Source: a virus
Direction: 5' to 3' (one strand)
IMG/VR virus record: IMGVR_UViG_3300042121_000056
Span: 1-37,108 of that record
Length of the DNA: 37,108 nt
Part shown: one piece after another, positions 1-37,108 of the stretch
Numbering within the stretch: the first letter of the stretch is position 1
How the letters are laid out: the number at the start of each line of letters is the position of its first letter
The notes under the pieces: model-generated
Told to the model about the DNA's origin: nothing
The model's database searches: none
What the model saw: only the letters and a program-made list of their open reading frames with translations
Made by a program: the position numbers and the translations under genes

Positions 1-160
1 GGTAGTCATGGCCGGTGGTGATGTATTCCGCTAGGCGCATCAGGTCCATGACTCCAGCGCCGGAGGTTGAGGCGAAGCTGGTGGCTGACAGCAAGGGCTT
101 CGCCGTCTGCAGCGCCTTGGTGCGTTCTTCGATGGAGGACTTCACTTCGGGAAGGGTCAT
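1..160 (-). CDS. Unknown small protein, 3' end outside window
   Basis: The ATG at 160-158 opens a frame (MTLPEVKSSIEERTKALQTA...) with no stop down to the window edge, giving 53 visible residues. Its start overlaps the stop of the next upstream gene as ATGA, the coupling used through most of this arm. The visible part is mostly helical and polar, with a Ser/Thr/Ala stretch; no family recognised. The competing frame on the same strand reads as Arg/His-rich low complexity and is rejected. Confidence 0.6.
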   Translation of the reverse strand, partial: MTLPEVKSSIEERTKALQTAKPLLSATSFASTSGAGVMDLMRLAEYITTGHDY

Positions 161-462
161 AGGTGTATTCCTTTTCGGTCGCGGCGGTCGCGTGCTGCTT
201 GAGTATGGGGGCTGCAGAGGTAGCGCTCCTGTCCCCGATGAGTGCGGACGTGGGTGGCATCGCGCACCCCAGTCCCTTCGGCCACGCAGTCGTGGCAGGC
301 TATTGCCCGAGCGCCCCGGTAGCGGCGGTAGGAGACGCGGCGCTCGAAGTCATCCTCATCCTTCTTCGAGGCGGGACGGCTCTCCTTGGATGGGAGGTCG
401 AGACCGGGAAGTGCAACATCTTCCCACTCCTGCCGGGTGGGTTTCTTGGGTAGGAGGCTCAT
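157..462 (-). CDS. Unknown small protein with a Cys pair
   Basis: 101 residues from the ATG at 462, which overlaps the upstream stop as ATGA. The first half is acidic/polar (KKPTRQEWEDVALPGLDLP), followed by an Arg-rich stretch and a CHDC motif, then HVRTHRG and a YLC...H segment. The Cys/His spacing suggests a small zinc-binding fold, but no family is recognised. The reading frame extends further upstream without a credible start; the ATG is chosen because of the coupling. Confidence 0.6.
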   Translation of the reverse strand: MSLLPKKPTRQEWEDVALPGLDLPSKESRPASKKDEDDFERRVSYRRYRGARAIACHDCVAEGTGVRDATHVRTHRGQERYLCSPHTQAARDRRDRKGIHL

Positions 463-710
463 AACCACAGCCAATCGGTCCTCACCCAATTCAAGCGATC
501 CGGTTGGAGCATCAACCAAGAGGCATAGCCCTGCGCCTTGCCGTTGATCCCGGCCAGCAGTTCTCCACGCTTGGCACCGTCGCCGTCGGTGGCGTTCCAC
601 TCCTCGCTGGCGACGGCATATACCCGCGTCAGTTCCGGTTCGACCTTTCCCGGCAGGATTCCCGCAGTCACTTCAATGAGGCACCGTGCGGTTTTCATCT
701 CTGATTCCAT
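459..710 (-). CDS. Unknown small protein
   Basis: 83 residues starting MESEMKTARCLIEVTAGIL. An AGGAG lies 7 bases before the ATG at 710, and the gene begins 10 bases after the stop of the exonuclease gene, so it probably belongs to the same transcript. The sequence looks like a compact alpha/beta protein (strand, Pro/Gly turn, helix, C-terminal Trp-rich end WVRTDWLWL). No family recognised. Confidence 0.6.
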   Translation of the reverse strand: MESEMKTARCLIEVTAGILPGKVEPELTRVYAVASEEWNATDGDGAKRGELLAGINGKAQGYASWLMLQPDRLNWVRTDWLWL

Positions 711-719
711 GGCATGCTC

Positions 720-1775
720 CTAGTTCTTCGATCGGGGGACTGCTGTCACCGACAGTTTGCGGTAGCCGGAGCGGGTTCCGGCCTTCACTTCCACTGGGCC
801 AACGTCGACCCATCGGATGTTATGCGTGCCGGTGGAGCCGGTAACCCCACTGAGCGTGCGTTTGAAGGCGGCTTCCTTCTTCTTCACCTGACGCTTCAAC
901 TCCGCTGCTTCCTCGTACATCTGCACGGCGGCGAGGATTTCCGGGTCCTCGATCAGCCCCTCCACGTCAGTGTCGCCGCCCCGGCAGGCGGTGGCGTACT
1001 CACAGTAGGACCAGCACCATTCACGCGGCTTGTCCCGGGAGGCGTCCTCGCCGTGGAGCACCGCGTACTTCACGTCATTCACCCATTCGTCGATGAAGGT
1101 GATGACATCCTCGGAGTACAGGTGCATCACCGCATGCGGGATTACATCCTTGCCCGAGCGGTCGAAGAACACGTCGCCTACGATGATGGGATGGGCCGGG
1201 TCCAGCAGCCCTGCTTCGATGGCAGCCTTCGCGTAGGCATGCACTTGGTAGATTTGCTGCTGGTCCGGCCCGGTCTTTTTGATCGTCTCCAGTTCGGCCT
1301 TGGACTTGCCGTCGAGGATGCCTTGATAGAAGCCGCTCTCGATGTCCTGTGCCGCGAACGGGATGATGACGTCCGGATGCGAGGGAATCTCCCCGCCCGA
1401 GGGGAGCGGGAAGGTGAGGTCCTGCTGGAACAGCCAGCCGGGATGGTCGATCTTCAACTGCGCCTCGATTGCGGCCCCGGCGACGGTGCCGAAGAACGCA
1501 GCGGTCTTGTCCCGCACGTCGGAGAACGGCACCTGCTTCATCATCAGCGCTGCGTATTGCCGACAGTGCCCAAGGTTGGACACGCCGATGAAGAAGTCCT
1601 GCTGTTGCTTGGAGCGGGCCGTATTGTTCGAGGCATTCTGGATGGCCGTATAGAAGGCTTGTGCAGCGACCTCGCCAAGCTTGCTCAGGTCTATCTCGGA
1701 AGCAGTGTCGTCGACGCGGTCCATCACAGCCATGAGTTCGGCTGGCACTTCGTCGAGTCCTTCGTCATCAAACAT
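720..1775 (-). CDS. Cas4-type RecB-family exonuclease (PD-(D/E)XK, Fe-S)
   Basis: 351 residues. Visible: a PD-(D/E)XK nuclease core with P134-D135 in a 'SHPDVIIP' strand and D155-G-K157 in 'ILDGKSK', plus four Cys placed as in Cas4/AddB nucleases: C71 (GHCRQ) and C254, C258, C264 (CWSYCEYATAC), the usual [4Fe-4S] ligands. Cas4-like exonucleases resect DNA ends; in actinophages they commonly sit next to a single-strand annealing protein, and here a Rad52-type gene lies one gene upstream. I infer that the two form the phage recombination pair. The start is either ATG 1775 (AGGTG 9 bases upstream) or an in-frame GTG at 1787 that overlaps the previous stop. C-terminal coiled coil near 280-310. 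Confidence 0.85.
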   Translation of the reverse strand: MFDDEGLDEVPAELMAVMDRVDDTASEIDLSKLGEVAAQAFYTAIQNASNNTARSKQQQDFFIGVSNLGHCRQYAALMMKQVPFSDVRDKTAAFFGTVAGAAIEAQLKIDHPGWLFQQDLTFPLPSGGEIPSHPDVIIPFAAQDIESGFYQGILDGKSKAELETIKKTGPDQQQIYQVHAYAKAAIEAGLLDPAHPIIVGDVFFDRSGKDVIPHAVMHLYSEDVITFIDEWVNDVKYAVLHGEDASRDKPREWCWSYCEYATACRGGDTDVEGLIEDPEILAAVQMYEEAAELKRQVKKKEAAFKRTLSGVTGSTGTHNIRWVDVGPVEVKAGTRSGYRKLSVTAVPRSKN

Positions 1776-1780
1776 TTGGT

Positions 1781-2107
1781 CTAACACCTGTCGTTGTCGT
1801 TATCCGGCTGCACCCACCAAAACCACCAAGGGGGCGGATTCTGGACGATCACCACGGGGGGTTGCTGCTGTTGAGGGGGCCGCTGCGGCGGTTGGGGCCT
1901 TGGCTGGACCGGCTTCGGGGCTGGTGGTTTGGGTGCAGGCGGAGCGGGTCTTGGGGCCGGGGGCGGAGCGGGTCTTGGGGCCGGGGCTGGCATTGGGACA
2001 GAGAGTGAGACGGCCTGCATCGCCTTGGCGCAGTCCTTCTTGCCGCTGCCGCACGCTGTGAGCGCCAGAACCGACGCCACCACCACCACCAAAACCCTTG
2101 CCTTCAT
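1781..2107 (-). CDS. Proline-rich lipoprotein, possibly exported
   Basis: 108 residues. The N-terminus is a textbook lipoprotein signal: MKARVLVVVVASVLALTACGSG, with hydrophobic core and lipobox LTAC-G, so Cys19 should be lipidated. The mature part begins with a short polar segment including a second Cys, then is about 60% Pro with Ala/Lys/Gln (PAPRPAPP-type repeats), ending in an aromatic WWFWWVQP patch. A Pro-rich stalk would let it cross the cell wall. GGGAG lies upstream of the ATG. It sits between the annealing protein and the exonuclease, an odd place for an envelope protein; phage lipoproteins often act in superinfection exclusion, but that role is only a guess here. Confidence 0.75.
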   Translation of the reverse strand: MKARVLVVVVASVLALTACGSGKKDCAKAMQAVSLSVPMPAPAPRPAPPPAPRPAPPAPKPPAPKPVQPRPQPPQRPPQQQQPPVVIVQNPPPWWFWWVQPDNDNDRC

Positions 2108-2129
2108 CAGTCGCTCCCTTTCGGGGAAG

Positions 2130-2171
2130 CCGCAGGGGGCCGACTCTGGGGGGTAAGTCGACCCCCTGCGG
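2130..2171 (-). terminator. Strong hairpin after the Rad52-like gene
   Basis: Inverted repeat with 16-base arms (2130-2145 and 2156-2171, one mismatch) and a 10-base loop. It lies between the Rad52-like gene and the lipoprotein gene, next to a copy of the dispersed palindrome (2181-2206). No T-run follows on the minus strand, so it may be a non-canonical terminator, an mRNA-processing hairpin or a binding site. Confidence 0.5.
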
Positions 2172-2180
2172 GGTTTGTGG

Positions 2181-2206
2181 GGGGCTGTTGGTCAACCAAC
2201 AGCCCC
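2181..2206. repeat. Dispersed palindrome, copy 1
   Basis: Perfect 11-base arms GGGGCTGTTGG / CCAACAGCCCC around TCAA. Begins 6 bases past the stop of the Rad52-like gene and 74 bases before the next start. Confidence 0.9.
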
Positions 2207-2212
2207 TTGGTG

Positions 2213-2941
2213 CTACCGCCCGTGGGGCTGCAGCGTGGGATCGAGAACCATGGGCACGTCGTTGTACTCATGTTCCTCGGGTTCGGACGGGTCCTGCTGC
2301 TGCGCCGCCTTCATGTTCAGCGCCCGGTCCAGCAGAGCCTTGTTCGCCTCATGCTGCTCGGGGGTAACGCCGGGGGTGGGTTCCTCTTCCTTCTCTTCGT
2401 CCTCCTTGGGCGGAAGCGGGGGCCACACCATGCCGGGGGCGAACACCTTCTGCACAATGTCGTGGGTCGCGCCGTTCTGGTACAGCGACAGCCCGAACTG
2501 GGTGCCAAGGAAGATCGCGGCCCGCTTCAGCGCATCCGACTCGGCAGACTTGATGGCCATGTCCATCGACTCGGTGATGTCCGGCTGGGAGGAGCCTGCG
2601 ACCGCGGCCTCGGTGTAGACGGCTCCGGTCTGGTGGATGGTCAGGCGCACGACGGCCTTGGCGGTCACCTTCCAGTTCGTCCGCTGCGGGTTGTTGCGCT
2701 GCGGGACCTCGCGCTGGTCAAGGATTTCGGACTCAAGCAGTTCGGAGGAAAACCCGCCGAAGCCGAACACCTTGATGAGGGACGCCTTGACATCGTATGC
2801 CTCAAGGTAGGACATGTTGTCCCGCTTGGAAACGCGGGCCGGGTTCAGTGGGGCCGTGAGGACCCGCACCTGCAGGTGGCTCAGCGGCTTGAGTCGGGGA
2901 TCGGTCGGTGCCGATTTTTCTTCGGCGGGGCTGGTAGTCAT
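2213..2941 (-). CDS. Rad52-family single-strand annealing protein
   Basis: 242 residues. Residues 44-67 (SYLEAYDVKASLIKVFGFGGFSSE) and 91-154 (a beta-strand pair, then 'SMDMAIKSAESDALKRAAIFLGTQFGLSLY') match the Rad52/Rad22 pattern, in which a helix with 'ESDALKRAA..LG..LG..LY' closes the DNA-binding fold. Such proteins anneal complementary strands and may load on SSB-covered DNA; this phage also encodes SSB. The C-terminal 80 residues are acidic and Pro/Glu-rich, a likely protein-interaction tail. Start overlaps the preceding small gene as ATGA. Partner by context: the Cas4-type exonuclease downstream. Confidence 0.8.
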   Translation of the reverse strand: MTTSPAEEKSAPTDPRLKPLSHLQVRVLTAPLNPARVSKRDNMSYLEAYDVKASLIKVFGFGGFSSELLESEILDQREVPQRNNPQRTNWKVTAKAVVRLTIHQTGAVYTEAAVAGSSQPDITESMDMAIKSAESDALKRAAIFLGTQFGLSLYQNGATHDIVQKVFAPGMVWPPLPPKEDEEKEEEPTPGVTPEQHEANKALLDRALNMKAAQQQDPSEPEEHEYNDVPMVLDPTLQPHGR

Positions 2942-3042
2942 GGGTTCATTGTTCCATCTTTTCGTAAACGTATTGCATTTATTGCGGAGGGCTGTGTGCC
3001 CCTGTGCGGCTGTCGCGGAGGTCGGGTGGAATGAGTATCCAT
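2938..3042 (-). CDS. 34-residue basic peptide, tentative
   Basis: ATG at 3042 with GGAGG four bases upstream; 34 residues (MDTHSTRPPRQPHRG...RKDGTMNP), Arg/Pro/His-rich, ending with ATGA overlap into the Rad52-like gene. The overlap and ribosome site argue for translation; the composition could also be that of a simple leader that delivers ribosomes to the annealing-protein start. Confidence 0.4.
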   Translation of the reverse strand: MDTHSTRPPRQPHRGTQPSAINAIRLRKDGTMNP

Positions 3043-3067
3043 CCGACCTCCGACAATTCGACAGCGC

Positions 3068-3277
3068 CTAATTCCGGGCCGGTGCTGGCCGTCCTTTGGC
3101 CCCCGTCGCGGCGTCGTAGAAGCGGTCCCGATTGAAGGAGGGAATCTCCGCTTCGATGGCGGTAACCGTGGCCGCAACCATCTTGGTCCAGAGTTCAAAC
3201 TCGGGATGGTCGGGGGCGGGGCGGAGCCTGTTGTAGCGCTCAGCGAGGTTGGTGAGCAGTTTCCGAGAGAGAGCCAT
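3068..3277 (-). CDS. Unknown small protein
   Basis: 69 residues from ATG 3277 (an in-frame GTG lies one codon earlier). Sequence MALSRKLLTNLAERYNRLR...FELWTKMVAATVTAIEAEI...YDAATGAKGRPAPARN is mainly helical with a basic, flexible C-terminus. No family recognised. An 8-codon frame (MAGSNMVK) separates it from the next upstream gene. Confidence 0.55.
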   Translation of the reverse strand: MALSRKLLTNLAERYNRLRPAPDHPEFELWTKMVAATVTAIEAEIPSFNRDRFYDAATGAKGRPAPARN

Positions 3278-3302
3278 CACTTCACCATATTGCTTCCTGC
3301 CA

Positions 3303-3548
3303 TCACGCGAATCGTGATCCTTTCATGCTGTCGATCAGGACGGTGCCGGTTTGGCACAGCGCCCACGTAATTCCCATTGCAGCCAAGGCGGCAACACCGC
3401 CCGGATCGGAGAAAGCCCATTGAATGGCCTCCCCCAATTCCATATCCCCGTCGACACCGTATGGATAGAACCTTTGGCCGATAGCGATGACCTGCGCGAT
3501 ATCCACGAAAGACGGAATGGTTACCTCAATGCTTAATCCCAGTCCCAT
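3303..3548 (-). CDS. Small protein with one probable membrane segment
   Basis: 81 residues from ATG 3548 (GGGGATC upstream). A polar N-terminal two-thirds (IPSFVDIAQVIAIGQRFYPYG) is followed by a hydrophobic stretch GGVAALAAMGITWALCQTGTVLI that could span a membrane, and a short basic tail. It overlaps the end of the HNH gene by 23 bases, more than the usual 4-base coupling. No family recognised. Confidence 0.55.
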   Translation of the reverse strand: MGLGLSIEVTIPSFVDIAQVIAIGQRFYPYGVDGDMELGEAIQWAFSDPGGVAALAAMGITWALCQTGTVLIDSMKGSRFA

Positions 3549-3876
3549 TAGTGATCCCCTCGGTTTCCTCATGGAAGCGGATTGATCCGTCATCACCAAA
3601 GAGGACCCAACCAGTGAAGGTCCGTATCGGAACAGTCGACGGGTCGTCCGCGCTACTGATAGGGATAATGTAGCCCTGCGCCCGTGCCATGTCAGGATGC
3701 TGATGAACGTAGCGGTGGTCACTGGAGCAAAGTAAAACCAAATTGCCGACAGCGTGTCCACCTTCCCGCCTCCGCTGTCGATGGTGAATCTGATAGCCCG
3801 GCCCGCCACACCGTGAGCACTGGCCATTGGACCGCTCATGGACCAGCTTCCGGGCCTTTGTTGGAATCTGACTCAC
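3526..3876 (-). CDS. HNH endonuclease (first of an adjacent pair)
   Basis: 116 residues. The core CSRCGGPGYQIHHRQRR...GNLVLLCSSDHRYVHQHP has the HNH layout: a CxxC zinc pair, the catalytic IHH, the N of GNL(V)LLC and the final H in HRYVHQHP. The C-terminal part (FTGWVLFGDDGSIRF) is a small beta-rich tail seen in many actinophage and actinobacterial HNH proteins. Start overlaps the stop of the second HNH gene (ATGA). HNH proteins here may be homing endonucleases or packaging-associated nickases. Confidence 0.85.
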   Translation of the reverse strand: MSQIPTKARKLVHERSNGQCSRCGGPGYQIHHRQRRREGGHAVGNLVLLCSSDHRYVHQHPDMARAQGYIIPISSADDPSTVPIRTFTGWVLFGDDGSIRFHEETEGITNGTGIKH

Positions 3877-4307
3877 GATCGACCGCGCTTACAGGTGCGG
3901 CACACCCGATGGCCGCGTGGGCTGATGTAGGTATTCTCCTCATCAAACTCATGCCCCTTGTGACAATGAGTTTTGCGGGCATGGAGGGCCATCGGGGCAT
4001 TGCCCCGAAGAACGTTCACCCGGTGCGACACCGGCTCCAAGTGATCCGGCCACCAGCACGCCTTGTTCCGGCACAAGTGGTCGAGGGTCATGCCGTCCGG
4101 TATCGGCCCGACCAGCCACTCCCACATCAGTCGATGCACAAGCGTCTTGCGCGCCCCCTCCCTGACTTGGCGATACCCCCTCATGCTTGATCCCGTATAA
4201 ACAACACATGGTCCATGCCACTCCGACCGGAGCATAACTCGCTCCGTCGGGGGCAGCGACCGGAAGGCATGGCTCCTAAAGTTCATCGTCGGGGATGAGG
4301 ACTGCAT
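3873..4307 (-). CDS. HNH endonuclease (second of an adjacent pair)
   Basis: 144 residues. Visible motifs: the AHR-like 'LVHRLMWEWLVGPIPDGMTLDHLCRN' with the catalytic DH, the 'CWWPDHLEPVSHRVNVLRG' segment (N/H of the HNH fold), and a C-terminal zinc knuckle CHKGHEF...RVCRTC. This is the common phage HNH_3 type with a C-terminal CxxC. Strong AGGAGG before the ATG at 4307. It is a different subtype from its neighbour, so the pair is not a simple duplication. Confidence 0.85.
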   Translation of the reverse strand: MQSSSPTMNFRSHAFRSLPPTERVMLRSEWHGPCVVYTGSSMRGYRQVREGARKTLVHRLMWEWLVGPIPDGMTLDHLCRNKACWWPDHLEPVSHRVNVLRGNAPMALHARKTHCHKGHEFDEENTYISPRGHRVCRTCKRGRS

Positions 4308-4381
4308 CAGCGCCTCCTAGCCAAACGGAACACCACGATGGCAAGGACGAGGATGGCGAGGCTTTGCATTAGGTCGATCAT
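4307..4381 (-). CDS. 24-residue membrane peptide
   Basis: ATG 4381 with AGGAGG five bases upstream; MIDLMQSLAILVLAIVVFRLARRR is one hydrophobic helix followed by a basic cytoplasmic anchor. Stop overlaps the HNH start as TGATG, and its own start overlaps the upstream stop as ATGA. The consensus ribosome site and double coupling make it more than a chance frame. Function unknown; small phage membrane peptides can perturb the membrane or assist lysis. Confidence 0.6.
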   Translation of the reverse strand: MIDLMQSLAILVLAIVVFRLARRR

Positions 4382-4602
4382 GGCAACCTCCTGCTCCACG
4401 TCTCGTCGGGCACCGTGATGATGTGCGTCGGCAGATCATCCGGGCCGAAGATCATCAGCGGGGACAGCGCCAAGCCATGCTGCCCCAGCCACCCACGGAA
4501 GGACTCAAGCAGCTTCGGGTGGGCGATCAACACCTGCACCACCTCGGGCTGGTCACCCTCGTAGAGGAACGGGTACTGCGCCTCTTCAGCCGATTCGGTC
4601 AC
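4378..4602 (-). CDS. Unknown small protein
   Basis: 74 residues, GTG start at 4602 overlapping the upstream stop (GTGA). Acidic N-terminus (TESAEEAQYPFLYEGDQPEVVQVL) and an amphipathic middle (HPKLLESFRGWLGQHGL). No family recognised. Confidence 0.6.
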   Translation of the reverse strand: MTESAEEAQYPFLYEGDQPEVVQVLIAHPKLLESFRGWLGQHGLALSPLMIFGPDDLPTHIITVPDETWSRRLP

Positions 4603-4853
4603 TGCCCCGCCTCCTTGGGAAACTTCTCGATGGCCGCAGTGAGCGCAGCCACCTTCTCTTTGGCCCGGTCACGCTTGCCCGTGTGCCGCTCGATGGCCTT
4701 CTCGGTGCTTTCGGCACGGAGCTTGAAGCCCTCGTACCGCTGTGCCTTGGCGTCGTCGGACAGGCTGGCTATGGCGTGTTCTCGAATCTCAACTTCGCGC
4801 TGCTCCCCGTCCAGCATCTGGATGAGCACAGCGCGGACATTCACCTCGGCCAC
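4599..4853 (-). CDS. Small coiled-coil protein
   Basis: 84 residues, GTG start at 4853 directly after the upstream stop. Begins with a beta-like segment (EVNVRAVLIQMLDGEQREVEI), then a long charged helix (AESTEKAIERHTGKRDRAKEKVAALTAAIEKF) with coiled-coil character. No family recognised. Confidence 0.6.
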   Translation of the reverse strand: MAEVNVRAVLIQMLDGEQREVEIREHAIASLSDDAKAQRYEGFKLRAESTEKAIERHTGKRDRAKEKVAALTAAIEKFPKEAGQ

Positions 4854-5042
4854 TCAGTCCACCTCCCGGCGGACGGTGACCATGGCCTCGGCATCCACGC
4901 CCACCATGCCCTGCCGGGTGAACAGCCCGACCCGCTTCCCGCTCAACGGCTGGACGCCACCCACGGCAATGAAGCCGTCGTCGGTTTTGATTTGGTCGCC
5001 CGCCCGTACCTCTTTGGCGGGGATTGTGAGGACATTCATCAT
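4854..5042 (-). CDS. Small beta-rich protein
   Basis: 62 residues from ATG 5042, AGGAG five bases upstream, ATGA overlap with the preceding gene. The sequence (IPAKEVRAGDQIKTDDGFIAVGGVQPLSGKRVGLF...) is strand-rich with Gly turns, like a small beta-barrel or SH3/OB-type domain. A possible DNA- or peptide-binding role is only suggested by the fold pattern. Confidence 0.6.
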   Translation of the reverse strand: MMNVLTIPAKEVRAGDQIKTDDGFIAVGGVQPLSGKRVGLFTRQGMVGVDAEAMVTVRREVD

Positions 5043-5557
5043 TTCAACTCCTGAAGATTTCCGGTTTCGTCGTACTCATAAATGCGGCGGTGGCGCACAT
5101 TGCACTTGAAGAGGACGCCCCGGCCCCAAGGGATCATCTTGTAATCCCTTGTGATGCCAATAATCCAGCGCTCGGGTTTTTCCTCCACCGCACCCACCGA
5201 CTTCCAACTTCCCTCGGGCATTCTGTCGTCGGGGGTGCGGCGGTGAACCTTCCGGGCGATGTGTGGACAGAACCGGAACGCTGCCTCTGCGCATTCCACA
5301 TGAAACGGCGGGTCCGTGTAAGCGCCGGTTGACGCCGAGATTGGCCCACCAACAAAGGCGATCCAGTAGCTAAGTGCGTTACCGCAGATGCCGCACAACC
5401 TGTCCCGGCCACACTCGATCACCGTTTCGTTGTTGATGGTGGTGAAATCTACGCCGTCCGGCGTTAGATTCATGCGGGGTATGGGCACCTTCCGCCGGTG
5501 GTCCAGCGGAAGGTTCTGCATCTTCAGCGGGATGTCCGCCGTCCAGTCCTCACTCAT
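5039..5557 (-). CDS. Cys-rich protein, probable zinc binding
   Basis: 172 residues. The middle holds C-G-R-D-R-L-C-G-I-C-G (residues about 49-59), then, after a hydrophobic stretch, PFHVECAEAAFRFCPHI, giving a CxxC...HxxC pattern typical of treble-clef or zinc-ribbon folds. The C-terminal part is beta-rich and contains RWIIGITRDYKMIPWGRGVLFKC. Function unknown. Start overlaps the upstream stop by eight bases. Confidence 0.65.
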   Translation of the reverse strand: MSEDWTADIPLKMQNLPLDHRRKVPIPRMNLTPDGVDFTTINNETVIECGRDRLCGICGNALSYWIAFVGGPISASTGAYTDPPFHVECAEAAFRFCPHIARKVHRRTPDDRMPEGSWKSVGAVEEKPERWIIGITRDYKMIPWGRGVLFKCNVRHRRIYEYDETGNLQELK

Positions 5558-5897
5558 AGAGATTCACAGCCTTCAGGCCGTATGTGGTGTCTTCGACCAG
5601 TCTCCTGATGGCGGATACAGAAGGCTTTTCCCGCAGCCAGTCGACGAGCGCCTGCCAGTTTGCAAACACCCGCCCGTTGCCGCAGACAAGCCATCGCCCA
5701 TCGTTCAGCCTTATTCCGGCAAGCTCATAATCTTTGTCGGTCGTCACTTGGCCAGCCATCTCAAAGGCGATATATTTCCAGCCCTCCGGCTCTGGGACGT
5801 GCCGGGATTTCACCCGCTGCAGTTCCTTCTCCAGTTCCGCTATCCACGCTTTGTGGTTGTCGATTTCGGCTTCGAGTTCCTTGATTGATTTAGGCAT
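5550..5897 (-). CDS. Small protein with N-terminal coiled coil
   Basis: 115 residues from ATG 5897, chosen over upstream in-frame starts because GAGGAA lies about 8 bases before it and upstream sequence belongs to the previous gene. Residues 1-28 (KSIKELEAEIDNHKAWIAELEKELQRV) form a coiled coil; the rest (GWKYIAFEMAGQV...LAGIRLNDGRWLVCGNGRVF) is a mixed alpha/beta domain. No family recognised. Confidence 0.6.
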   Translation of the reverse strand: MPKSIKELEAEIDNHKAWIAELEKELQRVKSRHVPEPEGWKYIAFEMAGQVTTDKDYELAGIRLNDGRWLVCGNGRVFANWQALVDWLREKPSVSAIRRLVEDTTYGLKAVNLYE

Positions 5898-6210
5898 TGG
5901 GGTTTTCCTCTTCATCGACCGGGACGAGGTATCCCGGTGCTGGCTCGTAACTGAATGCACCGCCTGTGCTGGGCCGGAACTCCACAGAGTTCACTCCCGG
6001 TACGTGCCAGTGCACGCCGTAGCCGGGGTCGCTGCCGAATCCGGACCCGACGCCGAGGCAGTTGATGACATCGCCGATGCGAAGGTCCTGTTGCCAGCCA
6101 CGGAATGCGCCCGAGATGTTCGGGTGGCGCTTCCAGCCCGACAGGTACGCGCCCTCCTGCACCACCCGGAACTGCGCACCGACAGGCCAGCGCTCCCTGA
6201 CGCTGGACAT
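5890..6210 (-). CDS. Unknown beta-rich protein
   Basis: 106 residues from ATG 6210 (TGATG overlap; a GTG one codon earlier is possible). Rich in Gly, Pro and aromatic residues (FRGWQQDLRIGDVINCLGVGSGFGSDPGYGVHWHVPGVNSVEF), consistent with a small beta-sandwich. No family recognised. Confidence 0.6.
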   Translation of the reverse strand: MSSVRERWPVGAQFRVVQEGAYLSGWKRHPNISGAFRGWQQDLRIGDVINCLGVGSGFGSDPGYGVHWHVPGVNSVEFRPSTGGAFSYEPAPGYLVPVDEEENPNA

Positions 6211-6632
6211 CACTCACCAGTCCTTGAGACGCGGTAGATGTTGTGCCAAGTGAACTCGAAGTCCATGACCCAGTCTGGAGCGTCTGTGCTGTAGCCCTCA
6301 TCATCCGTGTCACCGACGACGACATAGTCACCCACCAAGGGGACGCTGAAGTCCTCCAGCCTCACGCCATCGAGGTCCGCCCATAGGTTCATGGCTCTGA
6401 GGTTGATGATGTCCGCGAGGTCCTCACCGGCGTCGAGCCGGAATAATCCGTTGTCGTCATAGAAGAAGCTCACGTGCCTCTCCGCGGTGCCTGCGGTGGA
6501 CATCGTGTACGTCCCACCGTCGCGGTCACCGCCGAACACTAGCGCGGTCATGCTGCGGTAGTCGTTGTCGGCATGCTCGGCCCAGCGCACCGGCTGGTCC
6601 TTGTCTGCGGGAATTACTATCGCCTTTGTCAT
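6210..6632 (-). CDS. DUF3846-like protein
   Basis: 140 residues. The N-terminus MTKAIVIPADKDQPVRWAE...MTALVFGG matches the pattern of DUF3846 proteins (short strand, 'IPAD..QPVR', then a Gly-Gly turn), common in phages of Gram-positive hosts but without known function. The C-terminal part (LVGDYVVVGDTDDEGYSTDAP) is typical of the same group. AAAGGA lies 7 bases before the ATG. It follows palindrome copy 2, so it is the first gene after that element. Confidence 0.6.
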   Translation of the reverse strand: MTKAIVIPADKDQPVRWAEHADNDYRSMTALVFGGDRDGGTYTMSTAGTAERHVSFFYDDNGLFRLDAGEDLADIINLRAMNLWADLDGVRLEDFSVPLVGDYVVVGDTDDEGYSTDAPDWVMDFEFTWHNIYRVSRTGE

Positions 6633-6652
6633 TTCGGTTTCCTTTCAGGTTG

Positions 6653-6678
6653 GGGGCTGTTGGTCGTCCAACATCCCC
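6653..6678. repeat. Dispersed palindrome, copy 2
   Basis: Core TGTTGG-TCGT-CCAACA with GGGGC/TCCCC flanks (one unpaired position). 14 bases past the helicase stop and 20 bases before the next start. Confidence 0.9.
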
Positions 6679-6692
6679 TGAGTTGGTAGCAC

Positions 6693-7943
6693 TTAGTTGT
6701 AGCGGCTGTAGTGGTCCTGCTCTTGCATCATGCTGATCGCATGCCGGGCACCGGGAGTGACAGTGTCTCCCATCCAAGGGAGCAACCCGCCACGGTAAAG
6801 CGTCCGGGGCCACTGCCTCCCAACTTCACGGTCCCCGCGCCACCGCTGGATGGTGCGCTCGTTGGGGTCGCCGTCCGGGTCGGCAGCGTTGATGCCGAAC
6901 CCGAACTCCGGCCACCCCATGAGGGCTGCGGAGCCACGTGGGGACAGGTCCCTCCAGCCCGCTTGCTGGTTGCCCTTGGCGGAATGGCCTTCCATCAGGA
7001 GGGCCAGCCCACGGTCACGCAGGGAGTCCAGCGCAGTGATGACGGGCGATGCTTCCTGATCGTTGTTGATGCTGGTGGAGACCAGCTTGTAGATCGGGCC
7101 GATGGCCAGCACGTCAGGCTCATGTATGTCCACGAGCCGGTGAATCTCTCCGAGTGTTGCGTTCTTGGTTATGTCGATCCTTCCTCTTGCGTGGACATGG
7201 ATAGCTGTGGCCGGGTTGATCCCTGACATGCGGCGGATATTGTGCACCATGCCCCGAGTCTCAGCCCGCCACTGGGACTCGGTATTCTCGGCATCGACCA
7301 CCAGCACCACGAGTGGTTTTTCCAGTCGGTCCAATGTGGTCGGGTGGATGCCTGCCGCTATGCACAGGGCCATCTGCCGGACCCATGTCGTTTTGCCCCC
7401 ACCCTCATAGCCGGTGATGATGAGCCGGTCACCCCGCTCCAGCAGACCGGGAATCAGCCAGTCGTGGTCCTCTGGTATCGCCAGAATCTCTTCGAGGGTC
7501 TTGGTGGTCATGCGCTGTGGTCCGTTGTGCAAAGCCTTGATTCCTTCTGATGCTGCTGCTGTTGCCAGTGCCAAGTCGAACCCGTCAGTGCTGGCGTCCT
7601 GACATAGCTTCCGGCCAATGGCCATCAGCTTCCGCTTGGTTGATTCCTTCTGGATTTGTTCGGCGTAGTATCCCGCCGAGGCTGCCGACAGGGTGTCCAT
7701 CCATATCTGCTGGATGTTCGCGGCACCGTAGCCGGTAGGGAGCATGACCCCCATCTCCACCGCCTTCGTGTAGACACTCAGCGGCTCGACCGGCTCCTCG
7801 TCGGCGTGCAACTGGAGCACCGCCCGGTACATCCCCGCCTTGTGCGGGTAGTAGAAGTCCTCGGGGCTGACGATCTTGGCGGCTGTGCGTATGGCCTCGG
7901 GGTCGTGCATGCACGCTCCGAGAACGTGATCCTCCGCGTCCAT
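6693..7943 (-). CDS. DnaB-like replicative helicase (RecA fold)
   Basis: 416 residues. Residues 1-140 resemble the DnaB N-terminal domain (MDAEDHVLGACMHDPEAI...EDFYYPHKAGMYRAVLQLH). The C-terminal half is a RecA/AAA_25 ATPase: Walker A GYEGGGKTT at 178-186, a strand LVVLVVDAEN, the 'VLAIGPIYKLV' strand, and a final GHSAKG...RGSAALMGWPEFGF segment as in RepA/DnaB-type helicases. It would unwind the fork together with the initiator-like protein encoded immediately upstream (TGATG overlap). Start is ATG 7943; an extension further upstream overlaps the initiator gene and reads as Arg/Ala-rich shadow. No primase domain is visible, so priming must come from elsewhere. Confidence 0.85.
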   Translation of the reverse strand: MDAEDHVLGACMHDPEAIRTAAKIVSPEDFYYPHKAGMYRAVLQLHADEEPVEPLSVYTKAVEMGVMLPTGYGAANIQQIWMDTLSAASAGYYAEQIQKESTKRKLMAIGRKLCQDASTDGFDLALATAAASEGIKALHNGPQRMTTKTLEEILAIPEDHDWLIPGLLERGDRLIITGYEGGGKTTWVRQMALCIAAGIHPTTLDRLEKPLVVLVVDAENTESQWRAETRGMVHNIRRMSGINPATAIHVHARGRIDITKNATLGEIHRLVDIHEPDVLAIGPIYKLVSTSINNDQEASPVITALDSLRDRGLALLMEGHSAKGNQQAGWRDLSPRGSAALMGWPEFGFGINAADPDGDPNERTIQRWRGDREVGRQWPRTLYRGGLLPWMGDTVTPGARHAISMMQEQDHYSRYN

Positions 7944-8680
7944 CAGTTGAACTCCGCGAAGAGGGTCGGGACTTTCTGCCGCTGCGGCTGGTCGTACTCG
8001 TCCTCCCACCGCCCGGCGTTCAGCCATGAAGCAGGCAGTGCGATGTACTGCCGGTCCTTGCCCTTCACGGAAGCCACGTACCGCTCAAGGCTAGCCATGA
8101 GCGTGTCTATGTCCACCGACTTCCGGGCCTTGGCGAACGCTTTTCGGGCAGACGCCTTCGCTTCCTTCCGGGGATACATGGCGTACCACCGATCGAACTC
8201 CTCGTCCGATTTGGACGAGTCTTTTAACTTCGGGTCGGGTCGGGTCGGGTCTAGCTGCGTAACCACCCCGTTCGTTACGGGTGCCTCTTCCGTAACTGTT
8301 CGCTGTAACGCGGCCTCTGGTTCCGCGTGTTCTCGGTGTTTTTGCTGTTTGAGTCTTGCTCGATACTCCCGCATGCGCTGCCGACTCGCGGCCCGTTCGG
8401 AGTTCACATCCTGCCGACTCGGCTGGTACTCGGCCCAGTTTCGGAACTCGAAACCGTCGTGAGTCCGGTCCCAAAGTCCGACTTTCACCAGCGCTTCGAC
8501 TGCCGATGGGGGCGGTGCCCACTCCGCGATGATGTAGTCGGGGATGTGCCCGTCCGTCAGGTTGTCGCCCGCCCATGACCCTGCGTGGACCCACAGCCCC
8601 TCGGCTGCCCACCGCTGGCGACGGGGTATTTTCAGGAGCTTGCGGGATGAGTGAAACCCGTCATCTACCTTGAACCACAC
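7943..8680 (-). CDS. Replication-initiator-like protein
   Basis: 245 residues, GTG start at 8680. N-terminal winged-helix-like domain (WFKVDDGFHSSRKLL...LWVHAGSWAGDNLTDG...VEALVKVGLWDRTHDGFEFRNWAEYQPSR), a basic linker, then a C-terminal domain (FDRWYAMYPRKEAKASARKAFAKARK...ALPASWLNAGRWEDEY) that matches phage helicase-loader/initiator proteins. Its place directly before the helicase supports a role in origin recognition or helicase loading. The linker is encoded by a (CGGGT)4 tandem repeat (8231-8250). Confidence 0.75.
   Translation of the reverse strand: MWFKVDDGFHSSRKLLKIPRRQRWAAEGLWVHAGSWAGDNLTDGHIPDYIIAEWAPPPSAVEALVKVGLWDRTHDGFEFRNWAEYQPSRQDVNSERAASRQRMREYRARLKQQKHREHAEPEAALQRTVTEEAPVTNGVVTQLDPTRPDPKLKDSSKSDEEFDRWYAMYPRKEAKASARKAFAKARKSVDIDTLMASLERYVASVKGKDRQYIALPASWLNAGRWEDEYDQPQRQKVPTLFAEFN
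8231..8250. repeat. CGGGT tandem repeat inside the initiator-like gene
   Basis: Four exact copies of a 5-base unit on the plus strand, encoding the DPTRPDP linker on the minus strand. Four GGG runs separated by two bases could form a G-quadruplex. Confidence 0.8.
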
Positions 8681-8911
8681 TTAGCCACGCCCCATGTCTA
8701 CGAGGTAGCCGTGGTCAACGAGTTCCTGTACTGCCACGTGCCACCCTGCAGGTCCGGACAGCACGTCGAGGAGGTGGGCTATGTCAATGGGCGTGCCTGC
8801 GGGCAGTTCGCAGGCAATGCAGAAAACACTTCTGGCCAGCCATGACAATGAAGAACCTTCATTCATCACCAACTCCTCGAAGGGTGGGATGTCTGCGGTC
8901 CTGATAATCAA
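8681..8911 (-). CDS. Small winged-helix-like protein, first gene of the replication block
   Basis: 76 residues from a TTG at 8911. The TTG is chosen because AAGGAGG ends five bases before it, the best ribosome site in the area; an upstream in-frame ATG (8959) has none. The sequence LSWLARSVFCIACELPAGTPIDIAHLLDVLSGPAGWHVAVQELVDHGYLVDMGRG follows the helix-turn-helix-wing pattern of phage replication regulators. It is the first gene after the candidate promoter near 9000 and its stop abuts the initiator-like gene. Confidence 0.7.
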   Translation of the reverse strand: MIIRTADIPPFEELVMNEGSSLSWLARSVFCIACELPAGTPIDIAHLLDVLSGPAGWHVAVQELVDHGYLVDMGRG

Positions 8912-8947
8912 TGCGTCCTCCTTGGTAAATGTGCAACGTCGCGGTAC

Positions 8948-8972
8948 AGCCGTTACCATGGAGGCAACGGCT
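8948..8972 (-). other. Small hairpin in the replication leader
   Basis: Seven-base inverted repeat AGCCGTT / AACGGCT (8948-8954, 8966-8972) in the untranslated leader of the replication block, about 37 bases before the TTG start. It could influence translation or mRNA stability; no more can be said. Confidence 0.4.
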
Positions 8973-8983
8973 GCGTAAATGTT

Positions 8984-9012
8984 TTTGTAAACGTCTCGGT
9001 AGATGTTCTCAA
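8984..9012 (-). promoter_or_regulatory. Candidate leftward promoter of the replication block
   Basis: On the minus strand: TTGAGA (9012-9007), 17-base spacer, TACAAA (8989-8984). It lies just downstream of a terminator hairpin and about 70 bases before the first replication gene. The segment also holds related short motifs GTAAATGT, GTAAACGT and GTAGATGT (8926, 8975, 8987, 9000), which may be operator half-sites. Confidence 0.5.
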
Positions 9013-9058
9013 CGTGTCCACGTGCGAAGCATTTTCAGTTGTTGTTTCATGGGAAACC

Positions 9059-9092
9059 AAAGCGCCCCTTCTCGTCCAAGCGGGGGCGCTTT
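9059..9092 (-). terminator. Terminator hairpin, possibly bidirectional
   Basis: Perfect 10-base stem AAAGCGCCCC / GGGGCGCTTT (9059-9068, 9083-9092). Followed by TTTTCTATTT on the plus strand and TTTGGTTT on the minus strand. It insulates the replication promoter from leftward transcription coming from 9.2-9.6 kb. Confidence 0.65.
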
Positions 9093-9199
9093 TCTATTTC
9101 CCGGCAGAGTCAGCCTAGCGCACATCGCTGCCCCATCCGGGCTGCGCTAAACTGGCATTTCGGTTTCATTCAGGGTTGGTAGCCAAGAAGTAACCGAAC
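9093..9199. other. Non-coding stretch with an orphan start signal
   Basis: No credible gene. Around 9159-9181 the minus strand carries a CTACCAACCCTGAATGAAACCGAA-ATG block closely similar to the leader of the gene starting at 6632, but the frame stops after three codons (Met-Pro-Val-stop). It looks like the surviving start of a lost gene. Confidence 0.45.
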
Positions 9200-9235
9200 G
9201 ACAAGGCCCTCGCTCCGTGCAGCGGGGGCCTTGTC
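9200..9235 (-). terminator. Hairpin after the 127-residue coiled-coil gene
   Basis: Perfect 10-base stem GACAAGGCCC / GGGCCTTGTC (9200-9209, 9226-9235) beginning 12 bases past the stop at 9248. No clear T-run; probably a terminator acting with the hairpin at 9059. Confidence 0.6.
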
Positions 9236-9247
9236 ATGTTCCGGGGC

Positions 9248-9631
9248 TTACTTTTCAACAGCTTCGGCGGCTGAAGCCGCTTCCGCCTGCTGGATTTCGT
9301 ACTGCTCGCGCAGTTCGGGGTAGCGGTCCAGAAGCTCCTCGATGGTCCTTGCGGCCTTCTCCGTGTCGGTGAGGCGTCGGGTGTAGACGAGGTTGTTCTC
9401 CTTGAACTTGCGCTCCGTGATGGCGTTGAGTTCGGAGCGGTGAGCGTTGAGGACTTCGCGCTCGGCCTCATTGCGCAGCCGGTTCTTTTTCTGCTGATCG
9501 GTTTCCTTGGTCTGCTCCTTTTCGGCAGCGACCTCGGCGTTTACTTCAGCGTCGACATTGGCTGCCGCCTCCACGATGGCGTCGTGCTCCCCGGCCTTCT
9601 CCGTTGCCGGGGATTTCGTTGCTGTTGCCAT
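9248..9631 (-). CDS. Charged coiled-coil protein
   Basis: 127 residues; AGGAGA five bases before the ATG. Ala/Glu-rich N-terminus (ANVDAEVNAEVAAEKEQTKETDQQ), a basic helix (KKNRLRNEAEREVLNAHRSELNAITERKFKENN), then RTIEELLDRYPELREQYEIQQAEAASAAEAVEK. Helical throughout, no family recognised. Downstream of SSB, separated by palindrome copy 3, and followed by two hairpins that probably end the transcript. Confidence 0.65.
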   Translation of the reverse strand: MATATKSPATEKAGEHDAIVEAAANVDAEVNAEVAAEKEQTKETDQQKKNRLRNEAEREVLNAHRSELNAITERKFKENNLVYTRRLTDTEKAARTIEELLDRYPELREQYEIQQAEAASAAEAVEK

Positions 9632-9660
9632 GACTGTCTCCTAATTTGTGCTGGTTGGGG

Positions 9661-9686
9661 GATGGTGTTGGTCGACCAACAGGGGT
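9661..9686. repeat. Dispersed palindrome, copy 3
   Basis: Core TGTTGG-TCGA-CCAACA (9666-9681), fully symmetric including the centre; flanks do not pair (GG on the left, GGGG on the right). Starts 3 bases past the SSB stop, 29 bases before the next start. Confidence 0.9.
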
Positions 9687-9688
9687 CC

Positions 9689-10246
9689 TCAGAACGGGGG
9701 CATTCCCTGACCGCCGGGCCACCCCTGCTCGGGCTGTGTGCCCTGCTGGGTGCCCCACGGATTGCTCGTGCTTGGGCTTCCCTGCACATAGGCTGGCTGG
9801 CCCTGTGGCGGGGTGTAGGCTGGCTGCTGCTGCCCGCCCCACTGCCCGTACTGCGGTGGCTGCTGGCCCTGCGGTTGCTGGCCCTGCTGCTGGTCACTGT
9901 GTGGGGTCGTCCGGAAGGTGAGGGACGGTGCGATGTGCTCCGCCTCTATCTCCACCGACTGCCGTCGGACGCCGTTGTGCTCGAACTCGCGCAGGTAGAA
10001 CGTGCCCTTGACGATGACGAGGTCCTTGTCCCGAATCGAGTTGGCAAGGTTCTCCGCTGGCTTGCGCCATAGGGTCGCATTTGCCCACAGGACCTTCTCC
10101 GGGTCATCCTCCCACCCGCCCTGATTGTTCTTCCTGCGCTTGTTGGCGACGAGCCGGACGTTGGCGACGGGGGTGCCCTCGTCGGTGTAGCGAAGCTTGG
10201 GGTCGCCAACTACCCTGAACTCCCCGCTCATGTCTGGTAAAGCCAA
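9689..10246 (-). CDS. ssb: Single-stranded DNA-binding protein
   Basis: 185 residues. An OB-fold is visible at 1-115: EFRVVGDPKLRYTDEGTPVANVRLVANKR..., WANATLWRKPAENLANSIRDKDLVIVKGTFYLREFEHNGVRRQSVEIEAEHIAPSL, as in bacterial-type SSB. The tail is Gln/Gly/Pro-rich (QQQGQQPQGQQPPQYGQWGG) and ends GMPPF: the hydrophobic tip is kept but the acidic residues of the usual DDxPF tail are absent. It should coat single strands during replication and recombination. Start is TTG 10246 (GGAGG upstream, 3 bases after the previous stop) or ATG 10231. Confidence 0.9.
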   Translation of the reverse strand: MALPDMSGEFRVVGDPKLRYTDEGTPVANVRLVANKRRKNNQGGWEDDPEKVLWANATLWRKPAENLANSIRDKDLVIVKGTFYLREFEHNGVRRQSVEIEAEHIAPSLTFRTTPHSDQQQGQQPQGQQPPQYGQWGGQQQPAYTPPQGQPAYVQGSPSTSNPWGTQQGTQPEQGWPGGQGMPPF

Positions 10247-10249
10247 GGG

Positions 10250-10540
10250 TTATTCCTCCCCTTCTCGGGATTCCTGCCACACGAAGTAAACGTCTCCGTA
10301 GCGTATCCCGTCCTCTTCGACTGAGGAGTTTCTGACGGCGATAATAATTCGTCCGTTCTCCTGTATGAATGGATACCGGTTATACCCCCGCAGGGATTTC
10401 ACCCGTGAATCCGATACGTGTTCGGCGGCGAGGACTGCTTCACCGGGATGCTTGATGGCAAGTAGCGCCATGGAATCCCAGTCATAGTCCGGCCCGCGGG
10501 ATGCTCGGGGTGGCAGTTTGCCGACGATGTTGCCTTCCAT
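10250..10540 (-). CDS. Unknown protein preceding SSB
   Basis: 96 residues; AAAGGAG six bases before the ATG. Contains PDYDWDSMALLAIKHPGEAVLAAEHVSDSRVKSLRGYNRYPF and a beta-rich C-terminus RIIIAVRNSSVEEDGIRYGDVYFVWQES. The mixed fold with a basic loop and its position four bases before ssb suggest a DNA-associated role, but no family is recognised. Confidence 0.65.
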   Translation of the reverse strand: MEGNIVGKLPPRASRGPDYDWDSMALLAIKHPGEAVLAAEHVSDSRVKSLRGYNRYPFIQENGRIIIAVRNSSVEEDGIRYGDVYFVWQESREGEE

Positions 10541-10562
10541 TGGTGTCTCCTTTGTAGGGGGT

Positions 10563-10600
10563 GGGATTGCCGGGTGTGCAGATCGGCACCCGGCAATCCC
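10563..10600 (-). terminator. Perfect 14-base hairpin
   Basis: Arms at 10563-10576 (GGGATTGCCGGGTG) and 10587-10600, loop 10. Located in the 120-base gap between the coiled-coil gene (stop 10660) and the gene starting at 10540. No T-run on the minus strand; it may terminate the upstream transcript or sit in the leader of the ssb transcript. Confidence 0.5.
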
Positions 10601-10650
10601 TTGGGGTCTATATAGTCAAGTCTACCATAAAATCTTTACATGAGTAGACA
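10601..10650. promoter_or_regulatory. AT-rich segment with an operator-like dyad
   Basis: An A+T-rich island in GC-rich sequence. GTCTAC at 10620-10625 and GTAGAC at 10644-10649 form a dyad, with TTGACT on the minus strand beside it. No good -10/-35 pair can be fitted, so only a regulatory region for the ssb genes is proposed. Confidence 0.35.
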
Positions 10651-10659
10651 TGTGTCCGG

Positions 10660-11073
10660 CTATGACGTGGTGCCGAGATGGCGCGCGGCGAGGGCCTTGA
10701 GTTCAGCCACGGCCTCCTTTAGCCCGGCCAACTCTTCCCGCAGCGAGGCATCCAGCGGCTCGATGATCTTCTCCAAGCGAGCGACCCGCGCCTCGACCTC
10801 GTCGTGGTGCGGGGCAGGTTCCGTCTCCCGTGGCGGACGGGTGGGCAGGCCCACGGATGCGAGGAAGGCCCGCACGTCCTGTTCGGTGCCAATGCGAACG
10901 TCGAGTTCGTTCACCCGCAGTTCGCGCAGGCGCTCCACGATTGCCTCCACTGTTTCGTAGGCTTCCTCGGCCAGCGCGCCGGTCACGATGTCGATGGCTT
11001 CGGCGTAGTCCTCGACGTTGATGCCCTCGCCTACGAGGGTGGAGGTGATGATGTTTCTGATTGCACTGGACAT
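10660..11073 (-). CDS. Helical coiled-coil protein
   Basis: 137 residues from ATG 11073 (AAAGGA five bases upstream). N-terminal helical domain (SSAIRNIITSTLVGEGINVEDYAEAIDIVTGALAEEAYETVEAIVERLREL), a Pro-rich hinge (GLPTRPPRETEPAPHHDE) and a C-terminal coiled coil (VEARVARLEKIIEPLDASLREELAGLKEAVAELKALAARH). No family recognised; probably oligomeric. Confidence 0.65.
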   Translation of the reverse strand: MSSAIRNIITSTLVGEGINVEDYAEAIDIVTGALAEEAYETVEAIVERLRELRVNELDVRIGTEQDVRAFLASVGLPTRPPRETEPAPHHDEVEARVARLEKIIEPLDASLREELAGLKEAVAELKALAARHLGTTS

Positions 11074-11121
11074 GATGTTCCTTTCGATTGTGGGTTGGTA
11101 ATCGGGCGGCAAGGCCCAAGC

Positions 11122-11151
11122 CCGGCAGGGCGGCTACCAACTCCCTGCCGG
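11122..11151 (-). terminator. Hairpin after the 433-residue gene
   Basis: Perfect 9-base stem CCGGCAGGG / CCCTGCCGG (11122-11130, 11143-11151), starting 14 bases past the stop at 11165. No T-run; a GC-rich terminator or processing site. Confidence 0.5.
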
Positions 11152-11164
11152 ACCTGCGCCCGGC

Positions 11165-12466
11165 CTAGTCCTCTTGGCCGGAGTCATCCACCTCCCAGTC
11201 GTGGAGGGTGTAGCTGCAGCCGCTGATGTAGTTGTCCAGAGCGGACTCAACATTGCTGGAGTCGATGCTGTTCTGCGCCTCATCGGCATTGGCGGCGGTG
11301 ATGTTGTTGATCGTGACCGTCACCTTCCCGCGCACCTCGACGGACGAGGCTGAGATGGTTACCCCGTACTCGGACTCCAGCCGGTCATCCATGCGGGATG
11401 AGGGGTTGTTGTCCTCGATGGTCAGATCGGCTTCGACTGTGACCCACCAGTCCTTTGCCCTGCCCTCGAAGCCAAGGTCGCGGACGATCTGGTCGAACTG
11501 TTCGCACCAGCCATGCTCCTCGGCGATCTCGTTCAGCGCCTCCCCGAACGAATCCCACTTCTCCAGTTCAGTGTTGAGTTCGGTGCGCAGCACTGGAACC
11601 GTGGCAGCGCTTGCGCTTAGCTGTTCTTCCGTTGGCGACGGCTCCGCAAGCCGGGCCTTGACCCAGACCATGTTCTCGGTGCGGATATACATGGAGGACG
11701 AGGAGTGCAGCCGAGGCTCGGGGCCGCTGTCGAAGAACGCGAGCGGCGCAAACAGGGGTTCGTCGCCCGACTCATTCCTGCCGTGGTAGCTGACCACGTT
11801 GATAGCGGGAGTGTCGTCACTGGAATCCCACATGAGGTACATCTCACCGATTACCGGGTCGGGGTTCTTCAGCGCCCGATCATCCGACTCCATCAGCACC
11901 AGATCACGGATCAACTCGGTACGGGGGAGGTCGGTGACGTGCTCCGGCTCCGGCTGTTGGTCATCCAACACCCCGTCACCCTCGTAGATCACCCGCACCA
12001 TGGGCGGGTAGTCATTTACGGGGTCGGGGTACAGCGCATCGTCGGGCAGTGGCCACGGCCCGTCCGCCGAGGCGAGGATCGAGTAGGGCTGGCCCGGTTG
12101 GTGCCGCTGGTCCATGTGGTCATCGTCGTTGTAGCGGATGAGGATGCCATGGTCGAGGGTGCGGTAGTGCATGCCGTTGACCGGCTGCGCGTCCAGCGGG
12201 TAGCCGGTGCAGCGCCACGCCAAGTCCGTCTCCGGGTCACGGACCATCCAATACACGCCGGAGAAGGAGTGGCCGGTGGTTCGCTGTACGGTGTGGACTA
12301 TCCGCGCCCTCACTTCGTCGGAGGCTTCGGTGTCCGGTGCAAATCCCGAGACATAGACGACGGCATTGCTTTCTCGCCGGTTGGGACGGGGCTCCATGGG
12401 GAACGGTGGCTCGGGAAACTCCCGACGGGTATTGAGAAGTGCATTCAGCATTTCGGTGGTTGGCAT
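11165..12466 (-). CDS. Large unknown protein carrying a palindrome-encoded insert
   Basis: 433 residues; AAGGAG six bases before the ATG. Acidic and aromatic. Middle part holds several beta-rich segments (SGVYWMVRDPETDLAWRCTGYPL, HYRTLDHGILIRYNDDD, GEMYLMWDSSDDTPAINVVSYHG); the C-terminus (WWVTVEADLTIEDNN..., VEVRGKVTVTINNITAANADEA) has the look of repeated strands. Residues about 166-173 (GVLDDQQP) are encoded by palindrome copy 4, with no frame disruption. No family recognised. Upstream neighbour is an unrelated 301-residue unknown, 11 bases away. Confidence 0.7.
   Translation of the reverse strand: MPTTEMLNALLNTRREFPEPPFPMEPRPNRRESNAVVYVSGFAPDTEASDEVRARIVHTVQRTTGHSFSGVYWMVRDPETDLAWRCTGYPLDAQPVNGMHYRTLDHGILIRYNDDDHMDQRHQPGQPYSILASADGPWPLPDDALYPDPVNDYPPMVRVIYEGDGVLDDQQPEPEHVTDLPRTELIRDLVLMESDDRALKNPDPVIGEMYLMWDSSDDTPAINVVSYHGRNESGDEPLFAPLAFFDSGPEPRLHSSSSMYIRTENMVWVKARLAEPSPTEEQLSASAATVPVLRTELNTELEKWDSFGEALNEIAEEHGWCEQFDQIVRDLGFEGRAKDWWVTVEADLTIEDNNPSSRMDDRLESEYGVTISASSVEVRGKVTVTINNITAANADEAQNSIDSSNVESALDNYISGCSYTLHDWEVDDSGQED
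11951..11974. repeat. Dispersed palindrome, copy 4, inside a gene
   Basis: Core TGTTGG-TCAT-CCAACA (11955-11970) within the 433-residue gene, read as GVLDDQQP on the minus strand. Confidence 0.9.
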
Positions 12467-12477
12467 GGTCGGCTCCT

Positions 12478-13383
12478 TCAGGCGAGGTTGCGCAGGACAG
12501 GGGAAAGGGTGGCGGCTCCGAGCATCAGCCCGGGCTGCTGCAGGAGGTTGCGCGCTTGGCGGTTGATGGCGGGCAGATTGAAGTTCTCTACGTCCTCCCG
12601 GCTCCTAGCCTCGGACGGGTACACGAAGGAGAAGTCGTCCACCTTGGCGTAGGCCTGCCGCGAAAGGGCGAAGTCATCCCCGGCGGCGCTGGCCGCGGCC
12701 CGCACGTGATCCAACGACTCCCGGCCCAAGTCCTCGTTCGCCGGAATGAAGGCAGAACCCCGTACCAGCGCTCCGAAGACCGGGACGGGAAGGTCGTGGT
12801 TCTGCGTGAGGTTTTCCAAGTCCTCCTCGTGGTCGCGCATAGTGCCCTGCACGATGATTTCCGCCTGCGCCTTGCGCATCTTGAACATCTGTTCGGCGAG
12901 GCTCAGCTTCGCCGTCGCCGCCTGAGTGCCGTCAGTGGGCAGGGGCATCAGCCGGTGTGCCCATGGCGCAGCCTTCACCCACGTCTCGGCATGACAGGCA
13001 GGCAGGCCATGGGCACCGCCGAGGGTGTGCCGGTCGGAGCGGATGGGGTTGTTGATCCGCAGTGCCGGATGGTCGGCCCCGTAGGGCCTGCCTGCCATGG
13101 TCCCCACTGCGAACAGGTCATCACTGAGAATGCCCAGCACGGGCTGGTAGTGGCCCAGCGTGGGCGGATTGATCGGCGCACCCTGCACGTGATAGCCGTC
13201 CGTGGTGACGTACCAGATGTGGTAGCCATCGAAGTGCCTGTTCTTGCGCACTGAAACGATCGTGCCAAGCATCCTGTCGGTCTGGTAGTCGCTGCTGGCT
13301 CGCAGGACAAGGACCCTGTCGGCAGCGACCGTCGCATCCTGTACGGGGTCGATGAAGTGAATGCGATTTGGGTTGGTAGCCAT
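12478..13383 (-). CDS. Unknown 301-residue protein
   Basis: ATG 13383, with AAGGAAGG further upstream. N-terminal half is beta-rich (RVLVLRASSDYQTDRMLGTIVSVRKNRHFDGYHIWYVTTDGYHVQG), the C-terminal half helical (SLAEQMFKMRKAQAEIIVQGTMRDHEEDLENL, then RQARNLLQQPGLMLGAATLSPVL). Contains two His-rich stretches (CHAETWVKAAPWAHRL). No catalytic motif that I recognise. The start lies 25 bases after palindrome copy 5. Confidence 0.65.
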   Translation of the reverse strand: MATNPNRIHFIDPVQDATVAADRVLVLRASSDYQTDRMLGTIVSVRKNRHFDGYHIWYVTTDGYHVQGAPINPPTLGHYQPVLGILSDDLFAVGTMAGRPYGADHPALRINNPIRSDRHTLGGAHGLPACHAETWVKAAPWAHRLMPLPTDGTQAATAKLSLAEQMFKMRKAQAEIIVQGTMRDHEEDLENLTQNHDLPVPVFGALVRGSAFIPANEDLGRESLDHVRAAASAAGDDFALSRQAYAKVDDFSFVYPSEARSREDVENFNLPAINRQARNLLQQPGLMLGAATLSPVLRNLA

Positions 13384-13386
13384 TGC

Positions 13387-13665
13387 TTAGTTCATTCCTT
13401 CCTTGGGTGGGGGCTGTTGGTCATCCAACAGCCTCTCGATGGTGATGCGGTGGGTGTCGTTGGGCAGCGCACTGATGGCGCACCCGACGGGGAGGGCGGG
13501 CAGCCTTTGCTCTGCCCGCCCTATGAGAACCGACGCCTTGAGGGGCGAGGTCGCATGGAACTCAACCAGCGCCACGAACGCATCAAGCGTTTCCTGCGTG
13601 CTGGTCCAGCGGGAGGTGATGGTGACCGCCTCTCCGGTGGATTCGGTGACCCGGTACTGGCGCAC
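13387..13665 (-). CDS. Small protein ending in a palindrome-encoded tail
   Basis: 92 residues from GTG 13665, the only plausible start close to the upstream stop (13668). Strand-helix-strand pattern (QYRVTESTGEAVTITSRWTSTQETLDAFVALVEFHATSPLKASVLIGRAEQ). The last residues RLLDDQQPPPKEGMN are encoded by palindrome copy 5 and its flank, so the element supplies the C-terminus. No family recognised. Confidence 0.6.
   Translation of the reverse strand: MRQYRVTESTGEAVTITSRWTSTQETLDAFVALVEFHATSPLKASVLIGRAEQRLPALPVGCAISALPNDTHRITIERLLDDQQPPPKEGMN
13409..13435. repeat. Dispersed palindrome, copy 5, at a gene's 3' end
   Basis: Core TGTTGG-TCAT-CCAACA (13415-13430), read as LLDDQQPP in the 92-residue gene and 25 bases before the next start. 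Confidence 0.9.
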
Positions 13666-13667
13666 TC

Positions 13668-14267
13668 CTACCCCACGGCCACGTACTCGTTGAGGTACTG
13701 GCGCAGTACGAGCGGATGCACCTGCAGCGGGAGCACCTTTGGGTCCGAGGTCACGGTGGCGAACAGTTCCTTCAGGTGTTCCACCACCTCGGACTCGGGC
13801 ACATCGGCATGCGCCGCCATTGTCTCCACCAGCAGCGGGTAGTTGTGCGTCCACTGGTTCCAGTGCGGACGGCTCCACTGCTCGGGCGCTGGGGGCAGGA
13901 TGTCCGGCATGGACGGCAGGACATCCATGGGCTGGGTTTCCTCGGTAAGGCTGCGCTGCCGGGCGGCTGCTTCATCCGACATTGTCCGGGCCGTCTGCAC
14001 CACTTCGGTAAAGTCCTGCCGCATGTAGGTCAGCGTTCCGCTGGTGGGTATATCGTCGATGGGCCGCACGCGGGGCGTGGGGCACTCTTCGGCGGGCAGG
14101 TCGCGGAACCAGTCCTCCTCATCCTCGAACGGGGCTACGGCCATCCAGTTGTTGCCGGTCTGCCACATCCACCGGTCGGCAGGGATGGGTTCGTCCACCG
14201 TGTCTAGGTAGGCGTAGATCGTGCCTTCAGGCCCAGCAGGTGGCCGGGCGGCTGCTTCATCCGACAT
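13668..14267 (-). CDS. Two-module unknown protein with repeated MSDEAAAR
   Basis: 199 residues from ATG 14267, preceded by GGAGGTGA. The first module (MSDEAAARPPAGPEGTIYAYLDTVDEPIPADRWMWQTGNNW...) ends near residue 94; the second again begins MSDEAAAR and continues SLTEETQPMDVLPSMPDILPP...VVEHLKELFATVTSD. A 29-base direct repeat underlies both. The internal ATG (13982) has no good ribosome site. Either an in-frame fusion of two once-separate genes or duplication of a start region. Function unknown. Confidence 0.6.
   Translation of the reverse strand: MSDEAAARPPAGPEGTIYAYLDTVDEPIPADRWMWQTGNNWMAVAPFEDEEDWFRDLPAEECPTPRVRPIDDIPTSGTLTYMRQDFTEVVQTARTMSDEAAARQRSLTEETQPMDVLPSMPDILPPAPEQWSRPHWNQWTHNYPLLVETMAAHADVPESEVVEHLKELFATVTSDPKVLPLQVHPLVLRQYLNEYVAVG
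13958..13986 (-). repeat. 29-base direct repeat, copy A
   Basis: Identical to 14243-14271; encodes the internal MSDEAAAR. Confidence 0.9.
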
Positions 14268-14271
14268 TGTC
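14243..14271 (-). repeat. 29-base direct repeat, copy B
   Basis: Identical to 13958-13986; includes the start codon of the 199-residue gene and the stop of the preceding one. Confidence 0.9.
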
Positions 14272-14547
14272 AGCGTCACCTCCAGCGCGGCGCACCATGT
14301 CACGGACCTGCTTGTCCACGGTGCCCGGGTCGATCCTGCCTGCATTGCCGTTGGCCGCAATGCGGATGATGCAGGTGGCGAGGTTCTCGATGGAGGGCAG
14401 CATTACCCGGTCGTGCCGGTAGCGGTCGGAGAGCCGGGCCAGTTCGCCGGTCAGGTTCACGATGCTGGATTCCTCCGGGGTCCGGGGGTCCATCATCGCC
14501 TCTAAGTGCCGCGACATATACGAGTCAAGCGGCGGGGTGTCACTCAT
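14257..14547 (-). CDS. Unknown helical protein, first gene after a strong promoter
   Basis: 96 residues from ATG 14547 (AAAGGA five bases upstream). Helical (SYMSRHLEAMMDPRTPEESSIVNLTGELARLSDRYRHDRVML...LATCIIRIAANGN...VDKQVRDMVRRAGG). No family recognised. It starts 13 bases after palindrome copy 6 and about 60 bases after the best promoter in the window, so it heads the 11-14 kb operon. Confidence 0.65.
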   Translation of the reverse strand: MSDTPPLDSYMSRHLEAMMDPRTPEESSIVNLTGELARLSDRYRHDRVMLPSIENLATCIIRIAANGNAGRIDPGTVDKQVRDMVRRAGGDADNVG

Positions 14548-14560
14548 CTGATTCCTTTCA

Positions 14561-14590
14561 GGGGGGTGTTGGTTGACCAACAGGGGGGGG
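14561..14590. repeat. Dispersed palindrome, copy 6, in a promoter leader
   Basis: Core TGTTGG-TTGA-CCAACA (14567-14582) flanked by G runs on both sides, so the outer arms do not pair. About 25 bases downstream of the predicted transcription start. Confidence 0.9.
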
Positions 14591-14615
14591 TGGGCAGGGT
14601 GGTGGCCCTACATCT

Positions 14616-14645
14616 ATTATACCAAGAGATAGGTACATATGTCAA
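14616..14645 (-). promoter_or_regulatory. Consensus sigma-70-type promoter
   Basis: Minus strand: TTGACA (14645-14640), 18-base spacer, TATAAT (14621-14616). Both hexamers are perfect. It lies directly after the stop of the Lsr2-like gene (14661). The surrounding sequence is shared with the promoter at 22378-22407. Confidence 0.85.
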
Positions 14646-14660
14646 GTTATGGCAAGACGG

Positions 14661-15428
14661 CTAGGCAGAGCGCACCTCCTGCTGTTCCTGCTGCTGCTCG
14701 GGCTGGGGCTGCTGCTGCTCCTGCTGCTGGCGGTACTGCTCCGCCCGCATCCGCCGAAGCTCGGCCTGCGCTGCGTCGTAGGCGTCGATGTACTTCTGCG
14801 GGATACGGCCCGAGGGGTTCACTCCCTCGAAGCCCTGCTCGGCCAGCCACCGGCGCAGTTCGGCCCGCTGCTGCGCGGTCCTGCCGCCCAGTCCATGACC
14901 GGGCTTGAGCTTGCCCCGTGACCCCACCGCGGGTGTCCTGTGCGGGTTCTTTCTGGGATTGATCGGCAGCCGTGGCGGGGTCTGCCCTGCCATCGCCATG
15001 TCGTAGGCTTCGACATACTCATGGGGCACCGCGTTCGGAGGCAGGTCATAGCCCTGCTCCTCCGCCCATGCCCGGAACGCCTTGCGCTCATCCTTGTTGC
15101 GCCCTGCCAGCGCTCCCAGTTCCCGTGGCTGGTGCGACAGTTCCCTTTGGGGTGCGGGCTGAGGTACAGGCTGAGGCTCTGGCACCATCTCGTTGAGTTC
15201 GTCGTCGATAGTGATGCTTCCATCAAGGATGCGCTCAATCTGTCTGACGTGGAGCGAGTTGTGAGCGTGGGCCTCGGCGGAATATCTTAGAGCGCGGTCG
15301 ATGCGGTGCTGCAGTTCGAGGCTTCTCTCGATGGCGACGGCTGCAATCTTCGGGAGCGCATCGTCCGCTCCCATGGACATCAGCAATTCATTTGCTGCTG
15401 TGACGTCGTGGAGATTTACATACTTCAT
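14661..15428 (-). CDS. Lsr2-like protein with two DNA-binding domains
   Basis: 255 residues; AAAGGGA before the ATG. Two segments match the C-terminal DNA-binding domain of Lsr2: residues 114-146 (ERKAFRAWAEEQGYDLPPNAVPHEYVEAYDMA) and 186-221 (QRAELRRWLAEQGFEGVNPSGRIPQKYIDAYDAA). The second keeps the GRIP motif like the RGR minor-groove contact of Lsr2; the first has NAVP instead. The N-terminal 80 residues are helical and unlike the Lsr2 beta dimerisation domain; the C-terminus is Gln-rich (QQQEQQQPQPEQQQEQQ). Lsr2 silences A+T-rich foreign DNA in actinobacteria; a phage version could oppose or mimic this, or regulate the phage's own AT-rich promoters such as the one 16 bases downstream. Confidence 0.7.
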   Translation of the reverse strand: MKYVNLHDVTAANELLMSMGADDALPKIAAVAIERSLELQHRIDRALRYSAEAHAHNSLHVRQIERILDGSITIDDELNEMVPEPQPVPQPAPQRELSHQPRELGALAGRNKDERKAFRAWAEEQGYDLPPNAVPHEYVEAYDMAMAGQTPPRLPINPRKNPHRTPAVGSRGKLKPGHGLGGRTAQQRAELRRWLAEQGFEGVNPSGRIPQKYIDAYDAAQAELRRMRAEQYRQQQEQQQPQPEQQQEQQEVRSA

Positions 15429-15781
15429 GTCGATCCCTTTCTTCTCTTGGCGCGGTTCCCCGCTTGCTTTACGGCAAACTCCACCGGCTCAAGGTGCCGT
15501 GGATTCACACACCTGCGGTGCAGGCAGGCCAAGCCACCCGGACAGAACATGTCCGTGCTGTGGCATGTGTGGTCTATGAGCAAGCCGTCGGGGATAGGCC
15601 CGACCTCAAGTTCATAGGCGACACGGTGTGCTGCGTGCACCCTGCGCTCGAATCCGAGGGTTCCATAGCCGTTGTTCAGGCCCTTCAGCCATGGCCAGCA
15701 TTCATCTGGCTCTCGAACATCCACCTTTGACCAGAATCGGTCGGCGAAATCAGGGTCAGTTCTGTTGATGCGAGGTGGCAT
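15425..15781 (-). CDS. HNH endonuclease
   Basis: 118 residues. Order of motifs: FWSKVDVREPDECWPWLKG (the N-terminal CW.W segment), HAAHRVAYELEVGPIPDGLLIDHTCH (AHR and catalytic DH), and CVNPRHLEPV (N and H of the HNH). An insertion between DH and CVNP holds extra Cys (CPGGLACLHRRC). Ends with ATGA overlap into the Lsr2-like gene. Typical of phage HNH endonucleases inserted between genes. Confidence 0.85.
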   Translation of the reverse strand: MPPRINRTDPDFADRFWSKVDVREPDECWPWLKGLNNGYGTLGFERRVHAAHRVAYELEVGPIPDGLLIDHTCHSTDMFCPGGLACLHRRCVNPRHLEPVEFAVKQAGNRAKRRKGST

Positions 15782-15783
15782 GC

Positions 15784-16098
15784 TTAGTCAGCGTCGGGGT
15801 AAATGACGGGGCGCTTGTCGAGTGGGCGCGGTCGCTGAGGGGGCGTGCCTTTCGGCGTGAAGTAGCACACCTGCAGTATCAGCGAGGTCGAGACACCGTA
15901 CCTCTGCGCCAGTTCCCTTGTTGGCACGCCCTGCGAGAACTCCCGCTGGATAGCGGTCATCGCTCCGGAGGCAAGCTTCCTTGGCCTGCCGGAGAGCGGG
16001 TCGATGTACCGACCCTCGTGCTCGTGCTGGGCCTGTGGTGATTCGACTCGTTCACCGGCTCTCGTGTGGCCGGACTTCTTTTTGGGCACGCTTGCCAT
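15784..16098 (-). CDS. Helix-turn-helix DNA-binding protein
   Basis: 104 residues. A basic N-terminus (VPKKKSGHTRAGERV) and 'DPLSGRPRKLA' precede an HTH: TAIQREFSQGVPTRELAQRYGVSTSLILQVC, close to the resolvase/transposase-type HTH (GxxxRELAxRYGVSxSxI). No catalytic domain, so probably a regulator. It sits between palindrome copy 7 and an HNH gene, making it one candidate for the protein that binds the dispersed palindromes. Confidence 0.65.
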   Translation of the reverse strand: MASVPKKKSGHTRAGERVESPQAQHEHEGRYIDPLSGRPRKLASGAMTAIQREFSQGVPTRELAQRYGVSTSLILQVCYFTPKGTPPQRPRPLDKRPVIYPDAD

Positions 16099-16130
16099 AG
16101 CTGTAACGCTTCTTTCTGTGAGTTGGTAGC

Positions 16131-16154
16131 AGGCTGTTGGTCGTCCAACAGCCC
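16131..16154. repeat. Dispersed palindrome, copy 7
   Basis: Core TGTTGG-TCGT-CCAACA (16135-16150), 4 bases past the stop of the 55-residue gene and 32 bases before the HTH gene start. Confidence 0.9.
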
Positions 16155-16158
16155 ACCT

Positions 16159-16326
16159 TCAGGCTGTGTTTCCGGGTGGATTCAACCGGGCGTCGATGAC
16201 AGACCAGTCACCTGTACGCTCGGAGAGTTGCCACGTGATGAGGTTGGCTGTTCGCTGCTCGTAGGCAACAGCCAGTGAGGCTTCAGCCTGTGCCTTGCCG
16301 ACGAGATACGTGGCACATCTCGCCAT
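16159..16326 (-). CDS. 55-residue unknown protein
   Basis: ATG 16326 with AGGAAGGAG upstream; 55 residues beginning MARCATYLVGKAQAEASLAV and ending RLNPPGNTA. Helical first half, one Cys, no family recognised. The ribosome site and tight packing between neighbours support it. Confidence 0.6.
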   Translation of the reverse strand: MARCATYLVGKAQAEASLAVAYEQRTANLITWQLSERTGDWSVIDARLNPPGNTA

Positions 16327-16346
16327 TCGATCACTCCTTCCTCCCT

Positions 16347-16640
16347 TCAGGTGTTTTCCCAGTAGGTGCGCAAGTCCTCACCGGTGTGGGATTCCAGCCA
16401 CTTGTCCACAGCGGCACTGAACTCCTCCCGGTTGGTGATGGTCGAGGAGTTCTGGTCGTAGTCCCACACGTTGATGACCTCGAACGCGACGGGACTGCCC
16501 TGCCACCAGACCTCGATGTACGGCCCGAGCGAATAGGTGAAGCGCAGCAGGTACGTCCGCTCATTGAGCAGTCCCCGTTCGACGGTACGACGGCGCAGGA
16601 CATCCCATGTGGGGCCTGAACCTCTGACTCCGCGGGTCAT
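16347..16640 (-). CDS. Unknown small protein
   Basis: 97 residues, ATGA overlap with the upstream gene. Strand-rich middle (RTYLLRFTYSLGPYIEVWWQGSPVAFEVINVWDYDQ) and C-terminal helix (NREEFSAAVDKWLESHTGEDLRTYW). No family recognised. Confidence 0.6.
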   Translation of the reverse strand: MTRGVRGSGPTWDVLRRRTVERGLLNERTYLLRFTYSLGPYIEVWWQGSPVAFEVINVWDYDQNSSTITNREEFSAAVDKWLESHTGEDLRTYWENT

Positions 16641-17419
16641 GGCCTCCTCCCAAAGAGTTCGAGGAACCCGGCCTCGTCCACGGACCCGTCCAGCGGGACA
16701 GTGTGGGTCAGTGTGATGGGGTAGTAGCCCCCGTCGTCCGGCTCACCGGGGCCAAAGCGCCCCTTGGCGGGTGCCTGATTGAAGCCCTGATAGCACTCCA
16801 GCACCCGCTGATCGAGGTCCACGATCCAGCCCCACTCACAGAACAGCGAGTCCATGGGCCAGTAGTCCGTGACATCGGCGATGTAGCCGAAGTCGAGGAT
16901 GGCCTGCGGATCACCTTGCGTGTGGTGCAGCCATGCGTACCAGTCCGTGCCGGTGCTCACGTGGTCAGGCTTGGCTCCCCGCTGCAGCAGCTTCTCCAGT
17001 TGCTCGGGCGCAGGCTCGTCGCTTTCGTTGACCACCTCGGCGGCAAGCAGCTTGGCCTTGGCGTCCTCGTAGTCGGCGGTCAGCCCCCACTTGAAGACGG
17101 CCAGCCCCAGCCCGTCGGGGTAGCCGTCGTACTGGGAGTAGACGGTGCGGATGGTGTCGCCGGTGACGAAGCCGGTCAATGCTCTGGTGCCCATTGCAGT
17201 AATTCCTCTTTCAAATGGTGTTTTCGGTTTGACCAGCCACTCATGCAGATGAGTGCTGGCACAGTTGTCGCAGACGAGGCCGACGTGCATGGCACGGTGC
17301 CTGCCTGCAGGCACAGCCAAGTAACGGTGTGCCATGCCCTCCTCAAAGTGGACGGCATGCTCGCACTGGCATGGCTTGGAGATGGTTGCTGCCTGCGCCA
17401 GCGCATCCCAGTTACCCAT
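16637..17419 (-). CDS. Probable fusion: zinc-binding domain plus MGTR-type protein
   Basis: 260 residues. Residues 1-75 carry CQCEHAVHF...HRYLAVPAG...CDNCASTHLHEW, a CxC...CxxC zinc pattern often seen as a small standalone actinophage protein. Residue 76 onward reads MGTRALTGFVTGDTIRTVYSQYDGYPDGLG, the usual start of a separate family found in phages and bacteria. An internal ATG (17194) has GAGGAA eight bases upstream, so the second domain may also be made alone (16637-17194, 185 residues). AGAGG precedes the first ATG. Function unknown for both parts. Confidence 0.7.
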   Translation of the reverse strand: MGNWDALAQAATISKPCQCEHAVHFEEGMAHRYLAVPAGRHRAMHVGLVCDNCASTHLHEWLVKPKTPFERGITAMGTRALTGFVTGDTIRTVYSQYDGYPDGLGLAVFKWGLTADYEDAKAKLLAAEVVNESDEPAPEQLEKLLQRGAKPDHVSTGTDWYAWLHHTQGDPQAILDFGYIADVTDYWPMDSLFCEWGWIVDLDQRVLECYQGFNQAPAKGRFGPGEPDDGGYYPITLTHTVPLDGSVDEAGFLELFGRRP

Positions 17420-17421
17420 GA

Positions 17422-17688
17422 CTAGCCTCTTGCCCTGCCGTCCGGGTACGGCCTTGGCAGGAAGAAGTCATAGTTGCCCTTGCCGCCGCCGTCGTCGTAC
17501 TCGGCGGCAGTGACGAACTCGCTAAGGCTGTCATCGCATGGCTGGCTATCGCCAAACCAGCGCGACACATTCGGGTCCTTGGAGTGGAACGTCCCGTTCT
17601 CGGGGTGCTTGGCGCACTTGAAGGCGACCTTGGTGGAGCGGTCGAACTGGGTAATAGCACTGATGGGCGTGCCCTCGGGGTAGATCAC
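17422..17688 (-). CDS. Unknown small protein
   Basis: 88 residues from GTG 17688, GTGA overlap with the upstream stop. IYPEGTPISAITQFDRSTKVAFKCAKHPENGTFHSKDPNVSRWF...; two Cys and two His that could bind a metal. Upstream in-frame extension is Arg/Gly-rich shadow of the next gene and rejected. Confidence 0.6.
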   Translation of the reverse strand: MIYPEGTPISAITQFDRSTKVAFKCAKHPENGTFHSKDPNVSRWFGDSQPCDDSLSEFVTAAEYDDGGGKGNYDFFLPRPYPDGRARG

Positions 17689-17993
17689 AACCACTCCGCA
17701 ATGTCGCCGTCGCCAACCAGTTCCTCGGCAGCATCGAGGTCGCCGTCCTCTAGGGCTTGTTGAATCCGCTCGCCCCGTTCGGCCTTGGTCATCTCGGGTT
17801 CCTCCCCCACGATGAGGCGCTGGCCCCTGCCGGTGCCCAGCCCGAGGCCACGGGAGGCGAAGTGGACCTCGCACATGAACCCCCACTGTCCGGATGTGGT
17901 ACGTCCGTCGTAGTGCGCCTCGGTCGTGCGGTTCTGCTCGTACTTGCAGATGTCGCAGTCCGGATAGGACCGGACATAGGTTTCACTGCTCAT
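17685..17993 (-). CDS. Small zinc-ribbon-like protein
   Basis: 102 residues; AAGGAG before the ATG. CDICKYEQNRTTEAHYDGRTTSGQWGFMCEVHF has a CxxC...CxxH layout expected to bind zinc, followed by an acidic helical tail (MTKAERGERIQQALEDGDLDAAEELVGDGDIAEW). Resembles small actinophage zinc proteins of unknown role. Confidence 0.65.
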   Translation of the reverse strand: MSSETYVRSYPDCDICKYEQNRTTEAHYDGRTTSGQWGFMCEVHFASRGLGLGTGRGQRLIVGEEPEMTKAERGERIQQALEDGDLDAAEELVGDGDIAEWL

Positions 17994-18246
17994 TTCCGTT
18001 CTCCTTCAGATTGGTAGCGCTTTTGTCGTTGTTGCGGCGTTCATTGCGGTAAGCGCGCATCGCCCGGTTGTGTGCCGTTCGTGCCTCCCTTGCTTCGACG
18101 GATGCCTTGCGGATTGCTATTGCCAGCCCGCCCTCGAACCCCTCAAACTTGGCGGCGATCATGGCCAGTTCCCGCTCCGTGACCCAGAGCGGAACCCGTG
18201 GCTGTCGAGGCTTGGCTGTTGGTCGTCCAACAGCCCCCTCGCCCAT
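17983..18246 (-). CDS. Small basic protein with palindrome-encoded N-terminus
   Basis: 87 residues from ATG 18246 (GGAGG five bases upstream; TGATG overlap). Residues 4-11 (GAVGRPTA) are encoded by palindrome copy 8. The rest, VPLWVTERELAMIAAKFEGFEGGLAIAIRKASVEAREARTAHNRAMRAYRNERR, is helical and basic. No family recognised. Confidence 0.6.
   Translation of the reverse strand: MGEGAVGRPTAKPRQPRVPLWVTERELAMIAAKFEGFEGGLAIAIRKASVEAREARTAHNRAMRAYRNERRNNDKSATNLKENGNEQ
18214..18237. repeat. Dispersed palindrome, copy 8, inside a gene
   Basis: Core TGTTGG-TCGT-CCAACA (18217-18232) near the 5' end of the 87-residue gene, read as AVGRPTA, a different frame from the LDDQQP copies. Confidence 0.9.
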
Positions 18247-19262
18247 CACTGCCTCCCCATAAAGGCGTTGGAGGGAATGCGCTTAGCCTCGGTGATGTAG
18301 CGCAGGAACATGGACGCCATATGGAACTCCGGGTCAATGGCGAGCGCTGCATGGCAGTACTCGTCGGCATCCGCCGCCCGGCCCATGGTCCAGTGCAGCC
18401 ACGCCTGCGTGACCAGCAGCGACAGCCGGTGCCGGTCGCAGGTGAACTGCATGAGGTTGTCCATCAACTCCATCGCAGCGGCTACCCTGCGGGCAGGGAT
18501 CGGCTCCTCACCGTTGCCTGTAATGGTCCGGGCGAACTCCTTCATGTCTTGGGTGTGGGTGACCGCATCCACCATGAGCCGGTCCCGAAGCACCGGGCGC
18601 TGAAGGCAGGCAATGAGGACTATCGCCTCCCCTGTTGACGGCCCGTGCTCGCGCCTCAGTGCAACCTCGAATATCTCCCTGACCTGCTGCGTATATGGAT
18701 GTTCCCAAACCTGTCCGATGTTGGACGGGAGCGCAGGCAGGGATTCCAAGGTCTCGTCGATCGCCGCAATGATCGCATCAGTTGCGGCCTTCGGCTCAGG
18801 GATCGTGATGCCCGGAGGCTGCAGCGGAATCCCGCCGAGCACCATCGCCGCAGCCACCACGGAGTCCTTGACCTCGGCCATGTCGTGCCACTCTTCCGTG
18901 CCGTACTCATGGAAGCGCCCGCCCGTGACCAACAACCCGGGGATGATGTCCAACCCGGCGAGGTCATGCGCGGAGATGGCTATGAGGTCATGCACATGCC
19001 GGTACGGTTCATGGCTGCACCATGACTCGGCCTCGGTATAGAACACCATGACCACCTTCTCCGGCTGCAGTTGCGTCAGCCCCTCCATGACGCCGAGCAC
19101 ATAGTCGGTCACGTCATCCATGGACGGGCAGTGCTGCAGCGCCAGCGCCGCCTGTATCTGCTCGCCAATGACAGTAAGGATCACGAGTGCCTCTTCCGGC
19201 TCCCGCTGGATCAGCGTGGGGATGTAGGCCAGCATGTCGGCGGGTGTTTCCATGGCCACCAT
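18246..19262 (-). CDS. DUF4192 family protein
   Basis: 338 residues from ATG 19262 (GGAGG seven bases upstream, TGATG overlap). The N-terminus (TPADMLAYIPTLIQREPEEALVILTVIGEQIQAALALQHCPS) and C-terminus (RLSLLVTQAWLHWTMGRAADADEYCHAALAIDPEFHMASMF) match DUF4192, a family encoded by actinobacterial chromosomes and some of their phages. Function unknown; the C-terminal TPR-like helices suggest protein contacts. Its presence is good support for an actinobacterial host. Confidence 0.75.
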   Translation of the reverse strand: MVAMETPADMLAYIPTLIQREPEEALVILTVIGEQIQAALALQHCPSMDDVTDYVLGVMEGLTQLQPEKVVMVFYTEAESWCSHEPYRHVHDLIAISAHDLAGLDIIPGLLVTGGRFHEYGTEEWHDMAEVKDSVVAAAMVLGGIPLQPPGITIPEPKAATDAIIAAIDETLESLPALPSNIGQVWEHPYTQQVREIFEVALRREHGPSTGEAIVLIACLQRPVLRDRLMVDAVTHTQDMKEFARTITGNGEEPIPARRVAAAMELMDNLMQFTCDRHRLSLLVTQAWLHWTMGRAADADEYCHAALAIDPEFHMASMFLRYITEAKRIPSNAFMGRQ

Positions 19263-19966
19263 CAGTGCCCCTCCTTCTGCTGCAGTTCCTCCACCTTGGT
19301 CTGCCATTCATCCCGTAGTGAGTGCGCCACGGTCACAGCCAGTGAGGCGAGCGGATGCTCACCCTTGGAGTAGCGCTCAATGACCGAGTCCCAATGCGCC
19401 ACTTCCCGAATGGCGGTAGTGAGCGGGGCCTCGACATAGGGCCGTGGCATGTCCATCTCCTGCCGGGCGAAGCGGTGGCCGAATGCGGCGTTGTCCGGCA
19501 TGGCAAGCCGGTACTCCCACGGAATCACTCCGCCGTTCCACAGTCCGCGGTTGGTGATGGTCTGTCCGTCCTCGGTGGTGATGGTGAACTCCCTTCCGCC
19601 GTAGCCATGCTCGGCACCCCATGAGTAGACGGTGCCGTCGATGACCATGAGTTCCCCGTTGGCGTACTGCGCCATGCGTCCGGCCCAGAACACGCAGTGG
19701 AAGCAGTGCGTGCCGCCCTTGGTGCTCCCGTAGGCGTCGGGCTTGAACATGATGCCGCAGTGTTCGCAGGCGATGACCTTCCACTCGGGGTGGTGTGGGT
19801 CCTCTGCCGCCCACATTGACCCGCCGCCGTCCGTGCTCCACTGGACGTACCCCTCATACGGCACGGTGATCCGGGCCTGATGCTCGCCCATGTGTCGCTG
19901 TTCCCGGGTGCAGCGGTACGTCCCACTGCCCCAGAACAAGCGCTGGCTGGCATGGTTGCACAGCAT
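19262..19966 (-). CDS. Unknown protein with a zinc ribbon
   Basis: 234 residues from ATG 19966 (AAAGGA about ten bases upstream; an in-frame GTG lies three codons earlier). Central CEHCGIMFKPDAYGSTKGGTHCFHC is a clear CxxC...CxxC zinc ribbon. Then a conserved-looking segment EFTITTEDGQTITNRGLWNGGVIPWEYRLAMPDNAAF and a helical C-terminus. An upstream in-frame extension would be encoded by palindrome copy 9 but has no ribosome site. Confidence 0.65.
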   Translation of the reverse strand: MLCNHASQRLFWGSGTYRCTREQRHMGEHQARITVPYEGYVQWSTDGGGSMWAAEDPHHPEWKVIACEHCGIMFKPDAYGSTKGGTHCFHCVFWAGRMAQYANGELMVIDGTVYSWGAEHGYGGREFTITTEDGQTITNRGLWNGGVIPWEYRLAMPDNAAFGHRFARQEMDMPRPYVEAPLTTAIREVAHWDSVIERYSKGEHPLASLAVTVAHSLRDEWQTKVEELQQKEGH

Positions 19967-19983
19967 GACTGTCACTTCCTTTC

Positions 19984-20009
19984 GGGGCTGTTGGTCAACC
20001 AACAGCCCC
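19984..20009. repeat. Dispersed palindrome, copy 9
   Basis: Same sequence as copy 1: perfect 11-base arms around TCAA. Two bases past the stop at 20012 and 17 bases before the next start. Confidence 0.9.
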
Positions 20010-20011
20010 AC

Positions 20012-20344
20012 TCAATTGCCCTTGCCCGGGTCATTGGCTGCGCCCATGACCCATATCTCATACGGGAATCCGTAGTCGGCGTCGGTGAAGATGCGCTCGC
20101 CCATCACTCGCTCTGCCTGCTGGCGGGTCATGGCCTTCACCCTCACGGTGAACTTGAACTCGCGGGCGTTGGCGAACCGCCCGGGGGAGGACTGCGGGAA
20201 CATCTCCGATCCGATGCAGTCCTCGCAGGTGACCTCGCTCGGGATGGTGGATGTGAACTGCACATTCTGCGCATCGCAGGCGATGACCGGCGGTGTCTCC
20301 AAGTCCAGCGCGTAGTGGGTGGGGTATTCCTTGCTCAGTTCCAT
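20012..20344 (-). CDS. Unknown small protein
   Basis: 110 residues from ATG 20344 (GGGGGAG upstream). Begins ELSKEYPTHYALDLETPPVIACDAQNVQFT with Cys pair CEDC in the middle, then a beta-rich basic segment EFKFTVRVKAMTRQQAERVMGERI. Perhaps a small zinc-stabilised domain; no family recognised. Confidence 0.6.
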   Translation of the reverse strand: MELSKEYPTHYALDLETPPVIACDAQNVQFTSTIPSEVTCEDCIGSEMFPQSSPGRFANAREFKFTVRVKAMTRQQAERVMGERIFTDADYGFPYEIWVMGAANDPGKGN

Positions 20345-20346
20345 GG

Positions 20347-20652
20347 CTACTCCCCCTCCGGCTTGTAACCGGACGGACCAATGTTCATCCAACTCAGCGC
20401 CCTGTTGACCTCATTGACCGGGTCGGTCTTGGACATTGTCTGGAGCATTCCCGCTATCGCCTTCCACTGCTCCTCGGGAATGGCGTAGCCGGTCGGGTCG
20501 ATGGACCCTTCATGCGCCGTCCACAGTCCGTAGCCATGCGTCATCAGCACCACTGCCTCGAACTTCTCCTGTGGCGTCGGGTCCGGGGACTCAATGGTTG
20601 CCTTGATCGCCTTCATCAAGGACTCAGGCAGCGGCTTCTTGATCTGCGTCAT
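20347..20652 (-). CDS. Unknown helical protein
   Basis: 101 residues; GGAGG six bases before the ATG, which overlaps the upstream stop (ATGA). Helical (LPESLMKAIKATIESPDPTPQEKFEAVVLMTHGYG...EEQWKAIAGMLQTMSKTDPVNEVNRALSWM). No family recognised. Confidence 0.6.
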   Translation of the reverse strand: MTQIKKPLPESLMKAIKATIESPDPTPQEKFEAVVLMTHGYGLWTAHEGSIDPTGYAIPEEQWKAIAGMLQTMSKTDPVNEVNRALSWMNIGPSGYKPEGE

Positions 20653-21062
20653 GGCTGTTCCTCCGTGGAGAAGTGGGACAGTGGCGGATACTCGTCGGTG
20701 AGGTTGGCGGGCAGCACGTCTTGCTCCCCTGCCGGGAAGAAGCGCGGCTCGAAGTAGCGCTCGGGGATGAGGCGTGACCAGTAGGTGCCGTAGTGGGTGA
20801 GGGCAATGGCGCGTGCCCTCTCCTCGTCCGGTGCCATGATGCGCACCCAGCCGTCGGGATGCACGCCGTAGGGGTGCACCGGGTGCGGTTCATAGCGGTA
20901 CTCCACGCCGAAGGTGAGATAGAAGTTCTCGTAGTGGAGCAGGTGAGTGGCCTTGCACCGCAGGCAGGTGACCTGCTCCTTGTCGGCGGTGACCTGTGCG
21001 GCGGACTTTGTGCCGCAGGCAGTGGCTCCGCTTGGGTAGCGCTGGTAATGGGTGACGGCCAT
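20649..21062 (-). CDS. Unknown protein with a Cys pair
   Basis: 137 residues; AGAAGGG before the ATG. N-terminal ACGTKSAAQVTADKEQVTCLRCKATH has C...CxxC(H) like small phage zinc proteins, then HYENFYLTFGVEYRYEPHPVHPYGVHPDGWVRIMAPDEERARAIALTHYGTYWSRL, an alpha/beta segment. Function unknown. Confidence 0.65.
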   Translation of the reverse strand: MAVTHYQRYPSGATACGTKSAAQVTADKEQVTCLRCKATHLLHYENFYLTFGVEYRYEPHPVHPYGVHPDGWVRIMAPDEERARAIALTHYGTYWSRLIPERYFEPRFFPAGEQDVLPANLTDEYPPLSHFSTEEQP

Positions 21063-21065
21063 GGC

Positions 21066-21428
21066 TCAGCCCTTCTGCACCATAATGGCGATGCCGCCGA
21101 TGGCATCGGGTGTGAGGGTGAGGGTGTAGTCGGGGACACCGACATGCACTGCGGTCAGCGCATCCTCGATGACCTCATCGCCGGGCGGCACTGAGTTATC
21201 GAGACTGTCGATCCGGTAGCACTCGAAGTAGTGACCCTCGGTGACGACGGGGAAGATGATGTCCCCGTGGTTGCCGTTGAGGAAACGAACAGGCAGATGC
21301 CTGCGTCCGTTCGCATCGTAGCGCTCGAACAATGCGGCCAGTGCATGGCCGATGTTGTCGAACACCTCGATGGATGACTCGTCATGGTTCGGCGAGTGGT
21401 TGGGTCCGTGGAAAGTCGCAGCAATCAT
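21066..21428 (-). CDS. Unknown protein
   Basis: 120 residues; AAGGAG nine bases before the ATG. Acidic, mixed alpha/beta (SIEVFDNIGHALAALFERYDANGRRHLPVRFLNG...YTLTLTPDAIGGIAIMVQKG). No family recognised. First gene after palindrome copy 10. Confidence 0.6.
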   Translation of the reverse strand: MIAATFHGPNHSPNHDESSIEVFDNIGHALAALFERYDANGRRHLPVRFLNGNHGDIIFPVVTEGHYFECYRIDSLDNSVPPGDEVIEDALTAVHVGVPDYTLTLTPDAIGGIAIMVQKG

Positions 21429-21457
21429 TGCGGATAGCTCCTTTATTCAGTTGGGTC

Positions 21458-21482
21458 GGGGCTGTTGGTCAGCCAACATCCC
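21458..21482. repeat. Dispersed palindrome, copy 10, overlapping a stop codon
   Basis: Core TGTTGG-TCAG-CCAACA (21463-21478). The stop codon of the zinc-finger gene (21471-21469) lies in the core. 29 bases before the next start. Confidence 0.9.
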
Positions 21483-21759
21483 TTGTTGATCCGGCATCGG
21501 GTTCGGTGCGGACATGTAGTGAAACCGGGGGCCAGTCCATGCCGGACTGGCGTGACTTCAGTGCGGCCTTGTCCATCTGGCGCAGGTGTCCGGAAAAGCC
21601 CTGCCTCGTGGCGAAAGCCCGCCCGCAGGTGCAGACATACGGATGCCCGGCGACACAGGCGTCCTGCCATGAGCCGCCGGGGTATCCGGTCCTGCCGCAT
21701 ACGGTGCAGCGCACCTTGCCTGCGTGCCCGCCGTTGGGTACGAACAGTTCGCCGTTCAC
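21469..21759 (-). CDS. C2H2-like zinc-finger protein
   Basis: 96 residues from GTG 21759, overlapping the stop of the membrane peptide (GTGA). Two Cys motifs: VRCTVCGRTGY and, about 20 residues on, YVCTCGRAFATRQGFSGHLRQM, which resembles a classical C2H2 finger (Y-C-x-C-G-x-x-F...H) with the last His replaced. Probably DNA- or RNA-binding. The last residues (DVG) and the stop are encoded by palindrome copy 10. Confidence 0.65.
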   Translation of the reverse strand: MNGELFVPNGGHAGKVRCTVCGRTGYPGGSWQDACVAGHPYVCTCGRAFATRQGFSGHLRQMDKAALKSRQSGMDWPPVSLHVRTEPDAGSTRDVG

Positions 21760-21836
21760 TGAGTCAGCGCCAGTGCGATCATGACGGCGGCCCAGCAGAT
21801 GACGAGGACGATGACCACCTTGGCTTGCTCGCTCAT
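21756..21836 (-). CDS. 26-residue membrane peptide
   Basis: MSEQAKVVIVLVICWAAVMIALALTQ, a single hydrophobic helix. Both ends are coupled: ATGA with the gene upstream and GTGA with the zinc-finger gene downstream. No strong ribosome site of its own, so translation probably depends on coupling. Confidence 0.55.
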   Translation of the reverse strand: MSEQAKVVIVLVICWAAVMIALALTQ

Positions 21837-21973
21837 AGGGTGCTCCCGTGGATGATCCGCTCCAGTGCGGCGATGGTCTTGGCCACTTCAGCGCGCACGG
21901 TGGGCAGGATGGCGAGCACTTCGGGTCCCATCGTCGAGGACGGGACGATGACCGGGGGTTGGTCGGTAGCCAT
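21833..21973 (-). CDS. 46-residue unknown protein
   Basis: ATG 21973 with AAGGA six bases upstream; MATDQPPVIVPSSTMGPEVLAILPTVRAEVAKTIAALERIIHGSTL. Pro-rich start then an amphipathic helix. No family recognised. Confidence 0.55.
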   Translation of the reverse strand: MATDQPPVIVPSSTMGPEVLAILPTVRAEVAKTIAALERIIHGSTL

Positions 21974-22045
21974 GGCGGTTCCTTGTTCGGTTGTAGCTGG
22001 TAGGTGAAGGGGAACTGAACGCTAGGGGTTAACGTACAGCGGGTT

Positions 22046-22073
22046 AGGGGGCTGTTGGATGACCAACAGGGGG
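22046..22073. repeat. Dispersed palindrome, copy 11
   Basis: Core TGTTGG-ATGA-CCAACA (22053-22068) with G runs on both sides. Directly abuts the stop at 22074; 72 bases before the next start. Confidence 0.9.
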
Positions 22074-22295
22074 TCAGCCGCGGTCGCGGAGCCAAGCAAT
22101 TTCGGCGTCCATGGCGTCGCGCACCCTCTCGATGTACTCGTCCGTGACATCCGGTGAGCCGTTGCGCAGTGCATGCAGCCCAAGGGTGAGCAGTTCGGTG
22201 TTGTTCCGAAGCATGTTGAGGGCATGGGCGCGGGTGGTTTCCGCATCGTCGATGAGGTGGCTGATGCGGATGTCGAGGGCGTCAAGTTCGGGCAT
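22074..22295 (-). CDS. Unknown helical protein, first gene after a promoter
   Basis: 73 residues from ATG 22295 (ACGGAG six bases upstream). Entirely helical (ELDALDIRISHLIDDAETTRAHALNMLRNNTELLTLGLHALRNGS...YIERVRDAMDAEIAWLRDRG). Follows the promoter at 22378-22407 and palindrome copy 12. Confidence 0.65.
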   Translation of the reverse strand: MPELDALDIRISHLIDDAETTRAHALNMLRNNTELLTLGLHALRNGSPDVTDEYIERVRDAMDAEIAWLRDRG

Positions 22296-22322
22296 GACTG
22301 GCTCCGTTTCAGGTTGGTAGCA

Positions 22323-22347
22323 GGGGGCTGTTGGATGACCAACAGGG
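22323..22347. repeat. Dispersed palindrome, copy 12, in a promoter leader
   Basis: Core TGTTGG-ATGA-CCAACA (22329-22344). About 25 bases downstream of the predicted transcription start and 27 bases before the next start codon; same arrangement as copy 6. Confidence 0.9.
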
Positions 22348-22377
22348 GTCGCGGGCAGGGATGTGCCCTGAGATTCC

Positions 22378-22407
22378 ATCATACCATGACTTAGGGTGGG
22401 ATGTCAA
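22378..22407 (-). promoter_or_regulatory. Near-consensus sigma-70-type promoter
   Basis: Minus strand: TTGACA (22407-22402), 18-base spacer, TATGAT (22383-22378). Flanking bases match the promoter at 14616-14645: CGTCTT(A/G)CCAT before the -35, GGTAT(A/G)AT at the -10 and an AGGGC...CCCTGCCC leader. Confidence 0.8.
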
Positions 22408-22452
22408 GAAATGGTAAGACGGGACGAGTGAGTGCCAATGAGTCCTGTGAGT

Positions 22453-22478
22453 GGGGCTGTCGGTCATTCACCATCCCC
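22453..22478. repeat. Dispersed palindrome, degenerate copy 13
   Basis: GGGGCTGTCGG-TCAT-TCACCATCCCC: same length and flanks as the others but two altered core positions. It contains the stop codon of the 91-residue gene (22464-22466). Confidence 0.65.
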
Positions 22479-22739
22479 TTCCATGGGTTCCGGCCATGGC
22501 GCGGAGTAGTAGCCGTCCTCCCATGCGTCGCACAGTTCGTTCGATTCCCACCCTTCGGCGCTGTGGTAGGCGGTGTCACTGCCGACGGCCATCTCCACTA
22601 CGTCACGGGGAGTGATCGCTCCCGCCCATTCCCCGGAGAGCGGGGATTCCTGCGGTGAGCGCTCGCCAGCGGCGATGCCGTTCTCCGCATACTCCCGTCC
22701 GTTGGCCTTGGCCTTGGCGAGTTGTTCGTTCCAGTCCAT
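22464..22739 (-). CDS. Unknown acidic protein
   Basis: 91 residues from ATG 22739 (GGGAG nine bases upstream) or 94 from ATG 22748. MDWNEQLAKAKANGREYAENGIAAGERS...VVEMAVGSDTAYHSAEGWESNELCDAWEDGYYSAPW. No family recognised. Its stop lies in the degenerate palindrome. Confidence 0.6.
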   Translation of the reverse strand: MDWNEQLAKAKANGREYAENGIAAGERSPQESPLSGEWAGAITPRDVVEMAVGSDTAYHSAEGWESNELCDAWEDGYYSAPWPEPMEGDGE

Positions 22740-22740
22740 C

Positions 22741-23019
22741 TCACTCATCTCCCATGTGCTGAATCTCGTAGCCTTCGAGGTCGCCCACCTCGTCATCCCA
22801 TGTGGAGGGATTCCCGCGCCAGTCGTCCCGCAGACGCTGGCCTCCGGCGTTGTACTGCGCATCGCACTTGTCGCATGAGACATCGCTCATGCCCCGCCAG
22901 CGGGTGACGGTGTGCCCGCACCGTTCGCAGGGCTTCTCCCACGTGGGCTTCTCCTCGTCGTCCGGTGGGTTGAAGTGTGGATCAGAGTCGGATACTCCGG
23001 GGGGCAGGTTGCTGAGCAT
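22741..23019 (-). CDS. Small zinc-ribbon protein
   Basis: 92 residues from ATG 23019 (AAAGGA seven bases upstream). CERCGHTVTRWRGMSDVSCDKCDAQYNAGGQRLRDDW is a clear CxxC...CxxC ribbon followed by RGNPSTWDDEVGDLEGYE, a combination typical of small proteins in actinophage accessory regions. Binding partner unknown. Confidence 0.7.
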   Translation of the reverse strand: MLSNLPPGVSDSDPHFNPPDDEEKPTWEKPCERCGHTVTRWRGMSDVSCDKCDAQYNAGGQRLRDDWRGNPSTWDDEVGDLEGYEIQHMGDE

Positions 23020-23050
23020 GGCTGATTCCTTTCTGTGGGGTGGGATGGGT

Positions 23051-23093
23051 GCCGGTCGGTCGGATGGGTTGGCAGCATGGCCGACCGACCGGC
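23051..23093. other. Perfect 13-base inverted repeat
   Basis: Arms 23051-23063 (GCCGGTCGGTCGG) and 23081-23093, loop 17. Located between the zinc-ribbon gene and palindrome copy 14 in a 115-base gap. No T-run; either an RNA hairpin in the leader or a second kind of binding site. Confidence 0.6.
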
Positions 23094-23110
23094 GGTGAGG
23101 AAAGTTTGTG

Positions 23111-23135
23111 GGGGATGTTGGCCGACCAACATCCC
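23111..23135. repeat. Dispersed palindrome, copy 14
   Basis: Core TGTTGG-CCGA-CCAACA (23116-23131) with GGGGA/TCCC flanks, a compensatory A-T pair where most copies have C-G. Abuts the stop at 23135. Confidence 0.9.
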
Positions 23136-23323
23136 TAGTTGTGGTGCTGCTGGCTCCGCCATTCGGCGCGGAGTTCGGTGAGGTCGTGCCATGCCTTGAG
23201 TCCGCTCTCGAACAGCGCGGCACGGTTGGCACGGGTGCGGTTACGGTCGCTGGCCGCATCCATGGAGATATGCCACGACCAGAGCAGCATGGATTCCAGT
23301 GCGCGGAACGTCTTCTCGTTCAT
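23135..23323 (-). CDS. Unknown helical protein
   Basis: 62 residues, ATGA overlap with the upstream gene. MNEKTFRALESMLLWSWHISMDAASDRNRTRANRAALFESGLKAWHDLTELRAEWRSQQHHN, two or three helices. No family recognised. Confidence 0.6.
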   Translation of the reverse strand: MNEKTFRALESMLLWSWHISMDAASDRNRTRANRAALFESGLKAWHDLTELRAEWRSQQHHN

Positions 23324-23565
23324 GGCTTGCCGCCATGGCTGATGACCGTGCCCACATAGCTGCCATTGCGCCGGAACATGAGCAGGTCCAAGCGGATCGG
23401 GGCATTGGGTGCCCACGGACGATTGCCCCATGCCCGGGTCCCGTGGGTGGAATGGTCCCGGCGAATCTGCCGCATGGTGGACTTGGGCCGTGGGCCATCC
23501 TCATCCACGACGGATTCCCATTGGCGATTGTCGATACATTCGGCGCAATGCCTGATCTTGGCCAT
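23320..23565 (-). CDS. Unknown small protein
   Basis: 81 residues from ATG 23565, two bases after the upstream stop. N-terminal CAEC pair (KIRHCAECIDNRQW), a basic middle (RPKSTMRQIRRDHSTHGTRAW) and beta-rich end (IRLDLLMFRRNGSYVGTVISH). No family recognised. Confidence 0.6.
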   Translation of the reverse strand: MAKIRHCAECIDNRQWESVVDEDGPRPKSTMRQIRRDHSTHGTRAWGNRPWAPNAPIRLDLLMFRRNGSYVGTVISHGGKP

Positions 23566-23567
23566 GG

Positions 23568-23813
23568 CTACGCCTCCTTCCGCTCCGGTCGGTACTGGTG
23601 GTAGTGGTCCGAGACCTTCTCGTCGGGATAGATGTCCCGTGAGCAGTCATCGCACCACCCGATGACCGGCTCCGCCTCATGGGGTGAGGTAATCGCCGGT
23701 TCCACATAGCTCCAGTCATTCGCCGGATCATTGGCCACATGGACCCATGAACCGTCCTCCTGCTGTACTACGTCGACGCCGCACAAGCGGCAGTCCGCAT
23801 GTCCCTCATACAT
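23568..23813 (-). CDS. Small zinc-binding-like protein
   Basis: 81 residues from ATG 23813 (AAAGGAG five bases upstream). CRLCGVDVV and WCDDCSRDIYPDEKVSDHYH give two CxxC pairs, a probable zinc ribbon. The same frame continues upstream through palindrome copy 15 (read GVLVIQHPP) to an ATG at 23870 that sits two bases after the preceding stop with GGAGAG upstream. The gene may therefore have 100 residues, with the element in its N-terminus. Confidence 0.6.
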   Translation of the reverse strand: MYEGHADCRLCGVDVVQQEDGSWVHVANDPANDWSYVEPAITSPHEAEPVIGWCDDCSRDIYPDEKVSDHYHQYRPERKEA

Positions 23814-23830
23814 CGGGACTCCTTTCTGTG

Positions 23831-23855
23831 GGGGATGTTGGATGACCAATACCCC
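23831..23855. repeat. Dispersed palindrome, copy 15
   Basis: Core TGTTGG-ATGA-CCAATA (23836-23851), one altered base. 17 bases before the likely start at 23813, or inside the gene if 23870 is the start. Confidence 0.85.
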
Positions 23856-23872
23856 GTCGGTGGATGACATGG

Positions 23873-24280
23873 CTAGCTCTCCTTCGTGTCGGTGTAGACA
23901 GCGCGGAACAGGTAGGCGTTGCCGTCCTTGCCTATGAGTGCGACCTCTCCGGTGTCGGTGTTGGGCACTGAGGACGTGCGCCCGACGTAGACGACGCGGA
24001 AGGGCCGGGACGGGTCCATGCGCAGCTTCCGCGCCCCTTCGCTGTAGTCCCACACCTCCCATGCCGTGGCGGATTCCTCCGCCGACGCGGTGCCGCACTC
24101 GCGGTTACCCATGGTGGTGCAGTCCCATCGGGGGTCGTCCTCCTGAATCTGCGCAGGCACTGAGGATTCCATGGGGACACCCCATGTCTCGGGATTGGAG
24201 GTGTGCAGTGACAGCGCCACGACAGCGCAGGTGATGGCTATGGGAGCAGTGAGGGGATGGAGTCGGATGGTACGGGGCAT
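23873..24280 (-). CDS. Probable exported or membrane-anchored protein
   Basis: 135 residues from ATG 24280 (AAAGG seven bases upstream). A basic N-terminus then a hydrophobic segment (PLTAPIAITCAVVALSLHT) resembles a signal peptide or membrane anchor. The remainder is acidic with two Cys (WDCTTMGNRECGTA) and ends in a beta-rich domain (FRVVYVGRTSSVPNTDTGEVALIGKDGNAYLFRAVY). An envelope role is likely; family unknown. Confidence 0.6.
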   Translation of the reverse strand: MPRTIRLHPLTAPIAITCAVVALSLHTSNPETWGVPMESSVPAQIQEDDPRWDCTTMGNRECGTASAEESATAWEVWDYSEGARKLRMDPSRPFRVVYVGRTSSVPNTDTGEVALIGKDGNAYLFRAVYTDTKES

Positions 24281-24301
24281 GACGGAACCTTTCAGTGAGG
24301 A

Positions 24302-24347
24302 CATGCCATGGGCATGCCATGGGAATCCATGGCCAGATATGCCATGG
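24302..24347. repeat. CCATGG cluster with an 11-base tandem repeat
   Basis: CCATGG at 24306, 24317, 24327 and 24342; the first two are parts of a tandem CATGCCATGGG pair (24302-24323). Non-coding leader of the exported-protein gene. Confidence 0.7.
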
Positions 24348-24355
24348 AATGGAAA

Positions 24356-24381
24356 GGGGATGTTGGACGTCCAACATCCCC
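24356..24381. repeat. Dispersed palindrome, copy 16
   Basis: Core TGTTGG-ACGT-CCAACA with GGGGA/TCCCC flanks: perfectly symmetric over 26 bases. Confidence 0.9.
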
Positions 24382-24470
24382 CAAGGGGAAGGACCCCCCG
24401 GGGAAAGGACCCCCCAAGGGGGGAAGGGGGAAGGGGAAAGCGCGCGGCAGAACCAGCGCGCGGACAGCAC
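24382..24470. other. Homopurine/homopyrimidine non-coding stretch
   Basis: Two GGGGAA(A)GGACCCCCC units, a C6-AA-G6 dyad and a run of G tracts (to 24440), then two CGCGCGG copies. No gene. The G tracts could form a quadruplex on the plus strand; otherwise nothing recognised. Confidence 0.5.
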
Positions 24471-24472
24471 AA

Positions 24473-24506
24473 AGGACCGCCCACCCCCGAAGGGGAGGAC
24501 GGTCCT
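24473..24506 (-). terminator. Hairpin after the coiled-coil gene
   Basis: Stem AGGACCG / CGGTCCT (24473-24479, 24500-24506) with an inner CCCC-GAA-GGGG, 11 bases past the stop at 24517. GC-rich terminator without a long T-run. Confidence 0.55.
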
Positions 24507-24516
24507 ACAGCGCGGG

Positions 24517-25386
24517 TTACGCTATTGCTGCGGAGACGTCTGCGAGGATTCCCGAGAGCCGCGTGGACTCCTCCGGGGTGAACGTCCCGCCCGCAGTCTG
24601 GAAGGTGCCAATCATCTTCCGGAGTTTCAGCGCGGACTCGATCACAGTCTCGGCTGTGAACTGATCCTTGGGAGCAAGGGCGTTGGTCTCCGCTTCCTCC
24701 TTGGCGGCCTTGGCATCGGCGGCCTCCTTCGCCTTGGCGGCGTCCTCGATCGCCTTGGCGGCGCGGGCGTCCTTCCTCTTCTGGTTGGCACCCTCCTTGA
24801 AGGACTTCAACACGATGTCGACGTCCTCTTGGGCGATGTCCGCCGTCAAGGGGCGTCCCGCGTTCGCCAGCGCCAACCCGGCGTCGATGTACGGGCGGAG
24901 ACTAGAGCGGTCCTTCTCAAGGACTTCTGCGGCTCCGGAGTAGTTCACCGGACCCGGCACCCGCCCGGCCTTGGTCTCGTTCGCTTCCCAATCCGCCGTC
25001 CGCACCAAGGGGTGCGACGCGACCTTGAACGCCACGACAGCGCGGTAGGTTTTGGCGAGGTCGCGGACCCTTTCAGCGGCCTTCACGATGTCCTCCGACT
25101 GGGTCACCTTATCGACGGCGGCACTCCACGCTTCCACGAGGGCGTCAAGGGTGCGGCGCTCTAGGGCGTCGCTCTCGGCCTTGGCTTGGGCGGGGGTGAG
25201 CGGTTCGGGCGTCTCGGGCGTCGGTGCTACGGCGGGCGTCTCGGGCGTCTCTGCGGCCTCTGCGGCCTTGGCGGCCCGAGTCCGTTGGCGGGCGGTTCGT
25301 ACTGTGGTTTCGGCCACTTGGATCACTCTCTCTCGGTTGGTTCCGGAGGACAGTCCTCCGGTAGGTCCAACTATCCTCCTTTCCAT
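24517..25386 (-). CDS. Ala/Glu-rich coiled-coil protein, first leftward gene
   Basis: 289 residues from ATG 25386 (AAAGGG only three bases upstream) or about 269 from GTG 25326. Residues near 40-75 are Pro/Glu/Thr-rich (ETPETPAVAPTPETPEPLTP); 80-140 helical; 190-235 a charged coiled coil (KRKDARAAKAIEDAAKAKEAADAKAAKEEAE). No enzyme motif recognised. As the first gene of the leftward arm it is probably made early. A perfect hairpin (CCGGAGGAC/GTCCTCCGG, near 25345-25363) lies between the two possible starts and could control which is used. Confidence 0.65.
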   Translation of the reverse strand: MERRIVGPTGGLSSGTNRERVIQVAETTVRTARQRTRAAKAAEAAETPETPAVAPTPETPEPLTPAQAKAESDALERRTLDALVEAWSAAVDKVTQSEDIVKAAERVRDLAKTYRAVVAFKVASHPLVRTADWEANETKAGRVPGPVNYSGAAEVLEKDRSSLRPYIDAGLALANAGRPLTADIAQEDVDIVLKSFKEGANQKRKDARAAKAIEDAAKAKEAADAKAAKEEAETNALAPKDQFTAETVIESALKLRKMIGTFQTAGGTFTPEESTRLSGILADVSAAIA

Positions 25387-25425
25387 CGACCCTTTCAAGT
25401 CTTGGTATTGGACCTCCCATGAGGT

Positions 25426-25449
25426 GGGCTGTTGGTCATCCAACAGCCC
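25426..25449. repeat. Dispersed palindrome, copy 17
   Basis: Core TGTTGG-TCAT-CCAACA (25430-25445) with paired GGGC/GCCC flanks, 39 bases before the first leftward gene. Confidence 0.9.
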
Positions 25450-25510
25450 CCAACAGCCACCCCACCCCCACCCCATGGCAACCGCGACGCGCCGGGGCCG
25501 CCTTAACGCA

Positions 25511-25610
25511 GCCCGTCCCCCCATCCGGAAGCATTTTGCGCGCGAAACCGTAGACACTTTGCCCGTCCCCCCGTCCAAGTTCCATCCACGCCTGAAACCG
25601 TAAACACCTT
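25511..25610. repeat. Two tandem 50-base degenerate repeats
   Basis: Units 25511-25560 and 25561-25610 both start GCCCGTCCCCCC(A/G)TCC and end GAAACCGTA(G/A)ACAC(T/C)TT; the middles differ. Spacing is exactly 50 bases. Confidence 0.7.
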
Positions 25611-25615
25611 CGATT

Positions 25616-25726
25616 GAGCAATTTGTCCAATTTTTAGCCCCGTTTTTGGCACGGATTATCGAGTGCCCACCGGCGGGAGACCGCAGATTGTCAGTAAAAC
25701 GGGCAAAGACTGAACAATTTGTCCAA
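25616..25726. repeat. 15-base repeat pair in the centre
   Basis: GAGCAATTTGTCCAA (25616-25630) and GAACAATTTGTCCAA (25712-25726), one mismatch, 96 bases apart. Candidate binding sites. Confidence 0.65.
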
Positions 25727-25960
25727 AATGCACCCCTGAAACCGGCAGTTTGTTCGCCGAAACGCCTGATTTCCCGAAGGAGTTTCCGTATACGGCCTCA
25801 TCGGGCGGGCAAAACGGCTGATCGGACCCCTGATGGGCCGAATATTGTTCGCCTAGAGGCATCAAATGGTGCAGATCATGCACTTTTTGGCCTGTTTTTG
25901 GGGCAAAAGTGCCCATCGCCCACCGTGCGGATAAAACATCCTTCGGTCGGGGGCAAAGCG

Positions 25961-25994
25961 AAGGCCCCGGTGAAGTCGCAAACCCCGGGGCCTT
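25961..25994. terminator. Perfect 10-base hairpin in the centre
   Basis: AAGGCCCCGG / CCGGGGCCTT (25961-25970, 25985-25994), loop 14. No T-run either way. Form is that of actinophage terminators; direction unclear. Confidence 0.5.
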
Positions 25995-26039
25995 GGCATC
26001 TGACAACGTGGCACGTGCAGATGGCTCCACTGTAAAGGA

Positions 26040-26079
26040 AAGCCCCGCCATGCAGGACTCAAGTGCAGCGGCGGGGCTT
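26040..26079. terminator. Second perfect 10-base hairpin in the centre
   Basis: AAGCCCCGCC / GGCGGGGCTT (26040-26049, 26070-26079), loop 20. On the minus strand it is followed by TTTCCTTT, so it could stop leftward transcription from the right; 125 bases before the first rightward gene. Confidence 0.5.
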
Positions 26080-26203
26080 CATGGCGTCTCCCGGCAGTTG
26101 GTCGCGGTCGGGATCGCCCGCAACAGGCTATCACCGCGTTTCGGGGGGAGAATGGAGCCGTATTACGGATATTCTGTGGATCACCAACCCGGAAGGACGC
26201 CTC

Positions 26204-26353
26204 ATGAGCAAACTGGATCAGGACCGATTTCACTGGGGGCCGCTGACGCCCCACGAGCACGACCAAGAGCATCCCGGCTATGCGCTGCTGGCCTTTTGGG
26301 GGCTGTTGGCGCTGGCGCTGTGCGTGGGGGTTGTTGCCGGGAGCCTGCTGTGA
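26204..26353 (+). CDS. 49-residue membrane protein, first rightward gene
   Basis: ATG 26204 with GGAAGGA upstream. Polar, His-rich N-terminus (KLDQDRFHWGPLTPHEHDQEHPG) then one membrane helix (YALLAFWGLLALALCVGVVAGSLL). GTGA overlap with the next gene. Function unknown. Confidence 0.65.
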   Translation: MSKLDQDRFHWGPLTPHEHDQEHPGYALLAFWGLLALALCVGVVAGSLL

Positions 26354-26442
26354 ACCGCTGGCTGTATTTCTTCCTCGGCATGCTCCTTGGGGTGCTGCTT
26401 TCGCCCCTGCTCACTGCGCTGTATCAGGCGGTGATCCCGTGA
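26350..26442 (+). CDS. 30-residue membrane peptide
   Basis: GTG start overlapping the previous stop; MNRWLYFFLGMLLGVLLSPLLTALYQAVIP is almost entirely hydrophobic, one membrane span. Coupled on both sides (GTGA). Confidence 0.55.
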   Translation: MNRWLYFFLGMLLGVLLSPLLTALYQAVIP

Positions 26443-26552
26443 TCGGCAAGGCTCCGAGGCCGGTGCGCCGGATCGACGGATTGTCGCTGTTCGCGCTGGG
26501 CTGGACCTGCGGCTGGGTCGCCATGTGGCTTCTTGAGAGGTACGGGCGATGA
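26439..26552 (+). CDS. 37-residue membrane peptide
   Basis: GTG start overlapping the previous stop. Basic N-terminus (IGKAPRPVRRIDG) then a membrane helix (LSLFALGWTCGWVAMWLLE). The positive-inside rule puts the N-terminus in the cytoplasm. ATGA overlap with the next gene. Confidence 0.55.
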   Translation: MIGKAPRPVRRIDGLSLFALGWTCGWVAMWLLERYGR

Positions 26553-26794
26553 GCGAGCCTAAAGACCCCACGGACATCCGTTACTACGGCGGCGACAGCA
26601 CCATCCACCGCAACAGCGAGGTCAACGTTGAAACGGACAAGGACGGCACTGTGGTCGCGGTCTGGTTCCGCTGCCAGCCGCTTCCGTTCACCCAGACGAA
26701 GGTCGCTCCCCACCGGGCCGCGGAGATGGTCAGAATGTACGGCAGGATGCCCCGCGAGGGGATCGACGCGCTCGTGCTCAGGAGGAAACCGTGA
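26549..26794 (+). CDS. Unknown soluble protein
   Basis: 81 residues. STIHRNSEVNVETDKDGTVVAVWFRCQPLPFTQTKVAPHRAAEMVRMYGRMPREG: a small beta-sheet domain with a C-terminal helix. The only clearly soluble protein among the first genes of this arm. Coupled at both ends. Confidence 0.65.
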   Translation: MSEPKDPTDIRYYGGDSTIHRNSEVNVETDKDGTVVAVWFRCQPLPFTQTKVAPHRAAEMVRMYGRMPREGIDALVLRRKP

Positions 26795-26955
26795 CGGAGA
26801 CCGAGGATTTGGAAGCGCTGTCCCAGATGCGCATTCTGCGGCACTACTGGCAGGGCCGGGCGGACCATTACAAGTCCATGTTCATCACCATGACGATCAT
26901 CTCCTGCGTGGGCTGGTTCTTCGCGCTCGCGCAGGCGATCGGGTGGTGGCCGTGA
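26791..26955 (+). CDS. 54-residue membrane protein
   Basis: GTG start with AGGAGG five bases upstream. Amphipathic N-terminal helix (TEDLEALSQMRILRHYWQGRADHYKS) followed by a membrane span (MFITMTIISCVGWFFALAQAIGWW). The strong ribosome site supports expression in its own right. Confidence 0.65.
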   Translation: MTETEDLEALSQMRILRHYWQGRADHYKSMFITMTIISCVGWFFALAQAIGWWP

Positions 26956-27062
26956 GACGCCGCAGCGGATTGTCGGTGTTCCGCAGCATGCTTAGCCATG
27001 TTGCCTTCGGAATCGCCTACCTGCTGGGCAATCTGATCACCCGGACCCGGAGGAGGAGGTGA
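26952..27062 (+). CDS. 36-residue basic membrane peptide
   Basis: GTG start, GTGA overlap. Basic ends (MRRRSG... and RTRRRR) around a moderately hydrophobic middle (MLSHVAFGIAYLLGNLI). The Arg-coding end also supplies GGAGGAGG as ribosome site for the next gene. Confidence 0.5.
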   Translation: MRRRSGLSVFRSMLSHVAFGIAYLLGNLITRTRRRR

Positions 27063-27205
27063 CTCCCCGGCACTGGCACATCACCCGGGACCTGAAACCC
27101 TACGGTGAGTGCGCGGCCTGCGATCAGTACTGGGATGACGTGGACCCCGACACCGGACTGACGAATCTTGAAGCGTTCCACTACTACGGCAAACGCAAGG
27201 AGTGA
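27059..27205 (+). CDS. 48-residue protein with a CxxC motif
   Basis: GTG start right after GGAGGAGG. HWHITRDLKPYGECAACDQYWDDVDPDTGLTN has one CxxC pair plus His residues at the N-terminus, a possible minimal zinc site. No family recognised. Confidence 0.6.
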   Translation: MTPRHWHITRDLKPYGECAACDQYWDDVDPDTGLTNLEAFHYYGKRKE

Positions 27206-27208
27206 GCC

Positions 27209-27469
27209 ATGACAGTGCACAAGTACAAGGCCCGTCCCTGCTCGATCACTGCGCTGCAGTACCGCAGGGGCATCACCACCGAGGCAGAACTGCTGGCCTT
27301 CTGCCCCGGACTGGTTATTAGCGGAGGCGAGGCCCCGGCCATTGTCGCCCTGCAGTCCCCGGCGGGGATGACTTCCCTTGCCGACGGTGACTATCTGGTC
27401 AAGCGCAACGACATCTTCTACCGCTGGGACCCGGACGAGTTCGAGAACGAATACGAGGAGGCTTCGTGA
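27209..27469 (+). CDS. Small phage protein of the YKxKP type
   Basis: 86 residues; AAGGAG before the ATG. VHKYKARPCSITALQYRRG at the start and SLADGDYLVKRNDIFYRWDPDEFENEYEE at the end match a widespread small phage protein ('...KKPVVIEAVQW...GDWIIKG..GEFYPCKPDIFEKTY'), of unknown function. About the family's usual length. Confidence 0.7.
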   Translation: MTVHKYKARPCSITALQYRRGITTEAELLAFCPGLVISGGEAPAIVALQSPAGMTSLADGDYLVKRNDIFYRWDPDEFENEYEEAS

Positions 27470-27582
27470 GGCACCGACGCCGCCCGATGCGGGGCACGGC
27501 GATTTTCCTCACCGTGCTTGTACTGTTCATTGTGCTGTCCCTGCTCTGGGGCTGCAGCTTCATACTGGGCAAGGGTGTCTGA
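27466..27582 (+). CDS. 38-residue membrane peptide
   Basis: GTG start, GTGA overlap. Basic N-terminus (RHRRRPMRG) then a long hydrophobic span (TAIFLTVLVLFIVLSLLWGCSFIL). TGATG overlap with the next gene. Confidence 0.6.
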   Translation: MRHRRRPMRGTAIFLTVLVLFIVLSLLWGCSFILGKGV

Positions 27583-27740
27583 TGCCCCGGCCAACGCTTG
27601 GGCCGAGCGCCAAGTCGGAGGTCGTTTCCGTCCGGCTGACCAAGAACGAGGTTGCCGACCTCACCCGCCGCTTCGGCTCCCCGGCCAAGGGGCTGCGGGC
27701 GCTGTACTCGGCATCGAAGACCAAGGAGACGAAGAAGTGA
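27582..27740 (+). CDS. Small basic DNA-binding-like protein
   Basis: 52 residues. SEVVSVRLTKNEVADLTRRFGSPAKGLRALYSA has a strand (VVSVRLT) followed by two helices, the ribbon-helix-helix pattern. Could be a dimeric repressor of early genes. The call rests on pattern only. Confidence 0.55.
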   Translation: MPRPTLGPSAKSEVVSVRLTKNEVADLTRRFGSPAKGLRALYSASKTKETKK

Positions 27741-28024
27741 CGCTGGAAAACCACTACGTCATCCTGCCCAACCTCTCCCGCTTCCGCAGTTGGGCCAAGG
27801 ACAACATCAAGGAGGAGTGGCGCACCCGCGGGCACGGGGTGATCCTCACCGACAGCAAGTGCTACCGGGCAATCATCCACCTGCACGATCTGCGCGGTGC
27901 CACCCTCACCGAGGAGACGGTGCACTGGGCCGAGGGCTGGTACATGGGGCTGAACCCGAGGGCCGCGCTGGAACTGGAGCGCTACGTGCAGGTGTGCCTC
28001 GCGGCGGGAGAGGCCGCCTCATGA
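27737..28024 (+). CDS. Unknown small protein
   Basis: 95 residues, GTG start overlapping the previous stop. NHYVILPNLSRFRSWAKDNIKEEWRTRGHGVILTDSKCYRAIIHLHDLRG...: alpha/beta, basic. No family recognised. Confidence 0.6.
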   Translation: MTLENHYVILPNLSRFRSWAKDNIKEEWRTRGHGVILTDSKCYRAIIHLHDLRGATLTEETVHWAEGWYMGLNPRAALELERYVQVCLAAGEAAS

Positions 28025-28599
28025 ACACCGTGAGATTCGCCAAGGGAGTCCAGCCGCTGCTGGTGCCAATCGACTCGGTGCACCAGCATGAGAGCAACCC
28101 CAACAATGCCGACCTCGATGCGCTGATTGAGTCCATTCAGGTCAACGGCTTCGTCACCGCCGTCACCGCCGACGCCAAGACCGGGAACATCCTCGCAGGC
28201 AACCACCGCTATCAGGCGCTCCACGCCTTGGGTGCCACCGAAATCCCGGTGATCTGGGTGGACCACATGGACGAGTCCGGAGCGGTGCGCTACCTCATTG
28301 GGGATAACAAGATAGGCAAGCTGGCGGTCCTCGACGAGCAGGCGGTCGCATCCCTGCTGACCGAACTGAACAACACCGACATCGGACTCGCCGGAACCGG
28401 CTACGACGAAACCACGTACCAGAACCTCCTGCTGGCGATGTCCATGGACCCGGTGATTCCGCAGGACCACGGCTTCGGCGTCGCCCCCTCCGGCATCTGG
28501 CAGGTGGTCGTGGACTTTGAGGATGAAGCCGAGCGGGACGACCTCTATGCGGAACTGGCCGACAGGTTCGAGGACAAGGCACGAACGGTGGACCTCTAG
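28021..28599 (+). CDS. ParB-like nuclease-domain protein
   Basis: 192 residues. Residues 14-80 (LVPIDSVHQHESNPNNADLDALIESIQVNGFVTAVTADAKTGNILAGNHRYQALHALG) carry the ParB/Srx N-terminal fold with the GNHR box in place of the usual GERR/GHRR, followed by VIWVDHMDESGAVRYLIGDNKIGKLAVLD. Proteins of this type precede terminase genes in many actinophages; they may act as nucleases, NTP-dependent clamps or partners of DNA modification enzymes. No methyltransferase is adjacent. Confidence 0.8.
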   Translation: MNTVRFAKGVQPLLVPIDSVHQHESNPNNADLDALIESIQVNGFVTAVTADAKTGNILAGNHRYQALHALGATEIPVIWVDHMDESGAVRYLIGDNKIGKLAVLDEQAVASLLTELNNTDIGLAGTGYDETTYQNLLLAMSMDPVIPQDHGFGVAPSGIWQVVVDFEDEAERDDLYAELADRFEDKARTVDL

Positions 28600-29138
28600 T
28601 GGGTGAGAGGGAAGCCCGGATCATGACCGGGGCCAAGGCGTTCGCCAAGGCGGTTGAGAACGGCGAGGAACCCAACGCCGACCTCGTCATTTCCGAGACG
28701 AACACCAAGGCCGAGTCCGCGGTGGCACTGCGCATCGCGGGCACCTCGTACACGAACATCGCCAAGACCCTCGGCTACGCCTCCGCCACAAGGGCGCGGC
28801 TCGCGGTGGAGCGGGTGCTGGCATCCTCTGCTGACTCCCCCGAGGAACGTGACCAGCAAAGGGTGCTTGCGGACAAGCGGCTGAACCGGCTGCTGCAGTC
28901 CGTCATGGGAAAGGCGGTGGACCCCACCGACCCGGACCACCTTGCCTACAACGCGAGGGCGCTGGCGATCACGGACAGGATCATGCGCCTCTGGGGCGTG
29001 GACGCTCCGACGCAGGTGCAGATCACCCCGACCGACGAACACCTGCAGCAGTACGTGGCGCACATGATGGCGCTGGCCCGGCAGGAACCCGAGGCCGAGG
29101 AAGCGAACATCATCGACGCCGACGTGGTGGAGGACTAG
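28599..29138 (+). CDS. Probable terminase small subunit
   Basis: 179 residues from GTG 28599 (TAGTG overlap) or 171 from ATG 28623. An HTH lies at about 46-74: VALRIAGTSYTNIAKTLGYASATRARLAVERVL. The middle is helical and the C-terminus acidic (EPEAEEANIIDADVVED). Position two genes before the large terminase and the N-terminal HTH fit a small subunit that recognises the packaging site, but no family match is certain. Confidence 0.6.
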   Translation: MGEREARIMTGAKAFAKAVENGEEPNADLVISETNTKAESAVALRIAGTSYTNIAKTLGYASATRARLAVERVLASSADSPEERDQQRVLADKRLNRLLQSVMGKAVDPTDPDHLAYNARALAITDRIMRLWGVDAPTQVQITPTDEHLQQYVAHMMALARQEPEAEEANIIDADVVED

Positions 29139-29140
29139 AG

Positions 29141-29530
29141 ATGGTCAACTACAACCCCGACCTGCAGGGCTGGGCCGACGCCGGGGAGGACCCGCAGTGG
29201 ATGGAGAATGCTCTCGCCCGTGTCCGGTCCCGGCAAAGGCAGTCCCGGGTTTCCGAGGGCCGCCGCTCGGGGATGTACGTCTACTTCAACGAACCCTTCC
29301 GGGCACTGCTGGATGAGGCAGCCGCCCGGCGCGACATGAGCATGGCCTCCTACATGCGCCGTGCCGTCGGCGCGTTCATCGCCCACGACCTGAACATCCC
29401 GTTTACTGAAGTGGTCAGGCACGGTGCGCAGCCGGTCCCGCACGGAGCAAAGACTGTCGGCAACAAACCCTCCTCCGACAACGGGCGCGGGAAGGGTCCG
29501 TGGCTGATCGAGGGGCTGAAGGAACTATAG
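29141..29530 (+). CDS. Ribbon-helix-helix-type protein
   Basis: 129 residues. RRSGMYVYFNEPFRALLDEAAARRDMSMASYMRRAVGAFIAHDLNIP is a strand-helix-helix typical of phage RHH proteins found before terminases. The C-terminal 40 residues are Gly/Lys/Pro-rich and probably disordered. May regulate the packaging/head operon or contribute to packaging-site recognition. Confidence 0.6.
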   Translation: MVNYNPDLQGWADAGEDPQWMENALARVRSRQRQSRVSEGRRSGMYVYFNEPFRALLDEAAARRDMSMASYMRRAVGAFIAHDLNIPFTEVVRHGAQPVPHGAKTVGNKPSSDNGRGKGPWLIEGLKEL

Positions 29531-29540
29531 GGAGGCAGTG

Positions 29541-31046
29541 ATGACCGCCACGCCGGAGCTTGATGTCAACGAATGGCGGAACTGGGACCAGAAGTCCAAG
29601 GACAAGCTGCTCGCCATGGTCGCCCTCGCGGAGAAGGACCGCAAGGTCTGGTACTGCACACGGGGTCCAAGCTGCGACGGACTGCCGCACGGCAAGTACG
29701 ACTACAAGCACGCCCGCGGCGACCAGTGGCCCCCGTCCGATCCGGACTGGCTGGTGTGGCTGCAGCGCGGCGGTCGTGGTTCGGGCAAGACCCGTTGTGG
29801 CTCGGAGTGGATTCGTAAGATGAGCGAGTCCATCGCCTTCACCTCCATCATCGGCCCGACCCTGCCCCACGTGCGCGACGTGATGGTGGAAGGGGAATCG
29901 GGACTGCTTGCCGCCTTCGACAACGCCAAGGTCAACGCCCTCTGGGAACCTTCCAAGCGCCGGATCACCCTGCCCGGACGCGGACGGCACAACGAGCACC
30001 GCATTCAGGCATTCACCGGCGAGGAACCCGACCGGCTCCGCGGCCCGAACCACGGCGCGGTGTGGCTGGATGAACCGGCCCACTATCCGATGATCGAAAC
30101 CGTCTGGGACATGATGATGCTGGGCCTGCGCTACGGCAAGCGCCCCTTGGTGCTGTGCACGACCACGCCGCTGCCGATCAAGTGGCTCAAGGACCTCATT
30201 GAGGAACCGACCACCCGCTCGGTCACGGTGTCCACCTACGCCAACATCGACAACCTCGCCCCCACCTTCCGCAAGGTCATCCTCGAAAAGTACGAGGGCA
30301 CCCGGATGGGCCGACAGGAACTCCACGGCGAAGTGCTGGAGGACATCGAGGGTGCGCTGTGGACGTGGGAGATGATCGAGAACAACCGCCCCCTGAACAC
30401 CGTGATTCGGCACGAGGACATGGACCGCATCGTCGTTGCCATCGACCCCGCCGGTACGTCCTCCAAGAAGCGTGACGAAACCGGAATCGTCGTCATTGGC
30501 CGCAAGGACGAGAGCTTCTATGTGCTCGCCGACCACTCCGGCCACTACACCCCCGACGGCTGGGCGGCGGAAGCGTGGCGGGCCTACGACCTGTATCAGG
30601 CAGACCTCATCGTTGCGGAGAAGAACTACGGCGGCGAGATGGTGCTCTCCACGCTGCGCACCAAGCGCAAGGACGGCAAAGTCGACCTCGTGCATTCCCG
30701 GCGCGGCAAGGTACTGCGCGCCGAACCCGTCGTCGGTTTGTATGAGCAGGGGCGCGTGCACCACGTGAAGATACTGACCGATCTGGAGTCCCAGATGACC
30801 GAATGGGTGCCGGACATGCAGGACTCGCCCGACCGCGTGGACGCGCTGGTGCACGGCATCACCAAGCTCAACGACAGTCTTGCCCCGGCGGAGCTTGCCT
30901 CTCCCGGCGGGAAGACCCTCAAGGGCGAACCGCTACAGACCGTCTTCCGCAACAGGGGAGGGCTGTTCGGATACCGTCCCCGTGACACCGACGCGACACC
31001 TGATGTTGACCCCGAGGCCACCGAACACGGAACGGCAGGCGGGTAA
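29541..31046 (+). CDS. terL: Terminase large subunit
   Basis: 501 residues from ATG 29541 (GGAGG five bases upstream). Residues 39-70 hold the family's N-terminal segment (CTRGPSCDGLPHGKYDYKHARGDQWPPSDPDW). ATPase: Walker A QRGGRGSGKT at 75-84, Walker B in GAVWLDEPAHY, and coupling motif CTTTPLP. RNase-H-like nuclease: VVAIDPAGTSS with the first catalytic Asp, ADLIVAEKNYGGEMV with Glu, and SPDRVDALVHGIT with the last Asp. It pumps DNA into the prohead and cuts the concatemer. Complete and of normal length. Confidence 0.95.
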   Translation: MTATPELDVNEWRNWDQKSKDKLLAMVALAEKDRKVWYCTRGPSCDGLPHGKYDYKHARGDQWPPSDPDWLVWLQRGGRGSGKTRCGSEWIRKMSESIAFTSIIGPTLPHVRDVMVEGESGLLAAFDNAKVNALWEPSKRRITLPGRGRHNEHRIQAFTGEEPDRLRGPNHGAVWLDEPAHYPMIETVWDMMMLGLRYGKRPLVLCTTTPLPIKWLKDLIEEPTTRSVTVSTYANIDNLAPTFRKVILEKYEGTRMGRQELHGEVLEDIEGALWTWEMIENNRPLNTVIRHEDMDRIVVAIDPAGTSSKKRDETGIVVIGRKDESFYVLADHSGHYTPDGWAAEAWRAYDLYQADLIVAEKNYGGEMVLSTLRTKRKDGKVDLVHSRRGKVLRAEPVVGLYEQGRVHHVKILTDLESQMTEWVPDMQDSPDRVDALVHGITKLNDSLAPAELASPGGKTLKGEPLQTVFRNRGGLFGYRPRDTDATPDVDPEATEHGTAGG

Positions 31047-31076
31047 TCCCTGATATGGCACGGTACGCTCGTACTC

Positions 31077-31388
31077 ATGGTGGAGATTTTCGTCGTACTC
31101 GCGGCTGTCGCCGTCGGCACGCTCTCCATCGCACGCATTACCCGGCTCATTACACAGGATAGCTTTCCGCCGTCGGCGTGGCTGCGCATGAAGTGGGACG
31201 AGTTGACCAACGACGGCCCGTGGTCGACGCTCGCACACTGTCACTGGTGCATGTCCGTCTGGATCACGCCGCCGATACTGCTCTGGGGCTGGTTGTCCGG
31301 CCTTCACATCACATGGTGGTTGTTCAACGGATGGATGGCCGCAGCATACGTCGCCGCCATGATCGTCGAAAGAGATGAAGTGGAGTAG
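31077..31388 (+). CDS. DUF1360-like membrane protein
   Basis: 103 residues. Membrane segments IFVVLAAVAVGTLSIARITRLI, VWITPPILLWGWLSGL and WWLFNGWMAAAYVAAMIV; between them RMKWDELTNDGPWSTLAHCHWCMSVW with the conserved HCxWC of DUF1360-type phage proteins. No ribosome site before the ATG; TACGCT lies seven bases upstream, so the gene may start as a leaderless mRNA. Found next to terminase/portal in many actinophages; function unknown. Confidence 0.7.
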   Translation: MVEIFVVLAAVAVGTLSIARITRLITQDSFPPSAWLRMKWDELTNDGPWSTLAHCHWCMSVWITPPILLWGWLSGLHITWWLFNGWMAAAYVAAMIVERDEVE

Positions 31389-31392
31389 CCCC

Positions 31393-33246
31393 ATGGCTCG
31401 CACCCGCAGGGAAGAAGCACCGCAGGCCAACTCTCTCGTCGCTTCGGCGGCGCGCATCGGCAAGAGCGGGCAGAGGAACTACACCCGGATCGCCGAGTCG
31501 ATCGTGTGGCAGCGCGAGGCGTGGCGGATGTATCACATCATCGGCGAGTTCCGGTACGCCTGCGACTTCATCGGCTCCATGCTCTCCAAGGCCGAACTGT
31601 TCGCCTCGGTGAAGAAGGCGGGCAAGCGCAGGCCGGTCAAGACCGGACCCGCCGTGGAAATCATGGAGTCCCTGTTCGTCGACGACGATGGGCGTGCGGA
31701 GATGCTGCGCCAAATCGGCATCCACATGTCCGTCGCGGGCGAGCTTTACGTCGTCTCCTATCCCAACCCCGACCGTTTCGGAGACGCCGGGGATGTCTGG
31801 GAAATCGCCACCCCCTCGGAAATCAACAAGGTCGAGGGCGGCAAGTGGCGGGTGAACAACAAGGTCATCGACCTCGACCCCGAAGATGTGCTCGTGATCC
31901 GCGTCTGGAGGCCGGACCCGGAGAAGCCGTGGCAGGCCATTTCCCCCGCGCAGGCGGTGCTGCCGATCCTCGGCGAAATCCATGGTCTGACCCAGCACGT
32001 TGCAGCGCAGATCGACTCCCGCCTTGCCGGAGCGGGCATCCTGCTTGTCCCCTCCGAGATGACCTTCCCGGCCCCGCCGCCCATCGAGGGTCAGGAGCAG
32101 CGGGTCGCCAACGACGCCGAGGGCCTGATGCGCGTGCTGGCCGAAGCGATGGAGGCGTCCATCGCCAACCGCGAGGATGCCTCGGCACTGGTGCCCATCG
32201 TCATCAAGGCTCCCGCCGAGGCCATCGCGGCGATCAAGCACCTGACCTTCTGGACCCAGCTGGACGAGCACGCCATCGAACTGCGGAACGAGGCCATCCG
32301 CCGCCTCGCCCTCGGCATGGACATCCCGCCCGAAGTCCTGCAGGGCCTGTCCGAATCCAACCACTGGTCCGCATGGGCCGCGGATGAATCCACCATCAAG
32401 GCCCACGCCGAACCGCTGCTCAAACTGGTCACCACCGCGCTCGCCTCCGGCTACCTGCGTCCGCTGCTTTCCGATGAAAGCGGGGTCGACGCCTCCGCGC
32501 TGCGCAGCTTCTCCATCAGCGCGGACACCTCCGAAATGCGGCTGCGGCCCAACCGCTCCAAGGAAGCGCTCGAACTGTACGACCGGGGCGAACTCAACGG
32601 CACTTCGCTGCGCCGCGAAACCGGCTTCGACGAGGACGACGCCCAGACCACCGAGGACCGCATCCTGTTCTACCTGCGCAAGGTGGCCTCCGGCTCCACT
32701 ACGCCGGAACTGGTCCACGCCGCGCTGCGCGAACTGGGCGTGGAACTGGAAGCCCCGGAACCGGCCAAGGAGGGCACCGAGGGCCGACCCGCCCCGTCCC
32801 TGCAGGACCACCCGGTCAACGACATGCCGGATTCGGAAATCTCCGAGCGACGCAGGCAGGCGCGGGAGCGCGGGGACGTTCCGTCATCCATGCCGGAGAA
32901 CCGCAACGCCGCCGCCCTGATCGCAGCCTCCGAGCAGGTCGTGGTCCGGGCGATGGAGCGTGCCGGGAACAAGCTGAAGAACAAGATGCAGGTGAAACCA
33001 ACCTGCGCTGCGGTGGACATCTACAAGTTCGTCAAGAGCGAGGACACTGCCTTCCTGCTCGATGACGCTTGGACGCACGTGGCCGCCATTGCTGAGCGGC
33101 ATCACATCCCGGCGGCATGGCTGGAGGGTGTGCTGGAAACCTACTGCACGCAGTTGCTGAAGGAGCAGACGCCGCACACCTTCAATAACTTCACCGTCTA
33201 CATGATGACCAACATGATGATCGCCGGAGAGAAGGTTCCCGCATGA
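31393..33246 (+). CDS. Portal protein
   Basis: 617 residues from ATG 31393 (GGAGTAG upstream). Typical actinophage portal features: N-terminal IGKSGQRNYTRIAESIVWQREAWRMYHIIGEFRYACDFIGSMLSKAELF, a central stem/clip region (WEIATPSEINKV...DLDPEDVLVIRVWRPDPEKPWQAISPAQAVLPILGEI), and HLTFWTQLDEHAIELRNEAIRRLALGMDIPPEVLQGLSESNHWSAW, a hallmark segment. The dodecameric portal is the DNA gate and the binding site of terminase. The last 150 residues, after a Pro/Glu linker, are helical. ATGA overlap with the MuF gene. Confidence 0.9.
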   Translation: MARTRREEAPQANSLVASAARIGKSGQRNYTRIAESIVWQREAWRMYHIIGEFRYACDFIGSMLSKAELFASVKKAGKRRPVKTGPAVEIMESLFVDDDGRAEMLRQIGIHMSVAGELYVVSYPNPDRFGDAGDVWEIATPSEINKVEGGKWRVNNKVIDLDPEDVLVIRVWRPDPEKPWQAISPAQAVLPILGEIHGLTQHVAAQIDSRLAGAGILLVPSEMTFPAPPPIEGQEQRVANDAEGLMRVLAEAMEASIANREDASALVPIVIKAPAEAIAAIKHLTFWTQLDEHAIELRNEAIRRLALGMDIPPEVLQGLSESNHWSAWAADESTIKAHAEPLLKLVTTALASGYLRPLLSDESGVDASALRSFSISADTSEMRLRPNRSKEALELYDRGELNGTSLRRETGFDEDDAQTTEDRILFYLRKVASGSTTPELVHAALRELGVELEAPEPAKEGTEGRPAPSLQDHPVNDMPDSEISERRRQARERGDVPSSMPENRNAAALIAASEQVVVRAMERAGNKLKNKMQVKPTCAAVDIYKFVKSEDTAFLLDDAWTHVAAIAERHHIPAAWLEGVLETYCTQLLKEQTPHTFNNFTVYMMTNMMIAGEKVPA

Positions 33247-36170
33247 TTCGCACCGACCGTTTCACGATCGACGTGGACACCTTTGCGGCGGAACGCCGCC
33301 GAATCCTCGAACGCTCCGACGAGCGCCTGACCGATCCGGTGCGCGCAGCCCTCACCCGGCTGGGTCTGCCCGGCTGGGAGGACGGCATCATCGCCGCCGC
33401 CTTGGACATCTTCGACGAAACCACCCGCGAGGAAATCGACGAGTGGAACCCCATCATCGACGACATGCGCGATGAGTTCGAGCGGGAACTGCGCGAAACC
33501 CTGCACAAGACCAAGCCCTCCGAGGAGGGTCAGTTCGACCATCAGGTCGAGCGCATGGTGCGCTGGCTCTCCACCTACTCGGTGAACGCCGGAACCGAAG
33601 CGGCCACCACCTCCGACCCGGACGGCGCGGTTGGGCTGGAGTGGGTGACCATGGGTGACAGTCATGTGCGGGAGACCCACGTGGAAACCAACGGGGAGAC
33701 AGTCCCCTCCGGCCAGCCCTTCGACGTCGCGGGATATGAACTTCTCTATCCGGGGCAACCAGTTGGCCCCCCCGAAATCTGGATCAACTGCCGATGTGTG
33801 TGTAGGCCGTATCTTTTGGATGAAGCGGCAGTAAAGTCTGACGCATGGAATACGAAGAAAGATTCTGGAGCAAAGTTCAGCCCGACGATGACGGATGCCT
33901 CCTCTGGACAGCAGCGGTTGACAGCACCGGCTACGGCAAATGGACCGTCAACGGCCTCGGGACCTTCAAGGCTCACCGTTGGGCATGGGCAGAGCGATAT
34001 GGGAGCGTTCCTGACCAACTCGACCACCTATGCCACACCCGCGCAGTTGCCGAGGGAAAGTGTCGTGGTGGACGGTGCAAGCACCGACTCTGTGTCAATC
34101 CAGATCACCTTGAACCCGCGACCCCACTCCAACAGGCTGAGCGACGGGTCAAGCCGCCCATCGGAGGATTCAATGGCAACGGACTCAAAACCCACTGCGC
34201 CAAAGGCCACCTTTACGACGAGCGAAACACCCGCTGGAGCAGGCGAGGAGACGGAAGCAGGTTCCGGCAGTGCCGTGAATGCGAGCGCATTCGCACCCAC
34301 GCCCGGCGGAAACCCGGCGTCCGAGGCCCCAAGCGCCGGGACGTTTGGGGCCAGCCCAGAGAGTGACACGCCGGAGGAAGACGACGACGCGCCGATGGTT
34401 CCGTCCGAGGAAGAGTTCGAGCCGGTGCCGTGGTACGGCGTCCTAGCTCCCGAAGGTGTCCCGTCCGGGGATGGCCGATCCTTTACTACGGGCGGGCTGA
34501 GCTACCGCGAACTGCCCCTGCCGTTGAAGGCAATGTTCACCGACGACGAGGGCCACAAGGGGTCTGTCATCGTGGGCCGCATCGACCGCATCTGGCGCGA
34601 AGAGGGCCTCGTCAAGGGTGAGGGTGTGTTCGATTCCTCCGACGCCGCCTACGAAACGGTGCGCATGCTGGCTGAAGGCATGTGGCGTGGCGTGTCGGTG
34701 GATATTGACGACATGCAGGCGCAACTGTCCGAGGATGGCGAAAGCATGGAGGCCAGCGGGCGTATCTGCGCCGCCACCATCTGTGCCATTCCTGCTTTTT
34801 CCGAGGCTTTCGTCCAGATCGGAACATGGGCAGACGCCGGGGGGGTGTTGGACGACCAACAGCCCCCCGAGGAGTTCGCCGTTTCACGTGGAACGTTCGT
34901 CTCCGAATCTCCGTGGGACGGCAGCGCTTCGAGGTTCAGCGAGGAACAGTGGAAGCGCTCCTGCATCCTCCACGTCTGCGACGGCATGGAGAAGTCCTGC
35001 CACAAGCTGCCCATCCGGGAGCCGGGCGGTGCGCTTTCCCGCGCCGGAGTGCACGCCGCTGCCGGTCGCATCGGGCAGGCACAGGCATCCCCCGAGCAGA
35101 TTTCCGCGGCCAAGGCCAAGCTTCGCGGAGCCTACAAGGAACTTGGGGAAACGCCCCCTGAGAGCCTGACCGCCGGAGCGCCGATCATCACCCGTGACGG
35201 CCCCGGCTGGTGGACCAATCCAAAGGACACCGAGCGCATCACCGACTACTGGGTCCACGGGCCGGGGGCTGCCAAGATTCGGTGGTCAGCACCGGGGGAT
35301 TTCAATAGATGCCGCAGGCAGCTAATCAAGTACGTCCAGAACCCGAAATGGCTGGCGGGACTCTGTGCCAACCTCCATTACCGGGCACTCGGTATTTGGC
35401 CGGGCCAGCATTCAGGAAAGGTGCAGGACATGACACTCACCGCATCGGCAGGCACAGTGCTCTCCGCGGACTGGTTCAAGAACCCCAACCTCCCCGGCCC
35501 CACGCCGTTCACGGTCACGGACGAGGGTCGCGTGTACGGGCACGTCGCCACATGGGACACCTGCCACATCGGCCTGCCTATCGGGGACGAGGAAGGCGAG
35601 TGCACCACCGCGCCGCACTCGGGAGCCAATTACGCCTTCTTCCTGACCGGCGAAGTCCAGACCGACCTCGGCCCGGTGGCGGTCGGGCAGATCACCATGG
35701 GCGGAGGGCATGCCGATCACCGCGCAGGGTTCCGGGCCGCGATCAGCCACTACGACTCCACCTCCACCGCCGTCGCGGATGTGACCGCGGGCGAGGATGA
35801 CCATGGAATCTGGGTGGCAGGAGCGCTGCGCTCCACACTGACCGCGGAGCAGGTGCACGAACTGCGCGCTGCGGCGCTTTCCGGAGACTGGCGCACAGTG
35901 AAGGTGGGGACCGATGACCTCGAAATGATCGCAGCCCTCGCAGTGAATGTTCCCGGCTTCCCGATCCCGCGGCCCTCGATGCTGGTTGCCTCCAGCGGGC
36001 GTCCGGTGTCGCTGATAGCGGCCTCGATTCCGCTGGCAGAAGGTCAGGATGCCGGGGATACGGTGGAGATACCTACGACTCCGGCGGAGAAGTTCAACAT
36101 TGTGCGCTCCAAGTTCCGGCAATTGCAGGTTGCACGGGCCAAGGCCGCATTTAGCGAAGCAAGGGGATAG
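33243..36170 (+). CDS. MuF / capsid maturation protease fusion with internal overlapping gene
   Basis: 975 residues. 1-195: MuF-like head morphogenesis domain (helical, DHQVERMVRWLSTYSVNAGT, VTMGDSHVRETHVETNGETV, ending INCRCVCRPYL). About 202-374: low-complexity Ser/Thr/Pro/Ala linker that is the alternate frame of the HNH gene at 33845. About 384-540: capsid protease domain (VPWYGVLAPEGVPSGDGRSF...KGSVIVGRIDRIWREEGLVKGEGVF...MWRGVSVDIDD). 533-542 (GGVLDDQQPP) is palindrome copy 18. 557-640: DUF6582-like (WKRSCILHVCD...CHKLPIREPGGALSRAGVHAAAGRIGQA). 655-720: DGPGWWTNP...HYRALGIWPG. 735-975: a conserved actinophage domain (FKNPNLPGPTPFTVTDEGRVYGHVATWDTCHIG). An ATG at 34395 could start a separate protease. 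Fusions of MuF and protease are known; this interruption is not. Confidence 0.85.
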   Translation: MIRTDRFTIDVDTFAAERRRILERSDERLTDPVRAALTRLGLPGWEDGIIAAALDIFDETTREEIDEWNPIIDDMRDEFERELRETLHKTKPSEEGQFDHQVERMVRWLSTYSVNAGTEAATTSDPDGAVGLEWVTMGDSHVRETHVETNGETVPSGQPFDVAGYELLYPGQPVGPPEIWINCRCVCRPYLLDEAAVKSDAWNTKKDSGAKFSPTMTDASSGQQRLTAPATANGPSTASGPSRLTVGHGQSDMGAFLTNSTTYATPAQLPRESVVVDGASTDSVSIQITLNPRPHSNRLSDGSSRPSEDSMATDSKPTAPKATFTTSETPAGAGEETEAGSGSAVNASAFAPTPGGNPASEAPSAGTFGASPESDTPEEDDDAPMVPSEEEFEPVPWYGVLAPEGVPSGDGRSFTTGGLSYRELPLPLKAMFTDDEGHKGSVIVGRIDRIWREEGLVKGEGVFDSSDAAYETVRMLAEGMWRGVSVDIDDMQAQLSEDGESMEASGRICAATICAIPAFSEAFVQIGTWADAGGVLDDQQPPEEFAVSRGTFVSESPWDGSASRFSEEQWKRSCILHVCDGMEKSCHKLPIREPGGALSRAGVHAAAGRIGQAQASPEQISAAKAKLRGAYKELGETPPESLTAGAPIITRDGPGWWTNPKDTERITDYWVHGPGAAKIRWSAPGDFNRCRRQLIKYVQNPKWLAGLCANLHYRALGIWPGQHSGKVQDMTLTASAGTVLSADWFKNPNLPGPTPFTVTDEGRVYGHVATWDTCHIGLPIGDEEGECTTAPHSGANYAFFLTGEVQTDLGPVAVGQITMGGGHADHRAGFRAAISHYDSTSTAVADVTAGEDDHGIWVAGALRSTLTAEQVHELRAAALSGDWRTVKVGTDDLEMIAALAVNVPGFPIPRPSMLVASSGRPVSLIAASIPLAEGQDAGDTVEIPTTPAEKFNIVRSKFRQLQVARAKAAFSEARG
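33845..34366 (+). CDS. HNH endonuclease nested in another frame of the MuF/protease gene
   Basis: 173 residues, shifted frame, wholly inside the 975-codon gene. Motifs in order: ERFWSKVQPDDDGCLLWTAAVDSTGYGKW, AHRWAWAERYGSVPDQLDHLCH (AHR and catalytic DH), CVNPDHLEPATPLQQAERR (N and H), and a C-terminal zinc knuckle CAKGHLYDERNT...FRQCREC. It has every feature of a phage HNH and is better supported by homology pattern than the outer frame here. No ribosome site; TAAAGT lies seven bases before the ATG, a possible leaderless promoter. Likely a homing insertion that kept the outer frame open. Confidence 0.85.
   Translation: MEYEERFWSKVQPDDDGCLLWTAAVDSTGYGKWTVNGLGTFKAHRWAWAERYGSVPDQLDHLCHTRAVAEGKCRGGRCKHRLCVNPDHLEPATPLQQAERRVKPPIGGFNGNGLKTHCAKGHLYDERNTRWSRRGDGSRFRQCRECERIRTHARRKPGVRGPKRRDVWGQPRE
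34839..34868. repeat. Dispersed palindrome, copy 18, only copy in the rightward arm
   Basis: Core TGTTGG-ACGA-CCAACA (34846-34861) in the MuF/protease gene, read as GVLDDQQPP on the plus strand. Confidence 0.9.
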
Positions 36171-36175
36171 CGGAT

Positions 36176-36319
36176 ATGGGATGCAACTGCGGATCGAAGA
36201 AGGCTGGCAAGGAAAGCTTCAAGGTGACCTTCGCCGATGGCACTACCAAGGTCGTCAGTTCCGAAACGGAAGCGCGGGCGGCGGTTGCCCGGCGTGGCGG
36301 TAGCTACGTTAAGCAGTGA
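36176..36319 (+). CDS. Small Cys-containing phage protein
   Basis: 47 residues; AAGGGGA upstream of the ATG. MGCNCGSKK at the start and FKVTFADGTTKVVSSETEARAAVARRGGSYVKQ match a short protein (about 45-60 aa) that commonly follows the protease or precedes the capsid gene in actinophages. The N-terminal CxC could bind metal. Function unknown. Confidence 0.75.
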   Translation: MGCNCGSKKAGKESFKVTFADGTTKVVSSETEARAAVARRGGSYVKQ

Positions 36320-36373
36320 CAGGCTAGAGTGAGGCTTGCTGAACCAAACAGCTGAGCCTCCTCTCGGGTGGGT

Positions 36374-36406
36374 GAACACGCCGTCCACATCATGGACGGC
36401 GTGTTC
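36374..36406 (+). terminator. Strong terminator before the capsid gene
   Basis: Perfect 14-base stem (36374-36387, GAACACGCCGTCCA; 36393-36406), 5-base loop, followed by TTGTTTCCTCTACTCTT. The best rho-independent terminator in the window; it lets the capsid gene be controlled separately. Confidence 0.85.
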
Positions 36407-36516
36407 TTGTTTCCTCTACTCTTGTCGCAGCGGGACACTCTCCTTTGGCCGTAGGCCGTGTGTCGATTTGTAGCACCTCCACACGTACCTGCGTCCCCCA
36501 TAAAGGAGAAATCGCC
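36407..36516 (+). promoter_or_regulatory. Leader of the capsid gene
   Basis: 110 non-coding bases between the terminator and the capsid start, ending in AAAGGAG eight bases... before the ATG. A promoter is expected because of the terminator, but no convincing -35/-10 pair is seen. Confidence 0.4.
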
Positions 36517-37108
36517 ATGGGTGCCTTTGTAATTCCGACGGACATCGAGTCGCTCGATTCCGACGCCCTTGCTGAAGCCGTCGACGGCGCATTCGCTGCC
36601 GGACGCGCGCTGTCCGCAATCCCTGACGGGGAAATCACCGACGAGCAGATCGTCGAACTGGACGCTCTCCTTGAGTTCCACACCAACGCTTCCGCAGCGC
36701 TCGCCGCACGTCAGGCCGCTGCCGCCGAGCGCTCCGAGCGCCTTGCAGCTTCCCGTTCCGCGTTCACGACCGACCCCGGCGAGGACGAGGACCCCGAAGA
36801 CGGGGAGCCAGAGGAAGCGGAGGAGCCTGAAGCTTCGGAGCCTGCGCCTGCCGAGGAACCCCAGCCCCCGGCACCACCGACGGACGCCGCGAGTGCCCGG
36901 CGCTCCTTCGCTTCCCGGGCTGCCCGCAACGCCCCGCCCAAGGCGAAGAAAGCAGCCGTGACCCCGATCGCGCCGCGTGCTTCCCTCACGGCAGCAGCCG
37001 ACGTGCCGTCCTTTGCCGCAGGGCAGAAGTTCGGCTCCCTTGGTGAAGCCGCCAAGGCCATCGGCACCTCACTGCGCAACCTGCCAAAGAATGCCAAGCC
37101 GGGCACCT
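36517..37108 (+). CDS. Major capsid protein precursor, 3' end outside window
   Basis: 197 residues visible from ATG 36517 with AAAGGAG upstream. N-terminal helical region (IPDGEITDEQIVELDALLEFHTNASAALAARQAAAAERSERLAASR), an acidic Pro/Glu-rich segment (DPGEDEDPEDGEPEEAEEPE) and then RASLTAAADVPSFAAGQKFGSLGEAAKAIGTSL, which matches the start of the HK97-fold capsid region in actinophage capsid proteins. The first 150 residues probably act as an internal scaffold (delta domain) removed by the protease encoded upstream. Confidence 0.75.
   Translation, partial: MGAFVIPTDIESLDSDALAEAVDGAFAAGRALSAIPDGEITDEQIVELDALLEFHTNASAALAARQAAAAERSERLAASRSAFTTDPGEDEDPEDGEPEEAEEPEASEPAPAEEPQPPAPPTDAASARRSFASRAARNAPPKAKKAAVTPIAPRASLTAAADVPSFAAGQKFGSLGEAAKAIGTSLRNLPKNAKPGT

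Follow-up and report, generated by a model that had tools for sequence, protein, structure and literature searches.

HNH endonuclease genes nested out of frame in the linkers of phage MuF/protease genes: a candidate splice-free homing element

Introduction

Homing endonucleases are generally considered to invade essential genes in one of two main ways, by bringing a splicing device along or by splitting the gene. The closest precedent for another arrangement is the ShiLan domain, an out-of-frame HNH reported in 2025 in a mycobacteriophage methylase gene (PMC11855218). Its authors suggested leaderless translation of the HNH without naming a promoter motif, and the gene that hosts it is dispensable (PMC11855218). 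A second precedent concerns the host protein: in MuF polyvalent proteins, the domains fused to MuF can be exchanged, and 2H phosphoesterases are among them (Iyer et al. 2017, PMC5512222). Here we analyze a phage gene in which these two themes meet, an HNH gene lying out of frame between the MuF and protease parts of a head-assembly gene, together with its relatives with and without an HNH.

Results

A complete HNH gene inside a MuF/protease gene

The virus record analyzed (the window, meaning the whole stretch of DNA) has 37,108 bases. On its plus strand, positions 33243 to 36170 encode a fusion of MuF and capsid-maturation protease of 975 aa, referred to below as the outer gene. This ORF matches head-morphogenesis and portal-protease families in a family search, and homologous fused genes are annotated in Arthrobacter and Microbacterium phages; a scan of the genome contigs with the outer alignment returned no relatives. 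The MuF domain (aa 1–190; 33243–33812) ends in a conserved WINCRC motif and is modeled as helices and strands, confidently over most of the domain, while the protease domain (aa 395–530; 34425–34832) is predicted by the model to adopt an assemblin or T4 gp21-like fold. The outer gene is taken to be essential by inference from the family to which it belongs, MuF plus a capsid-maturation protease.

Between these domains, in the third frame relative to the outer gene and on the same strand, lies an HNH endonuclease gene of 173 aa (33845–34366). The protein matches PHROG 826 over nearly its full length (residues 3–163, E=1.4e-38) and Pfam HNH_3 above the family cut-off (1e-6). Family alignment identifies the catalytic residues H61, N85 and H88 (34025–34108) and the zinc-ribbon residues C118, H122, C143 and C146, and membership in the two families is met by full-length profile, His-Asn-His and zinc-ribbon residues alike. 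Its structure model has a mean pLDDT of 83; a Foldseek search of this model against the PDB gave no significant match, and a profile search with the HNH gave only weak matches, I-HmuI and I-PpoI among these. Free-standing phage HNHs, such as those of Clavibacter phage CN1A and Arthrobacter phage Colucci, are 36–40% identical to it. Two further HNH-family ORFs, neither of them nested, occur on the minus strand of the same contig (3876–4316 and 15428–15787), giving this phage at least three HNH genes. A programmed frameshift from MuF into the HNH, yielding a MuF-HNH fusion, was considered and is blocked in the window by a stop codon, TGA, which lies in the frame of the HNH shortly upstream of its ATG (33839–33841).

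The preliminary description of this DNA had claimed a complete HNH gene out of frame in the MuF/protease gene, an outer frame open across it, and a Ser/Thr/Pro/Ala linker encoded there. The first claim is borne out by the near-full-length family matches and the presence of the HNH residues, and the second by the absence of any stop in the 975-aa ORF. For the third, Ser, Thr, Pro, Ala and Gly make up 62% of the outer peptide over the HNH, and order-promoting residues are few. The whole outer-frame linker (aa 194–389; 33822–34409) is rich in these five residues and predicted to be disordered; it is modeled without secondary structure at a pLDDT of about 26–47 by block, a low confidence that comes partly from the lack of homologues there.

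Relatives define the borders of the segment

A sibling contig, L013, shares 94.8% DNA identity with the window in MuF and has no HNH. In a blastn comparison of the two, homology stops at 33823 and restarts at 34356. The segment without homology, 33824–34355 on the plus strand, is therefore inserted or replaced DNA; it measures 532 nt in the window versus 565 nt in the sibling slot, and the HNH stop codon sits at its right border. A comparison with HNH-free homologues had been predicted to place the borders near 33840 and 34390, which is close to what we measured.

The sibling slot (about 5600–6150 in L013) contains two HxT motifs, a weak match to 2_5_RNA_ligase2 and a match to an RNA-ligase PHROG, and on these features it is a 2H-phosphoesterase-like domain. 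The same type of domain occurs in Arthrobacter phage genes (L002–L008) and in Microbacterium phages, and is possibly an injected anti-defence or RNA-processing domain. The earlier claim of an insertion is supported, as HNH-free homologues do give borders, but it needs refining: relative to the nearest sibling the event is locally a replacement, with the HNH in the place of the 2H-like domain. Plain insertion also occurs, since the slot of another contig, L299, contains a homologous HNH element with the 2H domain retained downstream. A homologue with the same linker but without the HNH frame, which would have argued against insertion, was sought and none was found.

At the HNH slot, six relatives (L014, L015, L017, L020, L022 and L024) have a short linker only, and close relatives were seen to swap the 2H-phosphoesterase-like domain for such a linker. 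Across the 64 genes in which both anchors were found, the length of the MuF-protease slot is bimodal, about 40–110 aa or 160–300 aa, and among the long slots the two HxT motifs are missing only in the window and in L142. With short, 2H-containing and HNH-containing versions and these bimodal lengths, the slot evidently tolerates domain exchange. The slot of L142 carries a recurrent module of unknown function (EGRRTPEVVxKG...GKVVKRRAAT), which is also present just after the hidden HNH of L294.

Directly left of the insert, seven substitutions relative to L013 are clustered within 25 nt (33797–33821, plus strand), against an upstream background of about 4%. This cluster may be a co-conversion tract or may reflect protection from self-cutting, and the question is unresolved. 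The left flank, LLDEAAVKS, resembles the LDEAAxKT ends of the SilentRX and AWGoat genes. Its acquisition from another MuF lineage by co-conversion is no more than an idea, suggested by this resemblance and the substitution cluster.

Nested HNH genes recur in four linkers

An HNH profile was run in six frames over 239 loci, corresponding to about 170 distinct MuF/protease genes. Six nested HNHs were found, including that of the window, in six different metagenome datasets, four linkers and both strands; all are on metagenomic contigs. The MuF-protease slot is occupied in sense by the window HNH, in sense and with the same frame relation by that of L299 (5558–6010), and in antisense by that of L294 (1258–1701, minus strand). 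The remaining cases lie between the protease and a WDGSASRF domain (L024, 6202–6648, sense), before a DGPGW domain (L259, 4232–4966, minus strand, antisense) and before the C-terminal domain (L311, 3108–3560, sense). In L212, too, a frame is open across the HNH, but this case was not counted because the outer ORF does not resemble a gene.

Two properties expected of homing elements are met. Present and absent alleles exist at one site in related genomes: L013 has no HNH where the window has one, relatives of L259 (L268 and L269, about 82–85% DNA identity) have a clean gap of about 735 nt, which is the length of the L259 HNH ORF, and a similarly clean gap is seen in relatives of L311. In addition, homologous elements have entered one site in genomes that are divergent, as the HNHs of L299 and the window share 41% identity (E=5e-35) and a C-terminal tail, THxRRKPGVRGPKRxDxW. 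Judged from the two sequences, this likeness fits the expectation for a site-specific homing element.

HNH genes are also found directly beside MuF/protease genes (L098, L254, L300, L320, L322, L327, L329 and L334), and the surroundings of this gene look like a hotspot of HNH invasion. Outside this family, HNH matches overlap the annotated ribonucleotide reductase alpha subunit in phage records PQ867851 and MZ089731, which may be split or nested cases. A search of isolates with chimeric queries gave no record with a coverage of 80% or more, and none combined MuF, HNH and protease; the high-ranking BayC and Funsized have no HNH at the slot. A DNA search with the junction sequence found no match in phages.

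A -10-like box precedes most nested HNH genes

No Shine-Dalgarno sequence was found before the window HNH. A -10-like box of the form TANNNT, TAAAGT (33832–33837, plus strand), lies 7 nt before its ATG and is a candidate leaderless promoter, its function being inferred. Similar boxes precede the ATG in L024 (TAGGCT, 6 nt), L299 and L294 (TATGAT, 6 nt in both) and L311 (TACCAT, 5 nt); L259 is the exception, with a strong Shine-Dalgarno sequence, AAGGAGG, before a GTG start. A TANNNT box 5–7 nt before the ATG is thus present in 5/6 nested HNHs versus 0.35% of the ATGs inside these genes (P about 3e-12). The hypothesis was drawn from two cases, the window and L024, and then met by three found later, although the spacing window of 5–7 was widened by one to take in L311. 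HNH homologues in general show a weaker enrichment, with 10 in-frame starts at spacing 6–7 versus about 1 per neighboring spacing.

Most mycobacterial promoters have TANNNT as their -10 motif, centered 7–12 nt upstream of the start site (PMC3898074). Given this position relative to the start site, a transcript beginning at the ATG would be a leaderless mRNA. The arrangement suggests that the nested HNHs with a box are expressed leaderless from their own promoter of the actinobacterial -10 type, a reading based on motif and spacing alone.

The outer frame is open where most other HNH genes have stops

If the HNH were a chance passenger, GC-rich DNA would simply leave frames open, read-through would be accidental and no selection would act on the linker. 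Random recoding of the HNH protein with its own codon usage leaves some room for this, the outer frame remaining open in 27% of trials, as does the antisense frame of HNH genes, which is open in 14/89. Yet the equivalent of the window's outer frame is open in 0/89 GC-rich non-nested HNH homologues, and nearly all of the non-nested homologues examined have stops in both alternative sense frames; recoding with the codon usage of the phage's structural genes left the frame open in 2–4%. As far as these gene comparisons go, GC-rich HNH genes do not routinely leave such an outer frame open. It is open in all six nested cases, whereas the same frames are open in 0, 0, 1, 1, 14 and 14 of the 89.

The outer peptide of the window is also unusual in its net charge per residue, which is -0.03 (rank 0 of 89; control mean +0.11), and the six nested cases all fall at the low end (ranks 0, 4, 0, 9, 1 and 0 of 89; Fisher p about 1e-5). 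Under own-codon-usage recoding the charge of the window is not unusual (P=0.39). Because this control reproduces both charge and, in 27%, openness, the argument that the outer peptide is under selection depends on the comparison with free-standing HNHs and on the other nested cases. Nesting is furthermore concentrated in the linkers of one gene family, and we consider a chance passenger improbable, if not to be dismissed out of hand.

The linker might also remain untranslated, with the protease starting on its own near 34395 and MuF and protease made as separate products. An ATG is present at 34395, and a purine-rich GGAGGA occurs at about 34373, too far upstream for normal spacing. There is, however, no stop between MuF and protease. 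The methionine at 34395 is not conserved (it is absent from L020, L022 and L027), these relatives are clear fusions, and related phages as a rule have the fused gene. From these alignments, a separate protease start at 34395 seems quite unlikely.

HNH genes are often carried in group I introns or inteins, so the segment could be one that is removed from the mRNA or protein, with the HNH as its homing gene. The segment barely exceeds the length of the ORF, so that an intron core would not fit in it, and the L259 insert is likewise about as long as its ORF. An Rfam scan gave no intron match, and a domain search of the outer protein found no intein domain, only MuF. The intron core RNA or splicing domain that would place the segment among such elements is therefore missing, and this explanation is barely tenable. 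The proposal that the insertion was tolerated by frame preservation, not self-splicing, withstands this comparison, and in the absence of an intron family or intein domain it is the best reading.

Finally, an assembly chimera of a MuF/protease gene with an unrelated HNH gene is hardly credible: invaded and uninvaded alleles do share one dataset (3300042531, the source of both L012 and L013), but the contig L012 is 100% identical to the window over positions 28243–36481, though perhaps from the same reads, and L299, from an unrelated sample, has a homologous HNH at the same site and in the same frame.

Discussion

From the observed anatomy, borders, uninvaded alleles, recurrence, open outer frame of unusual composition and enrichment of -10 boxes, we propose, with a probability of roughly 0.85, that the locus holds a splice-free homing element, an HNH gene in the MuF-protease linker with the host frame kept open. 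An HNH homing-endonuclease gene with its -10 box would have entered the flexible linker that directly follows the WINCRC end of MuF, and would have survived because the DNA between the flanks adds up to whole codons and contains no stop in the host frame. Expression of both products is inferred: ribosomes from the MuF start would read through to give MuF, a disordered linker and the protease, and the HNH protein would be a separate product with a start of its own, probably translated from a leaderless transcript whose 5' end is at the ATG or close to it. DNA cutting and homing are inferences as well, in which the HNH would cut HNH-free alleles near conserved MuF (domain-edge) sequence, and repair of the cut would give these alleles a copy of the element. 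Surviving insertions would be those leaving the outer frame intact, and selection would later keep the outer peptide harmless; that the linker is incorporated into virions is again only inferred.

We lean, with appreciably less assurance, toward a wider statement: actinophage MuF/protease genes probably host recurrent, splice-free, dual-coded homing elements, in sense or antisense, that target conserved domain edges, occupy interdomain linkers as whole stop-free host codons, carry their own leaderless promoter and have their host-frame peptide molded into a harmless virion spacer.

For the entry of homing endonucleases, the six cases found in a single head-assembly gene point to a third route, by a tolerant linker and an open host frame. 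How a hidden HNH is expressed was left open for ShiLan, and a -10 box at the start codon would be a concrete answer. Selection on both frames is measurable in such doubly read sequences. There is also a warning for annotation, as a gene caller giving one protein per locus would miss hidden HNHs.

Our literature search found no description of HNHs nested in MuF/protease genes, many subscription papers being outside its reach. Compared with known systems, the free-standing phage HNHs of CN1A and Colucci belong to the same protein family as the window HNH but occupy their own loci. The MuF polyvalent proteins (PMC5512222) have exchangeable 2H domains, as do L013 and the Arthrobacter phages, but those domains are in frame, whereas the window slot holds an out-of-frame endonuclease gene. 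Pacc40 gp60 also has an out-of-frame HNH-like ORF and a disordered host-frame peptide, and related free-standing HNHs adjoin related methylases just as HNHs adjoin several MuF/protease genes; its host gene is different, a methylase gene, and its authors call the HNH identity less certain (PMC11855218).

The likeness to ShiLan is closest. The features of that type (an HNH ORF that fills the insert out of frame, an open host ORF, no self-splicing intron or intein) are all met here, with the HNH in the third frame in both. The ShiLan HNH starts 18 bp into the insert and stops in its last four bases; that of the window starts 21 bp in and stops within about 11 nt of the right border. In both, the host-frame peptide is unstructured and a patchy distribution suggests homing. 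ShiLan, however, concerns one site in a methylase, and its GTG has TATGAA 5 nt upstream, which is not TANNNT. What is new relative to that precedent is the head-assembly host, the recurrence (six cases in four linkers), the use of both orientations (two cases being antisense), the empty sites, and the -10 boxes, with TANNNT 5–7 nt before the start in five of the six MuF/protease cases.
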